Assembly (NCBI GenBank): GCA_036004685.1
Contig: DASYRE010000025.1
Location: 1-64,000, forward strand
Reading direction: 5' to 3'
Source of the DNA: Candidatus Polarisedimenticolia bacterium
Lineage (GTDB): Bacteria; Acidobacteriota; Polarisedimenticolia; Gp22-AA2; AA152
DNA length: 64,000 nucleotides
Shown: positions 1-64,000 of the stretch, piece after piece
How the letters are laid out: every line of letters starts with the position of its first letter
Numbering within the stretch: the stretch's first letter is position 1
The notes under the pieces: generated by a model
Told to the model about the DNA's origin: nothing
Databases searched by the model: none
The model's input: only the letters and a program-made list of their open reading frames with translations
Made by a program: the position numbers and the translations under genes

Positions 1-1172
<1,172 letters not shown>

Positions 1173-1334
1173 AAAACTCTAGACCCGCCGTAGCTCTTCC
1201 CGCATTCGCGCCCAGATTCTCCTCCCGACGCTGTCGTTCTGCAGCAGAGCCCGGCGTTTCCAGGTTGACTGGGAGGAACTCTGTGCGTACGCTTTCAAGG
1301 AAGGTTTCAATTGTCAGGGCGAACCGAGGTGAGC

Positions 1335-2618
1335 ATGCGGTTTCCATCAGCCTTAGTGGCGGGCGGGGTCATCGTGACGGTCCTTTCGGGAACGCCTCTC
1401 AGGGCTGAGGACACGCGCAAGAAGTGGCAGTTCGGAGGCGGCTTCTCCTACTGGTCGACGGATGACAATATCCGCAGCAACGCTACGACGGCGTTCGCTC
1501 CGATCGACGCCAGCCAAGCCCAGAATCTTCCGTCAATCCGTTTCTCGGACCCCAGGCCTGATGCCAACGAGCTCAACGAGCCGACCATTCAAGACAACTT
1601 CAAGCTCGACTTCCAGTCGAGCTTCGGAATAACTCGCTGGGTGGCCCTTCAGCTGGATATGAGCTATTTCAGGGGGGACGTGGGGAACATCGAGTTCTAC
1701 TCGGAGGACACCACGGTTCCGGTAGACCTCTTTGCCCAGGCTCCGGATGATAACCTTCCGCCGAACGAACGCACCCAGCCTCGGAATCCTCTCGATCCGA
1801 CGACATCGATTTGTGCTCCGGTCCAAAGCGGAATCCCCGCGCCCCCCGGAACGAAACGTTGCTACGTGATGAGCCCGCAGGCGTCAAGCACGGTGCGGCG
1901 CAACGGGTTCCTTCCGGTAGGGCAGATCACGGAGATTCCAGTAAGTATCTCCGGGCTGGTCAGGTTCCGGCCCGAGAGTCCCTTCGATCCCTATGTCGGT
2001 GCCGGGGTGGGTTACATCTTTACGAGCCTCGACACGAGCAAGAGCCGGATTGGGACTCCACTCGTACTGACCTCCTCGAACAGCGCCGGCAGCAACAGGA
2101 TTTTTACCATGAACGGATTCGATGATGTCAGCGATTTCACCAACGGCCTGGTGGTCCAGGCGATTCAATCCGGGGCTCGGGGCGTACTGAGCTACCCCTG
2201 TCATCAGACTTTCAATCCGAACGGCTGTATCGCCGATCCGAATCGGCCGGCTGGAGGAACACCGCTCACGGCACTAAGCGCTTCGGTAGATGACGGAATG
2301 GAGTACCATCTGACGGGGGGAGTGGACTATTATTTCTCCGATCGTTGGTCCATCTATATCGATGCCCGGTACGTCTGGGCGCAAAGCAAAGTTAAGGTGC
2401 GAATCAATAATGAAGAGCAGGTGCTCACGAACTACCAGGATTACGGATGTGTGAATGGAGCTCCCACCTGCCGCGCCGTTTCCGGAGTGACGGACATTTC
2501 GAATGCGATCATCCTTAACCCTACGGTCGACGAGGCCAACGATATCATCCTCATTCAGGGAGGCGACATCCGGCTCGGCGGATTCTCCATAGGAGTAGGC
2601 GCAAAAGTCACTTTCTAA
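1335..2618 (+). CDS. Secreted outer-membrane beta-barrel protein located between 23S and 5S rRNA
   Basis: This 427-residue protein starts at ATG 1335, preceded by AGGTGAG; a TTG at 1311 is possible but would spoil the signal peptide. Residues 1-24 form a signal peptide ending ..GTPLRA. The rest shows alternating hydrophobic/polar strands, a VGAGVGYIF glycine-rich strand, and a C-terminal SIGVGAKVTF ending in Phe, the usual outer-membrane barrel signature. The last third resembles OmpW/OmpA-like barrels (a strand such as WSIYIDARYVWAQSK). Four cysteines in the mature part may form disulfides in extracellular loops. Its base composition looks less GC-rich than genes further right. A weak promoter-like pair TTGACT (1265) and TACGCT (1288) lies upstream. 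It sits co-directionally inside the rRNA operon, so read-through from the rRNA promoter is likely. The exact function is unknown. Confidence 0.85.
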   Translation: MRFPSALVAGGVIVTVLSGTPLRAEDTRKKWQFGGGFSYWSTDDNIRSNATTAFAPIDASQAQNLPSIRFSDPRPDANELNEPTIQDNFKLDFQSSFGITRWVALQLDMSYFRGDVGNIEFYSEDTTVPVDLFAQAPDDNLPPNERTQPRNPLDPTTSICAPVQSGIPAPPGTKRCYVMSPQASSTVRRNGFLPVGQITEIPVSISGLVRFRPESPFDPYVGAGVGYIFTSLDTSKSRIGTPLVLTSSNSAGSNRIFTMNGFDDVSDFTNGLVVQAIQSGARGVLSYPCHQTFNPNGCIADPNRPAGGTPLTALSASVDDGMEYHLTGGVDYYFSDRWSIYIDARYVWAQSKVKVRINNEEQVLTNYQDYGCVNGAPTCRAVSGVTDISNAIILNPTVDEANDIILIQGGDIRLGGFSIGVGAKVTF

Positions 2619-2630
2619 AAAATCAGGCTT

Positions 2631-2750
<120 letters not shown>

Positions 2751-2756
2751 TTAATT

Positions 2757-2791
2757 AGGCTCGCATGGTACTCATGCGAGCCTTTTTTTTT
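2757..2791 (+). terminator. Intrinsic terminator of the rRNA operon
   Basis: A perfect 11-bp stem AGGCTCGCATG / CATGCGAGCCT (2757-2767 with 2773-2783) with a 5-base loop is followed by an uninterrupted run of T to 2791. It lies a few bases after 5S rRNA and so closes the 23S-barrel-5S transcription unit. Confidence 0.95.
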
Positions 2792-2833
2792 GACTCCGTC
2801 AAGCCGTGCAATGAAGGTCATTTCGAGCCAGCC

Positions 2834-2861
2834 TTCAAAGGCGGGGATCAACTTCTATGTT
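2834..2861 (+). promoter_or_regulatory. Possible sigma-70 promoter for yebC-ruv
   Basis: TTCAAA (2834-2839) and TATGTT (2856-2861) are separated by 16 bases, about 40 bases upstream of the yebC start and just downstream of the rRNA terminator. The match is moderate; position supports it more than sequence does. Confidence 0.35.
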
Positions 2862-2899
2862 ATCATACGCCCAAGATCGAGGAGCCTGGGGAGGAACTG

Positions 2900-3649
2900 A
2901 TGTCCGGCCATTCCAAGTGGAGCAAGATCAAGCACGTCAAGGGCGCTCAAGACGCGAAACGGGGAAAGATCTTCACGAAGCTGATCAAGGAGATCACCGT
3001 TTCCGCAAGACTTGGAGGGGGAGATCCGGGCGGAAATCCGCGGCTGCGGACCGCGATCGAAGCGGCGCGGGCGGCGAACATGCCCAGCGACAACATCAAG
3101 CGGGCCGTCCAGAAGGGGACCGGCGAACTTCCCGGGCAGCAATACGAGGAGATCGCCTACGAAGGCTACGGTCCGGGGGGCGTGGCCATCTATGTCCAGG
3201 CGATGACCGACAACAGGAACCGCACCCTTCCCGAGATCAGGCACCTGTTCGCGAAATTCGGCGGCAATCTGGGTGAGCAGAATTCGGTGGCCTGGATGTT
3301 CGAAGCGAGGGGATACCTCGTCGTCGACAAGGGTCCCCTGTCGGAAGACGAGCTCATGGAGACGGTGCTCGAGGCGGGAGGGGAGGATCTCCGGGATGAC
3401 GGCGAGAGCTATGAGGTTTTCACCGCGCCGGAATCCTATCAGCGAGTCCGCGAAGCCCTGGAGAAGAAGGGCCTTCCGATTGCCACCGGCGAGGTGGCCA
3501 TGATCCCGAAGAACCGGATACGGGTCGAGGGTAAGAAGGCGCAGAACCTCCTGAACATGATGGAAGCCCTCGAGGATCACGACGACGTCCAGCACGCCTA
3601 TGCCAACTTCGACATTCCGGACGAAGAGCTCGATCGAAGGGCGTCCTGA
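2900..3649 (+). CDS. yebC: YebC/PmpR family DNA-binding regulatory protein
   Basis: This 249-residue protein starts [18 protein letters not shown], the signature N-terminus of the YebC/TACO1 family, and carries the conserved [11 protein letters not shown] and EVAMIPKN segments. Length matches the family (about 240-250). Members have been described as DNA-binding transcriptional regulators and, more recently, as factors that relieve ribosome stalling at proline-rich stretches. Which role applies here cannot be read from sequence. ATG 2900 is preceded by GGGGAGGAA. The gene begins the common yebC-ruvC-ruvA-ruvB neighbourhood, and ruvC overlaps its 3' end. Confidence 0.95.
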
Positions 3650-4160
3650 ACCAAGAGACGTCTTTCGCATCCTGGGAATCGATCCCGGCTCTCATTCCAC
3701 CGGTTATGGCCTGCTCGAGGAGAGCGGGGGACGGCTGCGTGAGATAGAGTCCGGAGCCATCCGCCCGGGCCGGGACAAGCAGTTTCTGCATCGCCTCTCC
3801 GACATTCACGACGCCCTTTCAGAGTTGGTGATACGGTTCAGACCCGACGCCGTTGCGGTCGAGAATCCGTTCCTGGCGCGTAACGTGCGCAGCGCCATGC
3901 AGCTCGGTGAGGCGCGAGCGGCGGCGCTGCTGCCAGCCGTCAGGGCGGGAATTCCGGTCTTCGAGTATGCCCCGCGCCACGTGAAGGCGGCGGTGGTCGG
4001 GCACGGCGGTGCCGAGAAGGCCCAGGTCGCACGCATGGTCGGGCTCTTGCTGGGCCTGTCCGCTTTGCCCATGCCCCTGGATGCCACCGATGCGCTGGCA
4101 GTCGCCATCTGTCATGCCAACCGCTCGTCGGGACTGAGACGTCTGCAAAAACTCACATGA
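3600..4160 (+). CDS. ruvC: Holliday junction resolvase RuvC
   Basis: RuvC is the endonuclease that cuts Holliday junctions symmetrically in complex with RuvAB. The RNase H-fold catalytic acidic residues are all visible: Asp28 in [11 protein letters not shown], Glu88 in AVENPF, and Asp161 and Asp164 in [13 protein letters not shown]. Counting from ATG 3600 the protein has 186 residues, about 20 more at the N-terminus than usual, and overlaps yebC by 50 bases. No ATG, GTG or TTG occurs in frame between 3600 and the GIDPG motif, so either the long start is real or a non-standard start near CGCATCCTG (3666-3674) is used. Its TGA stop overlaps the next start as ATGA. Confidence 0.93.
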
Positions 4161-7045
4161 CCTCTCCGGCCCCGCGGCGGCTCGTCCTGATCGCCCTCCT
4201 TGTCCTCCTCATCGCGGCCGTCTTCGTCAGAATCGTTCCTGCCAAGCGGATCTCCGTGCTGCAGAATCGCGTGGGCCGATCCAACCCTCTCCTCCTTTCC
4301 AAGGGAGTTCACTGGCGAATTCCCGGGTGGGAGGCCATCTACGTCTATTCCGCGGAACCTCTGACCCTACGAGGCGAGATCCCGGCGATCAGCAAGGATC
4401 GAATCAAGGTCGCCGTTCCCTTCGAGTTTCGGGTCCGTCTCGACGACGGCATCGTTCTGAAGGCCCACCGTGAGCGCGCCGCAGGCGAAGATGCTCCCGG
4501 CTGGATTCGCAGGCAGGCGGAGGGCTTCATCGTCCGGATTGCGAAGCGCACTCCGGCCTACCAGCTGTGGAGGGAGAATCTTCCGTCCCAGCAGAGGAGC
4601 ATCCTGAGCGAGGACCTGAAGCCTCTGGGTCTCGTGGAAGACAGTCTTAGAGTGGGTTCCGGCAAGACCGATCCCAAGATCCTGGCCTCCTATGGCACGG
4701 AGAAGCTCGCGGCAATGAGAAGGAACACCGGAGCTAAGATCGCCGTCATCGGTCTGGACGGCGCCGACTGGGATTTCGCCCTCCCCATGATCCGAAAAGG
4801 CGAGCTTCCCAACCTCGCCCGCTTGAGGAAGGAGGGAGCGTACGGAGAGATTCGAACCAACAATCCTCCGCTCTCCCCGCTTCTCTGGACGACGATCGCC
4901 ACCGGGAAATCGCCCGACGTCCATGGAATCAATGACTTCCTGGTGCTCGATGCGAAGACGCGGCGCATGGTCCCGATCTCCAGCGAGTTTCGCAAGGTCA
5001 AGGCGGCCTGGAACATCGCCTCGGACGCCGGACTCACGACGGAGTTCGTCGCTTGGTGGGCTACCTGGCCTGCCGAGCCCGTCCGCGGGATCATGGTCTC
5101 CGATCGCGTCTCCTACTCTCTCTTCAGCTTCGTCTCGGGGATGAGCTTGAGCGGGAAGGAGACCTTTCCGGAAGGCTATTTCAAGGAGATTCAACCCTTC
5201 CTGAAGAGCGAAGCGGCCGTCACGCTGGACGACATCTCGGGCATGGTGCACGTGACGCCGGCGGAACTGGCGGCGGCGCGGACGCCGGAGGCGCGGCGAG
5301 GCGCGAAGGGAGAGGATCTGGAGTCTCTCGCCACGCTGATCCGAGTGGTGGCCAGCACCGAGAACTACTCCCGCATCGCGCAGGATCTCCTGCGCCGCAA
5401 GCAACCCGATCTCTTCGCCGTCTACTTCCAGGGAATCGACGAGGTGAGCCATCGATTCGCCCATCTGGAGCCGCCCCGAATGCCCGGGGTCCCGGCCGAG
5501 CGCTATGCGAAGTACTCCCAGGCGGTCGCCGGCTTTTACCGCTTTCAGGACCGGATTCTGGGAGAGGTGCTCCGCCTGATTTCTAGGGACACGACGCTCA
5601 TCCTGCTCTCGGACCATGGATTCGATTCGGGAGAATCGCGCCCGAAGGATTTTCCTCCGTTCATCGAGGGCCAGCCCGGACTCTGGCATGCTCCTTTCGG
5701 CATGCTCGTTCTACACGGCGCCCACGTGAAGCCAGGCCCGCTTCCGACGTCGAGCCTCTACGACGTGCTGCCCACGATTCTGGATTTGCTGGGCCTTCCA
5801 CCCGCCGAGGACCTTCCCGGCAGGAGCCTGCGCGTTGGCCTTGATCCCGGTTTCGTGGGAGGAGGCGCCCTGCCCAGAATCTCGTCCTATGAAGCCTACG
5901 GGGACCCGCTGCGACCCGCCCGGGAAGGGGAGAGCGAAGCATCCGGCGCCGCCGGAAGCGAGGCGATCGTCGAGACTCTTCGTTCGCTCGGATACGTCGG
6001 AGCGCCGCCGGAGCCCAAAGACTCCGGCAAGCCGGGCGCGTCGGGCGCCGTCAACGCCGCGACCACGGCCCTCTATCACGCCAATCTGGCCTCGATCCTG
6101 GCCGCCAAGGGGGACCTCAAGGGGGCCGAGGCCGAGCACCGCCTGGCGCTGCAGAGCAACCCCGACACCGTCTCGGCGCTCCTGGGACTGGCCCGGATCG
6201 AAGAGATGAAGGGCCATCCCGACCAGGCGCTCGCTCTTCTCCAGCGCATCGTGTCCCGCGGCCTGAAATACGAGCCGCACGTGCTCCTGCGAATCGCCGA
6301 GCTGTTTCACAAGTCAGGACGCGACGAGGACGGTCTCGCCTATTTCGACCGCATAGCCGGCACGGGAAAGAACGAAGCGATGATTTCAACGGCCCGTGGG
6401 GTGTTATACTCGCGCTCGAATCAGCCCCAGAAGGCGGAGGACGCCTTCCGGCGCGCTCTGGCCGAGGAGCCTCTGTCCCTTTCCCCGATGGAAGAGCTCT
6501 TCGTGCTTTACGATCAACAAGGGAGGGTCCCCGAGCTGATTCCCGAGCTCCAGGCGGCCATCCGCCGCGAAGAAGGCTCTTTCATGCACCATAACTGGCT
6601 GGGACTCGCCTACCGGCGGCAGGGCGATCTCGGTCGCGCCGAAGAAGAGCTCCGACGCGCCATCGAGCTGGGGCCGGACCAAGTGGGGCCAGCTGCCAAC
6701 CTCGGAAGCATCTATCTCCAGGACGGCCGGGTAGATGAGGCGGCCAAGCTCCTCGAAAAGGCGCTGGGAAGAGATGCGGCCAGCGCCGAAGTTCGGACCA
6801 ACCTGATCGTCGCCCTCGGCCGGCTCGGACAGGTGGACAAGGCGCGCGATCTCTTCGAGGAGGGGATTCGCATCACCCGGCGCCCTTCCCTCTACAACGC
6901 CATGGCTTTTGCCTATCAGATCAACGGGCGGCCGAAGGACGCGGCCGGCCTTCTCAAGGTCTCTCTCAAGATGGACCCGCACCAGGCCGATGCTCTCCGG
7001 CTTCTCCGGCAGGCGGAACCCGCGGCGCCGGTTCAGCCGCGCTAG
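4157..7045 (+). CDS. Membrane-anchored SPFH-like / type I phosphodiesterase / TPR fusion protein
   Basis: This is a 962-residue, three-part protein. Residues about 7-25 form one membrane segment. Residues 28-170 resemble an SPFH/prohibitin-type domain (KRISVLQNRVGRSNP, then VAVPFEFRVRLDDGIV). Residues about 190-580 form an alkaline-phosphatase-superfamily domain of the type I phosphodiesterase kind: VIGLDGADWDFALPM (metal Asp), a probable Thr nucleophile in PLLWTTIATGKSPDVHG, FQGIDEVSHRF, LLSDHGFDSG and a later GLWHAPFG His. Residues about 620-955 are tandem TPRs. Related phosphatase-TPR proteins are common in Acidobacteriota-like genomes but substrates are unknown. It overlaps ruvC by 4 bases and ends 10 bases before ruvA, so it is translated within the ruv operon although nothing in it suggests recombination. 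Confidence 0.85.
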   Translation: MTSPAPRRLVLIALLVLLIAAVFVRIVPAKRISVLQNRVGRSNPLLLSKGVHWRIPGWEAIYVYSAEPLTLRGEIPAISKDRIKVAVPFEFRVRLDDGIVLKAHRERAAGEDAPGWIRRQAEGFIVRIAKRTPAYQLWRENLPSQQRSILSEDLKPLGLVEDSLRVGSGKTDPKILASYGTEKLAAMRRNTGAKIAVIGLDGADWDFALPMIRKGELPNLARLRKEGAYGEIRTNNPPLSPLLWTTIATGKSPDVHGINDFLVLDAKTRRMVPISSEFRKVKAAWNIASDAGLTTEFVAWWATWPAEPVRGIMVSDRVSYSLFSFVSGMSLSGKETFPEGYFKEIQPFLKSEAAVTLDDISGMVHVTPAELAAARTPEARRGAKGEDLESLATLIRVVASTENYSRIAQDLLRRKQPDLFAVYFQGIDEVSHRFAHLEPPRMPGVPAERYAKYSQAVAGFYRFQDRILGEVLRLISRDTTLILLSDHGFDSGESRPKDFPPFIEGQPGLWHAPFGMLVLHGAHVKPGPLPTSSLYDVLPTILDLLGLPPAEDLPGRSLRVGLDPGFVGGGALPRISSYEAYGDPLRPAREGESEASGAAGSEAIVETLRSLGYVGAPPEPKDSGKPGASGAVNAATTALYHANLASILAAKGDLKGAEAEHRLALQSNPDTVSALLGLARIEEMKGHPDQALALLQRIVSRGLKYEPHVLLRIAELFHKSGRDEDGLAYFDRIAGTGKNEAMISTARGVLYSRSNQPQKAEDAFRRALAEEPLSLSPMEELFVLYDQQGRVPELIPELQAAIRREEGSFMHHNWLGLAYRRQGDLGRAEEELRRAIELGPDQVGPAANLGSIYLQDGRVDEAAKLLEKALGRDAASAEVRTNLIVALGRLGQVDKARDLFEEGIRITRRPSLYNAMAFAYQINGRPKDAAGLLKVSLKMDPHQADALRLLRQAEPAAPVQPR

Positions 7046-7055
7046 GAGGCCAGCC

Positions 7056-7694
7056 TTGATCGCCCGGCTCTCCGGCACCCTGCATGAAAAGACGCCCGAG
7101 CGGGTGATCCTCGACGTTCAAGGCGTCGGCTACGATGTCAGAGTCCCGCTTTCGACCTACGGCTCCCTGCCGGCCATCGGAGCGGAAGTCCGACTGCTGG
7201 TGCACACCCATGTCCGCGAGGACGCGATCGCGCTCTACGGATTCGCCACCTCTCGGGAGCGGTACCTCTTCGAGAAGATGATCGGGGTCAGTGGCGTCGG
7301 CCCCCGTCTCGCCATCGCCCTCCTCTCCGGGCTCGCGCCCGAAGATCTGCAGGAAGCGATTCGGGGAGGAGAGGTCGCCCGATTGTGCAAAGTCCCCGGC
7401 GTGGGGCGGAAGACCGCGGAGCGACTGGTGGTGGACTTGCGCGACAAGATGGAGAACACGGACACCAAGGAGAGGGGGGGCGGCAAGCGAACCGAGGCGG
7501 TGGAGGGGCCGAGCGCCCTCGCCGCGGACGTGCTTTCGGCCTTGGTGAACCTCGGGTATCCGGCGCGGGACGCGGAGCGGGCCGTCTCCGATGCCCGCCG
7601 ATCGCTGGAACCTGTGGAGTCTTCCGGCGTGAAGACCGTCACCTTCGAGCGACTGCTGCGCGACGCCCTCCGGACCGTGTCGGCATCGAGGTAG
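7056..7694 (+). CDS. ruvA: Holliday junction branch migration protein RuvA
   Basis: RuvA binds four-way junctions as a tetramer and loads the RuvB motor. This 212-residue protein has the N-terminal OB domain (MIARLSGTLHEKTPE..., GVGYDVRVP), two helix-hairpin-helix motifs (GVSGVGPRLAIALLSG and CKVPGVGRKTAERLV), a charged linker and a C-terminal RuvB-binding domain containing ALVNLGYPARDAERAV. The start is TTG 7056, supported by AGGAGG at 7044-7049 and alignment to the usual MI-x-x-L-x-G beginning. It follows the phosphodiesterase-TPR gene by 10 bases and precedes ruvB by 66 bases. Confidence 0.96.
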   Translation: MIARLSGTLHEKTPERVILDVQGVGYDVRVPLSTYGSLPAIGAEVRLLVHTHVREDAIALYGFATSRERYLFEKMIGVSGVGPRLAIALLSGLAPEDLQEAIRGGEVARLCKVPGVGRKTAERLVVDLRDKMENTDTKERGGGKRTEAVEGPSALAADVLSALVNLGYPARDAERAVSDARRSLEPVESSGVKTVTFERLLRDALRTVSASR

Positions 7695-7760
7695 CGGACC
7701 GGATCAAGCAGCACGGGCGCGCGGGCCGCCTTTGCCGGCCGTTTGCCGGGTGAAAGGACA

Positions 7761-8807
7761 ATGGTGCCTTCGGGAGACGATCGGAGAATCCTCTCGGGCG
7801 CGAGCCGGGACGAAGATCGGGATCTGGATCGAACGCTGCGCCCCCGGACGATGGAAGAGTACATCGGCCAGGAGCGGATGAAGCAGAACCTGCGCGTCTT
7901 CATCCAGGCCGCGCTGGAGCGGGGAGAGGCGCTGGATCACATTCTCCTGTACGGGCCTCCGGGGCTGGGCAAGACGACGATCGCGCACGTAATCGCCCAC
8001 GAAGTGGGGATGCCCATTAAGGCCACGTCCGGACCAGCCATCGAGAAGGCCGGGGACCTGGTCGCGCTGCTGACCAACCTGGAGGAGAGGGGAATCCTGT
8101 TCATCGACGAGATCCATCGCCTGAGTCCCACGCTGGAGGAGGTCCTCTATCAGGCGATGGAGGACTATAAGCTGGACATCACGATCGGCCAGGGCGTCGG
8201 GGCGCGGGTCGTGAAGATCGATCTTCCTCCCTTTACGCTCCTCGGGGCTTCCACGCGCATTGGGCTGCTCACCGCTCCCCTGAGGGATCGATTCGGAATC
8301 GTCCACCACCTTCACTTCTACGGCCAGGAAGATCTCACTCGAATCATCCGGCGGGCCTCCCGGATTCTGGCGGTGGACATCGACGATCCGGGGGCGGAGG
8401 AGATTGGCCGGCGCGCGCGCGGCACCCCCCGGGTGGCCAACCGGCTGCTGCGACGGGTCCGCGATTTCGTCCAAGTCAAGGCGGACGGCCGCATCACGGG
8501 AGAGACCGCCGAAAAGTACCTCGAACGTCTCGAGGTCGACCGTTACGGCCTGGACGAGGTCGACCGGAGGCTGCTCCTGACGATCCACCAGAAGTTCGAC
8601 GGAGGGCCGGTGGGACTGAATACCCTGGCAGCGTCCATCGGCGAGGAGCGCGACACCATCGAGGAAATCTACGAGCCCTACCTGCTGCAGATCGGTTTCA
8701 TCGACCGGACCGCGCGGGGCAGGCGAATCACGCGCCTTGCCTGCCAGCACCTGAAGCTATCCGAATCCCCGGCCCGGAAGGTCGCTCCCCAACCGCCTCT
8801 CTTCTGA
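7761..8807 (+). CDS. ruvB: Holliday junction branch migration ATPase RuvB
   Basis: RuvB is the AAA+ ATPase that drives branch migration on RuvA-bound junctions. It shows Walker [13 protein letters not shown], Walker [10 protein letters not shown], sensor 1 LLGASTRIG and the LRDRFG arginine-finger region, followed by the winged-helix C-terminal domain with [18 protein letters not shown]. The 348 residues match the family. ATG 7761 is chosen because GAAAGGA sits just upstream; an in-frame TTG at 7743 is an alternative. This is the last gene of the ruv block; roughly 500 bases without a credible gene follow. Confidence 0.97.
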
Positions 8808-9250
8808 GCCGGCCGGCCACCTCTCAAAGCCCACTGTGACTCCTGCATGTAGCGCGCGGCGGAGCCGGCCCCCAGGTTGTTCCGGGCGCGGGCGGCCAGC
8901 GGTTCGTTGGCCCCTCCTTTCCTGATTCGCCGGTCGCGACGATCGTCTCAACGATTCCGGTTCCTGACTCGGGCGCAGACCCCCATCGTGCTTCTGGGGA
9001 GGCGCCTCCTCCCCCTCCTTGGCATCGCGTTGCTCCGGCAGCCGAGCACTCCTGCGGCCTGGCCAGCAGTCTGCTCATCACGGCCCTGCCTGGCGCGCTT
9101 CAGAGGCGAGATCATTTCCTCCAGGTGTGTCTCCGAGGCGTCTGCCGCTGGGCGTCGCCGATTCGGAGCAGGGTGCCGGATCGTGCCGATGTCGCGGGAG
9201 CTTGGAGAAGGCTCGAAGCTCGCCGGCATTCCGGACCTAGGATTTTGAGC
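8808..9250. other. Non-coding interval after ruvB
   Basis: No open frame here has a convincing start, domain or codon pattern; short frames occur on both strands as expected for GC-rich DNA. No tRNA-like cloverleaf was seen. The right end holds the terminator of the minus-strand giant gene. No terminator with a T-run on the plus strand was seen for ruvB. Confidence 0.5.
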
Positions 9251-9281
9251 AAAAAAAAGCGGGGCCCGGAGGCCCCGCTTG
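9251..9281 (-). terminator. Intrinsic terminator of the giant subtilase gene
   Basis: AGCGGGGCC (9258-9266) pairs perfectly with GGCCCCGCT (9271-9279) around a 4-base loop. On the minus strand the stem is followed by eight T. It lies about 20 bases beyond the stop codon of the minus-strand gene. There is no T-run on the plus strand, so it acts in one direction. Confidence 0.9.
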
Positions 9282-9300
9282 AGTGCCCTATCTGTCTAAG

Positions 9301-12300
9301 TTACGGGCAGCTAGGTGTGGTGGAACGCGTCCCGTTGGCACTGCTGCAAACGCCCCTTGACGTGTTGTTGCAGGTCTCGCCTCCGGGGCAGTCGGCAGTA
9401 ACGTCGCAGCGGGTGGCCGTGGTAATCGAGCAACTCAGGCAGCTGCTCTTCACACCGGCCCCTCCTGATCCACCGCAATGGTCGGTCGGACTCAAGCTGC
9501 AGGATTCGGTCCTGGCTTGACCGTAGGTGGCGAATACCTTCGTCACTCCCGCGGGAGTCGTGAAGATGTTCCCCAGGTAGTAGTACAAGTTGGCCGACAG
9601 CGGGTTGCTGGCGCTGTCGTCCAGACTGATCTGGCTGGGCGTCGGCGGGTTGCAAGCGTGCTGCACCGCGTCGATGTCGCAGGAGCTGACCCCGGCCAGT
9701 CCGTTCGTCGTGAACGACGCGACGTTGCTGAACCCGGCCGCGGGAGTGCAACCGGAGACGGTGCAGGTTCCGGTGAGGCCACCATCGGTGCCGCCGGCCA
9801 CCAGCCCGTTGCCGACGCCAAGAGCCGCGGTCCTGACGAAGGCATGACCGTACACCGGGCGCGGCATCGAAAGGTGCGGAGGCGTGCCCGGTCCGTTGAG
9901 CAGGTAGTTGGAGATGGTGACTGCCGCTGGCGCAGGCACCGAGCACGTGCCGCCGCCGAGGCACTGGGCGGCCGCGGTGCAAGCCGTACCCGGATTGGTG
10001 CCACCGGCGCAGGTGACCGCGCCGAAGAGCCCACCCGAGAGACTCGGCTCGGTGGCGGCCGGAGGCGGTCCGGCGTAGACGTTGCACCCACCTGCGACCG
10101 CACCGACCGGCGGACCGACCGGAGCGGTTGTGCAGGAGAAGTCGGAGCTGCAGCGGACCTCGACCTGATAGAGGTCGCCAGCGTTGTTCGTACTGGTAGA
10201 GGTGGTGGCCGTGTTTCCGAGCTTCAGGTTGCCGGAGGTGGACCAGTCTTGGAGAACGGTCGTTCCTCCCCCGTCGACCTTGGAGAAGCGGAACTGCGCC
10301 ACGCCGTCGGCGCACCCTCCGGGGTTCGCCGTCTGCGAAGCGTCGAGGAGGAGAGACTCGCCGACCACGATGACGCCGTCCCCGTCCGCGTCATTGATGC
10401 GGAAGTCGACGGTGAAGCCGTTCGTGCCGAGGGCCTCGTTGCACTTGGCAGCCGCGGTCGCCGGACACTGGCTGGTGAGCGGGATCGAGGTAGTTTCGAC
10501 CGCCGGAGCGATCGGCGTGGTGACGGCGCCGGTAATCTGGATCGAGTCGATCCACCAGCCGTCGTCGCGCGTCCCGATGTCGAACGGATTAGCGGCTCCG
10601 GGCGGCTCGAGATAGGAATCCCAGCCGTTGCCGAAGTCCCAGCCCTGGCCGACCCAGCGGAACTTGACGCGCTGTCCGAGGAACAAGCCGAGGTTGAACT
10701 TGCTCTGGACCCAGATACCCTCACCGATGCTGCCGAGAGATCCCGGACCCTGGGCATTGAAGAACGAGAAGACGTTCGTCCCCAGGACGTTTCCGGAGTG
10801 CGACCAGACGCCGTCGGGGAAGCACATCGTCTCCCCGAAGGAGCCGGGGACGTTCGCGTTGGCCGCGTCGGTCGGGGTGAATTCGCAGTAACCGAACCAG
10901 GACCAGACCTGGGTCGTGTGGTCGTAGACGTTCTGGAACGGAATCAACTTCTGCCAGCGGCCGAAGTTGTCTCCCGCACCCGGATCCTGATCCACCGAGA
11001 TTTGAACGTCCGCGTGGTCTCCCGACTGGTCGACCTGGAAGTTGATCGCGTTGTCGTCCGCGAAGTCGGCGATGTGCCAGAAGGACATGAACAGGTCGCC
11101 GATGGTCGCGTTCGGCAGGATCGTCAGGTTGATCGGGTTCGTGTCGAAAGCCTCGATTTCGCGAAGAGGCGTGGTGTCGAATTTCCTCTCCGCGGCATCG
11201 GTGTGACGGCCCCAGTGCGCCGACTTGGTGCCGTGGAACGCCTTCTCCGCCGGAATCGGCCCGGTGGTGCTGTCGAAGTGCCAGTCGGTGTCGAAGTCAG
11301 GGTCGATCTGACAGCCCTGAGGACCGGTGCGGCCGCCGATCTCCATGAACCCGAAGCAGGCCTGACCCACCATCGAGGTGTTGGAGTCCGCGGCGGCATT
11401 CCTCTCGATGAACCCGAAGGTGGAGCTGAAATCGTTGTTCTGGCTGATTCCGCCCGTACCGGTCGGGCTCGGCCCCTGGATCTCGAAGTCCTCGTAGATC
11501 AGGCCGGGCTTGCAGGAGGTTGGGACGTTGCCGCAGTTCGCGTCGGAGGCGCAGGCGGCGCCCGCGAAGCTCGGAGCGAGATCAGCGTCGCAGCGGGAGG
11601 CCGTCGGTGTGACCGTGGCTCCCGTCGGAACGTCGATGTCCTCCAGGAAGGCGACGGGGATCGGCACGGTCGTGCCGCCCACCTCGTTGGAGTTCATCGT
11701 CAGGGTCAGGTTGCCGCGGGCGGGAAGCGTCCCGGTGTTGGTGGTCGTGGTCGAGGCGATGACCACCTCGAAGAACTTTCCGTCGGTCGGCTGGGCGGCA
11801 TCGTCGACCGGGGTCAACGTGCGCGTATCCAGCGTCGTGCCGTTCGGGAAGCTCGCGATGGTGATCGCGGCATCGAGGATGCACGCGATGTCGGGATCGC
11901 CCGTGGAGAGCGAGAGGTTGATGCCGGTCAGGTTGATCCCGGTGATGTTCTGGAGCACCAGGCCCAGCCGGACCCTCTCACCCGGGTCGCCGAACGCATC
12001 GCCGTCACCGCAGGCATTGGCCACGTCGGCGCAGGTGGCGCCGCCGGCGCACGTCGCTCCAAGCGTGGTGCACGCCTTGCCGACGTTGGGCCCGGACAGG
12101 CAAGCGCGAACCGCCGGATTGGCGCTGGGGCAGGCCCCGAGCTCGGCCCGGTCGCGGACGAGCGGCGAGAGAACGACGAGCTCCGCCAGAGGAACGTTCT
12201 TGCAGGTCGCGGCCATCGCGAAGAACGGACCGTTGGCCACGTCGTCGGGAATGCCGTCGCGGTTCTCGTCGAAGTGCCCGACGGGGTCGCAGGCGTTGCC

Positions 12301-15300
12301 GATGAGGTTGAAGTTGTCATCGGACTGCACCGGCGGGTCGGAGCCGGGCAGGATCGTCTGGTTGTAGGTGACGGCGCAGTTGTCCTGGTTGTCCTGGACG
12401 AGGTCGCCGTCGGCGTCGTCGTTGGTCCCCGAGCAGACCCGGCTGACGGTGCAGGTGCCCGGAGAGACGCAGTTCGAGTTGACGAAGCACCGCTTGGTGG
12501 CATCGTTGGAACAGGTGCCCAGGCAGTCGCCGTCGCAGGCATCGCCCAGACCGTCGCCGTCGGCGTCGGCCTGGCCGCTGTTCGGCGTCAAGTCGCAGTT
12601 GTCGGTCTCGTCGCACACCGCGTCGCCGTCATAGTTGTCGGGACCGACGACATTCGGAGTGCAGCCGCTCGGCGGATCGTCGTCGCAGGCCTCTCCGTGT
12701 CCGCCGCCGCCCAGGACTTGTCCGGCCACGCAGGTTCCTCCGACGCACGCCGCCAGAGGACCACCGTGGGTGCTACAGGGAATCGTGGCGTCGTTGGTGC
12801 AGTGCCCCTCATCCGGAACATCCGGACAGAGGTCGGTGGCGTTGATCAGGCCGTCGTTGTCGACGTCGTCGTTGTCGCAGACATCCCCGACGCCGTCCAG
12901 ATCGCCGTCGGCCTGGCTCGGGTTGTAGATGAAGGGGCAGTTGTCGCAGCCGAAGTAGGTGCCCCCCACCACGGTGCCGCCGACTTTGTCCCCGTCGTCA
13001 TCAACCTGAAGGGGGTTGTAGACGGTGGGGCAGTTGTCGGAGGGGCCGGCGGGCGCGGTGCAGACGTCGTCGATGGACCCGGTGGCGGGGTTGAAGCCGC
13101 AAATGCCATCCAGTCCGTTGCAGGTGGTGATGTCATCCGAGCTTCCGGGGATGCCGTCGCGACCGGCGCAGGACGGCACGCCGTCACCGTCCAGGTTCGC
13201 AAAGCTCGACTGGCCGGCGATGTGGTTCTGGTTGGAGTCGCACTGGCTGTCCTCGTAGGCGACGAAGACGTTGGTCTCGGTTCCGGGAACCGTGAAGACG
13301 ACGCCCGGGGAGTTGAACACCCCGGACACCTGGATCTGGCCGGTAAAGACACCCGCGGTCGCCGATTCGGCGAGGCTGATGGTTTCACCAGGGAAGGGAT
13401 CGGAGTTCGACCAGACCTTGACCTGGATGGTGTCGTTGCTTCCACCCGCGGTCCCCGCGATGCAGGGAGAAGCGGCGCCCGCGCCGTAGCGGGAGTCGTT
13501 CACCGTGACCCTGAGGGTCTCGTTGCAGTCGTACAGGTTGGTCCTGTCCACCGAAAGGGTGGCGCACTTGCAACCGGCGGCGATTTCGCCGGCACCGATG
13601 CCGATGCGGCTGCAGGAGGGGGTCGCCTCGGCAGCCGGATGGACCTCGTCCCACTCGAAGACGACGTCGTCGACCGACACGCCGAAGTCGCCGTCCGACG
13701 CGCTGGGGATGATCGGATTCTGCTCCACGTACAGGAACGCGAGGCCGATCTGGAACCGGTTGCCCGCGTCGCCGGGCGTGAAGAACTGCAGGCCGTTGTC
13801 CTCGTAGTCCACCGAATCGAACTCCAGCCCTCGGCTGGGGCCGGCCACGGTGTCCTCACCCACGTGCGGCTCGGCGGCACCGGCCGGACAGCTGCCGGCA
13901 CCTCCCTGGCAGGGGCCGGGGAAAGGCCGCAGGTTCGTGGGGGCGGTGGGGATGATCGGCTTGATGGCGTAGTAGTCGTTGCCGCTGGCGTTGTCGAAGC
14001 CGGTGAAGCCGGTCTCGTCGCCCGTCAGGGTGGGGGTCCCGGCGGAAAGCGATCCGTCGGGGTCGGTCCGGGGACCGAACGTCACCTGGTTGTAGTAGAA
14101 CACGGTGTAGTGGGGATCGATCGGTCCGGTTTGGGTCGCGATGTAGTACTGCGTTCCGTCACCGCGAGGGCCGTTGCCAGGCCGGACGATCGCCTTCGGC
14201 ACGTCGTGATCGATGTCGTTGTCGACGTCGATGTACAGCGTCGGCTCGTTGTAGTAGAACTGGATCGACTCGTTGAAGCCGAGGCGCTGGAACTCGACGG
14301 TGAACGGGTTGCCGTTCGCGTCGGTCCCCTGGTTGACCTTCTCGATCACGGGACTGATGAAGTAGTCGAGGAGGAATTCGGCGCGCCGGCCCGTCAAGTC
14401 GTTGAACGCCAGGCCGTAGTTGCCGCACTCCGGGTTGTCCGCGCCGCCGTTGCAGGGACCGTTGGCGCCGCAGTCGCTATTCAGGTAGCAGGCCGCGCCG
14501 CCGACGGCACAGGTACCCGTCACGCCGCTTCCAGTGTGCCACACGCCGCCCACGAAGGCGCCGGCGGGAATCGCCACGCAGCCGCCGCCGAGACCGTTGT
14601 CGAAGCCCGGCGTGCCGTTGGCCTGGACGCAGTTCGACTTGGACTGGGTCTGGAACCCGCAAGTGCCGTTCTGCACGTAGTGCCAGACCGGCAGAGTCGC
14701 CGCCGAGGCGCCGATGTTGCTGGCGGCGTCGCGCTGCGTGTACCAGCCGCCGTTGTTGGCATCGAAGTTCCACGGAATCAGGTCGGTGCCGGCGGGGTTC
14801 GTGTCGGTCAGGACATGCCGGTCGACGATGCCGTTGCTGTCGCCGGTGCTGTTGAAGATCCCGAGCGCCGGATACGCCTCGTCGGCCGCCACGCAGCCCG
14901 AGGGGTTCCCGGCGCCGATGCAGATCACGTTGGTGATGGCGCCGTTGTTCCCGGGCTTGCCGGCCAGCGGGGTGAACATGCTGGAGAACGTGACCGTCTC
15001 ATCCAGCAGCCCGAGCGTCAGGCCGGGGCGGTCGTTCGGCTCGATGACCAGCGAGCGGTTGATGTCGCGCTGGATCGAGCCGCTGCCGTTCGGGAAGTCG
15101 GTCGAGTAGTGCAGGCTCGCCCGGTCCGAACCCAGCGCATGCTGGAAGTTGAAGACCTGGCGGCCCAGGACCGTGCCGTTGCTCGTATTGGCCAGGGTCA
15201 GACGCAGGAAGAGCTGACCCGACACCGCCACGTCGTTGACTTTGATCGAGAAGGTGACCGCCTCCGGCTGTCCTTGAGGCAGACGCCCGATGTTCTTGGG

Positions 15301-18300
15301 CGAATCGAGGATCGACAGCGGCGCCGGGGTGCCGCAGCTGTTGTTCGCTCCGAAAGGCACCGCGCAAGCCAACAGCGTGGCGGTGACGTCGGTGTACTCG
15401 TCGAGCCGCGAGTTGTTGACCACGGCCACCGAATAGGTCACCAGCTCGTTGCGGTCGAAGAACTGGTCGGTGTCGCAGCCGCCGAACAGCAGGTCGGTCT
15501 TGTTGCGCTGTCCCGGGATCACGAAGATGCCGCCCAGGAAGTTGGGCTCGCAATCCATCGGGGCCCGTCCGAACGCGGTCCGCGAGCCGCCGGTCGCGTC
15601 GACGTAGGTCACCTCGACAGTGTAGCCGGTGTCGCCCTCGATGACGCCGTTGCCGGGGGTCCCGACCGCGGGGGAGCCGCTGCCGAGCCGCACGGCCACG
15701 GGAATCGAGGAGAAGACGTGGCTGGCGCCGTTGAACTTGAGGTTCGCCTCGGTGTCGACGAGGGCGCCGGAGGTGTTGTAGACCCGGACGGTCGTCGCCC
15801 CGCTGATCTGGAGGGCTGAGGCGTCGGACTCCCAAACGTTCACGGCCGCGTCGTCGGAGCAGCCGTAGCGGATCTTGTCCAGCCGCGCCATCGACTGCGG
15901 GAAGCTGGCGAACTGGGGCGCGGTGTTGGTGCCGTCCTTCTCGACGACCAGCGGACCGGCCACGGCCAGCCCGTAGACCTGGCCTCCCTTGTCCAGGAAG
16001 GTGTCGCCGTCGGTGTCCTCGCCGGCGTCCAGACGGTTGTTGTTGTTGGCGTCCTCGTTGGCTCCGGTGATCTGGCTGATTTGGCCGGCCACGGCGCCTC
16101 CGGCGCCGCGCTTCACCCGCACCGTCCAAACTCCGTCGACGATCTGGTTGTCGGCGGTCCCGGGGTTGGCATCCGGGTTGTCGTGCAGGTGAACGCACTC
16201 AATCGCGTTGAAGTGATCGGCCTGATCCGGATCCCCGCCGGCCCGGCCGAGACCCCACTGGCCCACCACCTGGTTGAAGGCGTTGTAGACGTTTCCGTCG
16301 TAGACCTTGCCGGTCGGATCGATCAGCTCCAGGTCGAGATCGTTGACCAGCAGATCGCCCGGCGGATCGGGCCACGCGACGCAGGCCCGGATCTGGCCCG
16401 CGTTCCCGAGAACCCGGAAGTGATGATCGTGCTGGGTGCTGGCATTGCTGATCGCCGGCTCGGCCGTGGCGGCTCCCCCTCCGTCGGGATCCACGCCGTC
16501 CCAGACCACCAGTCCGAGGGCCGGCTTCTCAGGCGTCCCGGCGCTGATGACTGCGAAGTCCTCCGGCACCGTCTCGTTCGGCCAGTTGACGATCGGCAGG
16601 ACGTGCGACGCCACCGAGCGTCCATACCCTTGCTGATTGTTCCCCAGCACCTGGGGCGAGCCGCTCACCGTCACGAGCGAGGCGCGCGACCGGGCCACCT
16701 GGTCGTCGTTAGGATCCAACCCGGCGGTGTTCCCGGCGTTGCCGAGCTGCTCTTCGGAGAAGTCGGCGGAGGCAGCGAGCATGGCCTTGACCGCGGCGCC
16801 CGAAACCGCCGAGACCCGGTCCCCCTGGACCCGGTCGCCGGTGGGGTAGAAGCCCTGATGGAAGTAGTCCTCCAGGATGGTGGCGATGCTGGCGATCGAC
16901 GCGGCGCCGAAGGAGGTGCCGCGGGCCTGCTGGTCGATTTCCGTCTCCACCGGCCCGCCCTGGTTGTTGTCACGGCTGCGGACAGTGTACATGCCCATCG
17001 GCACCGGGCCGCCGCCCGTCGGGGCGCGGTCGTTGCCGACGCCCGTGACGATCGGAACGGCGCGCAGGGAGGCCGCGCTGGCGGGACCCTTCGCCGTGAA
17101 GTTCTGGGGGTTCTCCTCCTCGTTGAACGGTCCGAACATCGTTCCGGTGTCCTCGCAGGTCGCCCCGGCCGCCACGACGTTCTTGGCGGTGGAAGGCGGC
17201 GACGCTTGCAAGGGGCGGAAGATGGGACCCAAGGGGGGGGTAAGGAGCTGTTGCGCGTCGCTCCCCCCGCTCGACTCGCCGTCGAAGAAGTCGCAGATCA
17301 GGTCGCGGCCGTTGGTGAGCGAGAAGCCGCGGTTGCCGACCGGGACGAAGACCTGGTACTCGAGGTTGTTGACCAGGTACTTGTCGAGCTCGCTGGATTC
17401 GGCCGTGTAGGTTCCGGCCCCGGTGGCCTGTCCGTTGGCGACCCAGTTCGGGATGCCGAAGGCCATGACGTGCAGCCGGGCGCCGGCGGTGTAGGCGGCG
17501 TCCATCCGGGCGGTCAGCGAGCCGGGGCTCACGTTGGCGCCCCGCTCGACGATCTCGGCCGCGGTGCACTGCGACGTCAGGGCCGCATCCTGGATCGCCA
17601 GGCGCGCGCCGCGGGCCGCGCCGTCGAGGTTCAAAGCGCGCGGCACCGAGGTCTGGGAGACCAGGTGGCTCATCGAGAACTGGAAGCCCAAGGCGCTGGC
17701 GTTGCCGGCGATCATCCCGGCGATCACGTTGCCGTGGGTCTGCGCGCCGGAGAGCACGCTGTCGCAGGTCGAGCCGATGGGCACCGTGTCGGCGACCACC
17801 AGCTGGTAGGCCGCGATCTTGCGGTGCGTCCCCCCCCCGATCAGGGCGCTGATCTGCGCCTCGGTCAGGGTCGCGGTGCTGTGCGCCAGGGTCGCCGCGT
17901 CGGTCGACGCGCCGTTGTCCAGGACCGCCACGATGGTCGCCGGGACCGGCGTGGAGCAGTTCCGCGGATCGGTGTTGCCGACGGCGCCGTTGCCACAGCC
18001 GCCACCGTCCACGTTGGCGTCCCAGTAGGGCGTCGCCGAGCCGGTGTTCTCGTTCTCACCGACCTGCACGGTCGGCGGATGCTCCTTGAACACGAACGCC
18101 GAGAGCTGGTACTCCGGAACCTCGCTGATGTTCCGCACCCGCTCGTCCCGCGCCAGCTTGCGCAGATCGGCGACCGACAGGGTCGCCAGGATCGTCGCCC
18201 CGTCCTCCACCATCGACACGTTGTCGTGGTGGCCGTTCTTCATGTCCTTGAGCAGGCCTTCCACCTCCGCCGGGTCCCAGGCGGTGACGTGGACGTCCAG

Positions 18301-18978
18301 CTCCTTCTTGTTGGCCCGCACCTTGTCGAGCAGCATCTGCCGGCCGGCGTTCACGTCGATCTTGAACGCTCCCGCGTACGGCAGTGACGCCTCGACGAAG
18401 GAGGCCTTGACGAGCTCGGCCATCGCCTTGTCGCTGCCCTTCACCACCAGCGCCCGGTCGGCGCGGGTGTCGAGGATGCGCACGCCCATCCCCTTCAACT
18501 CGGCCTCGATCGCGTCGTAACCCTTCACCTTCAGCGCGTCGGCCGAAATCTGGATGATCCCGACGCCGCTGCCCAGACCCAGACCCTTGCCCGCCGGCGC
18601 TGCGTGGGCGGCCGCGGGGCGCAAATCCGCAGGAATCGCGTCAAACGCGTGCGGATTCTTCGGGTTGAAGAAGCCCTGCTGCGTGAAAATCAGCCCCTTC
18701 CGCTGCTGACCCGGTGGCGGAATGTTGGGGTTGAAATTGCCGAGAGGGGCCACGTCCAGCGGCCGCTCATTGACGGCATCAATGGAAGTGCGCTGGAAAT
18801 AAGCCAGCGCATCCGGATCGATATCCCGCTTGTCGAGCTGACTATTGGGATCGATGCCGGGTTTTGCGCCTCCTTTAACCGCCCAGGTATAGACGGACGG
18901 CACCAGGAGGGTCGCCACCAGAGCAAGGGCCACGAGGAGCACCCCTTTCCCGCTCTGCGCAGAGAACCTACTAGGCAT
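9301..18978 (-). CDS. Giant secreted S8 subtilase with thrombospondin type 3 and cysteine-rich repeats
   Basis: This 3225-residue exported protein starts at ATG 18978 behind TAGGAGGAAG. Residues 1-33 look like a signal peptide. A subtilisin-type catalytic domain follows: Asp354 in TIVAVLDNGAS, His415 in THGNVIAGMIAG and Ser689 in RGTSFGAAS. The His-Ser spacing is long. A P-domain-like region follows (CVAWPDPPGD, NDLDLELIDPTG). Residues about 1950-2215 contain Asp-rich thrombospondin type 3 calcium-binding repeats (DNCPFIYNPSQADGDLDG and relatives). Around 2490-2815 is a jelly-roll/MAM-like region. A dispersed four-cysteine motif occurs at least seven times. It likely acts outside the cell or on its surface, probably calcium-stabilised. 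No sortase or PorSS-type tail was recognised. Substrate is unknown. Confidence 0.88.
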   Translation of the reverse strand: MPSRFSAQSGKGVLLVALALVATLLVPSVYTWAVKGGAKPGIDPNSQLDKRDIDPDALAYFQRTSIDAVNERPLDVAPLGNFNPNIPPPGQQRKGLIFTQQGFFNPKNPHAFDAIPADLRPAAAHAAPAGKGLGLGSGVGIIQISADALKVKGYDAIEAELKGMGVRILDTRADRALVVKGSDKAMAELVKASFVEASLPYAGAFKIDVNAGRQMLLDKVRANKKELDVHVTAWDPAEVEGLLKDMKNGHHDNVSMVEDGATILATLSVADLRKLARDERVRNISEVPEYQLSAFVFKEHPPTVQVGENENTGSATPYWDANVDGGGCGNGAVGNTDPRNCSTPVPATIVAVLDNGASTDAATLAHSTATLTEAQISALIGGGTHRKIAAYQLVVADTVPIGSTCDSVLSGAQTHGNVIAGMIAGNASALGFQFSMSHLVSQTSVPRALNLDGAARGARLAIQDAALTSQCTAAEIVERGANVSPGSLTARMDAAYTAGARLHVMAFGIPNWVANGQATGAGTYTAESSELDKYLVNNLEYQVFVPVGNRGFSLTNGRDLICDFFDGESSGGSDAQQLLTPPLGPIFRPLQASPPSTAKNVVAAGATCEDTGTMFGPFNEEENPQNFTAKGPASAASLRAVPIVTGVGNDRAPTGGGPVPMGMYTVRSRDNNQGGPVETEIDQQARGTSFGAASIASIATILEDYFHQGFYPTGDRVQGDRVSAVSGAAVKAMLAASADFSEEQLGNAGNTAGLDPNDDQVARSRASLVTVSGSPQVLGNNQQGYGRSVASHVLPIVNWPNETVPEDFAVISAGTPEKPALGLVVWDGVDPDGGGAATAEPAISNASTQHDHHFRVLGNAGQIRACVAWPDPPGDLLVNDLDLELIDPTGKVYDGNVYNAFNQVVGQWGLGRAGGDPDQADHFNAIECVHLHDNPDANPGTADNQIVDGVWTVRVKRGAGGAVAGQISQITGANEDANNNNRLDAGEDTDGDTFLDKGGQVYGLAVAGPLVVEKDGTNTAPQFASFPQSMARLDKIRYGCSDDAAVNVWESDASALQISGATTVRVYNTSGALVDTEANLKFNGASHVFSSIPVAVRLGSGSPAVGTPGNGVIEGDTGYTVEVTYVDATGGSRTAFGRAPMDCEPNFLGGIFVIPGQRNKTDLLFGGCDTDQFFDRNELVTYSVAVVNNSRLDEYTDVTATLLACAVPFGANNSCGTPAPLSILDSPKNIGRLPQGQPEAVTFSIKVNDVAVSGQLFLRLTLANTSNGTVLGRQVFNFQHALGSDRASLHYSTDFPNGSGSIQRDINRSLVIEPNDRPGLTLGLLDETVTFSSMFTPLAGKPGNNGAITNVICIGAGNPSGCVAADEAYPALGIFNSTGDSNGIVDRHVLTDTNPAGTDLIPWNFDANNGGWYTQRDAASNIGASAATLPVWHYVQNGTCGFQTQSKSNCVQANGTPGFDNGLGGGCVAIPAGAFVGGVWHTGSGVTGTCAVGGAACYLNSDCGANGPCNGGADNPECGNYGLAFNDLTGRRAEFLLDYFISPVIEKVNQGTDANGNPFTVEFQRLGFNESIQFYYNEPTLYIDVDNDIDHDVPKAIVRPGNGPRGDGTQYYIATQTGPIDPHYTVFYYNQVTFGPRTDPDGSLSAGTPTLTGDETGFTGFDNASGNDYYAIKPIIPTAPTNLRPFPGPCQGGAGSCPAGAAEPHVGEDTVAGPSRGLEFDSVDYEDNGLQFFTPGDAGNRFQIGLAFLYVEQNPIIPSASDGDFGVSVDDVVFEWDEVHPAAEATPSCSRIGIGAGEIAAGCKCATLSVDRTNLYDCNETLRVTVNDSRYGAGAASPCIAGTAGGSNDTIQVKVWSNSDPFPGETISLAESATAGVFTGQIQVSGVFNSPGVVFTVPGTETNVFVAYEDSQCDSNQNHIAGQSSFANLDGDGVPSCAGRDGIPGSSDDITTCNGLDGICGFNPATGSIDDVCTAPAGPSDNCPTVYNPLQVDDDGDKVGGTVVGGTYFGCDNCPFIYNPSQADGDLDGVGDVCDNDDVDNDGLINATDLCPDVPDEGHCTNDATIPCSTHGGPLAACVGGTCVAGQVLGGGGHGEACDDDPPSGCTPNVVGPDNYDGDAVCDETDNCDLTPNSGQADADGDGLGDACDGDCLGTCSNDATKRCFVNSNCVSPGTCTVSRVCSGTNDDADGDLVQDNQDNCAVTYNQTILPGSDPPVQSDDNFNLIGNACDPVGHFDENRDGIPDDVANGPFFAMAATCKNVPLAELVVLSPLVRDRAELGACPSANPAVRACLSGPNVGKACTTLGATCAGGATCADVANACGDGDAFGDPGERVRLGLVLQNITGINLTGINLSLSTGDPDIACILDAAITIASFPNGTTLDTRTLTPVDDAAQPTDGKFFEVVIASTTTTNTGTLPARGNLTLTMNSNEVGGTTVPIPVAFLEDIDVPTGATVTPTASRCDADLAPSFAGAACASDANCGNVPTSCKPGLIYEDFEIQGPSPTGTGGISQNNDFSSTFGFIERNAAADSNTSMVGQACFGFMEIGGRTGPQGCQIDPDFDTDWHFDSTTGPIPAEKAFHGTKSAHWGRHTDAAERKFDTTPLREIEAFDTNPINLTILPNATIGDLFMSFWHIADFADDNAINFQVDQSGDHADVQISVDQDPGAGDNFGRWQKLIPFQNVYDHTTQVWSWFGYCEFTPTDAANANVPGSFGETMCFPDGVWSHSGNVLGTNVFSFFNAQGPGSLGSIGEGIWVQSKFNLGLFLGQRVKFRWVGQGWDFGNGWDSYLEPPGAANPFDIGTRDDGWWIDSIQITGAVTTPIAPAVETTSIPLTSQCPATAAAKCNEALGTNGFTVDFRINDADGDGVIVVGESLLLDASQTANPGGCADGVAQFRFSKVDGGGTTVLQDWSTSGNLKLGNTATTSTSTNNAGDLYQVEVRCSSDFSCTTAPVGPPVGAVAGGCNVYAGPPPAATEPSLSGGLFGAVTCAGGTNPGTACTAAAQCLGGGTCSVPAPAAVTISNYLLNGPGTPPHLSMPRPVYGHAFVRTAALGVGNGLVAGGTDGGLTGTCTVSGCTPAAGFSNVASFTTNGLAGVSSCDIDAVQHACNPPTPSQISLDDSASNPLSANLYYYLGNIFTTPAGVTKVFATYGQARTESCSLSPTDHCGGSGGAGVKSSCLSCSITTATRCDVTADCPGGETCNNTSRGVCSSANGTRSTTPSCP

Positions 18979-19101
18979 GACTTCCTCCTAAAAGGGTTAC
19001 GGGGCAAAGGTATTGAGTGCGGGCAACGAGAAGTGACATTCCTGACCGAGAACCTTCTGAGTCCAAAGCTGTCTTGAGCAAAATCGCGTTGGGTAAGCGG
19101 C

Positions 19102-19130
19102 TATGTACGTTCAAGCGACACACCTGTCAA
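19102..19130 (-). promoter_or_regulatory. Candidate proximal promoter for the giant subtilase gene
   Basis: Read on the minus strand: a perfect -35 TTGACA (19130-19125), a 17-base spacer and a weak -10 TACATA (19107-19102). The start would give a leader of roughly 115 bases. Confidence 0.35.
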
Positions 19131-19257
19131 GAAGAAAAAGAGAATGACGCGACGAGGAGAGGGTGGCCAGCGTCGAGACCTCCTTAGGGGGGAGTGCCGT
19201 TGAGTTGTTTTTAACGCAACCGAGAGAGTGGCCGAACGTTATCGATCGGCAGCCGGG

Positions 19258-19285
19258 AATATACCGTGAAAGAAAATGGTGTCAA
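19258..19285 (-). promoter_or_regulatory. Candidate distal promoter for the giant subtilase gene
   Basis: On the minus strand a perfect TTGACA (19285-19280) and TATATT (19263-19258) are separated by 16 bases in a locally A+T-rich stretch. Transcription from here would give a leader of about 270 bases, containing the proximal candidate promoter. Confidence 0.6.
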
Positions 19286-19349
19286 GCAAAAAATGTCAGA
19301 ACGTCATTTTCATGACCATTCCGTGTCGTCAGCCGCCCGGTCAAAGCCG

Positions 19350-19379
19350 TTGACTTGGAGATCGTGGGGCGGCTATTAT
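19350..19379 (+). promoter_or_regulatory. Candidate promoter for the bioY-larE-GGDEF operon
   Basis: TTGACT (19350-19355) and TATTAT (19374-19379) with an 18-base spacer lie about 80 bases upstream of the chosen bioY start. No clear BirA- or BioR-type operator was recognised nearby. Confidence 0.6.
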
Positions 19380-19461
19380 GACGTACGGCTGAAAACCGGG
19401 CTCCCGGGCACGGTCAACTTGCCGGCAATCTGGTAGTTCCATGCACTCGGAGGGCGGATCG

Positions 19462-20061
19462 ATGGAATGGAGGGCTACCGGGCATCCCCGGCTGGTGCAG
19501 GAATCTCGGACTCGGAATCTCGTGCTTCTGGGCGGAAGCTCCCTCGGATTCGCGCTTCTGATCGCCCTGTCGGCCCGCATCCGGCTCGACCTCCCGGGCA
19601 CCCCCGTCCCGGCGACGCTTCAGACCCTGTCGGTGCTCCTGGCCGGGGGGCTCCTCGGACCGTGGGGGGGGGTGATGGCGGTATGCAGCTACCTGGGCGC
19701 GGGGCTGTCGGGGGCCCCGGTCTTCGCGTCCGGCGGTGGGCCGGCCTATCTCCTCGGGCCGACGGGCGGCTATCTGATTGGCTTCATTCCGGCGGCCTGG
19801 CTCGCCGGCCAGGTTTCTCGGAGAACGCAGCGATTGTCATGGCTCGCTCTCGGCTTCGCCGCCGCCACCCTGATCATCCATCTCTTCGGCTGGGCGCAGA
19901 TGGCGGTTCTGGCGGGGCCCGCCGGGGCCGTCAAGATGGGAGTGGCGCCCTTCGTCGCGTTCGACATCCTGAAGGCGCTCCTCGCCGCCTCGGCGGTGCG
20001 ACTTTATGCCAAGCGGGAAGAAAGGCCGCCGGAGGACCGGCAGCCAGGAGCTTCGCGTTGA
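19462..20061 (+). CDS. bioY: Biotin transporter BioY (ECF S-component)
   Basis: BioY is the membrane substrate-binding component for biotin uptake. It works alone or with ECF AT/T components, none of which are in this window. The protein has about six hydrophobic helices and family-typical segments: IRLDLPGTPVPATLQTL near the N-terminus, GPTGGYLIGFIPAAWLAG in the middle, and a late GVAPFVAFDILKALLAA helix. ATG 19462 is preferred because CGGAGGGCGG lies at the right distance; ATG 19441 would add seven residues. The stop overlaps the larE start (TTGA). Co-transcription with larE and a diguanylate cyclase is unusual for a biotin transporter. Confidence 0.9.
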   Translation: MEWRATGHPRLVQESRTRNLVLLGGSSLGFALLIALSARIRLDLPGTPVPATLQTLSVLLAGGLLGPWGGVMAVCSYLGAGLSGAPVFASGGGPAYLLGPTGGYLIGFIPAAWLAGQVSRRTQRLSWLALGFAAATLIIHLFGWAQMAVLAGPAGAVKMGVAPFVAFDILKALLAASAVRLYAKREERPPEDRQPGASR

Positions 20062-20859
20062 GCCTCCCGGACGGCCTCGAGCGGCTGCGGGATACGATTT
20101 CCCGTATCGGCCCGATGGCCGTGGGCTTCTCGGCGGGCGTGGACAGCACGCTTCTGCTGTGGGCGGCCCACGACGTTTTGGGGGAGCGTGCGGTGGGAGT
20201 CACCACCGTCTCCGCCAGCCTTCCGTGGATCGAGAAACAGGAGGCGGCGCGGATCGCGCGCGAGATCGGCGCGCCGCATCGGTTCGTCGACTCGGGCGAG
20301 ATGGAAGACCCCCGCTTCCTTGAGAACGGGAACCGGCGCTGTTACTTCTGCAAGACCGAGCTCTTCCAGATTCTCCGTCAGGAGGCCGCGAGGCTCGGGC
20401 TCGGCGCGGTCGCCTACGGAGCCCAGAAGGACGACCTCGGGGAGTTCCGGCCGGGCATGGAAGCGGCCCGCGAGCACGGCGCCCGGGCGCCGCTTCTCGA
20501 GGCGGGGCTCGGCAAGGCCGAGATACGGGAGATCAGCCGGCACCTCGGCCTTTCGACCTGGAACAAGCCCGCCATGGCCTGCCTCTCGTCACGCATTCCC
20601 CACGGCACCCCGATCACCCCCAAGGTCCTCGGGCGCGTGGAGCGCGCCGAGGAGGCGGTGCGCGCCGAGGGATTCCGCCTCTTCCGGGTCCGGGCCAAGG
20701 GCGACGCGGCGCGCCTCGAGCTGGCCCGCGATGAGATGGGAAGGCTCGACGAGAACGGCCTGCGGCAGCGGCTGATCGAACGAATCCTGCAAACCGGCTA
20801 TGCGAGCGTCTTCATCGATCCGCTCGGCTACCGCCCCGGAGGGGCGGCCGCGTTCGGAA

Positions 20860-21945
<1,086 letters not shown>

Positions 21946-21961
21946 TCCGCCGTCCCTCCCC

Positions 21962-22945
21962 TCAGCCCACCCGCGTGATCCTCGGATCGGTCGAATCGCG
22001 GTAGCCCTCGGCCAGGAGGATGCATCCGAGCACCGTCGCGAACAGCGCCATCGAGGGAAAGAGGACGAGCCACCAGGCGGGGACGACCTGATCGCGGGCC
22101 TCCGCCAGGATGCTTCCCCAGCTCGGCGCGGGAGGCGGAAGCCCCAGGCCCAGGAAGCTCATGCCCGCCTCAAGGAGCACCGCGCTTCCCACCGAGAAGG
22201 CGGCCGTGATCAAGATGGGCGAGAGGGCGTTGGGAAGGATGTGCCGGGCCAGAAGGTAGGATCGCCCGGCTCCCGCCGCGCGCGCCGCTTCGCAATAGGA
22301 GAGATCGCGCTGCCGGAGAACCTCGCCTCGAAAGAAGCGGGCGATGCCGGTCCACCGGGTGGCGGCGATCGAGAAGACCAGGACGCCGATCCCAGGCCGG
22401 ACGGAGGCGGCCACGAGCGCCAGCGCCAGGACCAGAGTCGGAAAGCAGGCCACCAGATCGATCAGGCGCGACAGGGTCAGATCGGTCCATCTCCCGCCCG
22501 CTCCGGCGAACGCTCCCAGAGTGATTCCCAGGATCAGCGCCAGCAGGGTGGCGAGTCCGCCCACGGTGAAAGCGACGGGAATGCCGTGGACCAGGCGCGA
22601 GGCGACGTCCCGTCCCAGCGAATCGGTTCCCATCCAATGCCTGGGGGAAGGTGCCTCGAAGATCGAATCGAGATCGGAGGCGTACGGCCCATAGGGGATC
22701 GGCAGGCTCAGGAGGATGCCGTCGCCTCCCGCCTTGCGGACGGCCGCCCAGTCGATCGGATCGCCGCCGGGACAGTCGAGACCCGTTCCAACCAGAGGAA
22801 CACCCGCCAGAGCGGGGAAGCAGAGAAGCCCCGCGCGGCGCGCGGCGAGCGGGGCTTCCCCCGCCAGAAAGGGCGCGCCCAGCAGGGCCAGGAGGGCCAA
22901 AGCGGCCAGAAGAAGCCCCCGGCGCGCGCTGCGTGCTGGCATCAC
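21962..22945 (-). CDS. Peptide/nickel-type ABC transporter permease (OppC/DppC family)
   Basis: This 327-residue inner-membrane protein has the OppC layout: an N-terminal membrane segment, a periplasmic stretch ending HWMGTDSLGRDVASRLVHG, then five hydrophobic helices. The EAA loop that contacts the ATPase is EAARAAGAGRSYLLARHILPN. It overlaps the upstream OppB-type gene by 4 bases (ATGA at 22945-22942). A periplasmic insert near residues 40-85 (containing DCPGGDPIDW) is longer than in many relatives. No ATPase genes (OppD/OppF) are next to it, so the motor subunits must be encoded elsewhere. Confidence 0.92.
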   Translation of the reverse strand: MMPARSARRGLLLAALALLALLGAPFLAGEAPLAARRAGLLCFPALAGVPLVGTGLDCPGGDPIDWAAVRKAGGDGILLSLPIPYGPYASDLDSIFEAPSPRHWMGTDSLGRDVASRLVHGIPVAFTVGGLATLLALILGITLGAFAGAGGRWTDLTLSRLIDLVACFPTLVLALALVAASVRPGIGVLVFSIAATRWTGIARFFRGEVLRQRDLSYCEAARAAGAGRSYLLARHILPNALSPILITAAFSVGSAVLLEAGMSFLGLGLPPPAPSWGSILAEARDQVVPAWWLVLFPSMALFATVLGCILLAEGYRDSTDPRITRVG

Positions 22946-23919
22946 GTCTCCTCCCGTCGCAGGCGCGGATCGGCGAGCGCGTAGAGGAGATCGGCAAGGA
23001 ACGACCCTCCGAGCGTCAGCAGGGCGGCCAGCGTCGTCAGGGCGAGGATCACCGGGAAATCGCGGTTCGTCAGGGAATAGAAGTAGAGCCGCCCGAGACC
23101 GGGCCAGGAGAAGATTGTCTCAATCAGGACGCTCCCGCCGAGAAGGGCCGGAATGAGGAGCCCCACCAGCGTCAGCAGCGGAATGGCGGCGTTGCGCAAG
23201 GCGTGCTTCCAGGCGAGGAGCCGCTCGCCGAGGCCCCGGGCGCGGGCGGCGGTCAGGTATTCACGGCCGATCTCCTCCAGGAGGTTGGCCCGGGTGAAGC
23301 GGGTGAGGTAGGCGAGCGAGCCGTAGCTCAGACAGAGCGCGGGAAGGGCGAGGTGGCGGAGGAAGTCGGCGGCCCGGACGAGCGGCCCCGCTCCCGCCGA
23401 GGCGCCTCCCAGCCCCTGCAGGGGAAACAGTCCCAGACGCACCGAGAGGAACTGCTGGAGCAGCAGCGCGGCGGCGAAATTCGGAAAGGCGTACAGCAGC
23501 AGGAACAGCGTCGTTCCCGCCCGCTCGGAGGCCGTGCCGCGGCGCCGCGCCCAGCCGACTCCGAGCGGAATCGACACGCCGAAGGCCAGCAGCAGCGCCG
23601 AGAAGTTCAGGAGAAACGTGGGAAGCGCGGCGGCGGCGATGATCTCGCCGACCGGACGGTGTTCCAACATCGACTCTCCGAGATCCCACCGGGCCAGACG
23701 GAGCACCCAGCGCGCGTACCGCCGGGGCACCGGCTCGTCGAAATGATAGGCGCGGCGCACCTCCTCGAGAGCTCTCACGGAAGGCAGTCCCGCCCCGGGG
23801 GATCCGACGAGCGCCATCTCGCGCCCCGGCAGCTTTTCCAGGAGCAGAAACGTGATCAGCGTGATCCCGAGGAGGGTCGGGACGACCGAAAGGATCCGGC
23901 GGATCAGGAAGCCCGCCAT
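22942..23919 (-). CDS. Peptide/nickel-type ABC transporter permease (OppB/DppB family)
   Basis: This 325-residue permease begins with the typical OppB N-terminus (FLIRRILSVVPTLLGITLITF). It has a periplasmic loop with RWVLRLARWDLGESM, further hydrophobic helices, and an EAA-type loop TAARARGLGERLLAWKHALRN. The C-terminus ends FLADLLYALADPRLR, another family hallmark. It starts at ATG 23919, sharing one base with the stop of the substrate-binding protein, and overlaps the OppC partner by 4 bases, so the three are translationally linked. Confidence 0.93.
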   Translation of the reverse strand: MAGFLIRRILSVVPTLLGITLITFLLLEKLPGREMALVGSPGAGLPSVRALEEVRRAYHFDEPVPRRYARWVLRLARWDLGESMLEHRPVGEIIAAAALPTFLLNFSALLLAFGVSIPLGVGWARRRGTASERAGTTLFLLLYAFPNFAAALLLQQFLSVRLGLFPLQGLGGASAGAGPLVRAADFLRHLALPALCLSYGSLAYLTRFTRANLLEEIGREYLTAARARGLGERLLAWKHALRNAAIPLLTLVGLLIPALLGGSVLIETIFSWPGLGRLYFYSLTNRDFPVILALTTLAALLTLGGSFLADLLYALADPRLRREET

Positions 23920-25544
23920 CAGGGTCGCGCCCGGGGCTTGCGCAGCTCGGCCGGAACGTACCAGTTCAGGATGCCGGGGAAGGCCCGCAGCGGACTGCCC
24001 GCGGCCGTAACCCGGGCGCCTTCAAACCGGGAGTCCAGGGCGAGCCTCTGGATCGGGAAGAACAGGAAGGTGTAGGGCTGGTCGCGGCCCAGAATTGCCT
24101 GAACGCGCCGGTAAATCGCGCTCCGCCGCGCCGGATCGAAGGCATGGCGGCCCTCCACGAGGAGCCGGTCGAGCTCCGCGTCCGAGTAGCCGACGTAGTT
24201 CGAGGGCCCCAGGATGGGGTCGGAATGGAAGAAGGGAGTCGGATCGGGGTCCGGCGTCAAGGACCACCCGGAGAAGGCGGCCTCGAAGTCGTGGCGCTGC
24301 AGACGGTCGAGAAGCGCCGGAAAGTCGAGAGCGCGAATCTCCATGTCGATGCCGAGGCGCGCGAGACTCTCCTGGAGCAGAGCGGCGATCTGTTCCTGCA
24401 CCGGGTTCGCCTGGAATATCAGGAGCTCGAAGCGGAAGCGTTTCCCGGCGCGGCGGCGCGGACCTCCGCCCGGGTCGCGGCGCCATCCCGCCTCGTCGAG
24501 CAGGGCCGCCGCGCGCCCCGGATCGTGCGGCAGGGGAAGGAGCCCGGGGTCGAAGCCGAACTGCCGTGGATGGAACGTGGTGACCGCCACGATGCCGCCC
24601 CCACGGTAGGCTTTCCGGACGTAGCCCGCCCGATCCAGGGAAAGGGTCATGGCGTTGCGCACCTTCGCATCGGCGAAGAAGGAGGTCTTCTCGTTCCAGG
24701 CGAGGTAGTAAAGATAGAGGACGGGGTATTCGAAGAGGTGATAGCGGCGGCGGAATTCGGCCTGCGACTTGCGCGCCTCCCATTCCTCCGGGGGGATGGA
24801 GGACCAATCCACCTCACCCGTCAGCAGCGCCTGGAACTGGGTGGCGCGAGACGGCATGATCTTGAGGATGATCCGGTCCAGGCGGGGCGGCCCCAGGAAG
24901 TAGTCGCGGTTCGCCGAAAGAACGATCTCGCGGCCGTGCTTCCACGAATCGAAACGGAACGGTCCGGTTCCGACCGGCGACTGGTGGACCGCCGAGGCCA
25001 GGAAGTCGCCCCGGGAGAAGAGGTGCTCCGCGAGGATCGGGAATTTCCAGGCGTCGAGGGCCAGAACGGTCGGCTCCCGGTAGACGACCCGAAGCGTCAA
25101 GTCATCGGGAGCCGTCACCTCCGCCACGTCCTGGAGGAAGTCGGCGCGGGCGTGCGTGGCGGGATCGCGCAGCTTGGCGTAGGTGAACAGGACGTCCCGG
25201 GCGGTGCAAGGAAGGCCGTCGTGCCAGCGGACCCCCTGCCGCAGATGAAAGGTGAGGACCTTGCGATCCGGGGAGAACTCCCAGGAGGAGGCGAGCCGCG
25301 GCACCGGCTCGAGCGCTTCCCCGTCGTCGACCAGAGAATCGGCGACGAAGCGGGCGACCAGCGACTGCCAGACGTCGGTTCCGGTGACGAAATTGAGCGT
25401 GGCGGGGTCGGAATCGATCGGCAGGACGAATTCGACTTTTTCGGCCGGCGGGCCCGTCGGCCGCGTGGGCTCGCGGGTCCCGCATCCCGCCCAGAGCAGC
25501 GCCGCGCCCAGCAGGCAGCAGACCCGGCCAAGTCGGTTGGCCAC
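23919..25544 (-). CDS. Extracellular solute-binding lipoprotein, family 5 (OppA/DppA type)
   Basis: This protein probably captures peptides or another family-5 ligand for the adjacent permeases. The 541-residue protein starts at GTG 25544 (GAAAGGGCG upstream) and has a lipoprotein signal peptide with lipobox LLWAGC, so it should be membrane-anchored. Family-5 features include the early DSDPATLNFVTGTD segment, LRQGVRWHDGLP, the lobe-crossing VGTGPFRFDSWKHG, and late FSGWSLTPDPDPTPFFHS. The substrate cannot be deduced. It lies 43 bases after the beta-propeller gene and overlaps the OppB-type permease by one base. Confidence 0.92.
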   Translation of the reverse strand: MANRLGRVCCLLGAALLWAGCGTREPTRPTGPPAEKVEFVLPIDSDPATLNFVTGTDVWQSLVARFVADSLVDDGEALEPVPRLASSWEFSPDRKVLTFHLRQGVRWHDGLPCTARDVLFTYAKLRDPATHARADFLQDVAEVTAPDDLTLRVVYREPTVLALDAWKFPILAEHLFSRGDFLASAVHQSPVGTGPFRFDSWKHGREIVLSANRDYFLGPPRLDRIILKIMPSRATQFQALLTGEVDWSSIPPEEWEARKSQAEFRRRYHLFEYPVLYLYYLAWNEKTSFFADAKVRNAMTLSLDRAGYVRKAYRGGGIVAVTTFHPRQFGFDPGLLPLPHDPGRAAALLDEAGWRRDPGGGPRRRAGKRFRFELLIFQANPVQEQIAALLQESLARLGIDMEIRALDFPALLDRLQRHDFEAAFSGWSLTPDPDPTPFFHSDPILGPSNYVGYSDAELDRLLVEGRHAFDPARRSAIYRRVQAILGRDQPYTFLFFPIQRLALDSRFEGARVTAAGSPLRAFPGILNWYVPAELRKPRARP

Positions 25545-25587
25545 GCGCGCGCGCCCTTTCCGTGGAGGATCTCGTGTCAGGTCTTGT

Positions 25588-27864
25588 CTAGCTGCCGGAC
25601 AGAGGCACCTTCTCGGTGCCCACGTTCCCCTCGGTGTCGGTCGCCTTCAGGAGCATGGAGTGGTTGCCCGCCGGAAGCTTGTCGAGCGGGATCCGGTATT
25701 GCTCCGACGCCGAGTCGGCGATGCCGTCCGTCGGGACCGCCAGGATCCAAGGCGCCGCGTCGAGCGAATACTCGAGGGAGCGCACCGGGCTGGCCGAGTC
25801 GCTGACGCGGACGTCGATGCCCATCCTCTTGTCCTCCTTCTTCACGGAGGCTTCAATCCGTGGAGGCAGGTTGTCGACCACGAAGGGGGGGCTGACTTCC
25901 TCGCCAATCTTCTCCCCGCCGGGGGGATTCGAGGGGGCGTCGCTTGCCTGGACCTTGATCCGATAACGCCCGTCGGGCATCCGCGTCGAATCCCAGGCGA
26001 AGTAGCCTTCCCTGACTCCCCGCACCAGCGGTTTCCAATCCGAGTCTCCGTCGACCCGGTAGTAAAGATCGTAGCGCAGCGCATCGGAATTCGGATCCGA
26101 TGCCTCCCAGCTCATCGAGCGCATCCCCTTCTGGAAGATCTTCTTGCCGGGAAGGGCCGGGAACGGGGAGGCGAACTCCGTTCCTTCGGGGGGAACCGGC
26201 TGCCCCGAGAAGGCGGTTTCGGCGGCCTCGGGTTCGGCAAGAGGCGGAGGCTTGAGGATGACGACCCCGGGCGGATTCACTTCGAGCTTGCGCACTTCCG
26301 GCGGGAGGTTCGCGGGAAGGTAGACCAGTGAGACCGCTTCGAGAAGGGGAGTCGCTCCCTTCGTCTGTCTCGACAGACGGGCCCTCCATTGGATGAACCG
26401 CGCCGCCGGGCTGACCACGCCGCTGCCCCCGGGCGTCGAGTAGGCGGGCGACCAATCGCTCCAGGTGGTGTCGGGCAGGGCGCTGTTGCCGGTCCGGGTG
26501 AAGACCTCCACCTTCGTGCCGGCGGGCGCCGATCCCAGCCAGTTGATCCGCCCCCAGCGGGAAATCGTCCCGGCGTCCCGGGGGGGCGAGAGGTAGGTTC
26601 CCGAATCGGCCACTTCCTTGTCGAGCAGGTAGACCTTCCCCGAGTTGCTCGCTGCCGCGTAGAGCGATCCGTCGGGGGAGGCGAGGAGGGAAGTTATCTG
26701 GGATGAGGAGAGGCGGGCCACCAGGCTCGAGGAGCCGTCCGGCTCGACCCGGCGGATCTTGCCGAGATCGCCCGTCCCAAGATAGAGCTCGGTCTCCCCG
26801 GAGACCGCCAGAGAGAAGACCGTCTCGCTTTCCGAGCTCCAGATCGGCCTGGAGGTACCGTCCGGGTCGACGCGAAACACCTGGCTGCGTACCGGGCGGG
26901 TCTCGGGCCCCGCCGGGAGAGTCGCCTCCTCGGTCCTTCCGGTCTCTTCGCCAATCGTCTCCGACAGCGACGGCCCTCCTTCGGGAACCACCGTCGCCAC
27001 CACCGCCTCCTGCGCCCCGGGCGCCGAGACCCGCACCCCTTTCGGGATCCTGGCGGCGGGCGACTCGCCCTGGATGGCGGAAACGAAGATCCGACCCGCG
27101 GCGTCGAGAGCGATGGAGTTCACCTCCTTCAAAGCGGTGTCGAGCACGACGCTCCCCTTGCCGTCCGGGGCGATCCGGTAGAGGAGACCCTTGCCGGAGG
27201 AGCCGGCCAAAAGGCCTCCCTGCCGGTCGAGCGCCAGCGCCACGATGTGGGACTCCTCGCTGTCGTAGAAAGGAGCTCCCTTGCCCCGCTCCCCGACTTT
27301 GTAGATGATGCCGTGCTCCCCGGTGGCGACGAAGAGATTTCCGGAGCGATCCACCGCCAGAGCCCAGATGTAGCGCTCCTCGGGATCGAACCAGACCTCG
27401 GACTTGCCGTCCGGCGTCAGGCGGTAGACCTTACCTTCCGGATTCGTTCCGACGAAGAGGTTGTCCCGGGCGTCGACCGCCAGTGCCTGCACCGCCAGCT
27501 CGCCCGAGGAATAGAACAGGCTGCCGGACCCGCCGCGGGCGATCTTGAAGACCCGGCCGTCGTTGCCGCTTCCCACGTAGAGATTCCCCTTGGAGTCCAG
27601 GGTCTCGCACCAGAGGAACGGCTGCGAGTTTTCTTCCAGCGCCTTGACCGGCAGCTCCCGGATCGTCCGGGCCAGGAGGATGCCTCCCCGCGCGGTCACC
27701 GCCACGCCGTCGGGCTTGCCTTTCTCGAAGTCGGCCAGGCTCTGCTGCGTCCAGAGGACGGGTGAGACGGCATAGATCGATTCCGATCCCGCGACCAGGC
27801 AGCCGGCCGCCGCGAGCGACCGGAGCAGCCTGCGGATGCGCGAAGGGCTGCGCCACGGCATCAT
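25588..27864 (-). CDS. Exported beta-propeller protein with C-terminal beta-sandwich domains, function unknown
   Basis: This protein of about 758 residues has an N-terminal signal-like segment (RSLAAAGCLVAGSESIYA). Residues about 60-420 carry propeller blades with repeated units such as NLYVGSGNDGRVFKI, NLFVGTNPEGKVYRL, NLFVATGEHGIIYKV, GLLAGSSGKGLLYRI and SLYAAASNSGKVYLL. The second half has beta-sandwich-like sequence (RYDLYYRVDGDSDWKPL, RYRIKVQASDAPSNPP), suggesting Fn3/Y_Y_Y-like folds. ATG 27864 is preferred because GGAGGA lies 9 bases upstream; ATG 27873 overlaps the peptidase stop as ATGA but sits directly against that site. It is translationally coupled to the S55 peptidase gene. Role is unknown; a surface or periplasmic binding scaffold is the simplest guess. 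Confidence 0.75.
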   Translation of the reverse strand: MMPWRSPSRIRRLLRSLAAAGCLVAGSESIYAVSPVLWTQQSLADFEKGKPDGVAVTARGGILLARTIRELPVKALEENSQPFLWCETLDSKGNLYVGSGNDGRVFKIARGGSGSLFYSSGELAVQALAVDARDNLFVGTNPEGKVYRLTPDGKSEVWFDPEERYIWALAVDRSGNLFVATGEHGIIYKVGERGKGAPFYDSEESHIVALALDRQGGLLAGSSGKGLLYRIAPDGKGSVVLDTALKEVNSIALDAAGRIFVSAIQGESPAARIPKGVRVSAPGAQEAVVATVVPEGGPSLSETIGEETGRTEEATLPAGPETRPVRSQVFRVDPDGTSRPIWSSESETVFSLAVSGETELYLGTGDLGKIRRVEPDGSSSLVARLSSSQITSLLASPDGSLYAAASNSGKVYLLDKEVADSGTYLSPPRDAGTISRWGRINWLGSAPAGTKVEVFTRTGNSALPDTTWSDWSPAYSTPGGSGVVSPAARFIQWRARLSRQTKGATPLLEAVSLVYLPANLPPEVRKLEVNPPGVVILKPPPLAEPEAAETAFSGQPVPPEGTEFASPFPALPGKKIFQKGMRSMSWEASDPNSDALRYDLYYRVDGDSDWKPLVRGVREGYFAWDSTRMPDGRYRIKVQASDAPSNPPGGEKIGEEVSPPFVVDNLPPRIEASVKKEDKRMGIDVRVSDSASPVRSLEYSLDAAPWILAVPTDGIADSASEQYRIPLDKLPAGNHSMLLKATDTEGNVGTEKVPLSGS

Positions 27865-27869
27865 CGGGC

Positions 27870-29675
27870 TCATTCCTCCACTTCAAGGGTAAGGGTTTTG
27901 TATCCGTCGATGGCGTAGGAGGTCGGAATCGATTCCTCGGCGACGCCGCGGAAACCCACTCGAAGGAAGTTCCCTTCCGTCTGGGGGCGGAGCATCACGA
28001 GCGCCTTGGAGGGGGGAAGGTCGGGCATCCGGGCCCCCTGGAAGAACAGCCCGTTGTCGGGACGGGTGAGAATCACGTAGAGATGATCGTTCGGCCGGAT
28101 GTGGTTGATCAGCCAGATGAGCTGCGGCAGATCGCGCGGGTGAAGCTCGGGAGCGTCGGCTTCCTCCTTGCGGCTGACGGTCGCCCCGTCCCCGACCTGG
28201 AGGATCAGCTTGCCCGGGGTCAGCTCCTCGGGAATGGTCAGCTCGAAGGTGCGGGTGATCTCCTGACCCCGGTACGGCTGCAGCGTGACGGTGAGGGGCA
28301 TCTTCTCCCCCGCCTTGACGCGGTCCTTGCCGCACCAGACGCGCTCCACCCGCGCGCTGCGCTTCTCGTCGGAGTATTCCAAGAGCAGGTTGATCCCGTT
28401 GATCCGCGCGGGATGATACTCGTTGTTGAGGATCAGCTGCGAGATGTAGGCGACGGTGCCGGAGGCGTAGAAGGGCGCCTGGTCCCCGGAGAAGAGATTC
28501 TTCAGGACGATGTCCTCCTCTCCCGCCACCTTGATGACCGAACCCTCCTGGAGCCGGACGGTGATCTCCCCGTAGTCCTTCTGGGCGCTGCTGAGGATGG
28601 CGTTCAGCGAGGCGTACAGGATGTAGGGAGTCAGGAAGGAATCCTCCATCACGTCGAAGGCGTAGCGCTCGGGGCGGGAGAGATTCCCCGACATCTCGAC
28701 GCGCACCGGGATGAGGCGGGCGGGCGCGGAGAGCGATCCGGCGATCGCGACCGCGCGGTCCTGCTGGATCGAGCCGATGTCGCCGGACACGGGAGAGGCG
28801 ATCTTGAACGACGAGTTGAGGGAAGGCATGAGCGTGTGGACCACGGCGGCGGACATCGGCATCGAGATCGGACCGAGGTTCATGAGGGGATGGCCGAAAG
28901 CGAGAAGGCGATCGCCGTCCCGGTAGGTCACCGTGCCCACGGCGCTGATCTCCACGTCCCCTTTGGCGAGCTTGACGGCCACCGCGGAGCCCGGCGCGAG
29001 CGCGTCCGCCGACTCCTCGGACTTGCCCGCCACCCCCACTTGCACGGGGACCAGCCCGGCGCTCGCCAGGTCGGGCGCCAGCCGCGCCAGGAGAGGCGCC
29101 GAGAATCCGGAGAACGCCAGGGGGGTTCCGATCGGGCTGAAGGAAGCGAGCGGCTCGGGGGCGATGCCCGCGGCGCTCAAGTAATGATCGAAGTGGCCGA
29201 GAAGCGCGTCAGGATGCAGCAGGGGAGTGAGAGCCGATAGCCCCGGGAGGGAGGGAGCGGAGCGCGAATGGCCGGGCGAGCCCGCCCCTCTCTTCTGGAC
29301 GTCCAGCATCTCCTCGATCGGAGTGACCCCCGCGATCGCCTCCTTCGCGAAAGCCCAGCTGTAGGCCACCGCCCCGATCACGCGGCCGTTGACGTAGATC
29401 GGCGAGCCGCTCATCCCTTCCAGGACGCCGGTGCGGTCCACCGGATCGCCGCTGAGGCGGACCAGGATCAGGTTTCTCTTGGGGGCGATGTTCTCCATCA
29501 AGCCGGTGATCTCGGCGTTGAACTTCGTGATGCGGGTGCCCTGAAAGACCGATCGACCCTCCCCCTTCATGCCGATCTTCAGCTCGGAATAGGGCAGGAT
29601 CTCGTCGGCGCGCGCCGGCAGGGCGGGCGCCGACGCGAGGGCGAGAAGCAGGAGGAACGAAGCGCGTCGACTCAT
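27870..29675 (-). CDS. Secreted SpoIVB-type (S55 family) serine peptidase-like protein
   Basis: This 601-residue exported protein has a signal peptide (residues 1-23, ..LPARA). Residues about 25-330 match the S55 family known from the sporulation signalling peptidase SpoIVB. Key segments are LVRLSGDPVDRTGVLEGMSG, the catalytic-serine motif GMSGSPIYVNGRVIGAVAY (residues 87-105) and LAFGHPLMNLG. The C-terminal half is beta-rich with no family I can name. This organism shows no sporulation genes here, so the role is probably envelope related. ATG 29675 is chosen for the signal peptide; the frame stays open upstream through antisense of argS. It is followed by the beta-propeller gene, suggesting that the two products work together. 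Confidence 0.82.
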   Translation of the reverse strand: MSRRASFLLLLALASAPALPARADEILPYSELKIGMKGEGRSVFQGTRITKFNAEITGLMENIAPKRNLILVRLSGDPVDRTGVLEGMSGSPIYVNGRVIGAVAYSWAFAKEAIAGVTPIEEMLDVQKRGAGSPGHSRSAPSLPGLSALTPLLHPDALLGHFDHYLSAAGIAPEPLASFSPIGTPLAFSGFSAPLLARLAPDLASAGLVPVQVGVAGKSEESADALAPGSAVAVKLAKGDVEISAVGTVTYRDGDRLLAFGHPLMNLGPISMPMSAAVVHTLMPSLNSSFKIASPVSGDIGSIQQDRAVAIAGSLSAPARLIPVRVEMSGNLSRPERYAFDVMEDSFLTPYILYASLNAILSSAQKDYGEITVRLQEGSVIKVAGEEDIVLKNLFSGDQAPFYASGTVAYISQLILNNEYHPARINGINLLLEYSDEKRSARVERVWCGKDRVKAGEKMPLTVTLQPYRGQEITRTFELTIPEELTPGKLILQVGDGATVSRKEEADAPELHPRDLPQLIWLINHIRPNDHLYVILTRPDNGLFFQGARMPDLPPSKALVMLRPQTEGNFLRVGFRGVAEESIPTSYAIDGYKTLTLEVEE

Positions 29676-29684
29676 AGAACTTAA

Positions 29685-29693
29685 ATCATAACA
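29685..29693 (-). promoter_or_regulatory. Possible extended -10 promoter for the S55 peptidase gene
   Basis: On the minus strand TGTTATGAT lies 10 bases upstream of the S55 start, in the 35-base gap after argS. No good -35 is visible. It sits so close to the start codon that a leaderless or nearly leaderless message would result, which weakens the call. Confidence 0.25.
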
Positions 29694-29710
29694 CAGGGAT
29701 GAGAGCCTCC

Positions 29711-31696
29711 CTACATGAGCCGCGGGACGGGGATTCCCATGAGATCGAGGACTCTGGTCAGGCGCTCTCGGAAGAGCCAGGTCAGCAGCACGCGCCCCCA
29801 TTTCAGGCGCGCCTCCCTTTCCTGCAGGACCGGGTGCTTGTGATAGAAGGCATTGAATTTCTGAGCCAGGACGAAGGCGTATTTCGCCAGCGCCGACAGC
29901 TCGAGGCTCTCCACCGCCTGCTCGACGGTGCCGCGGTGCCTTCCCAGCAGCGCCAGGAGCTCCCATTCCTCCCCGGAGGACTCCTCCCGAAGAAAGCCTC
30001 GATCCGAGGCCGCGGCGCGGGTGACCAGATCGCTCTCGGAAATCCTCTCGGCCGCCGCCACTTTGGCGAGAATTCCGGCCGACCGCACTGCCGCATACTG
30101 CACGTAAGGGCCCGTCTCCCCGTCGAAGGAGAGGGCGTCGGCGAAATCGAAGGCGATCACCTTGTTGCGGGTGAAGCGGAGCATGTAATAGCGCAGCGCT
30201 CCCACCGCGATCCGGCGCGCCACTTCCAGCCTCGCGGCCGGGTCGAGGTCGGGATGGCGCGCGGCCACCTCCTCTTCGGCGCGGCGGATCAGGTTGTCGA
30301 TCAAATCGTCGGCTTTGACCCCAACCCCCTTGCGGCCCGACATCTCCAGGAACGGCCGTCCTTCCTCTTCCTCCGGGACGGGAATCCCCATCTCCTTGGC
30401 GCAGCGGGGAGAGAGCGCCACCATCTCGTAGGCGAAATGGATGGAGCGCTCCGCCTGCGCCGCATGCCCCAGGAGGCGGAGGCTCTCGACGACGATTCTC
30501 TGAAGATAGGACTGCCGGACGTCGATGACGTTGTAGATCGTCTCGCCGCGGCCGAACGGCGGATGGTCGGGCTCTCCCGCCACGTCGGTCGCCCACAGAA
30601 CGGCGCCCCCTTCGTAGGCGTGAAACCGCCGGTAATGGAAATCGGAGCCGAGCAGACCGAACTTCCAGAGCTGGTAGGCGATGTCCTTGCCGACATAGGT
30701 GACGGTATGGTTCGAGCGGACGAGGATCTTCTCGCCTTCGGAGAGGTCGGCGAACTCCGGGCGCGAGGCGAGGTCCATCACCCAGCAGCCGGCGTTCTTT
30801 CCGGCGGCTGACAGCGACACGGAGCCCGAGGCCTTGAGCTGCTCGAACGCTTTCTCCCAGAAACGGTGGGCCAGGATGTCGCTCTCGCGGGGCAGGAGAT
30901 CGTAGGCGACCCCGATGCGCTCCATGGTGGCGAGATGCAGCCGGACGATCTTTTCGGAGAGGTAGGCGGCGATCTTCGCCAGCGGCGTCTTGCCTTCCTC
31001 CATCTCATGGAGCGCGGCGCGGCGGAGCCCCTCCTTCTGGGTCGGGTCGTCGAAAGACTCGTACCAGTCGGTGACCCGCGCGTAGAGATCCCAGCAGTAA
31101 TGATCCAGCCGCTGCGCGCTATCCGCGAGATCCTCCTCCAACCGTTTCACTCCTTCCAGGTCCAGCCGCTCGAGCTGGGTGATCCCGAGCGCCAGATCGG
31201 CGACCTGCACGCCGGTGTCGTCGATGTAGTTCTGCACCTCGACCCGGCGGCCGAGAAAGCGCAGCGCGCGGGCGAGCGTGTCTCCCAGCACGGCGTTGCG
31301 GAGGTGTCCGATGTGGGCCGCCTTGTTCGGATTGATGTTGGTGTGCTCGACGATCACCTTCCCCCCGGAGGGGGCCGCGTCCGGGGAGCGCAGCTCCTCG
31401 AACACGGAGGCGACGTACGTCGGGCGGTCGAAGAAGAGATTGACGTACCCGGCGCCGGCCACTTCGGCGCGATCGATTCCCGGACACGCCGCCAGGGAAG
31501 CGACGAGCTCGGCGGCGATGGCCCGCGGCGGCTTCCGCAGGCGCTTCGCGAGATCGAAGGCCAGCGCCAGCGCCAGATCGCCGTATTCGGGATTGGGAGG
31601 GTAAAGAAATCCGGGGGGGGCGACCTCCAGGGCGTAGGTCTCCCGCACGAAACCCACCAGCCGCCGCGAGACCTCTTCCTTGATTCGATCCATCAT
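29711..31696 (-). CDS. argS: Arginyl-tRNA synthetase
   Basis: This class I synthetase charges tRNA-Arg. The 661-residue protein has the N-terminal additional domain (LRKPPRAIAAELVASL), the signature HIGHLRNAVLGDTLARAL following VEHTNINPNKAAH, the insertion domain, and the C-terminal anticodon-binding domain (LAKYAFVLAQKFNAFYHKHP) ending GIPVPRLM. There is no canonical KMSKS: the corresponding place reads EMSGRKGVGVKADDL, with MSGRKG as the substitute found in many ArgRS. The start is ATG 31696 (a second ATG follows at 31693) and overlaps the stop of the deacetylase-like gene. Length is slightly above the usual 550-600. Confidence 0.95.
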   Translation of the reverse strand: MMDRIKEEVSRRLVGFVRETYALEVAPPGFLYPPNPEYGDLALALAFDLAKRLRKPPRAIAAELVASLAACPGIDRAEVAGAGYVNLFFDRPTYVASVFEELRSPDAAPSGGKVIVEHTNINPNKAAHIGHLRNAVLGDTLARALRFLGRRVEVQNYIDDTGVQVADLALGITQLERLDLEGVKRLEEDLADSAQRLDHYCWDLYARVTDWYESFDDPTQKEGLRRAALHEMEEGKTPLAKIAAYLSEKIVRLHLATMERIGVAYDLLPRESDILAHRFWEKAFEQLKASGSVSLSAAGKNAGCWVMDLASRPEFADLSEGEKILVRSNHTVTYVGKDIAYQLWKFGLLGSDFHYRRFHAYEGGAVLWATDVAGEPDHPPFGRGETIYNVIDVRQSYLQRIVVESLRLLGHAAQAERSIHFAYEMVALSPRCAKEMGIPVPEEEEGRPFLEMSGRKGVGVKADDLIDNLIRRAEEEVAARHPDLDPAARLEVARRIAVGALRYYMLRFTRNKVIAFDFADALSFDGETGPYVQYAAVRSAGILAKVAAAERISESDLVTRAAASDRGFLREESSGEEWELLALLGRHRGTVEQAVESLELSALAKYAFVLAQKFNAFYHKHPVLQEREARLKWGRVLLTWLFRERLTRVLDLMGIPVPRLM

Positions 31697-32973
31697 CCGC
31701 TCCCGGCCGGGCTGCGGGACCCCCGGGGGGCGCGAAGTATAGCCGATCTCGCGGATCCCCCCGCGGCCCCGCGCCACACTCCGACGCACGCCCCCGCCAT
31801 GAAGAAGGCCGCCGTGGCTCCTCCGGAGTAGGGCTCGCCGTCCCAGAGGGCGGCGACGACGACCGCGGCGAAGGCGGCGAGGGAGAGTCCGACCGCGCCC
31901 CGGGCGAGCCGGGGAGACCGCGCGCGGAGCCTCGGCGCGATCCGCCCGGCGAGCCAGCCGGCGGCGGCCGCGATCCCGAGGTAAACCCCCAGGACGACGA
32001 TCCACAGACGCACCTTGAGGGCGCGCGCCGCGGCGACGCCGAGGTAGAGCGGCTTGGCGTCGGACGGCAGCAAGCGGTTCAGAAGTGGCGGCGTGATCTG
32101 CCAGAGAAGGGCGTTGCGGTTCCACCAGAAGCGGCCGGGACCGAGATCGCCCGACGATGCGGCGGCCGCGGCGATGCCGACGATGCGCAGATCTCCCTGG
32201 CGGGAGAGCCAGTCGAGGAGGCTCTCGAAGCCGCCGAAGTCGATCCGGCCGTTCTGCGGGCTCGACTCCCTGAAATCGTAGTGATGGAAGAGAACCACGA
32301 TCAACGCCTCGCGATCCTTGACGCGCCGCGCCGACGCCACCGCCTCCCGCAGATCGGCCACGTCGCAGGTCCGCGGAACGAAGCGCAGCGGCGACGAGGC
32401 GAGGACCAGTCCCCGGCGGGCGGCCGAGAAGTTCTCGAAGCCCAGATCGGCCGCGACGGTCAGCGTGTTCCAGTCATAGGCGTTCCAGGGCGGAATGAAG
32501 GTCTTGACGGGGACGCCGAGGGTTTCCTCCAGGATCCTCTTACCTTCCGCCATCTTCCTCTCCTGCTCCGGACGGCTCACGCCGAAGAACTCCGAGTGGT
32601 AGCGGCCGAAGGGCTTCATGAAGCCCCCGTCGATCTTACGGCGCACCGTCTGGTGGGAAAAGCCGTGCAGGGCCACCTCGGCCGTCCCGTCGGAGAGGGC
32701 GTCCTTCAGCAGCGCGATCTTCTCGGGCGGCAGCGGCAGCCCTTCCTGCTGGGCGGGATCGAACGCGCTTCCGGCCACGACCCGCGGAGTGACCCCCAGC
32801 GTGCAGCGCATCCCGCGAGAGCGCAGCGCGGAGAGGATCCTCGCCTCCAGGCCCATGTCGCTCTTCGCGTCGACGTCGTCGTAACGAAGCACGATCGTGA
32901 GCCGGGCGCCGTCGCCGGCGCAGTCGGCCGGGGAGGCCGGGGCCAGGAGCAGCAAGCCGAGGATCGGCGGCAC
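31693..32973 (-). CDS. DUF2334 / polysaccharide-deacetylase-like exported protein with C-terminal membrane segments
   Basis: Residues about 35-290 look like a NodB-type carbohydrate esterase fold: IVLRYDDVDAKSD supplies the paired Asp, EVALHGFSHQTV the metal-binding HxxxH, and later FIPPWNAYDWNTL and LFHHYDF match DUF2334 proteins. It may deacetylate an envelope polysaccharide (inference). After residue 330 three hydrophobic helices anchor it. GTG 32973 is chosen since it opens a clean signal peptide (PPILGLLLLAPASPA); the ribosome-binding site is weak. An upstream ATG at 33063 would overlap the start codon of the divergent SGNH gene. Its stop overlaps argS. Confidence 0.72.
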   Translation of the reverse strand: MPPILGLLLLAPASPADCAGDGARLTIVLRYDDVDAKSDMGLEARILSALRSRGMRCTLGVTPRVVAGSAFDPAQQEGLPLPPEKIALLKDALSDGTAEVALHGFSHQTVRRKIDGGFMKPFGRYHSEFFGVSRPEQERKMAEGKRILEETLGVPVKTFIPPWNAYDWNTLTVAADLGFENFSAARRGLVLASSPLRFVPRTCDVADLREAVASARRVKDREALIVVLFHHYDFRESSPQNGRIDFGGFESLLDWLSRQGDLRIVGIAAAAASSGDLGPGRFWWNRNALLWQITPPLLNRLLPSDAKPLYLGVAAARALKVRLWIVVLGVYLGIAAAAGWLAGRIAPRLRARSPRLARGAVGLSLAAFAAVVVAALWDGEPYSGGATAAFFMAGACVGVWRGAAGGSARSAILRAPRGSRSPAGSG

Positions 32974-33061
32974 GCGGCCCGCCCATGAGGAGAGCTTCGA
33001 TCTGCTAGCATCCCCCCGCCCCGTCCGGGGCCGGGCGAGTCCCGCGCGAAAGGAAGCACGC

Positions 33062-34084
33062 ATGAGTCGGATCAAGAAGGCCGGAATTCCGCTCCTGCTC
33101 ATGACGCTCTCCTCCTTGCTGGCGCTGGGGCTCGCGGAGGCGGGATTGCGCCTGTTTCGTCCCGTGCAGTATTTGAAGCCGCCGAGCCGTCCCAAGGCGG
33201 CGGGCTCGGAGACGCTGTACCGTCCTTCGCGCGTTCCCGGACTGAGCTATGAAATGATCCCCGGCCGGAACGGCACGTTCGAGGGGATGCAGGTCCGCAC
33301 CAACCGCCTCGGCTTCCGCGGCCCGGACCCGCGGCCCCGCGATCCGGATCTCTTCCGGATCGTGGCGCTCGGTGACTCCTTCACGTTCGGCTTCGGGGTC
33401 CGCGAGGAGGAGACCTATCCGGCGGTCCTCGAACGGATTCTGAACGAGAGCCCGGGGAGGAGCGCCGCGCGGTTCGAAGTTCTGAATCTCGGCGTCGTCG
33501 GCTATGGCACGCGCGACGAGGCGGCCGTCTTCGAGCGCCAAGCGCCCGGTCTCGATCCCCGCCTGGTCATCATAGGCTATGTCCTCAACGATCCCGAAAT
33601 CGATCCCCGCCAATCGCTGCACAAGTACTTCGACCCGCCGGAATGGTGGAGGCGCTCGCACGTCCTTCGCCTGCTCCACCTCGGCTGGAACTGGCTCGAG
33701 ATCTGGAGATTCGGCGGCGGGGATTACCTGCGCTATCTGCATGCCCCGGGGCGGGAGAAATGGGGGAGCGTCGAGAAGGGGTTCCGCTCGATTCGCCGGG
33801 CGGCGGAGCCGCACGGGACGCGGGTCGTCCTGGTGATTTTTCCGCTGGTGCGCTGGAGCGGATGGGCGGCCTACCCGTATCGCGACCTTCACCTGCAGGT
33901 GGCGAAGAGCGCGCGAGCGGAAGGGTTCGCGACGGTGGATCTGCTGCCGGTCTTCGCGCGCTACGCCGCGCCGGACCTCCGGCTCTCCGAGCAGGACGAT
34001 CACCCGAGCCCGGCGGCGCACGCGCTGGCCGCCCGGGCGATCGCCGACGCGGTTTTCCCGCCGGAGGAGGCGCCCGCTCCGTGA
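33062..34084 (+). CDS. Membrane-anchored SGNH/GDSL hydrolase family protein
   Basis: This 340-residue protein has an N-terminal membrane helix (about residues 7-27) and an SGNH hydrolase domain. Block I is IVALGDSFTFGFG, with the nucleophile Ser. The Asp-His pair sits in SEQDDHPSPAAH near the C-terminus, as expected for block V. The VLNLGVVGYGTRDE segment fits the family's Gly block. Such proteins are often esterases or O-acetyl-modifying enzymes acting on envelope glycans; the substrate is not deducible. ATG 33062 is backed by AAAGGAAG. It is divergent from the deacetylase-like gene and 136 bases before a membrane sulfatase-fold gene on the same strand. Confidence 0.83.
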   Translation: MSRIKKAGIPLLLMTLSSLLALGLAEAGLRLFRPVQYLKPPSRPKAAGSETLYRPSRVPGLSYEMIPGRNGTFEGMQVRTNRLGFRGPDPRPRDPDLFRIVALGDSFTFGFGVREEETYPAVLERILNESPGRSAARFEVLNLGVVGYGTRDEAAVFERQAPGLDPRLVIIGYVLNDPEIDPRQSLHKYFDPPEWWRRSHVLRLLHLGWNWLEIWRFGGGDYLRYLHAPGREKWGSVEKGFRSIRRAAEPHGTRVVLVIFPLVRWSGWAAYPYRDLHLQVAKSARAEGFATVDLLPVFARYAAPDLRLSEQDDHPSPAAHALAARAIADAVFPPEEAPAP

Positions 34085-34220
34085 AGCTTCGGGGCCGCCG
34101 GTCGGAGCACGCCGCCGGGGGCGGGCGAATTGACGCACGCGGCGAATCTGCCTATCGTTGCGCCGCTCGGCGGACGCGCCGTGAGTCGGCCGTCCCGCGG
34201 CGCCGGAGGGGAAGAGTCGG

Positions 34221-36083
34221 TTGAGCCGGACAGGTCGCTGGCTGCGAGCGGCGGGGGAAGGGGCGCTGGCGGGGTGGGCGGCCGGTTTCGCCCTCGGCTA
34301 CTGGCAGGTCCTGTTGAACGAGGACCTTTCACGCCGGATGTTCCACCTGGCGGGCGAGCGTTTCTTCCCCCCCCTCCTGGCGGGAACGATCCTCGGGGCG
34401 CTGCTCTCCTTAGGCGTCGAGCTTCTCTTCGCGGCGTCCGAGCGGACGAAGCGCGGCCCCCTTCTCTGCATGGCGATCCTGGCGATCCTCTATGCCGCAG
34501 GGGTCGCGCTCGCCGCCTTCCCGCTGCGGCCGCGTCTGTTTCCCCTGAGAATCTTCAGCGGCAAGCTCGTCTCGCTCTGCTTCTTCGCGATGATCGCCGG
34601 CCCTCCGGGAGCGCTGCTCGCCGCCCGGTTCCGTGAAAGTTTTGGACGAGCCCGGCGCGCCACCGCCGGCGCGGGTCCGGCGCGCCCGGGGCTCGCCGCG
34701 ACGCTCGGGCTGTCGCTCGCCGTCCTGTCGGCGGCCGCCGCCCTGGGGGCGCCGCGGCTGTCCGCCTCCCGTCCGGGGAACGGCCTGTCGGTGATCCTGC
34801 TTTCGCTGGACACCCTGCGCGCCGATCGCCTGGGAGCTCTCGGTTGTCCCCGGCCGCTGACGCCCCGGCTCGACGCGCTGGCGCGCCAGGGGACGGTGTT
34901 CGAGCATGCCGAGTCCGCGGCCCCCTGGACCCTCCCGTCACATGCCTCGATCTTCAGCTCGCTGCTGCCGTACGATCACGGGACGCGCTGGGAGCACAAG
35001 CCGCTGCGCCCTTCGATTGCCACGCTGGCGGAGCACTTTCGGGAAGCCGGATTTCGCACCGCTTCCTTCAACGGAGGCGGCTACATCTCGGCCTATCTCG
35101 GCCTGTCGCAAGGCTTCGAGATCTACGAGGAGCACGACGAGGGGAAAGAGGGAGGTCCGGAGCGGATCGCCGCCGCGGCGCTCGCCTGGATCCGCTCCCG
35201 CCGCGCTCATCCCTTCTTCCTTTTCCTGCACACCTACGAAGTGCACAGCCCCTACACCCATTCGGAGCTGGCCGACCCGCACGATGCGGGCGGGCTGGCG
35301 CGGACGTTCGAGGTGGCCGACGTGGTCGCGGTGCAGCGGGGCGAGAGGTTCCTGACGCCCGGCGAGCGCCGTTACGTGGCCGCGCTCTACGACGGGGACG
35401 TGGCGCACGCCGACCGCGTCATGGGCGGCCTGCTCGAGACGCTCCGGGAGGAAGGAATCCTGGACCGCGTTCTGCTCGTCGTCCTCTCGGACCACGGCGA
35501 AGATCTCTGGGACCACGACATGCGGCGCAGCCCGGGACACGGCCACTCCCTTTATGAAGAGCTGCTGCACGTGCCGCTCTTTTTCCGCGCGCCGGGCAAG
35601 GTGGCCGCCGGAGCGCGGATTGGCGCGCCCGTCAGCCTGCTCGACGTCGCCCCGACGGTTCTGGCGCTTGCCGGGCTTCCCCCCGATCCGCAGCATCGCG
35701 GCAGAAGCCTGGAAAGCGCGCTGCGCGGCGGCGCAGAGCCGGCGCTCGCGCCGATCGCGGCGGAGTCGACTGAGTACGGCCCCGAGCGGTTCTCCCTCAG
35801 GCAGGGAAGCTTGAAAGTGATCCTCGCCCCGCGCCCCGAGCAGGCCAATGCCGGGATCGCGATTCCGGGGGTGCGCCCCCTGGAGATCTTCGATCTGGAG
35901 GCCGACCCGGCGGAGAAGACCGACCTTTCCTCCACCGCCCACGCCGGCGCGGCCGCCGCGGTGGAGAGCGTGTGGAAGCGGGCCGAGAAGGTGGCCAAGC
36001 CGGGGGGCGACGAGAAGGGGGGCCGCCGGCGGCTGCCCGCGGAGCTCGAAGAGCAGCTCCGATCGCTCGGCTACGTGCAATAA
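34221..36083 (+). CDS. Membrane-embedded sulfatase-superfamily hydrolase
   Basis: This 620-residue protein has four to five hydrophobic helices in residues 1-185 and an extracytoplasmic sulfatase-fold domain after about 190. Metal-site residues are visible in ILLSLDTLRADRLG and VLSDHGEDLWDHD. The usual formylglycine motif C/S-x-P-S-R is replaced by APWTLPSHASIFS, so Thr is the probable nucleophile. That fits a phosphatase or phosphoglycerol-transferase-like reaction better than classical sulfate ester hydrolysis (inference). The architecture resembles LtaS/EptA-type envelope-modifying enzymes. It ends EEQLRSLGYVQ, a tail common in TPR-associated sulfatases of this group. TTG 34221 with GGAGGGGAAGAG upstream is the start. 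It is convergent with the next gene by 7 bases. Confidence 0.85.
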   Translation: MSRTGRWLRAAGEGALAGWAAGFALGYWQVLLNEDLSRRMFHLAGERFFPPLLAGTILGALLSLGVELLFAASERTKRGPLLCMAILAILYAAGVALAAFPLRPRLFPLRIFSGKLVSLCFFAMIAGPPGALLAARFRESFGRARRATAGAGPARPGLAATLGLSLAVLSAAAALGAPRLSASRPGNGLSVILLSLDTLRADRLGALGCPRPLTPRLDALARQGTVFEHAESAAPWTLPSHASIFSSLLPYDHGTRWEHKPLRPSIATLAEHFREAGFRTASFNGGGYISAYLGLSQGFEIYEEHDEGKEGGPERIAAAALAWIRSRRAHPFFLFLHTYEVHSPYTHSELADPHDAGGLARTFEVADVVAVQRGERFLTPGERRYVAALYDGDVAHADRVMGGLLETLREEGILDRVLLVVLSDHGEDLWDHDMRRSPGHGHSLYEELLHVPLFFRAPGKVAAGARIGAPVSLLDVAPTVLALAGLPPDPQHRGRSLESALRGGAEPALAPIAAESTEYGPERFSLRQGSLKVILAPRPEQANAGIAIPGVRPLEIFDLEADPAEKTDLSSTAHAGAAAAVESVWKRAEKVAKPGGDEKGGRRRLPAELEEQLRSLGYVQ

Positions 36084-36090
36084 GCCGGGC

Positions 36091-38529
36091 TCATGGGGCG
36101 GCGGCGGGCGAGAACGGCCTGAGGATGCGCTGGCGAAGCTGGGCGTGCTCCTCCGGCGTGGCCGCGAAGAGGTCGTGCGGATATCGTCGCGAGGCGGCCA
36201 TCGAGGCGTAGATGCGGTTCGCGAGCTGGAGATTGAGCGCCAGCCCCGAGAGGTACTCGAGCTTGAGGCTGAGGTCGCGGTTCACCGGCGTCCCCTCGAG
36301 CCACTCCCCGAGATCGGCGGCGCGCGTCGCGTAGGAAGCCAGGAGATCGACCGCCGTTCCCAGCCCGACCTCGGCCAGGGAAGCCTGCAGCCGCGGATTC
36401 CGGTCGATGCGCTCCTGAACGCCGTCCAGCGCGATGCGGGTCGGCTCGGCCTGACCGAGCAGGACGACGTCGTACCCCGCGCCGCCGGCGCGTGAGTTCC
36501 AGACGGTCCCGCCCGGAAAGGCGTCGAAGAAGGTCCGCATCTGGATCTTGACCGCCTCGGCGCTCGTTTCGTACAGCGGCACCCACTGCGTCGCCACGCC
36601 CCCGGGGTTGAGCCGCTGCTTCACGATCTCGTAGTACTCCCGCGAAAACAGGATCGAGTTGCCGCGGACCCATGGGTGAATCGGGTCGGAGGTGATGACG
36701 TCGAACTTCTCCCGGGTCGTGGCCAGAAAATGGCGCGCGTCGTCCTCGATCACCTCGACGCGCGGGTCGGAGAGCACGGCGTGGTTCGCTTCCGAGAAAT
36801 AGCCCGACGCGGCCCCCACGACGCGCGGCTCGATCTCGCAGATGACGATCCGGCGGACTTCCGGGTGCACGACGAAGGATCCCGCCGTCACGCCCGCTCC
36901 CAGCCCGACGACCAGGACCGAGCCGGGGGAAGGATGCACGAGCGCCGAGAGATGCCCGAGCAGGCGCTGCAGGCGCATGTCGGCGGGGGCGGTGGAGGCC
37001 TCCACCTTACCCGCCACGTGGAAGTGGCGGGTCCCGTCGGGAGTGAGGCGCACGGCGACGGTCGAGGTGACGCCTTCCTCGACGTACGGGAAGAGGGCGC
37101 GCGGCTGAAATCTCCAGATGTACCTGCCGATCGCCTGAAACTGGCTTGGCAGAGCCGGCATGAGCGCCGCTGCCGCGATCGCCACGGCGACCGCCGTGGG
37201 CGCGAGGAGGGCGGCGCGCCGAGATGCTCGCGAACGGCGGTCCGGATGGCCGGCGGCACCGCCGAGCAGGACCAGGCAGGCCGCGAGCGCGGCGACCCCC
37301 GAGGCGGCGGCCAGGAGGCGCTGGGAGCATTGCGTTCCCCACCGGGGAATCGCGAACAGGCCGACGCCGAGCGCCCCCGCGACCGCGCCCAGCGTGTTCG
37401 CCGCGTAGACGTTGCCGGTCGATCGGCCGGTATCGTCCTGCGCGGCAGCGGCGAGCGCCAGCGGGAAGCTCATTCCCCAGAGGAGCGTCGCCGGCAGCGC
37501 GGCCTCCAGGCAGCGCAGCAGGTGGAGCGCGTGGACGATGCCGATCGGCGTGAAGCGCAGCGGCGCGGCGTAGGGAATGAGCCGGGCGATCACGAACGCG
37601 GCGTAGAGCAGTGCGGGAGCCAGGAGAAGCTGGCAGCGCGCCAGCAGCTCGACGCTGGAGCGCCCGCGCCGGAGGAGCGACGCCGCCCAGGCGCTGCCGA
37701 TCGCCAGGCCCGCCAGGAAGACGGCCAGGATGATCGCGAAGGTGTACGTCGTTCCGCCGAAGAGCAGCGCCAGCAGCCTCGTCCATACCACCTGGCTGCC
37801 GAGCGCGGTCATTCCGGATAGTCCGGTCACCAGGTAGACGATCCCGATCCGCGGGCCCGCTCGGAGAACTTCCTCCGCCGGACCTCGCTCGGCGTGCGGC
37901 GCGCGCCGGGAGGCCCGCCGGGCCAGCCACAAGGCCGTTCCCCCCACCACGAAGTTGAGGGCGGCGGCTACGCCGGTGGCCGTCTCCACGTCCCACCGCG
38001 GCAGCAGGTAGAAGCCGGTCAGGCCGCAGCCCAGGACGGCCCCGGCGGTGTTGGCGCCGTAAAGGAGCCCGATCCGGGAGGCCCCGCCCGGTCCGCGCCG
38101 GTACCGCCGGGCGATGGCGGGCAGGGTCGCTCCCATCAAAGCGGTCGGCGGCAGAATGAGGACGGCTGCCGCCAGCCCGCGCAACGAGATGTCGAGGATC
38201 CCGTAGCCGAACCAGGCGAAGTAGACCGAGCGGACGGCGGGCAGCGCCACCGGCAGGAAGAGCCCGAACAAGCCGATGCCGACCTCCAGCGCCCCGTAGA
38301 CTCGCAGGGGATGGGTCTCGCCCGGGACGACGCGCGGCAGCAGCACGCTGCCCAGGAACATCCCGCCCATGAAGGTCGCCAGGAGAATCGCCAGCGACAG
38401 AGCCGAAGAGCCGATGACCAGGCGCAGAAGATGAATCCAAATCACCTCGTAGATGAGCGCGGCGCAGCCGCTGGCGAGAAAGAGAGCGCCGAGCGCGGCG
38501 TTCACTCGTCCTTCGGCATGCGCCGGCAT
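36091..38529 (-). CDS. Fused MFS-type membrane domain / spermidine synthase-like protein
   Basis: This 812-residue protein has a polytopic N-terminal half of about a dozen hydrophobic helices (residues 10-450). A PABS/spermidine synthase-type Rossmann domain follows (about 490-760). The latter shows VLVVGLGAGVTAGSFV for nucleotide binding, EVIEDDARHFL, the catalytic-type VITSDPIHPWVRG, and FSREYYEIVKQRLNPGG. Such fusions are widespread in environmental bacteria. Whether they make or move polyamines is unproven. ATG 38529 is preferred since AGAGAGGCGAAG precedes it; ATG 38553 would add eight residues. It is convergent with the sulfatase-fold gene. Confidence 0.88.
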   Translation of the reverse strand: MPAHAEGRVNAALGALFLASGCAALIYEVIWIHLLRLVIGSSALSLAILLATFMGGMFLGSVLLPRVVPGETHPLRVYGALEVGIGLFGLFLPVALPAVRSVYFAWFGYGILDISLRGLAAAVLILPPTALMGATLPAIARRYRRGPGGASRIGLLYGANTAGAVLGCGLTGFYLLPRWDVETATGVAAALNFVVGGTALWLARRASRRAPHAERGPAEEVLRAGPRIGIVYLVTGLSGMTALGSQVVWTRLLALLFGGTTYTFAIILAVFLAGLAIGSAWAASLLRRGRSSVELLARCQLLLAPALLYAAFVIARLIPYAAPLRFTPIGIVHALHLLRCLEAALPATLLWGMSFPLALAAAAQDDTGRSTGNVYAANTLGAVAGALGVGLFAIPRWGTQCSQRLLAAASGVAALAACLVLLGGAAGHPDRRSRASRRAALLAPTAVAVAIAAAALMPALPSQFQAIGRYIWRFQPRALFPYVEEGVTSTVAVRLTPDGTRHFHVAGKVEASTAPADMRLQRLLGHLSALVHPSPGSVLVVGLGAGVTAGSFVVHPEVRRIVICEIEPRVVGAASGYFSEANHAVLSDPRVEVIEDDARHFLATTREKFDVITSDPIHPWVRGNSILFSREYYEIVKQRLNPGGVATQWVPLYETSAEAVKIQMRTFFDAFPGGTVWNSRAGGAGYDVVLLGQAEPTRIALDGVQERIDRNPRLQASLAEVGLGTAVDLLASYATRAADLGEWLEGTPVNRDLSLKLEYLSGLALNLQLANRIYASMAASRRYPHDLFAATPEEHAQLRQRILRPFSPAAAP

Positions 38530-38730
38530 CTCTTCGCCTCTCTTCCATCTCATCGGGTCGTTCCCCGGGGGCGCTCGACGACGACACGGGCGCCGGCGCC
38601 GGGCGCGGTGGCTCGCTTCACCGGCCGGGGCCAGGCAAGTCCCGGTAAGGATACCAAGTTACGTTGGGCATTGTGACCGCTCGCCGGAGCGGCCGGAACG
38701 GCGGCGCCCGCGGCGGCGGAAATTGCCCTG

Positions 38731-38739
38731 TGCTATCAT
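38731..38739 (+). promoter_or_regulatory. Candidate extended -10 promoter for the TPR-CRTAC1 operon
   Basis: TGCTATCAT matches an extended -10 element (TGn-TATnAT) and lies about 45 bases before the start of the TPR lipoprotein gene. No good -35 hexamer is visible at the expected distance. Confidence 0.4.
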
Positions 38740-38784
38740 CTTGTCTCGCCTTCATGACAGGAACTCCACAGGCTGCTCGTCGAT

Positions 38785-40017
38785 ATGGGTCCTGCAAAAA
38801 CCTGCACGCTTCTTGCCGCCCTCGTGGCGGCGGCGCTCGTGATCCCGGGGTGCCGGAAGGAGGCCAAGTCCTCCCCGCCTCCGGAAGCTGGGCTGGGCGA
38901 GAACCTCCCCAAGGGGCCGGAGCGCGGCGGGCTGCTCTTGAACCGCGGCATCCGGTTCCTGGCGGACGGCCAGAACGACGAAGCGATCAAGGTTCTGGAG
39001 ATGGCGCGGCAGGCCGATCCCTCTGCCGCCCGGATCGCCCTGGAGCTGGGCCGGGCGTACCAGAGGGACGACAAGTTCGAGAAGGCCGAGGCGATCCTCC
39101 GCGAGCTCCTCGACGCGCCCGCCACCCGGGCGGAGGACAAGCTCCGCGCCCGCGAGCTTCTGGTCGAGGTCCTGCTCGCCAAGGGGAGCCTGCCCGAGGC
39201 GAAGAAGGCCTGCGCGCCGCTCCTCGAAGGGGACGACGTCAGCGCGACCGCGCGGCGGCTCTCCGGCATGATCGCCTATCGCGAAGGGGACGTGGGGCGC
39301 GCGGTGGCGGAGCTCAATGAGGCCGCGCGGCTCGCTCCTGCCGACGCGGAGACACGGACGGCGCTGGGCGTGGCGCTCCTGCAGGCGGGCGATCTCCCCG
39401 GCGCGGCGGCCGCGCTCGAACAGGCGGAGAAGCTCGATCCCGACTCGCAATCGGCCGTGAGCAACCTGCAAAAAGTCTACGAAAGACAGGGGAAGAAGGC
39501 CGAGGCGGAAGCGGCGCGGAAGCGCTTCCAGGAGATCTACGATCGGAAATCGGTGCGCCAGAAGGTCGGCCCGCTGCGCTCGAAGGGAGTGGAGGCTTAC
39601 AACGCCGGGCGCCTGGACGAGGCCCTGGAGGCGTTCCAGGAGATTCTCAAGATGGCGCCGCGCGATCCGCAGGCGCTGGCGCACGCCGGCAGCGTCTATT
39701 TCTCGATGCAGAAGCTCGGCGAGGCGGAAGACTATCTCAAGCGGGCGCTCGACGTCCGTCCCGACGATGACTTCGCCCTCACCCAGATGGCCCGAATCCG
39801 CGCGCTGCGGGACGATCTTCCGGGAGCCATCGATCTCCTCCAGCGCGCCGCCCGCAGCAACCCGGAGTCTCCCGAGCCTCACTACTTCCTCGCCGGGATC
39901 TACTACGCGCAAGGGAGCAAGGGGGATTTCCTGCGGGAAAAGGCGGCGTTCGAGCGTCTGAGGATCAACACTCCCATGCCGGGGGTCATGGAGCTTCCGG
40001 AGGTTTCCGGCAAGTGA
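38785..40017 (+). CDS. TPR-repeat lipoprotein
   Basis: This 410-residue protein has a lipoprotein signal peptide (lipobox VIPGC, Cys about residue 23). The rest is tandem TPRs: for example GIRFLADGQNDEAIKVLEMA, RAYQRDDKFEKAEAILREL, IAYREGDVGRAVAELNEAA and VEAYNAGRLDEALEAFQEI. TPRs mediate protein-protein contacts; no enzymatic domain is visible. Its stop overlaps the GTG of the next gene (GTGA at 40014-40017), so it is almost certainly co-translated with the CRTAC1-type lipoprotein and may be its partner on the membrane. Confidence 0.88.
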   Translation: MGPAKTCTLLAALVAAALVIPGCRKEAKSSPPPEAGLGENLPKGPERGGLLLNRGIRFLADGQNDEAIKVLEMARQADPSAARIALELGRAYQRDDKFEKAEAILRELLDAPATRAEDKLRARELLVEVLLAKGSLPEAKKACAPLLEGDDVSATARRLSGMIAYREGDVGRAVAELNEAARLAPADAETRTALGVALLQAGDLPGAAAALEQAEKLDPDSQSAVSNLQKVYERQGKKAEAEAARKRFQEIYDRKSVRQKVGPLRSKGVEAYNAGRLDEALEAFQEILKMAPRDPQALAHAGSVYFSMQKLGEAEDYLKRALDVRPDDDFALTQMARIRALRDDLPGAIDLLQRAARSNPESPEPHYFLAGIYYAQGSKGDFLREKAAFERLRINTPMPGVMELPEVSGK

Positions 40018-41741
40018 GGCGGCTGCTCACTCTCCTGGCGATCGCCCTGGCGCTGGGAGGATGCCGCGGCGGCGATCCTTCACCGGCCCAGCCGGTCGCG
40101 CGGGCAGCCCCTCCCGTTTCGGTCATCCGCTTCGCCGACGGGGCGTCCCGCGCCGGCATCGTTTTCGTCCACCGCAACGGCGCGACCGGCCAGAAATACA
40201 TGCCCGAGACCCTGGGATCCGGGGTCTGCCTCCTCGATTACGACTCCGACGGCTGGCTTGACGCCTACTTCGTTCAGAGCGGGGCGCTGCCGGTGGATCC
40301 GGCGCGCGCGGGCCGCGCCGGCTCGGTCCTGTACCGCAATCGGGGTGACGGCACGTTCGAGGACGTCACCGCCCGGGCCGGGTTGGGAGGAAGCGGCTAC
40401 GGCATGGGGTGCACCGCGGCTGACATCGAGAACGACGGCGACCCCGATCTGTACGTGACGGCTTTCGGAAAGAACCGCCTTTATCGCAACAACGGCGACG
40501 GAACCTTCACCGATGTCACCGATTTCGCCGGGGTCGGCAAAGATACCTGGAGCGCCAGCGCCGCCTTCGGAGACTACGACGGCGACGGCCTTCCCGACCT
40601 GTACGTCACGACCTACGTGGATTTCACGCTCGACCACAACGTCTATTGCGGCGAGAAGAAGCCCGGCTACCGGAGCTACTGCCATCCCCAGAACTTCCGG
40701 GCCCTGCCCGACGTCCTGTACCACAACGAGGGCGGGGGAAAGTTCCGCGACGCGAGCGCGGCGGCGCGCCTCGACGACGTGACGGGCAAGGGGCTGGGTG
40801 TCGTCTGGGGGGACTTCGACAACGACGGCCGCGAGGACCTCTACGTGGCGAACGATTCCACGCCCAACTTCCTGTATCACAATCGCGGCGACGGCACCTT
40901 CGAGGAGGTCGGGCAGAGAGCGGGAGTGGCGCTCGGGGAAAACGGCCTGCCGCGCGCCGGCATGGGGATCGGGGTGGCGGACTGCGACGGCAACGGCCGG
41001 CAGGACCTGTTCGTGACGAACCTGTCCGAGGAGAACAACTCGCTTTACCGCAACGTCGGAGATCTTCTCTTCAACGACGAGTCCTACGCTTCGGGCCTGG
41101 GCGCCGTCAGCCTCCTGTTCCTCGGCTTCGGCGCCAGCTTCTTCGACGCCGACGGCGACGGCGACTTCGATCTGGCCGTCGCCAACGGGCACATCCTTGA
41201 CAACGTCGAGCTGTATTCCGACACCATCACCTTCGAGCAGACGCCGTTCTTCTTCGAGGCGCTGGGCGGCTGCCGCTTCCGCGACATCTCCGCGCAAGCC
41301 GGCGATTACTTCCGGAGGCGGGACGTGGGACGCGGCACCGCCGTGGGAGACCTGGACAACGACGGCGACCCCGATCTGGTGATCAGCTCGAACAACCGTC
41401 CGGCCCATCTCCTGTGGAACGAGTCGGAGCGCGCCTCCCATCGCCTGTCGCTTCGCCTCGTGGGGCGAAAAGGCAGGGACGGACTCGGAGCCCGGGTCGA
41501 GGTGACGGCCGGCGGAGCCCGCCAGATGCAGGAGGTGCGCAGCGCCTCGAGCTACCTCAGTCAGGGCGAGACGGCGCTGCACTTCGGACTGGGAGCGCAG
41601 CCGGCCGCGGACAAGGTGCGCGTTCTGTGGCCCGGCGGGCGGGAGCAGGATTACGGAAGGCTCCAGGGCGATCGCTTCTACGTGTTGCGGGAGGGAGAGC
41701 CGGCGGGGGAGGGGATCTTGCCGGGGAAGCCGAGACGGTAA
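40014..41741 (+). CDS. CRTAC1-like FG-GAP/VCBS and ASPIC-UnbV lipoprotein
   Basis: This 575-residue lipoprotein (lipobox ALGGC) has a seven-bladed propeller region with at least seven calcium-binding-type Asp-rich loops, such as LDYDSDGWLDAY, FGDYDGDGLPDLYV, WGDFDNDGREDLYV and FFDADGDGDFDLAV. The C-terminal ASPIC/UnbV domain is visible (GLGARVEVTAGG ... SYLSQGETALHFGLG ... VRVLWPGG). This combination is called CRTAC1-like. In bacteria it is surface or periplasmic and of unknown function. It starts at GTG 40014, overlapping the TPR lipoprotein gene, and ends 19 bases from a convergent gene. Pairing with a TPR protein recurs in related phyla as far as I recall. Confidence 0.9.
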   Translation: MRRLLTLLAIALALGGCRGGDPSPAQPVARAAPPVSVIRFADGASRAGIVFVHRNGATGQKYMPETLGSGVCLLDYDSDGWLDAYFVQSGALPVDPARAGRAGSVLYRNRGDGTFEDVTARAGLGGSGYGMGCTAADIENDGDPDLYVTAFGKNRLYRNNGDGTFTDVTDFAGVGKDTWSASAAFGDYDGDGLPDLYVTTYVDFTLDHNVYCGEKKPGYRSYCHPQNFRALPDVLYHNEGGGKFRDASAAARLDDVTGKGLGVVWGDFDNDGREDLYVANDSTPNFLYHNRGDGTFEEVGQRAGVALGENGLPRAGMGIGVADCDGNGRQDLFVTNLSEENNSLYRNVGDLLFNDESYASGLGAVSLLFLGFGASFFDADGDGDFDLAVANGHILDNVELYSDTITFEQTPFFFEALGGCRFRDISAQAGDYFRRRDVGRGTAVGDLDNDGDPDLVISSNNRPAHLLWNESERASHRLSLRLVGRKGRDGLGARVEVTAGGARQMQEVRSASSYLSQGETALHFGLGAQPAADKVRVLWPGGREQDYGRLQGDRFYVLREGEPAGEGILPGKPRR

Positions 41742-41760
41742 GTCCGGGCAAAGGCGGCGA

Positions 41761-43545
41761 TCAGGGGAAGGGCTCGGCGGCGGCCGCCTCCGCCGACACC
41801 GGGAAGGAGCGCTCGGGCAGGCCGCGCACGGTGATCCCTTCCACGACGTAGTAGTATCGGTGCCCTTGCGGCGCGGAGGCGTCCTGGTAGACGTAATCGG
41901 TCTCTTCACGGCTGTCCCCGCCGCTCGGCAGCGTCACGGGGTTGATCCGCAGGAAAGGGCCGCCGGGCGCCGCGCTGCGGTAGACGTTCCAGCCGAGCAG
42001 GTCGGTTTCGGCCGACGTCGACCACTGCAGCGTGACTCCGCCGGCCGCGGGAAGGGCCGCGAAGGAAGAGAGATCGTAAGGGAACAAGGGATCGATCTCG
42101 GCGGCGAAATGGAACCGGCCCGGGGTGCCGCCGGTCGAGGGATTCCGGACGATCATCATCGCCTCGGCCACCCCGCGCCACGGGATGCCGGCCTGCGCCC
42201 GCCCCGAGGCGTCGGGCTCCATCTCCACAAGGTACGGCTGGCGGTTTCCCCCCGCGGGGGTGATGACGAGATCGGCCTCCAGTCGCGCCGGCGCCTCCGC
42301 TTCGAAACGGACCTGAAGGCCTCCCCGGCTCCCATCTCCCACGAAGCGATAGACCGCCGCACCGAGAGGCTCCACGCTCTCGCTTCCGGCCGATGCCGCG
42401 GGAAAGACCTCATGGGTCGCCCGGGGGACGAGGGGCGGGAAGAGAGACCCGAGCCGGAAGTGCTCGCCGTCGTCGCGCGGTCCGGTGAACAGCGCCCATC
42501 GCGTGAACTCGCGAAACGCGCCCGACAAGCCGTCTCCGCCGTTTCTCCGGAGAATCTCGTCGAGGAGGGCGGAAAGGGGATCGGCGCCGCGAACCGATTG
42601 CTCCTGCCAGATCTGCCGGACCGCCGGCACGTCGCCCTCGCGGCGCTCCGCCAGAAAAGAGACCCACAGGGAGTTGCCGCGCGCCAGCAGCAGGGAGTCG
42701 CCGACGAGCGACCGGTCGAGCCGCTCCAGACGCCGCGACATGGCGTCGCGCAGCAACGAGGGATCTCCGGTGACGCTGCTTTCCAGCCAGGAAGCGGTCG
42801 CCTCGGACCACCAGGCGGGCGCGCGGGTCGAAAGGGCGAGGAGGCTGGCGTGAGCGAACTGGTGGACGACGGCCGACTCGAGCCGGGCCGGGTCGCTCTT
42901 CGCGTCGATCAGGATGTGACTGGAAGCGTCGTCGGCGGGGGTCCCGGGGATCTCGCGATCCAGCGCCGTGAAGCCGCCGCGCCCCGTCCCGAGATTCACG
43001 AGATAGACGTCGTACTGGCTCGCCCGCGGTCCCGGCACGGGAAGCGGCCATCCCATCCGGGCGCTCAGGATTTCCGCGGCGCGCGCCAGGGCCGCCTCCA
43101 CGCGGTCGACCGGATCGGGCGTGCCGTTCAGGTCAGCGTCGGCGCCTTCGATGGCATCGGGGGAGAGGGCGTCCACGGTATAGTGGATGACGAAACGGCC
43201 GTCCCGGCTTTGGTGAATCGCCTCCTGGGAAAGCGACGGGCGGAAGCTCAGGGCGCGCAGCGACTCGCGCAGCGGGAAGGGGAGGCTCTCCCGATGCCGT
43301 CGCAGCTCGAGGAGGAGTGGAGAGACGCAGGCGATGGGAAGCGGCCTGCCGGCGAGCAGGAGGTCGAGGGTCCTCCCCATCCCGTCCCCTTTGCGCTGCA
43401 GACCTGGCGGGCCGGGAGCGCTGAGCGATTCCTTGATGAACTCCGAGATCCGGAGATCGCCGTCGCCGGACGCCGAGAAAGCCGCCGGCGCCAGCAGCGA
43501 CAGGGAGATCCAGAGGACGAGGATATTCCGTGCTCTCAGCTTCAC
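41761..43545 (-). CDS. MXAN_6640-like secreted metalloprotease homologue with altered HExxH
   Basis: This 594-residue exported protein starts at GTG 43545 (GAGGAG 8 bases upstream), with a signal peptide LVLWISLSLLAPAAFSA. The N-terminal half resembles the putative metalloprotease group named after MXAN_6640: FVIHYTVDALS, then ADLNGTPDPVDRVEAAL, then AWWSEATASWLE. The zinc-binding HExxH expected in such proteins reads HQFAH (AVVHQFAHASLLAL), so the catalytic Glu is Gln. It may be inactive, or use another residue. The C-terminus carries an Fn3-like segment (VTLQWSTSAETDLLGWNVYR). A good promoter lies just upstream. Confidence 0.75.
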   Translation of the reverse strand: MKLRARNILVLWISLSLLAPAAFSASGDGDLRISEFIKESLSAPGPPGLQRKGDGMGRTLDLLLAGRPLPIACVSPLLLELRRHRESLPFPLRESLRALSFRPSLSQEAIHQSRDGRFVIHYTVDALSPDAIEGADADLNGTPDPVDRVEAALARAAEILSARMGWPLPVPGPRASQYDVYLVNLGTGRGGFTALDREIPGTPADDASSHILIDAKSDPARLESAVVHQFAHASLLALSTRAPAWWSEATASWLESSVTGDPSLLRDAMSRRLERLDRSLVGDSLLLARGNSLWVSFLAERREGDVPAVRQIWQEQSVRGADPLSALLDEILRRNGGDGLSGAFREFTRWALFTGPRDDGEHFRLGSLFPPLVPRATHEVFPAASAGSESVEPLGAAVYRFVGDGSRGGLQVRFEAEAPARLEADLVITPAGGNRQPYLVEMEPDASGRAQAGIPWRGVAEAMMIVRNPSTGGTPGRFHFAAEIDPLFPYDLSSFAALPAAGGVTLQWSTSAETDLLGWNVYRSAAPGGPFLRINPVTLPSGGDSREETDYVYQDASAPQGHRYYYVVEGITVRGLPERSFPVSAEAAAAEPFP

Positions 43546-43579
43546 TCCAAATGCTCCTCGGGTCGGGGTAATCCCCGTA

Positions 43580-43608
43580 AATATAGAACGGGACTGGCCT
43601 TCCGTCAA
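43580..43608 (-). promoter_or_regulatory. Sigma-70-like promoter for the metalloprotease-like gene
   Basis: On the minus strand TTGACG (43608-43603), a 17-base spacer and TATATT (43585-43580) lie about 35 bases upstream of the GTG start, giving a short leader. Confidence 0.7.
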
Positions 43609-43691
43609 GAAACGAGTCGAGCGAAACAGGCTCAGGCCGCGGCCCATCCCCCGGACGGCATCGAGGCGACTCCGTTGATTTCAAAAACGTC

Positions 43692-45473
43692 ATGAAGAAC
43701 TCCGCGAAGCGCCGGCTTCATGCGGTGCTGTTCGGCGCGCTTCTGGCTCTGTTCCTGATCCAGGGCCTCTGGTTCATCCGCGCCAATTCCCAGACCAGCG
43801 ACGAAGCGGTGCATCTCACGGCCGGCTATTCCTATCTGGCCCGCCGCGATTTCCGCCTGAACCCGGAGCATCCCCCCTTGATCAAGGAGCTGTGCGCGCT
43901 GCCTCTCACCTTTCTCTACCGCCTTCCCTTCCAGCCCGACGCGCGCCTTTGGGAGCAGGCGGAGGAGTGGCGCATCGGCCGGGACTTCCTGTATCGATCC
44001 GGGGCGGACGGGGACCGGATCCTGGCGGCGGGACGGATGCCCAACCTGCTTCTCGGGGCGGCGCTCGCCGGGCTGACGGGGTGGTGGGCTTTTCGTCTGT
44101 GGGGCCGCGGCGCCTCGATCCTGGCTCTGAGCCTGGCCGTCTTCGAGCCGAACCTGATCGCCCATGCGGCGCTGGTGACCACCGACCTGGGGGCGGCTCT
44201 CTTCATCTTTCTCACCGTGTATCTTCTCTGGGAGCATGCCAAGGCCCCTTCCTGGCCCCGCATTCTCGGCGCCGGCGCTTCCGCGGGGCTGGCTTTGGGA
44301 TCGAAATACTCCACCGTGATCCTCGCGGGGATTCTCGCGGCGGTCACGGTGCTGCTGGCCCTCACGGGAGGAACCCTGGCGGGCGGAAAGCCGGGGAAGA
44401 AGCTGAAAGGGGCGGGGCCGCGCCTGCTCCAGTCTTTTCCCCCGCTGCTCGCCGCCGCCCTGGTCGCGCTGGCGGCCGTCCTCTCGGTCTATTTCTTCCA
44501 AGGGCTGGGCACCTGGTGGACCGGTCTGAACCGCGTCCTGACGCATCAGGAGGCCGGGCACCAGGCGTTTTTCCTGGGGGAGTATTCGACCGAAGGGTGG
44601 GTGAGCTACTTTCCGGTCGCCTTGCTGATCAAGACCCCGGTCGGATCGCTGCTGCTCATCGCCGCCTCCCTGCTGCTCTTCCGGCAAGGCCAGGCCATGA
44701 CGCGGCGCGAGGCGATCTTCCTGCTCGCACCGGCGGCGCTCCTGGTGGCCGCGGCGATGCGGGGAAGGATCAACATCGGGCTCCGGCACATCCTTCCCGT
44801 CTATCCCTTTCTCTTCGTCGTCGCGTCGCGCCTGGCGACGCTGCGCTTCAGGACTCCCTGGCGGAGGGCGCTGGCGCTGGGGCTTCCGGTGGCGGCGACG
44901 GCGCTCTCCTCGCTGCACGCCGCGCCGCACCAGATCGCTTATTTCAACGAGCTGGTGGGCGGCCCGGGGAACGGCTACCGCTACCTGAGCGATTCCAACA
45001 TCGACTGGGGGCAGGATCTCAAGGGAGTGAAGGAATTCATGGAGCGCGAGAGGCTGCCGATGATCTACCTCTCTTATTTCGGGAACGCCCCGCCGGAGGC
45101 GTACGGGATCCGCTATCAATACGTGCCTGCCTTCGGCCACCTCGAGCGGCCGCCCGCCGATCTTCTGCCGCCGGGAGGCGGGCGGGAGGTCCTCGCCATC
45201 AGCGTCAACAGCCTCCAGGCGGTCCACTTCGAGGACAAGAATCTGTTTCGCTGGCTCTACGCCAGGAAACCGATCGAGAAGATCGGCTACTCGATCTACG
45301 CCTACGACCTGACGGGGGACGCCGAGGCCCACTTGCGCCTCGCCGAGGTCTACGCCAAAGCGGGGCCGAAAGCTTTCGCGGTCCCGGAGCTGCGGCGCGT
45401 CCTGGCGATCGATCCGGCGAACGCCGAAGCCGCCCGGCTCATGGCGCTGCTTTCCGGCCCCCCTCAGCCCTGA
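43692..45473 (+). CDS. GT-C / family 39-like membrane glycosyltransferase (paralogue 1)
   Basis: This 593-residue polytopic protein has about ten hydrophobic helices. The first extracytoplasmic loop carries the acidic pair in TSDEAVHLTAGYSYLARRD, followed by LNPEHPPLIKELCALPL. This layout is typical of GT-C enzymes that use lipid-phosphate sugars (ArnT/PMT type). A soluble C-terminal part contains LSDSNIDWGQDLKGVKEF and a short TPR-like end. It shares these motifs with the gene at 47490, so the two are paralogues. Acceptor and donor are unknown. It converges with the TMTC-like gene 6 bases away. Confidence 0.85.
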   Translation: MKNSAKRRLHAVLFGALLALFLIQGLWFIRANSQTSDEAVHLTAGYSYLARRDFRLNPEHPPLIKELCALPLTFLYRLPFQPDARLWEQAEEWRIGRDFLYRSGADGDRILAAGRMPNLLLGAALAGLTGWWAFRLWGRGASILALSLAVFEPNLIAHAALVTTDLGAALFIFLTVYLLWEHAKAPSWPRILGAGASAGLALGSKYSTVILAGILAAVTVLLALTGGTLAGGKPGKKLKGAGPRLLQSFPPLLAAALVALAAVLSVYFFQGLGTWWTGLNRVLTHQEAGHQAFFLGEYSTEGWVSYFPVALLIKTPVGSLLLIAASLLLFRQGQAMTRREAIFLLAPAALLVAAAMRGRINIGLRHILPVYPFLFVVASRLATLRFRTPWRRALALGLPVAATALSSLHAAPHQIAYFNELVGGPGNGYRYLSDSNIDWGQDLKGVKEFMERERLPMIYLSYFGNAPPEAYGIRYQYVPAFGHLERPPADLLPPGGGREVLAISVNSLQAVHFEDKNLFRWLYARKPIEKIGYSIYAYDLTGDAEAHLRLAEVYAKAGPKAFAVPELRRVLAIDPANAEAARLMALLSGPPQP

Positions 45474-45479
45474 TCCCCG

Positions 45480-47387
45480 TCAATTCGACAGCTCATCGAG
45501 GACCGCCCGGGCCTCGGGATCGAGGCCTCCGGCGATCAGCGAATCGGCGCGCCGAAGCCGCTGCGCCGCCTCCTCGCGCCGCCCGGTCCGCGCCAGGAGA
45601 AGCCCCAGGCTGCGCAGCAGAGGAGGGGAGTTGGGCGAAGCGGCCAGCGCGATGCGCAGCTCCGCCTCGGCGGTGGCGAGATCGCCGGCCGCCTCGGACG
45701 CGAGCGCCAGGTTGGCGTGATACGAGGCGTTCGCCGGATCGAGCGACAGCGCCTTCCGGTAGGCCTCGGCCGCTTCCCCCGCCCGGCTCATCGCGAGCAG
45801 GCTGGCGCCGAGGTTGTTGTAGAGGGCGGCCGCTTCTCCCGTCGAGCGAATCCTCTGGCGATACAGCTCGACCGCCTCGGCGTGGCGCCCGGCGCGATCC
45901 AGGGCGTATCCCAGATTCAGGGCGAATCGCAGCTCTCCGGAGAGGGCGACGGCCCGCCGGTACTCGGCGATCGCTTCGGCCGCGCGTCCGAGCCGGAGCA
46001 GGACCCCTCCCCGGTTGTAAGGAGGATCGGCCCAATCGCGCGCGAGCGACTCGGCACGCCGGTAGGCGGCTTCCGCGCCGCGCAGGTCGGCATGCTCCTC
46101 GAGAAAGACGCCGAGGTTGAATTGGGCCTTGGCGCTGCGCGGGGCGTCCCGCGCGGTGGCCAGGGCGAAGGACGCGTCATCGTGCCAGACGCGGTTCCGC
46201 GCCGCCGTTCTGGCGGCGAAGGCGAGCAGCAGCGCCGTTCCCAGGAGGAGCGCCAGGCGGCCCTTTCTCCGATGCAGCCGGGAGAACAGGGCGCCACCCA
46301 GCAGGCAGAAGCCGACCGACGGGAGGTAGAGAAGCCGCTCGCCGAAGATCGTCCCGATCAGGAACGGGAGATTCGAGACCGGCAGGAGCGCGGCGGCCCA
46401 CCAGAGCAGCGCGACGGCGACCAGCCGGAACCGGCTCCAGGCGAGGACGGCGAGGACGGCGGCCGCCGAAAGGATGGCCAGCGACGCGACCAGCCTCGGA
46501 TCCAGGATCCCGGTCGTCAGGGGGATCTGATCCCGCGAGTAATCGGCCGAAAGATGAAAAGGCCAGAGGAGCAGCCCGAGGTATTTTCCGGTCGTGATCA
46601 GGGCCGTGAGGCGCGACGTCACGAAGCCGGCGCCGGCGAGCGGATTGTCGAGTGTCCGGATGTCGCTGCGGGCCAGCGCGCCGAGGACCGCGACCCGCGC
46701 CGCCAGATAGAGCGCCGCCGTCGCCGCATACGAGGCGTATGCCTTCAACCGCCGGGCGCCGCCGGCGCGGGGCGGAAAGCCCGCGTCGGCGAGGAGCATC
46801 AATCCCGGAAGCACCAGGGCGTTCTCCTTGGAGAGAAGCGCGGCGAAGAAGCAGGCGGCGGCCGCCGGGACGAGCGCTGCCGCCCCCGGCGGCTCGGAGA
46901 GGGCCCGGCGATGGAGCAGGAGCGCGGCGAGGGCGAACCCCGCCCCAAGGAGCTCCGACCTGCCCACCACCGGCGCGACCGCCTCGGAGTGGACGGGGTG
47001 GATCGCGAAGAGCAGCGCCGCGGCCCAGGCGGCGGAGGGGGGGCCGCCGAAGGCCAGCGCCACGCGGTAGACCAGCCAACAGACCCAGGCCTGCAGAAGG
47101 AGGTTCGCCAGGTGGTAGCCGAAAGGCCGCAACCCGCCGAAGAGGTGATTCATCGCGAAGCTGGCCACGACGAGCGGGCGGTACAGCTCCGGGACGGAGC
47201 GGTCCCGGGTGGTCCAATAGCCTGACGCGAAGATGCGCCCCAGATTACCGGGATCGCGAATCAGCAGGTTCTGCGCCACCAGCGGCTTGTCGTCGTGGAC
47301 GAAGCCGCCGAGGAGGGAGTTGCCGTAGACGAGAAAGGTGATCGCCAGGAGGATGAGAGCAGGGGAAAGTCCTTTTTTTCCCGGCAT
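45480..47387 (-). CDS. TMTC-like membrane glycosyltransferase with C-terminal TPRs
   Basis: This 635-residue protein has an N-terminal membrane part of about ten helices containing GGFVHDDKPLVAQN (acidic pair) and AIHPVHSEAVAPVVGRSELL. That is the pattern of the protein O-mannosyltransferase-like TMTC family. Residues about 440-630 hold roughly five to six TPRs (for example RNRVWHDDASFALATARDAP leading into AKAQFNLGVFLEEHADLRGA). Family members in animals O-mannosylate cadherins; bacterial substrates are unproven. The frame remains open far upstream across the divergent gene; ATG 47387 is chosen because it opens the first hydrophobic helix. It lies between the two GT-C paralogues, convergent with one and divergent from the other. 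Confidence 0.85.
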   Translation of the reverse strand: MPGKKGLSPALILLAITFLVYGNSLLGGFVHDDKPLVAQNLLIRDPGNLGRIFASGYWTTRDRSVPELYRPLVVASFAMNHLFGGLRPFGYHLANLLLQAWVCWLVYRVALAFGGPPSAAWAAALLFAIHPVHSEAVAPVVGRSELLGAGFALAALLLHRRALSEPPGAAALVPAAAACFFAALLSKENALVLPGLMLLADAGFPPRAGGARRLKAYASYAATAALYLAARVAVLGALARSDIRTLDNPLAGAGFVTSRLTALITTGKYLGLLLWPFHLSADYSRDQIPLTTGILDPRLVASLAILSAAAVLAVLAWSRFRLVAVALLWWAAALLPVSNLPFLIGTIFGERLLYLPSVGFCLLGGALFSRLHRRKGRLALLLGTALLLAFAARTAARNRVWHDDASFALATARDAPRSAKAQFNLGVFLEEHADLRGAEAAYRRAESLARDWADPPYNRGGVLLRLGRAAEAIAEYRRAVALSGELRFALNLGYALDRAGRHAEAVELYRQRIRSTGEAAALYNNLGASLLAMSRAGEAAEAYRKALSLDPANASYHANLALASEAAGDLATAEAELRIALAASPNSPPLLRSLGLLLARTGRREEAAQRLRRADSLIAGGLDPEARAVLDELSN

Positions 47388-47489
47388 GAAGCAGGGGGCC
47401 TCCGCAGCGTGGCGAAGCCTATCGCAGCGCCGTTGCTTCGGCAACCGGGCCGTCTTTCGCGGCCTGGGACCGTGTGATAGCATCCGCGC

Positions 47490-49196
47490 ATGTCGAGCTC
47501 CGGCAGGCCCAGCGAAGGAAGTCCGCGCTGGCAGACAGCTCTCGGCCCGCTTCTCCTCGGCGCCGCGTTCCTCCTTCCCCTCGTGATCATGGGCGGCAAG
47601 TCGGCCACGTTTGACGAGGTGGCCCACCTGCCGGCCGGCTATTCGTATTGGAAGACCCACGACATTCGGATCAACCCGCAGCACCCGCCGCTGATCAAGG
47701 AGCTTTGCGCCCTGCCGCTGCTCTTCCTCGACGTCGTGATGCCCGTCGACGCCGCGACGCTGGCGAAATCTCAGGTGCCGCTCACGTTCCAGTGGGGATT
47801 CGGCAAGCGCTTCCTTTACACCCAGGACGCCGATCGGATCCTGTTTTGGGGCCGCGTCCCGGCGGTGCTGCTGTCGCTGGGCCTCGCGGCGCTGGTCATG
47901 GTCTGGGCGGGACGGCTCTGGGGCGGCGCCGGCGCGCTTCTCGCCCTGTTTCTCTACGTTTTCGATCCGACGGTGACGGCGCACGCACAGCTGGTGACGA
48001 CCGACGTGGGGCTCGCCTTCTTCGCCACGCTGTTTCTCTTCGCGTTGCGGCGCGCCCTCGATTCTCCTTCCGTGCCGCGGCTGATCCTGTCGGGAGCGGC
48101 CCTCGGGCTGGCGCTGGGCGCGAAGTTCTCCGCGGTGATCCTGATTCCGATCGCCGCCCTGCTCGCCGGCCTGGCGGCCTGGCGCGGCGCGCCTAGATCG
48201 GCTCCCTCTCAGGGGTCGAAACAAAAGGCCGGCGAAGGCGGGCGGCGCGCCGCGAGCCCTCCCAAGCCGGGCTCCGCGAGGGCGCTTCCGGGAGGAACGC
48301 CGCTCGGAAGAGTCGCTTTCTCCCTGGGCGGGGTCGCGGCGATGACCGCGATCGCCTTCCTGGTGGTTTGGGCCCTCTACTTCTTCCCCGGCGATCCCCT
48401 TTTCTACCTCAAGGGATACCAAGTCGTGAACCGGGACCACGATCCCAACTACCTCCCGTATCTCCTCGGGGAGCTGCGGCCGGGAGGCTGGCGCTCTTAC
48501 CTCCTGATCGCCTACCTGGTGAAGACGCCGATTCCGACGCTGCTGATCCTCGCCGCCTCGGTCGTGGTGTTCTTGCGCGGCCGCCGGGCGTCCTTCATCG
48601 ACGAGGCTTTTCTCCTCGTTCCGGGGCTGGCGTTCTTCGCCGGCTACTCGCTGACTGCCGACAACCTGGGGGTGCGCTACCTGATCCCCTGCTTTCCCTT
48701 CTTCTTCATCTTCGCTGCCCGGCTCGTCCCCGCGGCCGCCGCCGGGCGGCGCCTGGCGAAAGGGGCGCTGGCGGCGGCGCTCGTCTGGATCCTCGTCGAA
48801 TTCGCCGCCGTCTGGCCGGATCATCTTTCGTACTTCAACGAGATCACGGGGATCCCGCCGCGCGGGACGGAGTGGCTCGACGACTCGAACGTCGACTGGG
48901 GGCAGGGATTGATCCAGCTGCGGGACTATCTCGGCGAGCATCCGATGGAAGGGTACCGCTTCTGCTACTTCGGCAGCGGCGAGCCTTCCTACTACCGGAT
49001 TCAAGGGACGCCCATCTCCGTCCGGGCGCTGGCCTCCCCCCCGGCGCCGGGGAGCTACATCCTCAGCGCGCATTGCGTCGCCCGCGCCCGCGCCGAGCTG
49101 GTCCGGCTCTACGGCGAAGGAGCGGGGAACTGGCTATCGCACCGGAAGCCGGCCGCGGTGGTGGGGCACGCCTATTACGTTTATCAGGTTCATTGA
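47490..49196 (+). CDS. GT-C / family 39-like membrane glycosyltransferase (paralogue 2)
   Basis: This 568-residue protein is organised like the gene at 43692. The acidic loop is ATFDEVAHLPAGYSYW, followed by INPQHPPLIKELCALPL; a run of hydrophobic helices follows, and a soluble stretch has WLDDSNVDWGQGLIQLRDYL. A positively charged linker around residues 235-270 interrupts the helices. It likely transfers a sugar or similar group from a lipid carrier on the outer face of the inner membrane (family-based inference). ATG 47490 lies about 100 bases from the divergent TMTC-like start. It converges with the PP2C operon 13 bases later. Confidence 0.84.
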   Translation: MSSSGRPSEGSPRWQTALGPLLLGAAFLLPLVIMGGKSATFDEVAHLPAGYSYWKTHDIRINPQHPPLIKELCALPLLFLDVVMPVDAATLAKSQVPLTFQWGFGKRFLYTQDADRILFWGRVPAVLLSLGLAALVMVWAGRLWGGAGALLALFLYVFDPTVTAHAQLVTTDVGLAFFATLFLFALRRALDSPSVPRLILSGAALGLALGAKFSAVILIPIAALLAGLAAWRGAPRSAPSQGSKQKAGEGGRRAASPPKPGSARALPGGTPLGRVAFSLGGVAAMTAIAFLVVWALYFFPGDPLFYLKGYQVVNRDHDPNYLPYLLGELRPGGWRSYLLIAYLVKTPIPTLLILAASVVVFLRGRRASFIDEAFLLVPGLAFFAGYSLTADNLGVRYLIPCFPFFFIFAARLVPAAAAGRRLAKGALAAALVWILVEFAAVWPDHLSYFNEITGIPPRGTEWLDDSNVDWGQGLIQLRDYLGEHPMEGYRFCYFGSGEPSYYRIQGTPISVRALASPPAPGSYILSAHCVARARAELVRLYGEGAGNWLSHRKPAAVVGHAYYVYQVH

Positions 49197-49209
49197 ATTG
49201 ATTTGAGTG

Positions 49210-49968
49210 TTAGGAGGCTTGGATCAGGACGGCGGTGACGTTGTCCCAGCCGCCGTTCTGGTTGGCCAGGGCGACGAGGGACCGGCAGGCTTCGCTCGGG
49301 TCGGGATGTTTCTCCACCGTCTTGAGGATCGCCTCGTCCTCGACCATGGAGCTCAGGCCGTCGGAGCACAGGAGAATCCGGTCGCCCGGCTTGAGCGGGG
49401 TCTCGCTCAGCTCGACGTGCAGCTCCTCGCTGCTCCCCACGGCGCGGGTCAGGATGTTCCGGGCCGGGTGCTTCTCCGCTTCCGCGCGGCTCATGAAGCC
49501 CTTCTCCACCTGCTCGTTGACGAACGTGTGATCGCGGGTGAGCTGGCGAATCTTGTGGTCCCGGATGAGATAGGCGCGGGAGTCTCCCACGTGGCCGATG
49601 TAGCAGGCGTCGTCCGCGACGACGGCGGTCACGACGGTCGTGCCCATCCCCCGCGTGTCCTCCTTCGCCTGCATGTGCTGGACGATCTCCCGGTTCGCCA
49701 GCTTGATGGCCGCCTGAATCCGGTTCTGTCCCGCCGAGAGGTTCTCGTCGAACTCGAACGGCCAGGTGATCTCCGAGTCGTCGTCAGAGATCCGCATGAA
49801 GTCCTGAATCGTGTCGACGGCCAGCTTCGAGGCAACCTCGCCCGCCACATGCCCCCCCATCCCGTCCGCCACGATGAACAGGCCCCGCTCCGGATCGATG
49901 TGGTAGCTGTCCTCGTTCGTCTTCCGCTTCCTCCCCACGTCGGAGAGGCCGGCCGCCGTCACCTTCAT
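49210..49968 (-). CDS. PP2C-type serine/threonine phosphatase (Stp1/PrpC-like)
   Basis: This 252-residue metal-dependent phosphatase has all PP2C motifs: RKTNEDSY (Asp20), VADGMGGHVAGEVAS (Asp35), GMGTTVV, YIGHVGDSRAYLI, LTRDHTFVNEQ, LCSDGLSSMV and WDNVTAVLI. Bacterial members usually reverse Hanks-type kinase phosphorylation; no such kinase is in the window. It is the last gene of a four-gene operon and overlaps the TPR gene by 4 bases (ATGA at 49968-49965). Because the operon begins with a RodZ-like protein, the target may be an envelope or cell-shape complex (inference). Confidence 0.94.
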   Translation of the reverse strand: MKVTAAGLSDVGRKRKTNEDSYHIDPERGLFIVADGMGGHVAGEVASKLAVDTIQDFMRISDDDSEITWPFEFDENLSAGQNRIQAAIKLANREIVQHMQAKEDTRGMGTTVVTAVVADDACYIGHVGDSRAYLIRDHKIRQLTRDHTFVNEQVEKGFMSRAEAEKHPARNILTRAVGSSEELHVELSETPLKPGDRILLCSDGLSSMVEDEAILKTVEKHPDPSEACRSLVALANQNGGWDNVTAVLIQAS

Positions 49969-50906
49969 ATCCGGACCCTTTCCTCGGGACTCAGCTCCTC
50001 CAGCTTGGCCCGCGCCGCCTGGTTCGTCGGCTCCTTGGAGAGGACCGCCTTCAATTCCATCACCGCTTCCTTGACCTCGCTCCCTTCGGAGAGGGTGAAC
50101 GCCAGGTTCAGCCGCGCCGCCAGGTAGTCGGGGTTGCAGTCGATCGCCTGCCGAAACTGCGCGATCGCGGCCGGTCTTACGCCCAACTCGCCGAAGGCCA
50201 CTCCGAGGTAGTTGTGGACGTCGGCGAAGCGCGGGTTGAACAGGACGGCCTGGCCGAGGTCCTCGGCGGCCGCCTCGAAGCGGCCCGCCTGCAGGGCCTT
50301 CAGCCCCCGGCGGTAATGATACGCGAAACTCTGAGGCCGGCGCTGGAAGGCGTCGCGCATGCGCTCGGCCGTTTCCGCCAAATCGCCGCGGGACGCGGCT
50401 TCCAGCGCCCCGCGGTAGGGCTCTTCGATGGCGGAGAGCATCAGGGCGCGGACCTGCTCGAATTCGGCGAGGGCCTCCTGCGTCCGGGCGCAGGACAGCA
50501 GGGTGAAGGCGAGCTGGACGTGCGCCTCCTGGTACGCCGGGTGCGCCTCGACGGCGCGGCGGAACGCGACCACCGCCTCCTCCATCTCGCCCAGCCGGAC
50601 GCGCAGCTGCCCGACACGGAAATGGAGATCGGGGTATTCGGGGGAATCGGCGATCGCCGACTCGTAGCACTCGATGGCGCGGCGCAGATCGCCCGACTCC
50701 TCCGCCCCTTCCCCGGCGGTGATGTGCGTCTGCGTGAGGTAGTACCGGGTCATCTTGAGGTCAGCCTCGTCCAGCTTCTCCGGGGTTTGCAGCGCCTTCG
50801 CAAAGAACTCGATCGCCTGCTTGAACTCGTTGCGATAGAAGTGATAGATGCCCGACTTGAGGTGATAGTTTCCCAGATGGCTGCGCACGCTCTTGAGCAG
50901 TCGCAT
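49965..50906 (-). CDS. Cytoplasmic TPR-repeat protein
   Basis: This 313-residue protein has no signal peptide and is built from TPR units: KSGIYHFYRNEFKQAIEFFAK, AIECYESAIADSPEYPDLHF, AVVAFRRAVEAHPAYQEAHV, GLKALQAGRFEAAAEDLGQA and others. No catalytic domain is seen. ATG 50906 has AAAGGAAG upstream and lies 3 bases after the helical-repeat gene's stop; its own stop overlaps PP2C. The context suggests an adaptor that brings the phosphatase to a target. Confidence 0.85.
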   Translation of the reverse strand: MRLLKSVRSHLGNYHLKSGIYHFYRNEFKQAIEFFAKALQTPEKLDEADLKMTRYYLTQTHITAGEGAEESGDLRRAIECYESAIADSPEYPDLHFRVGQLRVRLGEMEEAVVAFRRAVEAHPAYQEAHVQLAFTLLSCARTQEALAEFEQVRALMLSAIEEPYRGALEAASRGDLAETAERMRDAFQRRPQSFAYHYRRGLKALQAGRFEAAAEDLGQAVLFNPRFADVHNYLGVAFGELGVRPAAIAQFRQAIDCNPDYLAARLNLAFTLSEGSEVKEAVMELKAVLSKEPTNQAARAKLEELSPEERVRI

Positions 50907-50909
50907 GAT

Positions 50910-52016
50910 CTACTTCCTTTTTCCCTTTTCCGCCGGTTTCGTGCGGAGGTCGAAGAGCCGCTTGGCCGATCGACGGATGACCTCGGGGATGTTCTTGTCG
51001 GTGCCGAGGTTCTTGAGGTCCTTGTTGACGAGCCGGTTGAGCATTGTCAAGGAGATTCCCGTGGGAGTCCGCGGGTTGCGCACCAGGGAGTGGGCCACCC
51101 CGTAGGACTTCGTCCAGTCGCGGTGCGTCCCGATGATCCGGAGCACTTCGTCGTTCACGTTGCGCAGGTTGGCGTAGTTTTCGATCTCCTGCTCGTTGAG
51201 CTTGGGGCTCTTCAGGACGGTCGTCGAGACGATCCGGCTCGGATCGCGGATCAGGATCGCCCGCTCTTCGGCATTTCCCTTGATGGCCGCCTGGATCTTC
51301 TCGGCGACGTTCATCCGGACGATCCGCAGGAAGACCGGCGTCCGGCGCAGCGCCTCTTCGGCCGCCTGCTCCTCCGGCGTGAGCGGGATCTCGAGAACCG
51401 GGGCCGGCGTCTCCTCGACGAGCGCCTCGGGCGGCGGCAGCGGCACGTCGCCGGCCGGCTCCTCGGTGGGCGCGGGCGCGACGCGGGCCTGGAAGGCGAT
51501 CTCCTCGTGGCCGACGACGTGCTCCTCCAGCTCCGTGAGGCGGCGCCGGGCGGGGCGCGACAGGGCCTGATTGGCTTTCAAGATTGCCGCGATCGCCGGA
51601 TTCCTCGCCAGCCGGGACTCGTTGCCGATGATCTGATCCAGGACGGAGGCTTCGGAGACCCCCGCGAGATGGAGCAGCGCCTCGTCGCTCAGCGAAGGAT
51701 TCGTGACGAGGCTCGCCAGGAGCGTCGGCGAGGTCCCGGGTCGGCGCGCGAAGTGCTCGAGGACGGCGCCGTCGGTGGCCGGGTCGCCGAGAATCGCGGC
51801 GAGCGCGTCCGCGGGCCAAACGGAAAGCGAGCGCTGCGCCTCGGCGGAGACCTCGGGGTCGCTGTCGGCCGACAGGCGGACCTGGGCCAGGATAGTCTCC
51901 TGTCTTCCCAGCGGCAGGGCGCCGCGCGCCGCCGCCAGCCGGGCGGCCTTGGGCGCCGCCGGATCGAGGACCCTCGCGAGGAGAGAGGCGTGGTCGGTTG
52001 CGGGGGCCGGCGACAT
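50910..52016 (-). CDS. Helical-repeat (LRV/HEAT-like) protein, function unknown
   Basis: I do not recognise this 368-residue protein as a named family. It has no signal peptide. The N-terminal 160 residues look like short alpha-helical repeats of the variant leucine-rich kind (LLASLVTNPSLSDEALLHLAG). A Pro/Glu-rich linker at about 180-215 follows. The C-terminal 110 residues contain a module, STTVLKSPKLNEQEIENYA ... SLVRNPRTPTGISLTMLNRL, that recurs in the protein at 53036-53836. The start overlaps the stop of the RodZ-like gene by one base (TGATG). Likely a protein-binding scaffold acting with the RodZ-like, TPR and PP2C proteins. Confidence 0.7.
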   Translation of the reverse strand: MSPAPATDHASLLARVLDPAAPKAARLAAARGALPLGRQETILAQVRLSADSDPEVSAEAQRSLSVWPADALAAILGDPATDGAVLEHFARRPGTSPTLLASLVTNPSLSDEALLHLAGVSEASVLDQIIGNESRLARNPAIAAILKANQALSRPARRRLTELEEHVVGHEEIAFQARVAPAPTEEPAGDVPLPPPEALVEETPAPVLEIPLTPEEQAAEEALRRTPVFLRIVRMNVAEKIQAAIKGNAEERAILIRDPSRIVSTTVLKSPKLNEQEIENYANLRNVNDEVLRIIGTHRDWTKSYGVAHSLVRNPRTPTGISLTMLNRLVNKDLKNLGTDKNIPEVIRRSAKRLFDLRTKPAEKGKRK

Positions 52017-52966
52017 CAGCGCTCCGGGGTGTTGGGAGGGCAGAGCTCGGCCGCCCGTTCCCGATCGAAGAGGAAATTATCGAGCGCGGCGCCGCGCTCG
52101 CCCAGCGGAAGGCAGTCGTTGCCGTTGATCCGCATCGTGATCGCGCCGGCGTCGGCGCTGCTCAGGCGGATCTCCTTGCGGCAGGTGAGGCGCACCGTGT
52201 CGCCCGCCGCAATCTCCCGGTTGAGGCGCTCCGTGCCGTCGCAGGCGAGCGCGACCCAAGTCGGCTCGGACACCGACAGCGACAGTCCCAGATCGGCGAC
52301 GCGCCACGCGGTTTCCCTCGAGGCAGGGGCGCCTGGCGCGGCCGCGGCGGAGTCCGGGGTCTCGGGGCGCGGGGCCGGCTCAGGGTTCGCCAGGACCGGC
52401 GGCTGGGCGGCGGCGTCGAAGGGGAGGGTCTCCTTGTTCTCCGCGGACGCCGGAGACGAGATCGGGTCTCCGCCCACCTGCGCCTTGGCGGAGCGTTTCG
52501 GAAGCGAGCCGGCCGGCCGCGTCTCGATCGAGGGGCCGCGGAAGGCGATCAGCCAGACGCCGCCGGCGGCCGCCAGCGAGATCGCGGCGAGGCTGCCCGC
52601 CCAGGCCCAGTGCCGGGGGGAGACCTGCCGCCGGCGCGGCGCCGCGGGAGCGGGCTTTGCGGCGGGGATCTCCGGGACCGCTTCGATGTCGGCGCCGACG
52701 TAGCGGGGACGGATGGGCTGAGGGTTCTGCTGGACTCCGAGGTCGAAGAGATAGGAGGTGATCAGCGCCTCGGCGTCGAGCCCGATGAACTTGGCGTAGG
52801 CGCGGATGAAGCCTTTGTTGAAAACGCCTCCCGGGAGCTGGTCGAAGCGGTTCCCCTCCAGAGCCTCCAGGTAGCGCAGCCCGATCTTCGTGGCTTCGCA
52901 GACCTCACGCAAGGAGATCTTCCGGAGCTCTCTCTCCCGTTTCAGGGTCTCGCCGAAAGTCGCCAT
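52016..52966 (-). CDS. RodZ-like helix-turn-helix membrane protein
   Basis: This 316-residue protein has the RodZ layout. Residues about 1-75 are a HTH_25 domain (FGETLKRERELRKISLREVC, with YLEALEGNRFDQLPGGVFNKG). After a short linker comes one membrane helix (WAGSLAAISLAAAGGVWLIAF, about 125-145). Then a Pro/Ala-rich stretch leads to a C-terminal domain of the DUF4115 kind (LSVSEPTWVALACDGTERL). RodZ links MreB to the elongation machinery; here the HTH may bind MreB rather than DNA. No mreB is in the window. The start ATG 52966 has only a weak ribosome-binding site. First clear gene of the operon leading to PP2C. Confidence 0.85.
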   Translation of the reverse strand: MATFGETLKRERELRKISLREVCEATKIGLRYLEALEGNRFDQLPGGVFNKGFIRAYAKFIGLDAEALITSYLFDLGVQQNPQPIRPRYVGADIEAVPEIPAAKPAPAAPRRRQVSPRHWAWAGSLAAISLAAAGGVWLIAFRGPSIETRPAGSLPKRSAKAQVGGDPISSPASAENKETLPFDAAAQPPVLANPEPAPRPETPDSAAAAPGAPASRETAWRVADLGLSLSVSEPTWVALACDGTERLNREIAAGDTVRLTCRKEIRLSSADAGAITMRINGNDCLPLGERGAALDNFLFDRERAAELCPPNTPER

Positions 52967-53035
52967 GGAAGCCGATCCAACGCGGGCCCGAGCCACAACC
53001 GGCGCGGGTGAGGACTCTGGGAGAAGGCCCGCATT

Positions 53036-53836
53036 CTAGGAAACCACTCCATTTCTGTCAACGGCGGCGCGGCGGCTCTGGAGGAGCTGTCTCGCCGTGG
53101 CCCGCACGAGACGCGGCACGACGGCCGAGGAGGCGATTTCCGCCAGCTCCCCGGGGGAAATCCATTCGAGAAATCTCAGGGAAACACCCGGCGGGGTCCT
53201 GGGATGCCGCAGGAGGGATATCCTCACCGCGTGGCGATCCCGCCAGCGCGGGTGGCTTCCCACGGCCGCCAGCACCGGCGCCGGCGCGCGCTCCTCCGAG
53301 CAGAGGGCGACCACTTCGTCCTCGACGAGGCGGGGATTGCCGAGCAACGCCGTGATCACCTCCTGATGAGCATCTCCGCGCAGCAGGGAGATGATCCCGG
53401 GGCCGGCCAGCCGGGCCAGCGCGATCCTCTCCCCCAGCGCCATCTCCTCGACCTTGCTCTTGAGGACCGTTTCCGCCTTCTTTTTCACGGGAGGAGGGGA
53501 GAAAGGGTCCTCGGCGACCTTCACCAGGTCCTTCCAGCGCAGAAAGTGGACCAAGTTGAGCTTCAGCGCCAGGGGGGAGTTTCGATGGACGACGATGTCG
53601 CGCTGGATTTCATATCGGGAGAGCCACTGCTTGTGGGCGGCGATCTTCTGAATCAGGCTGGACGGAAGCGACGGGTTCGAGAGGACGGGGAGGACGTGCT
53701 CTTCGCCGAAAAGGGGATTCTGCAGAGCTCCTTCGAGGTACCGGACGCCGGCGGCGGCGATCCGGAACCTGAGCTCCGCCGCGCCGGCCGCTTTCCCTGC
53801 CTGGAACTCCCCGTTCGATTTCGTATCCGAAATCAT
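53036..53836 (-). CDS. Second LRV/HEAT-like helical-repeat protein, function unknown
   Basis: This 266-residue protein without signal peptide carries two copies of an approximately 95-residue helical module. One begins NPLFGEEHVLPVLSNPSLPS; the second is NPRLVEDEVVALC ... SLLRHPRTPPGVSLRFLEW. The second copy aligns well with the C-terminal module of the protein at 50910-52016. It precedes the RodZ-like gene by 69 bases on the same strand and may be part of the same operon. ATG 53836 is chosen; the frame continues upstream without a better start. No known function. Confidence 0.68.
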   Translation of the reverse strand: MISDTKSNGEFQAGKAAGAAELRFRIAAAGVRYLEGALQNPLFGEEHVLPVLSNPSLPSSLIQKIAAHKQWLSRYEIQRDIVVHRNSPLALKLNLVHFLRWKDLVKVAEDPFSPPPVKKKAETVLKSKVEEMALGERIALARLAGPGIISLLRGDAHQEVITALLGNPRLVEDEVVALCSEERAPAPVLAAVGSHPRWRDRHAVRISLLRHPRTPPGVSLRFLEWISPGELAEIASSAVVPRLVRATARQLLQSRRAAVDRNGVVS

Positions 53837-53940
53837 CCGGCCACCCGCGAGACGCAAGCGTCCAGCGGTCGAATATAGTGCCGGGGGAGGGGAAAGCAAG
53901 AGGAAGCTGTGGAGATCAGGGGAGTTAGCGAAGTATATAA

Positions 53941-54033
53941 CCCGTTTTGACCTGACGGCTGGAAGTCAGCCGCAGGGCAAACGGGTGGCCGGTTTGGACC
54001 CGACGGCTGAGAACCTGCCGCGGGTCAACCCGG
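53941..54033. repeat. Two tandem related hairpins in the intergenic region
   Basis: The first hairpin (53941-53985) has CCCGTTT pairing with AAACGGG and an inner CGGCTG/CAGCCG stem. The second (53989-54033) pairs CCGGTTTGGACCCGACGGC with GCCGCGGGTCAACCCGG. Both share a GACGGCTG core, so they look like diverged copies. They lie between the MtrB-like gene's stop and the helical-repeat gene's start, both minus strand. No T-run follows on either strand, so a classical terminator is unlikely; a repeat element or structured leader is possible. Confidence 0.7.
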
Positions 54034-54104
54034 CCGAGGGTCGAAACGGGTCTTGCTGGCGGACCGGGGTCTTGGGTTTCCGAAGCGCTCGTTCGAGAGG
54101 CTTC

Positions 54105-56504
54105 CTAGAAGCGGTACCTCAGAAGGAAGCTCAGGATGTGGTTCGAATAGTCCTCGAAGTCCAGGCCGAGGTAAACGGCCTCCCGGGAGCCGGGATCGTT
54201 CCCCGGATCGCCCATGTAGGCCCGGTTGAAATCGGAAGCGAAGTTGCGCTCGTGCCATTTCTCATACCAGTAGCGGAACGCGAAGTCGAGGTTCTCCCGC
54301 AAGGCGCAAGTCAGGCCGGTCTGAGCGATGGCGAGCGTCGTCTTGACTCGCGGGAACTCGGTCAGCGTCGTGTCGCCGGAAGCCGCCCCTCCGGGAACGA
54401 AGTGAGTCTCGATCTCGCCCGTTCCCTTCGACCAGGTGTACGCCCCATCCAGGCGCCAGCGGCGGTCCTTCGTCAGATCGAAGTTGAAGCCGGCGTTGGC
54501 GGTGTCGTAGCGATCCTTGGAGTCGCTTCCCCAGTCGTCCAGCGGGTTGTCGGTGCCGATGCCGCCCGACACGTTGCGATAACGGCTGGCCATCCGGTAC
54601 TCGCGGTCCTCCCAGGTGTAATCGGCGTAGAGGTTCCACCGGTCGCTCGGCGTGAATCTTCCGCCCACGGCGTACGTGGTGATCTTGTCGTCGATCCGGC
54701 CCGCCAGCAGGAGCACGTAGGTCTCGTCGATCGTGTCGAAGTTCCGATCCTCCGTGACGGTGAACGACTCCCCGATCTTCTTGCCGGTGTTCGGATCGAG
54801 ATAATCGTCGCGGGCGAGGGTGGCCTCTGAGAAGAGCGTGAGCTTCGGACCCGGGGAGAACTCGGCCGTGAGCGTCGCCATGTCCCGGTCCCGATCGGTC
54901 CAGAGGTATTTCCGCTCCCCTTCGTTGGCGGCGGCGATGTTCGCCTCGCCGATCGGAAACGACTCCTCGAAATACTCGGCGTCGTACTCGTCGGCGCGCC
55001 GCTCCTGGTGGCGGCCCCACACGCGCAGCGTCAGGGAATCGGACAGGTCGAAGTCGAGGGCCAGCTTGAAGGAGTCCTCGTCCGAATCGGTCACGGCGGC
55101 GACGTTCCGCTCGAGGCCCTCCCGATCGAAAGCCGCCGTCACGCCGAGCCAGGCGAGGGGCTGGAAGCCGGCCGAGGCGCCCAGGTTGGTCTTTTCGTAG
55201 GAGTAGGGAAGGCTCCGCCGCTGGATCGGGTTGGTGGTGGCGCCGCAGGCGTTGGCGTTGCCGCACAGCGGAATCTGGTAATCGGTCATCACGTAATCGG
55301 TGAACACCAGGCTCGGGGTCTGGTTGTCGAAGTGGTAATCGCGGAACCAGGCGCTGTACCGGAGCCACGAAAGGGGCCTTGATGAGAGGCTGACCGACCC
55401 GAAGCTGATCTCGTGCTTGCCGTCGAGGCTCGAGGCGGGCAGCGGCGCGGTCGATCCGATCAGCAGCGTGTTGACCGTCTTCGGCAGGAAGGGATCGTCC
55501 TGGGTCGTCGTGTTGCGGGAGAACGTGGCGCTGACGCGGCTGTGGCCCGCGAAGTCGGCGCCTCCGTAGACCTCCCATTTGAAGAGCCGGTTGTCGCTCC
55601 AGGGGGACATCTGCATGCGGCCGGGATTGGCCGTCGTGGCGTTGACCGCGACGTCGGTCAAGAACAGCTGGTCGTCCCACAGGATGCGATCGGTGCCGGT
55701 CTCGAACTCCGAGAAGATCGCCCGCGCCCCGACGTTGAAGTGGCGGCTGGCGTACTCGGCGCCGACGCGGGCGTCGTCCGTCCGGAAGTCGAGCGGCGCG
55801 GCCACTTCGGCGGGAGAAAGCGCGAAGTACATACCCAAGGACTGAGGTGCCGTTCCGGTCCGGCGCTCGCGCTGGGCGTCCACCGAGAAGGTCCAGTGGC
55901 GGGTCGGCGTGAACTCGGCGCCGATCGAGGCCGTCTCGCGCTGCCACCCGACCGACACGTCGGGAGCGCTCGTCTGGACGGCGCTCTTGATGAGCGCGCC
56001 CTTCGTGCCGGCGTCCCACTCTCCGTCGGCGGGCGTCGTGTCGGCGCTGGCCGGAGCCGCCTGCACCGCGGCCTGGAAAGCGTCCTCCAGCATGAAGACG
56101 CCGTGATCGTGATGGGTGAAGAGCTGGTTGGCGTGATCGGTCCACCGCCGCGGGTTCTCCGCCCACGCGAAGCGGAACTTCCAGACGTCCTGTTTCCCCA
56201 GATCGAGCCAGACTCTTTGATCGAGCTGGCCGACGTCGCGCGCCGCGAGATCGAGATAGCGACCGCCGCCGCGCTCCCACGAGAAGAGGAGCCTCTCCAG
56301 GACGAACCCGTTGGGGACGTCGCGGTACTCGAGGAATTTGGCCGAATCGTTCGGATCCTCCCGCACGTACCACTGCGGACCCGCGAGGATCTCGCCTTCA
56401 ATCGAAGAGTCGGTGATCTTTTTCGTTTCCTCCGCCGCCGCCGAGGGGAGCGCGAGGACGAGAAGCACCAGAAGGGTCACCTTCGCGTGCGTCGAGATTT
56501 TCAT
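54105..56504 (-). CDS. MtrB/PioB-family decaheme-associated outer membrane beta-barrel
   Basis: This 799-residue protein has a signal peptide (VTLLVLLVLALPSAAA) and is otherwise made of amphipathic beta strands ending HILSFLLRYRF, with the terminal Phe of outer-membrane barrels. Its size and strands such as FELTPTRHWTFSVDAQRER-like repeats (TPTRHWTFSVDAQRERRTG) fit the MtrB/PioB family, which sheathes a decaheme cytochrome to move electrons across the outer membrane. It follows the decaheme gene by 10 bases. No N-terminal CxxC, present in Shewanella MtrB, is seen. Direction of electron flow cannot be told from sequence. Confidence 0.87.
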   Translation of the reverse strand: MKISTHAKVTLLVLLVLALPSAAAEETKKITDSSIEGEILAGPQWYVREDPNDSAKFLEYRDVPNGFVLERLLFSWERGGGRYLDLAARDVGQLDQRVWLDLGKQDVWKFRFAWAENPRRWTDHANQLFTHHDHGVFMLEDAFQAAVQAAPASADTTPADGEWDAGTKGALIKSAVQTSAPDVSVGWQRETASIGAEFTPTRHWTFSVDAQRERRTGTAPQSLGMYFALSPAEVAAPLDFRTDDARVGAEYASRHFNVGARAIFSEFETGTDRILWDDQLFLTDVAVNATTANPGRMQMSPWSDNRLFKWEVYGGADFAGHSRVSATFSRNTTTQDDPFLPKTVNTLLIGSTAPLPASSLDGKHEISFGSVSLSSRPLSWLRYSAWFRDYHFDNQTPSLVFTDYVMTDYQIPLCGNANACGATTNPIQRRSLPYSYEKTNLGASAGFQPLAWLGVTAAFDREGLERNVAAVTDSDEDSFKLALDFDLSDSLTLRVWGRHQERRADEYDAEYFEESFPIGEANIAAANEGERKYLWTDRDRDMATLTAEFSPGPKLTLFSEATLARDDYLDPNTGKKIGESFTVTEDRNFDTIDETYVLLLAGRIDDKITTYAVGGRFTPSDRWNLYADYTWEDREYRMASRYRNVSGGIGTDNPLDDWGSDSKDRYDTANAGFNFDLTKDRRWRLDGAYTWSKGTGEIETHFVPGGAASGDTTLTEFPRVKTTLAIAQTGLTCALRENLDFAFRYWYEKWHERNFASDFNRAYMGDPGNDPGSREAVYLGLDFEDYSNHILSFLLRYRF

Positions 56505-56514
56505 CGTCCCCCCT

Positions 56515-57498
56515 CTACCGGTTGAACCGGACGCCCGAAGGATGGTTCGAGCCGTGGATCTGCGAGTGGCAGTTCATGCAGCCGCGGTCGAACATCCTGG
56601 CGTTCGGGAAGAATTCGGGCGCCGTGGAGGCGTCCGAGTAGGGTTGCGTCGGGTGGCGCGTCTCGTCGTGGCATTGCTGGCAGAGGCGCGGCAGCTTCGC
56701 CACGAGCAGCCGCGGATGGAGCGACCCGTGCGGGTCGTGGCAGTTCGCACAGCTCTCCTTGACGGGGGGATGCTCCCACAAGAAAGGAGTCCGCTTCTCG
56801 GCATGGCACGCGTAGCAGTTCTCGTTGATGGAGTACTGCTTCAAGAGCGACGGCCCGGGGCCCCCGTGCACGTTGTGGCAGGAGCTGCACGTCATCTGCC
56901 GCTCCCGCATCGGCATGTGCGAGGAGCGCGCCAGCGACGCGTTGCGCCGCAAGTGGCAGCTCGTGCAGGTCGCGAACTCGTCGCCTTTCGTGAAGAGATG
57001 CGGCGGGGGCGTTCCAGTGTGGTGAATCTTGTGGCAGGTCAGGCACGACAGCCCTCTTCCCTCGTGGGCGCTGCCGAGCCAGTTCGAGCGATCCTGGCGC
57101 TCGTGGCAGGAGAGGCAGATCGCGTTGACCTCCACCGGCCGCAGGAGCCGCGGATTGCGGATCTTCGTCTTGTCCCCTTCGGCGGCGTGGGCGGCTCCCG
57201 GGCCGTGGCAGGTCTCGCAGCCGACCGCTCCGTCCCAATTCGCGACCCCGGTCTTCCCGTGGGGATTCCTCTTCAGTCCCGTCGCCATGTCCTCATGGCA
57301 CGTGGCGCACGTCTCCTTGCCGACAAACTCGGAATGGCCCGGCGGTGGTGCGGTGCTGGGAGGCTCCGGCGGTTTGGCGGGCTCCTGCTCCTGGGTGGGC
57401 TGCTGCTCCTGGCCGCGCGCGGGCTGGAGGGAGTCCCAGCACGTCAGGCCGACGATGAAAGCCGGGACGACGATCCGCGCGAACCCCCGGAAAGGCAT
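56515..57498 (-). CDS. DmsE/MtrA-type decaheme c-type cytochrome
   Basis: This 327-residue periplasmic cytochrome starts at ATG 57498 (AAGGAGCG upstream) with a signal peptide. Ten CxxCH heme sites are present: CATCH, CETCH, CLSCH, CLTCH, CTSCH, CSSCH, CYACH, CANCH, CQQCH and CMNCH. Spacing and length agree with the DmsE/MtrA family, whose members fill an MtrB barrel. A Pro/Glu/Gln-rich linker (about residues 30-55) follows the signal peptide. With the barrel gene 10 bases downstream this forms a minimal two-component electron conduit. No outer-surface MtrC/OmcA-like cytochrome was found in the window. Confidence 0.95.
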   Translation of the reverse strand: MPFRGFARIVVPAFIVGLTCWDSLQPARGQEQQPTQEQEPAKPPEPPSTAPPPGHSEFVGKETCATCHEDMATGLKRNPHGKTGVANWDGAVGCETCHGPGAAHAAEGDKTKIRNPRLLRPVEVNAICLSCHERQDRSNWLGSAHEGRGLSCLTCHKIHHTGTPPPHLFTKGDEFATCTSCHLRRNASLARSSHMPMRERQMTCSSCHNVHGGPGPSLLKQYSINENCYACHAEKRTPFLWEHPPVKESCANCHDPHGSLHPRLLVAKLPRLCQQCHDETRHPTQPYSDASTAPEFFPNARMFDRGCMNCHSQIHGSNHPSGVRFNR

Positions 57499-57617
57499 GA
57501 CCGCGCTCCTTGAGATTGAGTGATAACCCCTAGTGCTGGAGGGAATATGCCACGGAGAATACAGCCGTTCCATCCTGCATTTGCATCAATTGCATCGGTT
57601 CGTATGGTGCGATTGCA

Positions 57618-58382
57618 TTAGAGAACGGGGATTTCGAAGAGCTGCCTCTTGAAGGCGTAGGAAACTGCCTCGGCTTTGGAATGCACTTCGAGCTTCTTGA
57701 GGATGTTCTGGGTGTGGTTGCGGGCCGTGGAGGCGGAAATGTGAAGCGCGGCGGCGATCCCGGGAGTGGATTGGCCGGCCGCCAGCATCGCGAGAACTTC
57801 GACCTCCCGCGGCGTAAGGGTGCGGATCCGCGAATCGACGGAAGCGCGCGCGGCTTCCTGCACGGAGCGCGGCGGCGGAGAGATCTCCTCGCGGGCCTCC
57901 GGCATCAATGGCGGCAGCGGGTTGAGGATGTGCACCAGGAGGAAGTCGCCCGGAGCGTTCATCGCGAGATGCAGGATCGACACGTCGACGCTGACGGTGC
58001 TGGAGTCGCTGGCTCGAAAGCGTAGGACGAAAGGGCGAATGACCCGATCGTGCGCGGCCATCTGATTGATTGGGCAATTCTCCGAGCAGTAGTGATTCTC
58101 GTGGAGATCGCATCCGTGCAACAACGCCACGCACGAAGCTCCGATCGCCTCCTCGGCCGTGTACCCGAGCATCCGCTCCGCGGCGGCGTTCCACAAGACG
58201 ATGCGATTGCGAGGATCGGTGATGAAGAGGGGATTGGGCGAATCGGTCAGCAGCCGGACGAGCGGGGCGATTATTGGGACGACTCGTTTCACGGGCGCCG
58301 CAATGCCATCGACCTCCGGCAATTTCTCGCCACTTTGTCGGATGCGCCGAGAGCGGCTTCGATCGAAGCGTGTCTTGGTCAC
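57618..58382 (-). CDS. PAS-LuxR family transcriptional regulator with cysteine-rich PAS domain
   Basis: This 254-residue regulator has a PAS domain (about residues 40-160: LLTDSPNPLFITDPRNRIVLW) and a C-terminal LuxR-type HTH (LTPREVEVLAMLAAGQST ... TARNHTQNILKKLEVHSKA). The PAS domain holds a tight cysteine cluster, C-x6-C-x7-C-x3-C, in ASCVALLHGCDL and NHYCSENCPIN. Similar clusters occur in redox or metal-sensing PAS proteins. GTG 58382 with CGGGAG upstream is preferred; the frame remains open further 5'. Lying between two cytochrome genes, it is a likely regulator of them (inference), perhaps responding to redox state. Confidence 0.85.
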   Translation of the reverse strand: MTKTRFDRSRSRRIRQSGEKLPEVDGIAAPVKRVVPIIAPLVRLLTDSPNPLFITDPRNRIVLWNAAAERMLGYTAEEAIGASCVALLHGCDLHENHYCSENCPINQMAAHDRVIRPFVLRFRASDSSTVSVDVSILHLAMNAPGDFLLVHILNPLPPLMPEAREEISPPPRSVQEAARASVDSRIRTLTPREVEVLAMLAAGQSTPGIAAALHISASTARNHTQNILKKLEVHSKAEAVSYAFKRQLFEIPVL

Positions 58383-58488
58383 GCACGTTTCTCCCGCGAG
58401 GTCCGGCTGCAGAAGACCGCCGCGATCACCGGTCATCGTACTCCCACGGAGCCGTGGGCCGCAACCCGAAATCGAAGCCGGTCGCCTC

Positions 58489-59667
58489 CTACCGGCCTTT
58501 GAGCTCCCGGCGCTCCTGAGTGATGACGCTCGACTTCGAAGGCGCGCCGGTGTCGGTGGCGTCTCGGTACTCCAGCCGCGCAACGACGGCGCGGGAGCCT
58601 CCCCTCAGCGCGACCCGGAACGATTCGTGCCGGGTCTCACCCGGCTTGAGGCGGCTGTCCAGCCCCGCTTTCGCACCGCTCACGAACATCTCGGGGAGAG
58701 TGTTCAGCGGCGCCCCCTGCGCATCGAGAATCTCACGTCGATAGATCGTCTCCTGAGGGTTCTCGAGAGCTCCGCTCGCGTTCTCGGCGCCGAGGACCAG
58801 CACGAGCGATTTCGTGGGCAGTCCGCCGGGGATGGGATGGCCGGCTCCTTCGTTGGCGACGGCGACGCGCACCTCGGCGACGGTGCTCGTCGCCGAGAAC
58901 GACTCGATCTTCAAGCGGACCCCCCGATTGAGCTGACTCATCGAGCTTCCTCCCACCAAGCGGTGGAGGTTGATCACCCGGGGACCCTGCTTCTGAAGAA
59001 GGTCGTCATCGGCGATCTTCCCGGGGATGAGCGCCATATGGCAGTCCTGGCAGGCGATCCCGCGGGCCGGGAAGGGGCCCTCTTTCCAGCCGGTGTAGGT
59101 GACCAGGAGGGGGAATCCTTTTTCATTCGCGAACTCGTGACAGGCGGCGCAGAGCAGCGGGCTACCTCGATGCAGGAAGGAATACTCAGCGCGGTGTCCG
59201 GGGAAGGATCGCGAGTAGGCGAACGGCCCCCGCTTGACCGGACCGGGATCGAGCGTAAAAGGCTGCCCGGCGCGCTCGAGGCCCACCTCCTTGACCGTGT
59301 GGCAGAAATCGCAGGTCACCCCTTCGGCGCTCACCGGGTTCTTGAGATCGAGGTCGCCGGTGACCCGGGTCGTCGGGGCGTGACATTCGATGCAATCCTT
59401 CCGCGTCCGGGCGGGATCGGAGGAGAGCTTCATCGTTGCCTCCATGCTCCGGCGGAAGGAGGAGGTGGTGGCCGCATGCGCATGCGCCGACTCGGACCAA
59501 CTCGCATGGATCGCCGCGTGGCATCTCTTGCACTCCGCTGCCGAATCGTAGGGGCCGGAGCGGGCTTTTCCGGGGCGCGCGGCGGTCGTTTTCTCCGCCG
59601 CCGGCGCCGATTCCCCGGCCGCCAACAACCATCCGGCGATCAAAACCAGTCCAGCAAAGCGACCCAT
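58489..59667 (-). CDS. Secreted pentaheme c-type cytochrome (cytochrome c554-like)
   Basis: This 392-residue exported protein starts at ATG 59667 (GGGGGGACC upstream) with signal peptide LVLIAGWLLAAGESAPA. Five CxxCH sites are present: CKRCH, CIECH, CDFCH, CAACH and CQDCH, all in the first 230 residues. The arrangement AAECKRCHAAIHASWSESAH resembles c554-like multiheme cytochromes. The C-terminal 150 residues are a heme-free beta domain (VAVANEGAGHPIPGGLP). It may pass electrons to the downstream decaheme conduit; enzymatic activity is not evident. It is followed by the PAS-LuxR gene on the same strand, about 105 bases away. Confidence 0.9.
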   Translation of the reverse strand: MGRFAGLVLIAGWLLAAGESAPAAEKTTAARPGKARSGPYDSAAECKRCHAAIHASWSESAHAHAATTSSFRRSMEATMKLSSDPARTRKDCIECHAPTTRVTGDLDLKNPVSAEGVTCDFCHTVKEVGLERAGQPFTLDPGPVKRGPFAYSRSFPGHRAEYSFLHRGSPLLCAACHEFANEKGFPLLVTYTGWKEGPFPARGIACQDCHMALIPGKIADDDLLQKQGPRVINLHRLVGGSSMSQLNRGVRLKIESFSATSTVAEVRVAVANEGAGHPIPGGLPTKSLVLVLGAENASGALENPQETIYRREILDAQGAPLNTLPEMFVSGAKAGLDSRLKPGETRHESFRVALRGGSRAVVARLEYRDATDTGAPSKSSVITQERRELKGR

Positions 59668-60107
59668 GTCGGTCCCCCCCGGCACTCCCATGCTGCGATT
59701 GATCCCTTGATTCTTCCCCGGACACGCCCCCGCCGGAAACGGAGCCGATCCTATCAAAAATCACGAGCCTCTGTCGGAGTCTTGGGCGCATCGGCATTGG
59801 CGGTGGCGAGGATCTTGCTTTGCCAGCATATAGGGCCGCTTGGGGCGAGATTTTCGTTGACACGCCCGAGACCTCGCGGTAAATGCAAACGCAATACCCG
59901 GTGAAATGCGCCGGTCCCGGCGTGGCGGGATCGCGGTGCACTTGTGCCCTCGATCGTTGAGTTCCTATCGCGTCTCGAGAGGAGGTGAAGGGAGGGTCAC
60001 GCCTCGCGCGTGAAAGCGGCAGCGCCGCTCGATCCCGGGCCGGGCGACAGGCCGGCGCCACCGGGTGCCAATTTCACAAGGACGATCTTCTGAAAGGAGC
60101 GTGCCGG
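59668..60107. other. Divergent intergenic region between pentaheme cytochrome and peptidase genes
   Basis: About 440 bases without a credible gene. One plus-strand promoter candidate was seen; for the minus-strand cytochrome no convincing promoter was found. No recognised RNA structure. Confidence 0.5.
59857..59885 (+). promoter_or_regulatory. Candidate promoter for the trypsin-like peptidase gene
   Basis: TTGACA (59857-59862), 17-base spacer and TAAATG (59880-59885). It lies about 220 bases upstream of the start codon, so a long leader is implied. The -10 is a modest match. Confidence 0.4.
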
Positions 60108-61589
60108 ATGAGGATCTTTCGTCACAACGCGGTGCTCGCGTTCCTGCCGTTGTTGGGGCTCGTCATGCTGGTCGCGGCCGGAGGCACTCTGCTGATCTCG
60201 GGCGGCCGGTATGCCGAAGCGCCGATGCAGTACGCCTCCGGAGGGCTGACCCCCGAGCAATATGCCCAGAGACAGGACGACATGAACCGCAGGCTCGCCG
60301 GGGAGCTTCCTGCCGCGGCGCTGGGTGCGGCGATTCGCGTCCCGTTGAGCCCGGCCGAGATCGACGCGGTCGACAAGGCTCCGCGCTGGGTCTCTCCGAT
60401 GAAGGTCGGGATCGTCAAGCCCTTGACGCCCGGCGTCGAGCTCAGCGGCCTGACGCGCGGCCCGGGAAGAGGACCCACGACCGGCACGGAGGCTGCGGCC
60501 ACTCCGACGCGTGACGGCGGCTTCGTGTGGGCGCAGGTGATCTCCTCGGAGAACGCCGGCGGCATCCGGCTGCACCTCGAGAACTTCTCGCTGCCGCGCA
60601 ACGCCGAGCTTTACTTCTACAGCCGCAGCGGCCAGGCCTTCGGCCCCTACACCGAGTCGGGCCCGCACGGCAACGGCGATTTCTGGACGACCGCCGTCTT
60701 CGCGAATGAAGGAATCCTGCAAGTCCGGCTCCGTCCTCCCGTCAGCGACGACGATCTCCGCGGTGTGTCGCTGCGGATCTCCGAGGCCGGAATGATCACC
60801 CCGCGGTTCGTGCGCGACGTGCAGATCAGCCTTGACGCTCCCCCTCCTCCGGGCTGGCCCTGCGGGAACCCGAGCTGCCTGGTGGATGCGACTTGCGTCA
60901 GTGGCACCCCGGCCGATCCGGCGAAGCTGGCCGAGGCGAAGATGGAGTGGATCCAGGGAGCGTTCATCTACACTTGCACCGGCGGCCTGATCTCCGACAA
61001 CAACCCGAATGCGAGTAACTACTTCCTGACGGCGAACCACTGCCTGAGCAAAAACAACAACGCCCAGAACGTCACTTTCTACTGGCGCTTTGCGACCTCC
61101 TCCTGCCCGGCCACGTCCTGCCCGAGCAACGGCGGCTGGCCCTATATCACGTCGGGATCGACGATCGCGGCGGCCGGACGCAAGGGTGATTTCACGCTGC
61201 TCCATCTGAATTCGAACCCGCCGGCCGGCTCGGTGTTCCTCGGCTGGACGAACGCGCCGGTGGCGAACACGAACGGCGCCCACCTGTATCGGATCAGCAA
61301 CCCGAACTTCGGGCCCCAGGCCTACTCGCAGCACGACGTCGACACGGCCACCGGAACCTGCAGCGGCTGGCCGCGCGGCGAGCGCATCTACAGTCACGAC
61401 GTCACGGGCGCGATCGACGGTGGGAGCAGCGGCTCGTCGGTGCTCAATGCCTCCTCCCAGATCGTCGGCCAGCTCAGCGGCCTGTGCGGCTTCAACGTGA
61501 ACAATCCCTGCGACTCGGCCCAGAACGCGACCGTCGACGGGGCGTTCGCGTTCTACTACGCCACGGTGCAGCCGATCCTGAATCCGTAG
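60108..61589 (+). CDS. Secreted trypsin-like (S1 family) serine peptidase
   Basis: This 493-residue exported protein starts at ATG 60108 with AAAGGAGC 7 bases upstream and a hydrophobic signal segment at residues 8-32. The first 240 residues are a propeptide/beta domain without known name. The protease domain follows, with the triad His311 in LTANHCLS, Asp361 in RKGDFTLLHL and Ser441 in IDGGSSGSSVLN. Several cysteines suggest disulfides. The organisation resembles lysyl-endopeptidase-like S1 proteases. The Ser motif GSSGS replaces the usual GDSGG; similar variants exist in this subgroup. An intrinsic terminator follows, so it is a single-gene unit. Confidence 0.87.
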   Translation: MRIFRHNAVLAFLPLLGLVMLVAAGGTLLISGGRYAEAPMQYASGGLTPEQYAQRQDDMNRRLAGELPAAALGAAIRVPLSPAEIDAVDKAPRWVSPMKVGIVKPLTPGVELSGLTRGPGRGPTTGTEAAATPTRDGGFVWAQVISSENAGGIRLHLENFSLPRNAELYFYSRSGQAFGPYTESGPHGNGDFWTTAVFANEGILQVRLRPPVSDDDLRGVSLRISEAGMITPRFVRDVQISLDAPPPPGWPCGNPSCLVDATCVSGTPADPAKLAEAKMEWIQGAFIYTCTGGLISDNNPNASNYFLTANHCLSKNNNAQNVTFYWRFATSSCPATSCPSNGGWPYITSGSTIAAAGRKGDFTLLHLNSNPPAGSVFLGWTNAPVANTNGAHLYRISNPNFGPQAYSQHDVDTATGTCSGWPRGERIYSHDVTGAIDGGSSGSSVLNASSQIVGQLSGLCGFNVNNPCDSAQNATVDGAFAFYYATVQPILNP

Positions 61590-61640
61590 CGTGAGGCGCG
61601 GCAGCGGACCGCTTCAACAACCGCCAGTCTCCTGAGAGGG

Positions 61641-61687
61641 GCCAGGCCCCCGCACCTCGGACGACGAGGGCGGGGGCTTGGCGTTTT
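61641..61687 (+). terminator. Intrinsic terminator after the trypsin-like peptidase gene
   Basis: GCCAGGCCCCCGC (61641-61653) pairs with GCGGGGGCTTGGC (61670-61682), with an inner CCTCG/CGAGG stem, followed by GTTTT. Only one mispair in the main stem. Confidence 0.85.
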
Positions 61688-61906
61688 CAAGAGCCGGAGA
61701 CACGGCTTTCAGGGATGTCCGGACTGTCCGCCGATTCCGCCGCGGGTTATATTGCCGGGCGACGATGAGGATCGAGGTGGGTCCCAGTCGTGGGAATCGA
61801 TCGGCGGTGTCGCGGGTGAAGCGAAGGTCTCGGGGCGTCCTGAGACGATCTGGGTGGCCCGCTTGAACTAAGGCTTCGGAATGCTCCGATGCGAGGTTCC
61901 TGTCCG

Positions 61907-63400
61907 ATGAGAACGGCCGGAAGAAACAAGGGAGAGTCCGACGCAAGGCCGCACGACCGTAAGCCCGGCCTTTGCAAGGCCGCCGGGATGCTTGAGTGGG
62001 CGGCCGGGCTCGCTCTTGCTCTTTTCGCCATCGGATCGTCCGCGGCGCAAGTCCCCGTCTCCGAGCAGGGAAGGAGCGTCCCGGACCAGGGTCCCGCCCC
62101 GGTGGAGTTCGTCGACTCCAACCTGCCGCTTGTCGTCGTCGACACCCACGGCAAGCCGATCGAGAACACGCGCCGCGTCGAGGCGCTGTTCAGGGTGATC
62201 CAGGATCCCGTCGGCGGCCGGAACAACCTGGAGACCACTCCCGTCGCTTTCTCAGGGACCGTCGGGATCGAGATCCGGGGGCAGTCCAGCCAGACTGATC
62301 CCAAGAAGCAGTATGCCGTGACGATTCGTCCCGCCGCGGGCCAGGCGGGGGGCGGCGCCGCATTGTTAGGAATGCCAGCCGACATCGATTGGATCCTCCA
62401 GGGACCCTATCTCGACCGCAGCCTCATGCGGAATTTCCTCGCCTATCGGATGAGCCAGAAGACCGGCCGCTACGCCGCCCGGGCCCGCTTCGTGGAAGCC
62501 TTCATCGATGAATCGGGCTCCGGAAGGAACCAGGATCATTACCAGGGTGTTTTTCTGCTGATGGAGAGCCTCAAGCGCGGCGACTCCCGTATCGCGGTCA
62601 AGCCGCTGACCCAGGGCGACCCGAGTGGCGGCTACATCCTGAAGATCGACAAAGAGGACGAAGGAGACGAGTCGTTCCAGACGGCCAAGGGGACGAAACT
62701 CCTCTTCGTCTACCCGAGTCGTCCGACGCGGGCGCAGAAGGCCTACCTCCGGAAGTACTTCGACAGCTTCGAAGCGGCGCTCCGGAAGAAGCCGGAGCCC
62801 AAAGCGGCGCCGGCCTACGCCGACTACGCCGAGGTCGGGTCGTTCGTCGACTTCTTCCTGGTCAACGAATTCCTGAAGAATGTCGACGGCTTCCGGATCA
62901 GCACCTATATGAGCAAGGACCGCGGCGGCCGGCTGCGGATGGGTCCGGTGTGGGACTTCGATCGCTCCAGCGGGAACGTCGGCGGAGCGAAGCCCGACGG
63001 CTGGTACATCCTGCGCGAGTTCTCCAAGATGAAGCCGCCGTTCTGGTGGACGCGCCTGCTGCAGGACGAGCGCTTCGCCCGCCGCCTCGCCGATCGCTGG
63101 CACGAGCTGCGGGCCGGAGCGTGGAGCCGGGCGAGCCTCGACGAGATCATCGACTCCGCCGCTGCCCTTCTGGGCGAGGCGCAGGAGCGCAACTTCACCG
63201 CCTGGCCCGTCCTGGGCAGCGACACTCCCCCCTTCACCCTCGACCCGGTCGACAGCCCGACCTATGAAGGCGAGCTCCAGGAGCTGAAAGATTTCTTCAC
63301 CGCCCGCGCCGCCTGGATCGACGCGCACGTCGAGAAGTTCCAACAGGCCCGCAAGAGCGCCTTGCTACCCCGGCGCCGCGCCGCCGCACGACGTCGCTAG
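61907..63400 (+). CDS. Secreted CotH-family kinase-like protein
   Basis: This 497-residue protein has an export signal near residues 28-48 (LEWAAGLALALFAIGSSAA). The CotH fold is supported by EIRGQSSQTDPKKQYAV, LLMESLKRGDSRIAV, NEFLKNVDGFRIS and the metal/catalytic motif MGPVWDFDRSSGN. CotH in Bacillus spores phosphorylates coat proteins; homologues occur widely in non-sporulating bacteria, where substrates are unknown. The start is uncertain: ATG 61907 is chosen for GAGG upstream, while 61889 and 61988 are also in frame; the latter would begin right at the signal peptide but without positive residues. The tail is Arg/Ala-rich. It converges with the PLP enzyme 30 bases on. Confidence 0.82.
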   Translation: MRTAGRNKGESDARPHDRKPGLCKAAGMLEWAAGLALALFAIGSSAAQVPVSEQGRSVPDQGPAPVEFVDSNLPLVVVDTHGKPIENTRRVEALFRVIQDPVGGRNNLETTPVAFSGTVGIEIRGQSSQTDPKKQYAVTIRPAAGQAGGGAALLGMPADIDWILQGPYLDRSLMRNFLAYRMSQKTGRYAARARFVEAFIDESGSGRNQDHYQGVFLLMESLKRGDSRIAVKPLTQGDPSGGYILKIDKEDEGDESFQTAKGTKLLFVYPSRPTRAQKAYLRKYFDSFEAALRKKPEPKAAPAYADYAEVGSFVDFFLVNEFLKNVDGFRISTYMSKDRGGRLRMGPVWDFDRSSGNVGGAKPDGWYILREFSKMKPPFWWTRLLQDERFARRLADRWHELRAGAWSRASLDEIIDSAAALLGEAQERNFTAWPVLGSDTPPFTLDPVDSPTYEGELQELKDFFTARAAWIDAHVEKFQQARKSALLPRRRAAARRR

Positions 63401-63430
63401 ACACTGACTAGCGCGGCGCGATCGCCGCGC

Positions 63431-64000
63431 CTAGGGCGCGCGGTCCAGGGCCTGGGCCAGATCGGCGACGATGTCCCGGTCATCCTCGCACCCGACGCTG
63501 AGCCGGATGAAGCCTTCGGGGATCGCGTCGCCGCCCCACCGGGCGCGCCGTTCCGCGCTGGTGTGGACGCCGCCGAAGCTGGTCGACTCGATGACCAGCT
63601 CGCACGATCCCAGAAAGCGCTCGGCCCTGCTTCGGTCGGCCAGCGCGAAGCTGACCACCGGACCGTAGTACTGCATCTGCCGGGCCGCAACTTCATGCGC
63701 CGCGTCCCCGTGCAGTCCGGGATAGCGAAGGCCGGTCACGTCTCTCCGGCCGGAGAGGTACTCGGCCACGATGAGCGCATTGCGGCACTGCCGCTCCAGT
63801 CTCATCTCCAGCGTCGCCAGGGAGCGGTGGGCCAGCCACACCTCCATCGGACCGGGCACGGCGCCCGTCTGGTTGCGCCACGACCGGAGCCGGTCCGCCC
63901 AGGCCGCGTCGCGCACGGCGACGTGGCCGAGGATGAGGTCGGCATGTCCGGTGAGCGCCTTGCTGTCCGACGCGACCGAGAAATCGGCCCCGAGCTCGAG
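63431..64000 (-). CDS. Cys/Met metabolism PLP-dependent enzyme, C-terminal part (cystathionine gamma-lyase/synthase-like)
   Basis: The gene runs off the right edge, so only the last 189 codons are present. The PLP-binding lysine is likely in FSVASDSKALTGHADLILG, a variant of the family's usual S-x-T-K-x-x-x-GH-x-D motif. The C-terminal substrate region SFGGVHTSAERRARWGG and GFIRLSVGCEDDRDIVADL are typical of gamma-lyase/synthase proteins. Which reaction it catalyses (cystathionine gamma-lyase, methionine gamma-lyase or related) cannot be decided from this part. It is convergent with the CotH-like gene. Confidence 0.88.
   Translation of the reverse strand, partial: LELGADFSVASDSKALTGHADLILGHVAVRDAAWADRLRSWRNQTGAVPGPMEVWLAHRSLATLEMRLERQCRNALIVAEYLSGRRDVTGLRYPGLHGDAAHEVAARQMQYYGPVVSFALADRSRAERFLGSCELVIESTSFGGVHTSAERRARWGGDAIPEGFIRLSVGCEDDRDIVADLAQALDRAP

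Follow-up and report, generated by a model that had tools for sequence, protein, structure and literature searches.

An outer-membrane protein gene between the 23S and 5S rRNA genes of Candidatus Polarisedimenticolia

We propose, with moderate confidence, that the single rRNA operon detected in genomes of the class Candidatus Polarisedimenticolia is split by a gene for an outer-membrane protein (OMP), and that this gene and 5S rRNA form a unit separable from 16S-23S. The 16S, 23S, and 5S rRNAs are needed in equal numbers, and they are usually made as one transcript. The bacteria with this arrangement are an uncultured class from soils and sediments, the same as Acidobacteriota subdivision 22 (PMC8528874). 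We refer to the whole stretch of 64,000 nucleotides that was analyzed as the window. It begins at base 1 of contig C25, in a genome of 62 contigs.

The 23S gene is cut at its 5′ side by the contig start, and its 3′ part occupies positions 1–1172 of the forward strand (Rfam RF02541, 1287 bits, model positions 1767–2925). The sole open reading frame between 23S and 5S lies on the same strand, with a Shine-Dalgarno sequence GAGGTGA at 1326–1332, an ATG at 1335, and a stop at 2616–2618, so that the gene (1335–2618) encodes 427 amino acids. The 5S gene at 2632–2748 (Rfam, full length, 97 bits) is the single one detected in this genome, and the gap between 23S and 5S is 1459 nt. The junction from the OMP stop to 5S (2619–2631, forward strand) has 13 bases, not the 12 originally given, and neither a promoter nor a terminator of its own was detected within it. 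A terminator scan of positions 1000–3000 finds one terminator-like site, at 2757–2783 behind 5S; as an intrinsic terminator with a 12-pair stem and a T run, it is annotated at 2757–2791 on the forward strand. The original prediction of a complete barrel gene with a signal peptide, co-directional between 23S and 5S and with a terminator 3′ of 5S, thus holds (Rfam, Pfam, AlphaFold). An rRNA intron or a homing endonuclease insertion was ruled out, as the 23S end is intact at 1172, Rfam reports no intron in the window, and the protein is a barrel.

Downstream on the same strand are yebC (2900–3649, Pfam), adjacent in most relatives, and a ruvC open reading frame (3600–4160, Pfam) whose true start is probably later. 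Two other genes of this neighborhood can be described here. The gene at 4157–7045, for a phosphodiesterase/TPR protein of 962 aa that matches Band 7, separates ruvC from ruvA in families f1 and f2; several other families have the two ruv genes directly adjacent. Downstream of ruvB, the reverse strand at 9301–18978 encodes a giant protein of 3225 aa with thrombospondin type 3 repeats, and comparable long open reading frames occupy the same place in several relatives.

By sequence score and predicted fold, the protein is a small outer-membrane beta-barrel of the OmpW/OprG type. Proteins of the OmpW family form channels for small hydrophobic compounds. The N-terminus carries a signal peptide (...LSGTPLRA|ED) and the C-terminus an aromatic residue (KVTF). 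The window protein scores 30.4 bits against the Pfam OmpW family (PF03922, cut-off 24) and a member from family f2 (L026) scores 25.1 bits; several other members fall under the PF03922 cut-off and match PF13505 instead. The AlphaFold model (mean pLDDT 64) has a core with pLDDT >90 and low-confidence loops, and its best PDB matches by Foldseek are OprG (E-value 7e-10) and OmpW (TM-score 0.80 on target length). The likeness to OmpW/OprG (PF03922; PDB 2f1t, 2x27) thus lies in the small barrel core, whereas the window-type OMP is about twice as long and has long variable loops. The f2 loops contain acidic, Asp/Asn-rich and Cys-rich inserts. In the f2 proteins (L023, L024, L025, L026, L028), which are 537–622 aa where complete, the loops are rich in cysteines and DxNxNGxLD-like motifs, which suggests extracellular calcium binding.

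Besides the Pfam and AlphaFold results, the gene is supported by its conservation in the class and by selection against amino-acid change in relatives. A dN/dS of ~0.32 (G005-G007), compared with ~0.05 for YebC, puts the OMP under moderate constraint and indicates that it is kept by selection. Its GC3 is below that of yebC in 13 of 17 genomes, yet it follows each genome's own GC3, which argues for a native gene.

In order to see how far the arrangement extends, all 41 class genomes were surveyed using a profile of 19 OMP members together with a 5S search. A 5S gene is assembled in 25 of them, one copy each, and in 22 of these 25 a member of the OMP family adjoins it. Two gene orders are observed. 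The order 23S-OMP-5S is found in 14 genomes (G000, G002, G004-G008, G013, G014, G016, G020, G022, G027, G033), of which G008, G013, G014, G016, and G020 have the 23S side cut off or masked, so that the visible part is OMP-5S. The order 23S-5S-OMP is found in eight (G015, G021, G026, G028, G030, G032, G034, G037). As for the remaining three, G025 has 23S-5S-yebC and no OMP of this family, so the gene is dispensable there, and the locus is cut by contig ends in G003 and G035. In 14 class genomes OMP and 5S are jointly absent, as expected for linked genes where assembly is poor. Downstream, yebC and then ruvC follow in most members, and in f1 the 5S starts 6–13 nt past the OMP stop. The association of OMP and rRNA occurs in most families of the class. 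Comparing the rrn operons of relatives therefore bears out the arrangement, 23S-OMP-5S being conserved in independent class genomes, and this gene order and its conservation are solid.

A single-protein search of public contig records for relatives of the OMP found none; a search using a six-sequence alignment found four public records, named Acidobacteria, two of them gp22. Two loci of the class have peculiarities of their own. In G009 (L028, 5249–5442), a 5S remnant with ~60 internal bases missing lies between OMP and yebC, and it is either an assembly error or a broken 5S. In G012 (L111), a group I intron lies within 23S (3211–3490), and neither 5S nor OMP is found within 4.5 kb after that 23S.

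Outside the class, the gap between 23S and 5S, obtained by combining 5S positions with 23S 3′ ends by hand, is 34–359 nt in nearly all of ~100 Acidobacteriota genomes and never exceeds 1 kb, compared with the 1459 nt that make the rRNA genes of the window non-contiguous. The sole genome with a gap of 724 nt is G388, from another family of the phylum (L109, 439–1159), and this gap holds a 107-aa open reading frame. One genome of another class, G049, has an OMP of the same family (profile E-value ~1e-21) ~35 nt upstream of 5S. It is the only genome outside the class found to hold the OMP beside 5S, and it was recognized by reading the locus; the phylum survey, which scored four candidates per genome, missed it, so absence elsewhere is not strict. 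In G049 the 23S begins ~500 nt from OMP-5S and on the opposite strand, such that the two are divergent and 5S cannot be made together with 23S there. A placement of the G049 23S 360 kb from 5S was rejected, because the 23S contains 100-N gaps and its 5′ part is beside OMP-5S. One of these scaffold gaps, at L113 8080–8179, lies inside the 23S of this nominally single-contig genome, and the 23S 3′ end is placed ~360 kb off.

How old is the split? On a YebC tree the two gene orders need at least two changes. Since 23S-OMP-5S occurs to either side of the midpoint root, and G049 too has OMP-5S, the split order is probably the older one. The tree thus suggests that the split probably predates the main lineages of the class, although the root is not firmly known.

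The signals around the gene indicate how such an operon might work. In G002, where 23S is complete, the sequences on either side of it pair into a long stem (−91 kcal/mol), the 3′ arm of which is the first 40–50 nt of the 23S-OMP spacer. A homologous stretch, aligned across six genomes, is present in the window at 1173–1215 (forward strand) and is presumably the 3′ arm of the 23S processing stem, with the 5′ arm off the contig. The stretch GTAGCTCTT behind 23S resembles a boxA, but that interpretation was discarded, since its G002 counterpart pairs with the 5′ flank of 23S.

A predicted sigma-70-like promoter stands between rRNA and OMP in 15 of 17 genomes. In the window it is TTGACT-N17-TACGCT at 1265–1293 on the forward strand (shuffle p 0.006), with a weak −10 (TACGCT) that a stricter scan missed, and its place is conserved in G002 and G004-G007. 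The corresponding sites are TTGATC-N17-TATTCT in f2 and TTGACC-N18-TATAAA in the genomes with 23S-5S-OMP. Single-genome p values for these promoters are often weak and the support comes from the conserved place, the distance to the start codon being similar across genomes. Strong promoter-like sites before 5S are confined to split genomes, in f2 (extended −10), G014, G033, and G049 (TTGACA-N17-TATACT), and none is found in the 23S-5S-OMP genomes. None is recognizable before 5S in the window and G002 (scores 3.5 and 6.3).

A terminator follows 5S in 21 of 25 genomes (shuffle expectation 0.1), and there is none between OMP and 5S in any of the 14 split genomes. Between 23S and OMP, a terminator is found in two (G022 and G033) of the nine split genomes with sequence there and is absent in the other seven, where transcription from the rRNA side could continue as far as 5S and produce it as usual. 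In the 23S-5S-OMP genomes the OMP gene sits past the 5S terminator.

From these signals we infer the promoters and a production of 5S from the OMP unit. An OmpW-type gene with its own sigma-70-like promoter would split the single detected rRNA operon; 23S would be excised via its own flanking stem, the 3′ arm of which lies just ahead of the OMP promoter; and OMP and 5S would form one downstream unit that ends at the old operon terminator. For the window, G002, and the window's family, the simplest account has 5S transcribed as the tail of the OMP message, with readthrough from rRNA possible. In f2, G014, G033, and G049, 5S would have a promoter that overlaps the OMP gene end. In both cases it would then be trimmed by ordinary 5S processing. 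The 5S of the class probably depends on the transcription of the OMP gene or on a promoter of its own, judging from the sequence signals. A stronger version, which we hold as tentative and give somewhat less than an even chance, is that the only detected 5S is routinely the 3′ end of an OMP mRNA or the product of a promoter in the gene end, in which case its supply would be tied to an envelope gene and not to 16S/23S.

The persistence of the gene order could also be neutral: an insertion tolerated in a single-copy operon, in slow growers without need for a tight 23S-5S linkage, the position having no regulatory meaning. This addresses why the order persists and is compatible with our explanation, and we regard it as a serious possibility that falls a little short of probable. 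It would fit with the class having only a single 5S in each genome, with both orders and one loss being observed, with the normal 23S-5S arrangement without the gene outside the class, and with split rRNA operons being widespread (PMC7761764). On the other hand, the OMP gene itself is under selection, and it stays beside rRNA through both orders and across families, something that the conserved rRNA-yebC-ruvC neighborhood could do passively.

The original prediction raised the idea that the gene is a true rRNA-operon cistron, so that the rRNA promoter would drive a single 16S-23S-OMP-5S transcript and the protein would track growth rate, and this we consider unlikely. Co-transcription retains some support: the genes are on the same strand, no terminator parts OMP from 23S or from 5S in the window, none precedes 5S in the f1 and f2 relatives, and the f1 junction is very short. 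But the promoter-like site between 23S and OMP and the terminators after 23S in G022 and G033 speak against it. The tracking of growth rate is weakened further: the OMP has the lowest codon adaptation among the genes compared (0.46, versus 0.67–0.87 for ribosomal proteins), so codon usage gives no sign of high expression, OMP-5S is divergent from 23S in G049, and OMP lies past the 5S terminator in the 23S-5S-OMP genomes. Finally, an assembly misjoin or a recent mobile insertion, although the contig starts within 23S, a usual break point, and these metagenome genomes are fragmented, has a negligible chance and is refuted by the same arrangement, in most families and in both gene orders, across many independently assembled genomes in which the protein family aligns.

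Returning to the split operon with a separable OMP-5S unit, it would provide natural tests of three questions: how cells keep their rRNAs in equal supply once 5S is decoupled, whether an mRNA can end in a ribosomal RNA, and whether gene position can tie envelope growth to ribosome production. On the practical side, a 23S-5S spacer that exceeds 1 kb and contains a gene violates rules commonly used to annotate rRNA operons. In the mostly non-subscription literature we found no precedent for a conserved protein gene lying between 23S and 5S, and a conserved rRNA-operon split by an OMP gene appears not to have been described previously.

Several known systems come close. Among the unlinked operons cited in PMC7761764, Wolbachia has 16S apart from 23S-5S, and Thermoplasma has all three apart. 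Those cases resemble ours in that the usual operon partners are separated, possibly with separate promoters; here, however, it is 23S and 5S that are parted, by a specific conserved protein gene to which 5S remains joined. In Enterococcus faecium, vanHAX inserted behind an rRNA operon and was shown to be co-transcribed with it (PMC11702846). There too an rRNA operon has protein-coding sequence at its 3′ side, but the event is fresh and drug-selected, behind 5S and through a broken terminator, whereas the OMP gene of the class is old, is usually before 5S, and has the terminator intact and a promoter-like site of its own. Desulfallas gibsoniae has a stand-alone 5S, an oversized and possibly non-functional copy (PMC7812874). 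That 5S also lies apart from 23S and has different promoters and terminators, but the 5S of Candidatus Polarisedimenticolia is the only one detected in the genome.

Follow-up and report, generated by a model that had tools for sequence, protein, structure and literature searches.

The window, a stretch of 64,000 nucleotides from a Candidatus Polarisedimenticolia bacterium, contains two adjoining genes on the reverse strand, which encode an S55-like protease and a beta-propeller protein (Table 1). Inspection of the sequence confirmed the layout given in the first-pass annotation, including the overlap that arises if the upstream propeller ATG at 27873 is used, in which case both genes share the four bases ATGA. 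Two alternative ATGs, located 9 and 12 bases further and about 10 bases past a GGAGG, appear equally plausible as starts. No promoters were found at the pair, and terminator-like sites were barely above the level of shuffled sequence.

Both window proteins begin with a signal-peptide-like stretch. Using a simple hydropathy script, such N-terminal stretches were detected in 96 of the 106 S55 sequences and 88 of the 97 propellers analyzed, whereas later transmembrane-like stretches were found in 1/106 and 0/97, respectively. Lipoprotein anchoring of the propeller was considered and rejected, since only 5/97 sequences contain a lipobox-like motif. The propeller matched the Pfam families PF07494 (Reg_prop; 47.9 bits) and PF08450 (SGL), and scored 45 bits against NF033206, below the cut-off of 80. 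Its propeller repeats are shared with ScyD/ScyE-type and Reg_prop beta-propellers, from which it differs by a family-wide low-complexity loop, a C-terminal beta-sandwich and Ig-like region, and an operon arrangement with an S55 protease.

Table 1. Features of the protease-propeller locus (window coordinates)
Feature	Position	Strand	Basis or remark
S55-like protease gene (family putatively circularly permuted; export predicted)	27870..29675	-	601 aa, ATG at 29675
Predicted protease signal peptide, residues 1-23	29607..29675	-	by eye (ARA/DE) and hydropathy script
Serine barrel, residues 24-134, equivalent of SpoIVB C-terminal barrel	29274..29606	-	PF05580 127-193; 9lnf profile and fold matches
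Ser89 codon, in GMSGSP; putative nucleophile, homologous to SpoIVB Ser378	29409..29411	-
Histidine barrel, residues 222-347, probable equivalent of SpoIVB N-terminal barrel	28635..29012	-	PF05580 12-99 in relatives; Foldseek; hhalign
His262 codon, in AFGHP; aligned with SpoIVB His236	28890..28892	-	hhalign; 106/106
Asp306 codon, invariant; candidate third triad residue	28758..28760	-	106/106; role by prediction
Beta-propeller gene with C-terminal beta-sandwich/Ig-like region (export predicted)	25588..27873	-	761 aa
Low-complexity Pro/Ala/Ser/Thr-rich loop interrupting propeller, residues about 262-331	26881..27090	-	family comparison
Overlap of S55 stop and first possible propeller ATG, 4 bases	27870..27873	-	sequence

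Predicted active site and barrel order of the protease

The window protease scored 34.2 bits (cut-off 25) for the Pfam family PF05580 (Peptidase_S55), and this family was recognized in 22/22 protease family members. The match comprises only profile positions 127-193 of 210, corresponding to residues 42-106, and the serine motif is preceded by just 86 residues. A profile search with the serine half identified chain positions 222-307 of the crystal structure of Bacillus subtilis SpoIVB (9lnf; MEROPS S55, PF05580) with an E-value of 3.7e-10, and the fold of the serine barrel aligned with 9lnf positions 313-426 (Z 6.8). The SpoIVB equivalog model TIGR02860 of NCBIfam gave 29.5 bits, far under its cut-off of 305.25. 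Pfam searches of the window protease at an E-value of 0.1 retrieved neither a PDZ nor a trypsin domain, and no PDZ domain was present among the 22 family members at 0.001.

Several lines of evidence indicate that the second half of the protein corresponds to the N-terminal, histidine-bearing barrel of SpoIVB. When 79 isolated histidine-half segments were compared with 24,736 Pfam models, PF05580 was the commonest family with 11 matches, as compared to 5 for the next, although the individual E-values were weak (0.015 to 0.08, the best being 0.015). The four PF05580 matches located among 20 rescanned segments corresponded to profile positions 12-99, a part that here follows the serine part, the reverse of the barrel order in SpoIVB. 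The histidine half was also modelled with AlphaFold2 (pLDDT 88), and Foldseek ranked SpoIVB (9lnf) first among 350,542 chains for this model. hhalign aligned this half with SpoIVB as well, although its P was 0.016 and 1/200 shuffles did equally well. These data argue for two chymotrypsin-type barrels arranged in swapped order with respect to SpoIVB, that is, a predicted circular permutation with the serine barrel first and the histidine barrel second.

Alternatively, only the serine barrel may derive from S55 and the second beta barrel may be unrelated, which would imply that there is no permutation and possibly no catalysis. In line with this alternative, the histidine half of the window protease had no Pfam match, profile searches of the PDB retrieved no match with 22 sequences and only chance matches with 79, a scan of 22 segments gave no PF05580 match, and the 79 segments had no TIGR02860 match in NCBIfam. 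Furthermore, in VIA-align SpoIVB (Z 4.0) came behind the second barrels of Spl/Esp proteases (Z 6.1) for this half; the two barrels look alike. However, the N-terminal half of PF05580 is the commonest Pfam match of the isolated segments, SpoIVB tops the Foldseek search, and the residue that hhalign places opposite His236, His262, is invariant, so that an unrelated second barrel is considered very improbable. The assignment of the histidine half to S55 is based on the Pfam scan of the 79 segments and on the fold match.

Ser89, His262 and Asp306 are all invariant in 106/106 protease sequences and in 12/12 additional ones; left out of the 106 were two sequences whose best frame lacks the serine motif (L067 and L130), a duplicate (L002) and a frame-broken sequence (L030). 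The protein is therefore predicted, on the basis of sequence conservation, to be an active protease that employs Ser89, His262 and probably Asp306. In the alignment with a single SpoIVB sequence by hhalign, Asn290 is found opposite Asp306. PMC12502668 places SpoIVB Asp363 at approximately 24 Å from His236 and proposes Thr393 as the third catalytic residue; at the latter position, the window family has Ala or Ser. An equivalent of Asp363 was also considered as third catalytic residue and rejected, as the nearby D77 and D80 vary among the protease family.

The window protease and SpoIVB have in common homologous serine and histidine barrels, the GMSGSP serine motif, the GH histidine motif and the nature of an exported serine protease, export being predicted here. 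In contrast to SpoIVB, which possesses an N-terminal PDZ domain, the window family has no PDZ domain, its barrels appear reversed, and about 250 extra residues are present at the C terminus. The SpoIVB-like label of the first-pass annotation conceals the probable permutation and the missing PDZ domain. HtrA/Deg proteases (S1C) belong to the same two-barrel fold class and are exported, as is predicted here. In HtrA the His barrel comes first and PDZ domains are present, whereas the window protease has neither a PDZ domain nor a Pfam trypsin match. The modelled serine barrel can be aligned with the second barrel of DegQ/DegP over about 100 residues with Z up to 8.2, a score tied with those of many relatives.

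Linkage, loss and duplication of the gene pair

Adjacency was scored in 113 of the 377 S55-bearing genomes of the phylum, among the 150 matches listed for each gene. The S55 and propeller genes were adjacent in 93 of these 113, with S55 upstream in all 93, and the propeller directly followed S55 in 72 of 80 named loci, which span Acidobacteriota, anammox Planctomycetota, Zixibacteria, KSB1, Latescibacterota and Gemmatimonadales. Co-occurrence across Acidobacteriota, which the first-pass annotation had proposed to examine, is therefore common and extends to further phyla; a restriction of the pair to this genome, named there as grounds for refutation, does not apply, because the pair recurs across genomes and phyla. 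This recurrence is far above chance.

The two genes also share their losses. The S55 gene is present in 377/396 sampled genomes of the phylum and absent from 19, where a profile recheck again failed to detect it (0/19). None of these 19 genomes has a propeller match better than 6.5e-12, that is, weak matches at most, whereas 376/377 S55-bearing genomes have one below 1e-20, as read from the match table. Joint loss of both genes was observed inside two genera (g60 and g128). The pair occurs twice in the genome of the window. The two copies diverged anciently, and the second unit is also found in the order to which this genome belongs. Of the further second-copy propellers, nine were fetched and all nine have an S55 gene directly upstream, and both copies fall into matching clades in the S55 and propeller trees. 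The coupling of the two genes extends well past this genome.

It is extremely improbable that this linkage reflects the passive conservation of a neighbourhood of two unrelated housekeeping genes. The pair is unlinked in 20/113 genomes (some at contig ends) and 4/80 named loci, and in some clades both genes are far apart, as would be expected of passive linkage, but even there both are retained. Furthermore, the pair persists across phyla while other neighbours change, both genes were lost together in the above genera, and duplicated units maintain partner fidelity.

Neighbours within 6 kb of the 80 named loci were clustered, and ten recurring representatives were scanned; they comprised an ECF sigma factor, shikimate enzymes, a TPR protein, an aminotransferase, an epimerase, an ABC permease, ArgS and three proteins without match. 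Most clusters recur within single clades, and one TPR cluster spans several phyla, on either side and at varying distance. A third conserved partner was sought and rejected, as only the pair itself keeps a fixed place across phyla. Antisense shadow frames account for many of the neighbour clusters.

In Bacillus, SpoIVB functions in the sigma-K checkpoint (PMC12502668). By analogy, the protease may trigger an M50 intramembrane protease that frees a transcription factor, and the propeller would be the sensor. The genome does encode M50 proteases (five matches), but none is located on C25 or C37, the contigs carrying the two units; no match to Spo0A (PF08769) was obtained in the genome, the PDZ domain is missing, no M50 or anti-sigma protein was present among the ten scanned neighbours, and the sigma factor recurs in one locus group only. 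Such a sporulation-like cascade is considered very unlikely. The first-pass annotation had seen no sporulation context, in agreement with the lack of a Spo0A match, while the intramembrane protease partner it suggested is so far unsupported, with M50 matches on other contigs and neighbours that vary by clade. No SpoIVB was found in viral contigs. The lack of a sporulation context and the fixed propeller partner also set the window protease apart from SpoIVB.

Possible role of the propeller partner

The Pro/Ala/Ser/Thr-rich loop occupies the same place in 97/97 propellers and measures 46-92 aa, but its sequence is not conserved. The propeller may thus be a plain substrate that is clipped in a flexible loop or linker and matured for cell-surface assembly, the protease having no other dedicated client. 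This possibility, compatible also with the joint loss of both genes and the fixed gene order, is considered rather unlikely, given that the loop has no conserved motif able to mark a cleavage site across the 97 propellers, and that many invariant residues (Y168, W170, N410, R460, W471, W474, D720 and E724) are located outside it, which points to a conserved binding surface.

The pair is more probably a dedicated two-component unit for cell-envelope proteolysis, composed of a barrel-swapped S55 protease and an obligate propeller partner that controls it or supplies its substrate. The first-pass annotation had suggested a substrate-recognition or inhibitor partner; recognition, inhibition and service as substrate are all predicted roles. 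Direct support is provided by the pairing, the co-loss, the partner fidelity after duplication, the S55 homology in swapped order and the invariant Ser, His and Asp, whereas export, catalysis, a physical complex and the regulatory role of the partner are what we infer. The first gene would provide an exported SpoIVB-homologous serine protease in which the serine barrel precedes the histidine barrel; it would end in a family-specific C-terminal region and lack a PDZ domain. The second would provide an exported beta-propeller, which also carries beta-sandwich/Ig-like domains and may stand in for the absent PDZ domain by docking on the protease. Most likely, what the propeller would present to the active site is either its own long flexible loop or a client bound to it.

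More tentatively, and as a proposal that may well not hold in all its parts, this would be a phylum-core envelope proteolysis system common to Acidobacteriota, anammox bacteria and several candidate phyla, in which a circularly permuted clan-PA protease with a full Ser-His-Asp triad, the Asp being absent in SpoIVB, is controlled by the propeller, with the disordered loop as bait or regulatory substrate.

If true, the permutation of the chymotrypsin fold would show that nature can join the two barrels in either order, and it bears on the origin of the atypical SpoIVB active site. The first-pass annotation had suspected an unrecognised unit; the coupling has proved widespread. Nearly all genomes sampled from a major soil phylum encode the protease, anammox bacteria likewise have the pair, and literature searches found no paper describing it. 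The pair points to an unstudied cell-envelope proteolysis unit and is a ready target for learning what these envelopes process.

The gene pair and its conservation

The S55 protein scores above the cut-off for PF05580 (SpoIVB peptidase S55), at profile positions 127-193 only, and its partner matches beta-propeller families and, over residues 90-270, propeller structures. The 4-base overlap of the two genes noted in the first-pass annotation holds with the first ATG as the start. The pair is flanked upstream by argS and downstream by genes for a solute-binding protein and an ABC permease. The nearest named relatives are Acidobacteria records, such as L067 (55% identity), which points to Acidobacteriota as the phylum; in L067 and in another named locus, L030, the S55 gene is broken across two frames, reflecting either a frameshift or an assembly error.

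Coordinates of the features discussed
Feature	Location	Strand	Length (residues)
S55 protease gene	27870-29675	-	601
Propeller gene	25588-27873	-	761
Second S55-propeller unit, contig C37	L003:5732-9800		
Open frame between rRNA genes	1311-2618	+	435

The open frame lies between the 23S rRNA (ending at 1172) and the 5S rRNA (starting at 2632), an unusual location for a protein gene; its product has a signal-peptide-like start and, by eye, the look of an outer-membrane barrel.

Of 396 genomes from the phylum, 377 encode the S55 protein and 390 give a propeller match. Adjacency was scored in the 113 genomes found among the 150 matches listed for each of both genes. In 93 of them the propeller gene immediately follows S55 in the same orientation, with a gap between matched regions of -22 to 291 bases in 90 of these pairs; in the other 20 the two genes are separated within a contig or split between contigs, and some of these lie where a contig ends. 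Among the best 80 named loci, from Acidobacteriota, Aminicenantes, anammox and other Planctomycetota, Zixibacteria, KSB1, Latescibacterota, and Gemmatimonadales, the propeller followed S55 in 72; in four of the eight exceptions, the contig stops less than 460 bases from the S55 gene. In the other four (L076, L089, L108, and L126, Pyrinomonadaceae or Blastocatellia by record title), no propeller was found in the 0.66-6 kb of sequence beside S55. The coupling suggested for this one genome extends across the phylum and to several others; the pairing is genuine and ancient. The units of three loci titled Bifidobacterium breve and Acidimicrobiia (L092, L096, and L112) have neighborhoods that group with those of acidobacterial loci including L070 and L125 (Vicinamibacterales), and these MAG labels are probably wrong.

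Literature searches combining SpoIVB/S55 with Acidobacteria, propeller, or anammox/Planctomycetes, or directed at permuted chymotrypsin-like proteases, gave no paper on the family among the results listed, subscription journals being mostly outside their scope. In published surveys, S55 is given as a widespread family of acidobacteria that two Acanthopleuribacteraceae lack (PMC8841776), and no PDZ-bearing SpoIVB is tabulated for Acidobacteria (PMC6411480), in agreement with the missing PDZ domain of the permuted S55 protease.

Barrel order and probable active site of the protease

The serine half (residues 24-134) corresponds to the C-terminal barrel of SpoIVB, with a profile E value of 3.7e-10 to the crystal structure (PDB 9lnf) and, in an AlphaFold2 model (pLDDT 84.6, pTM 0.84), a VIA-align Z of 6.8 over 107 residues against 9lnf 313-426. 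The remainder of the SpoIVB domain is not lost and is located C-terminal of the serine half. When isolated histidine halves (residues ~222-347; 79 of the 106 sequences after an 80% identity filter) were scanned one by one against Pfam, PF05580 was the commonest family, with 11 matches (best E 0.015) against 5 for the runner-up; four of 20 rescanned singly matched it, all within profile positions 12-99, the N-terminal half. When Foldseek searched 350,542 chains with an AlphaFold2 model of the histidine half alone (pLDDT 88.1, pTM 0.77), SpoIVB ranked first, at E 0.027 and a probability of 1.00; the model aligned to 9lnf 108-301 with a VIA-align Z of 4.0 over 87 residues, second barrels of other proteases scoring higher. 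An hhalign comparison with four SpoIVB sequences placed His262 on His236 (P 0.016; 1 of 200 column shuffles equally good). On the combined evidence, the barrel order is reversed relative to SpoIVB, and we are highly confident of the gene coupling and of the circular permutation.

Ser89, His262, and Asp306 are invariant in all 106 sequences, in 28/28 retrieved independently of the serine-motif pattern, and in 12/12 additional ones, distant members included. In SpoIVB, Thr393 has been proposed as the third catalytic residue (PMC12502668), whereas the permuted family has Ala (77/106) or Ser (29/106) at this position and its Asp306 aligns with SpoIVB Asn290. Asp306 is a candidate third triad residue beside Ser89 and His262, and the protein is probably a catalytic protease. 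SpoIVB genes also occur on three Clostridia and related records deposited as plasmids (L150-L152), spo0A adjoining in two; these may be mis-called chromosome pieces.

Duplication, joint loss, and the propeller partner

The second unit in the window's genome is diverged (S55 31% and propeller 39% identical to the first), and S55 was directly upstream in 9/9 further second-copy propellers retrieved from the order. Trees built from 35 pairs, for S55 as for the propeller, gathered all "a" units in one clade and all "b" units in another (support 0.995-1.0); duplicated units retain their own partners.

A profile search still found no S55 in the 19 genomes lacking it, with 5/5 control genomes positive. 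Six of these 19 had no propeller match, and in the remaining 13 no match was better than E 6.5e-12; by our reading of the match lists, a match below 1e-20 occurred in 376 of the 377 S55-bearing genomes. In the exception, G159, the contig stops 340 bases beyond S55 on the side of the propeller. Fisher's test of the association (2e-31) ignores the kinship of genomes; cases within genera are more telling of co-loss: in g128, G289 has both genes and near-complete G187 neither, and in g60, three near-complete genomes (G049, G217, and G249) have neither and many others have both.

All 97 members of the propeller family examined are interrupted at the same place by a Pro/Ala/Ser/Thr-rich low-complexity loop of 46-92 residues (mean 66) whose sequence is not conserved, and several residues outside it are invariant. 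The loop may act as bait or in regulation; any particular function assigned to the propeller is tentative. The two-gene unit around the permuted S55 protease is real, widespread, and co-inherited.
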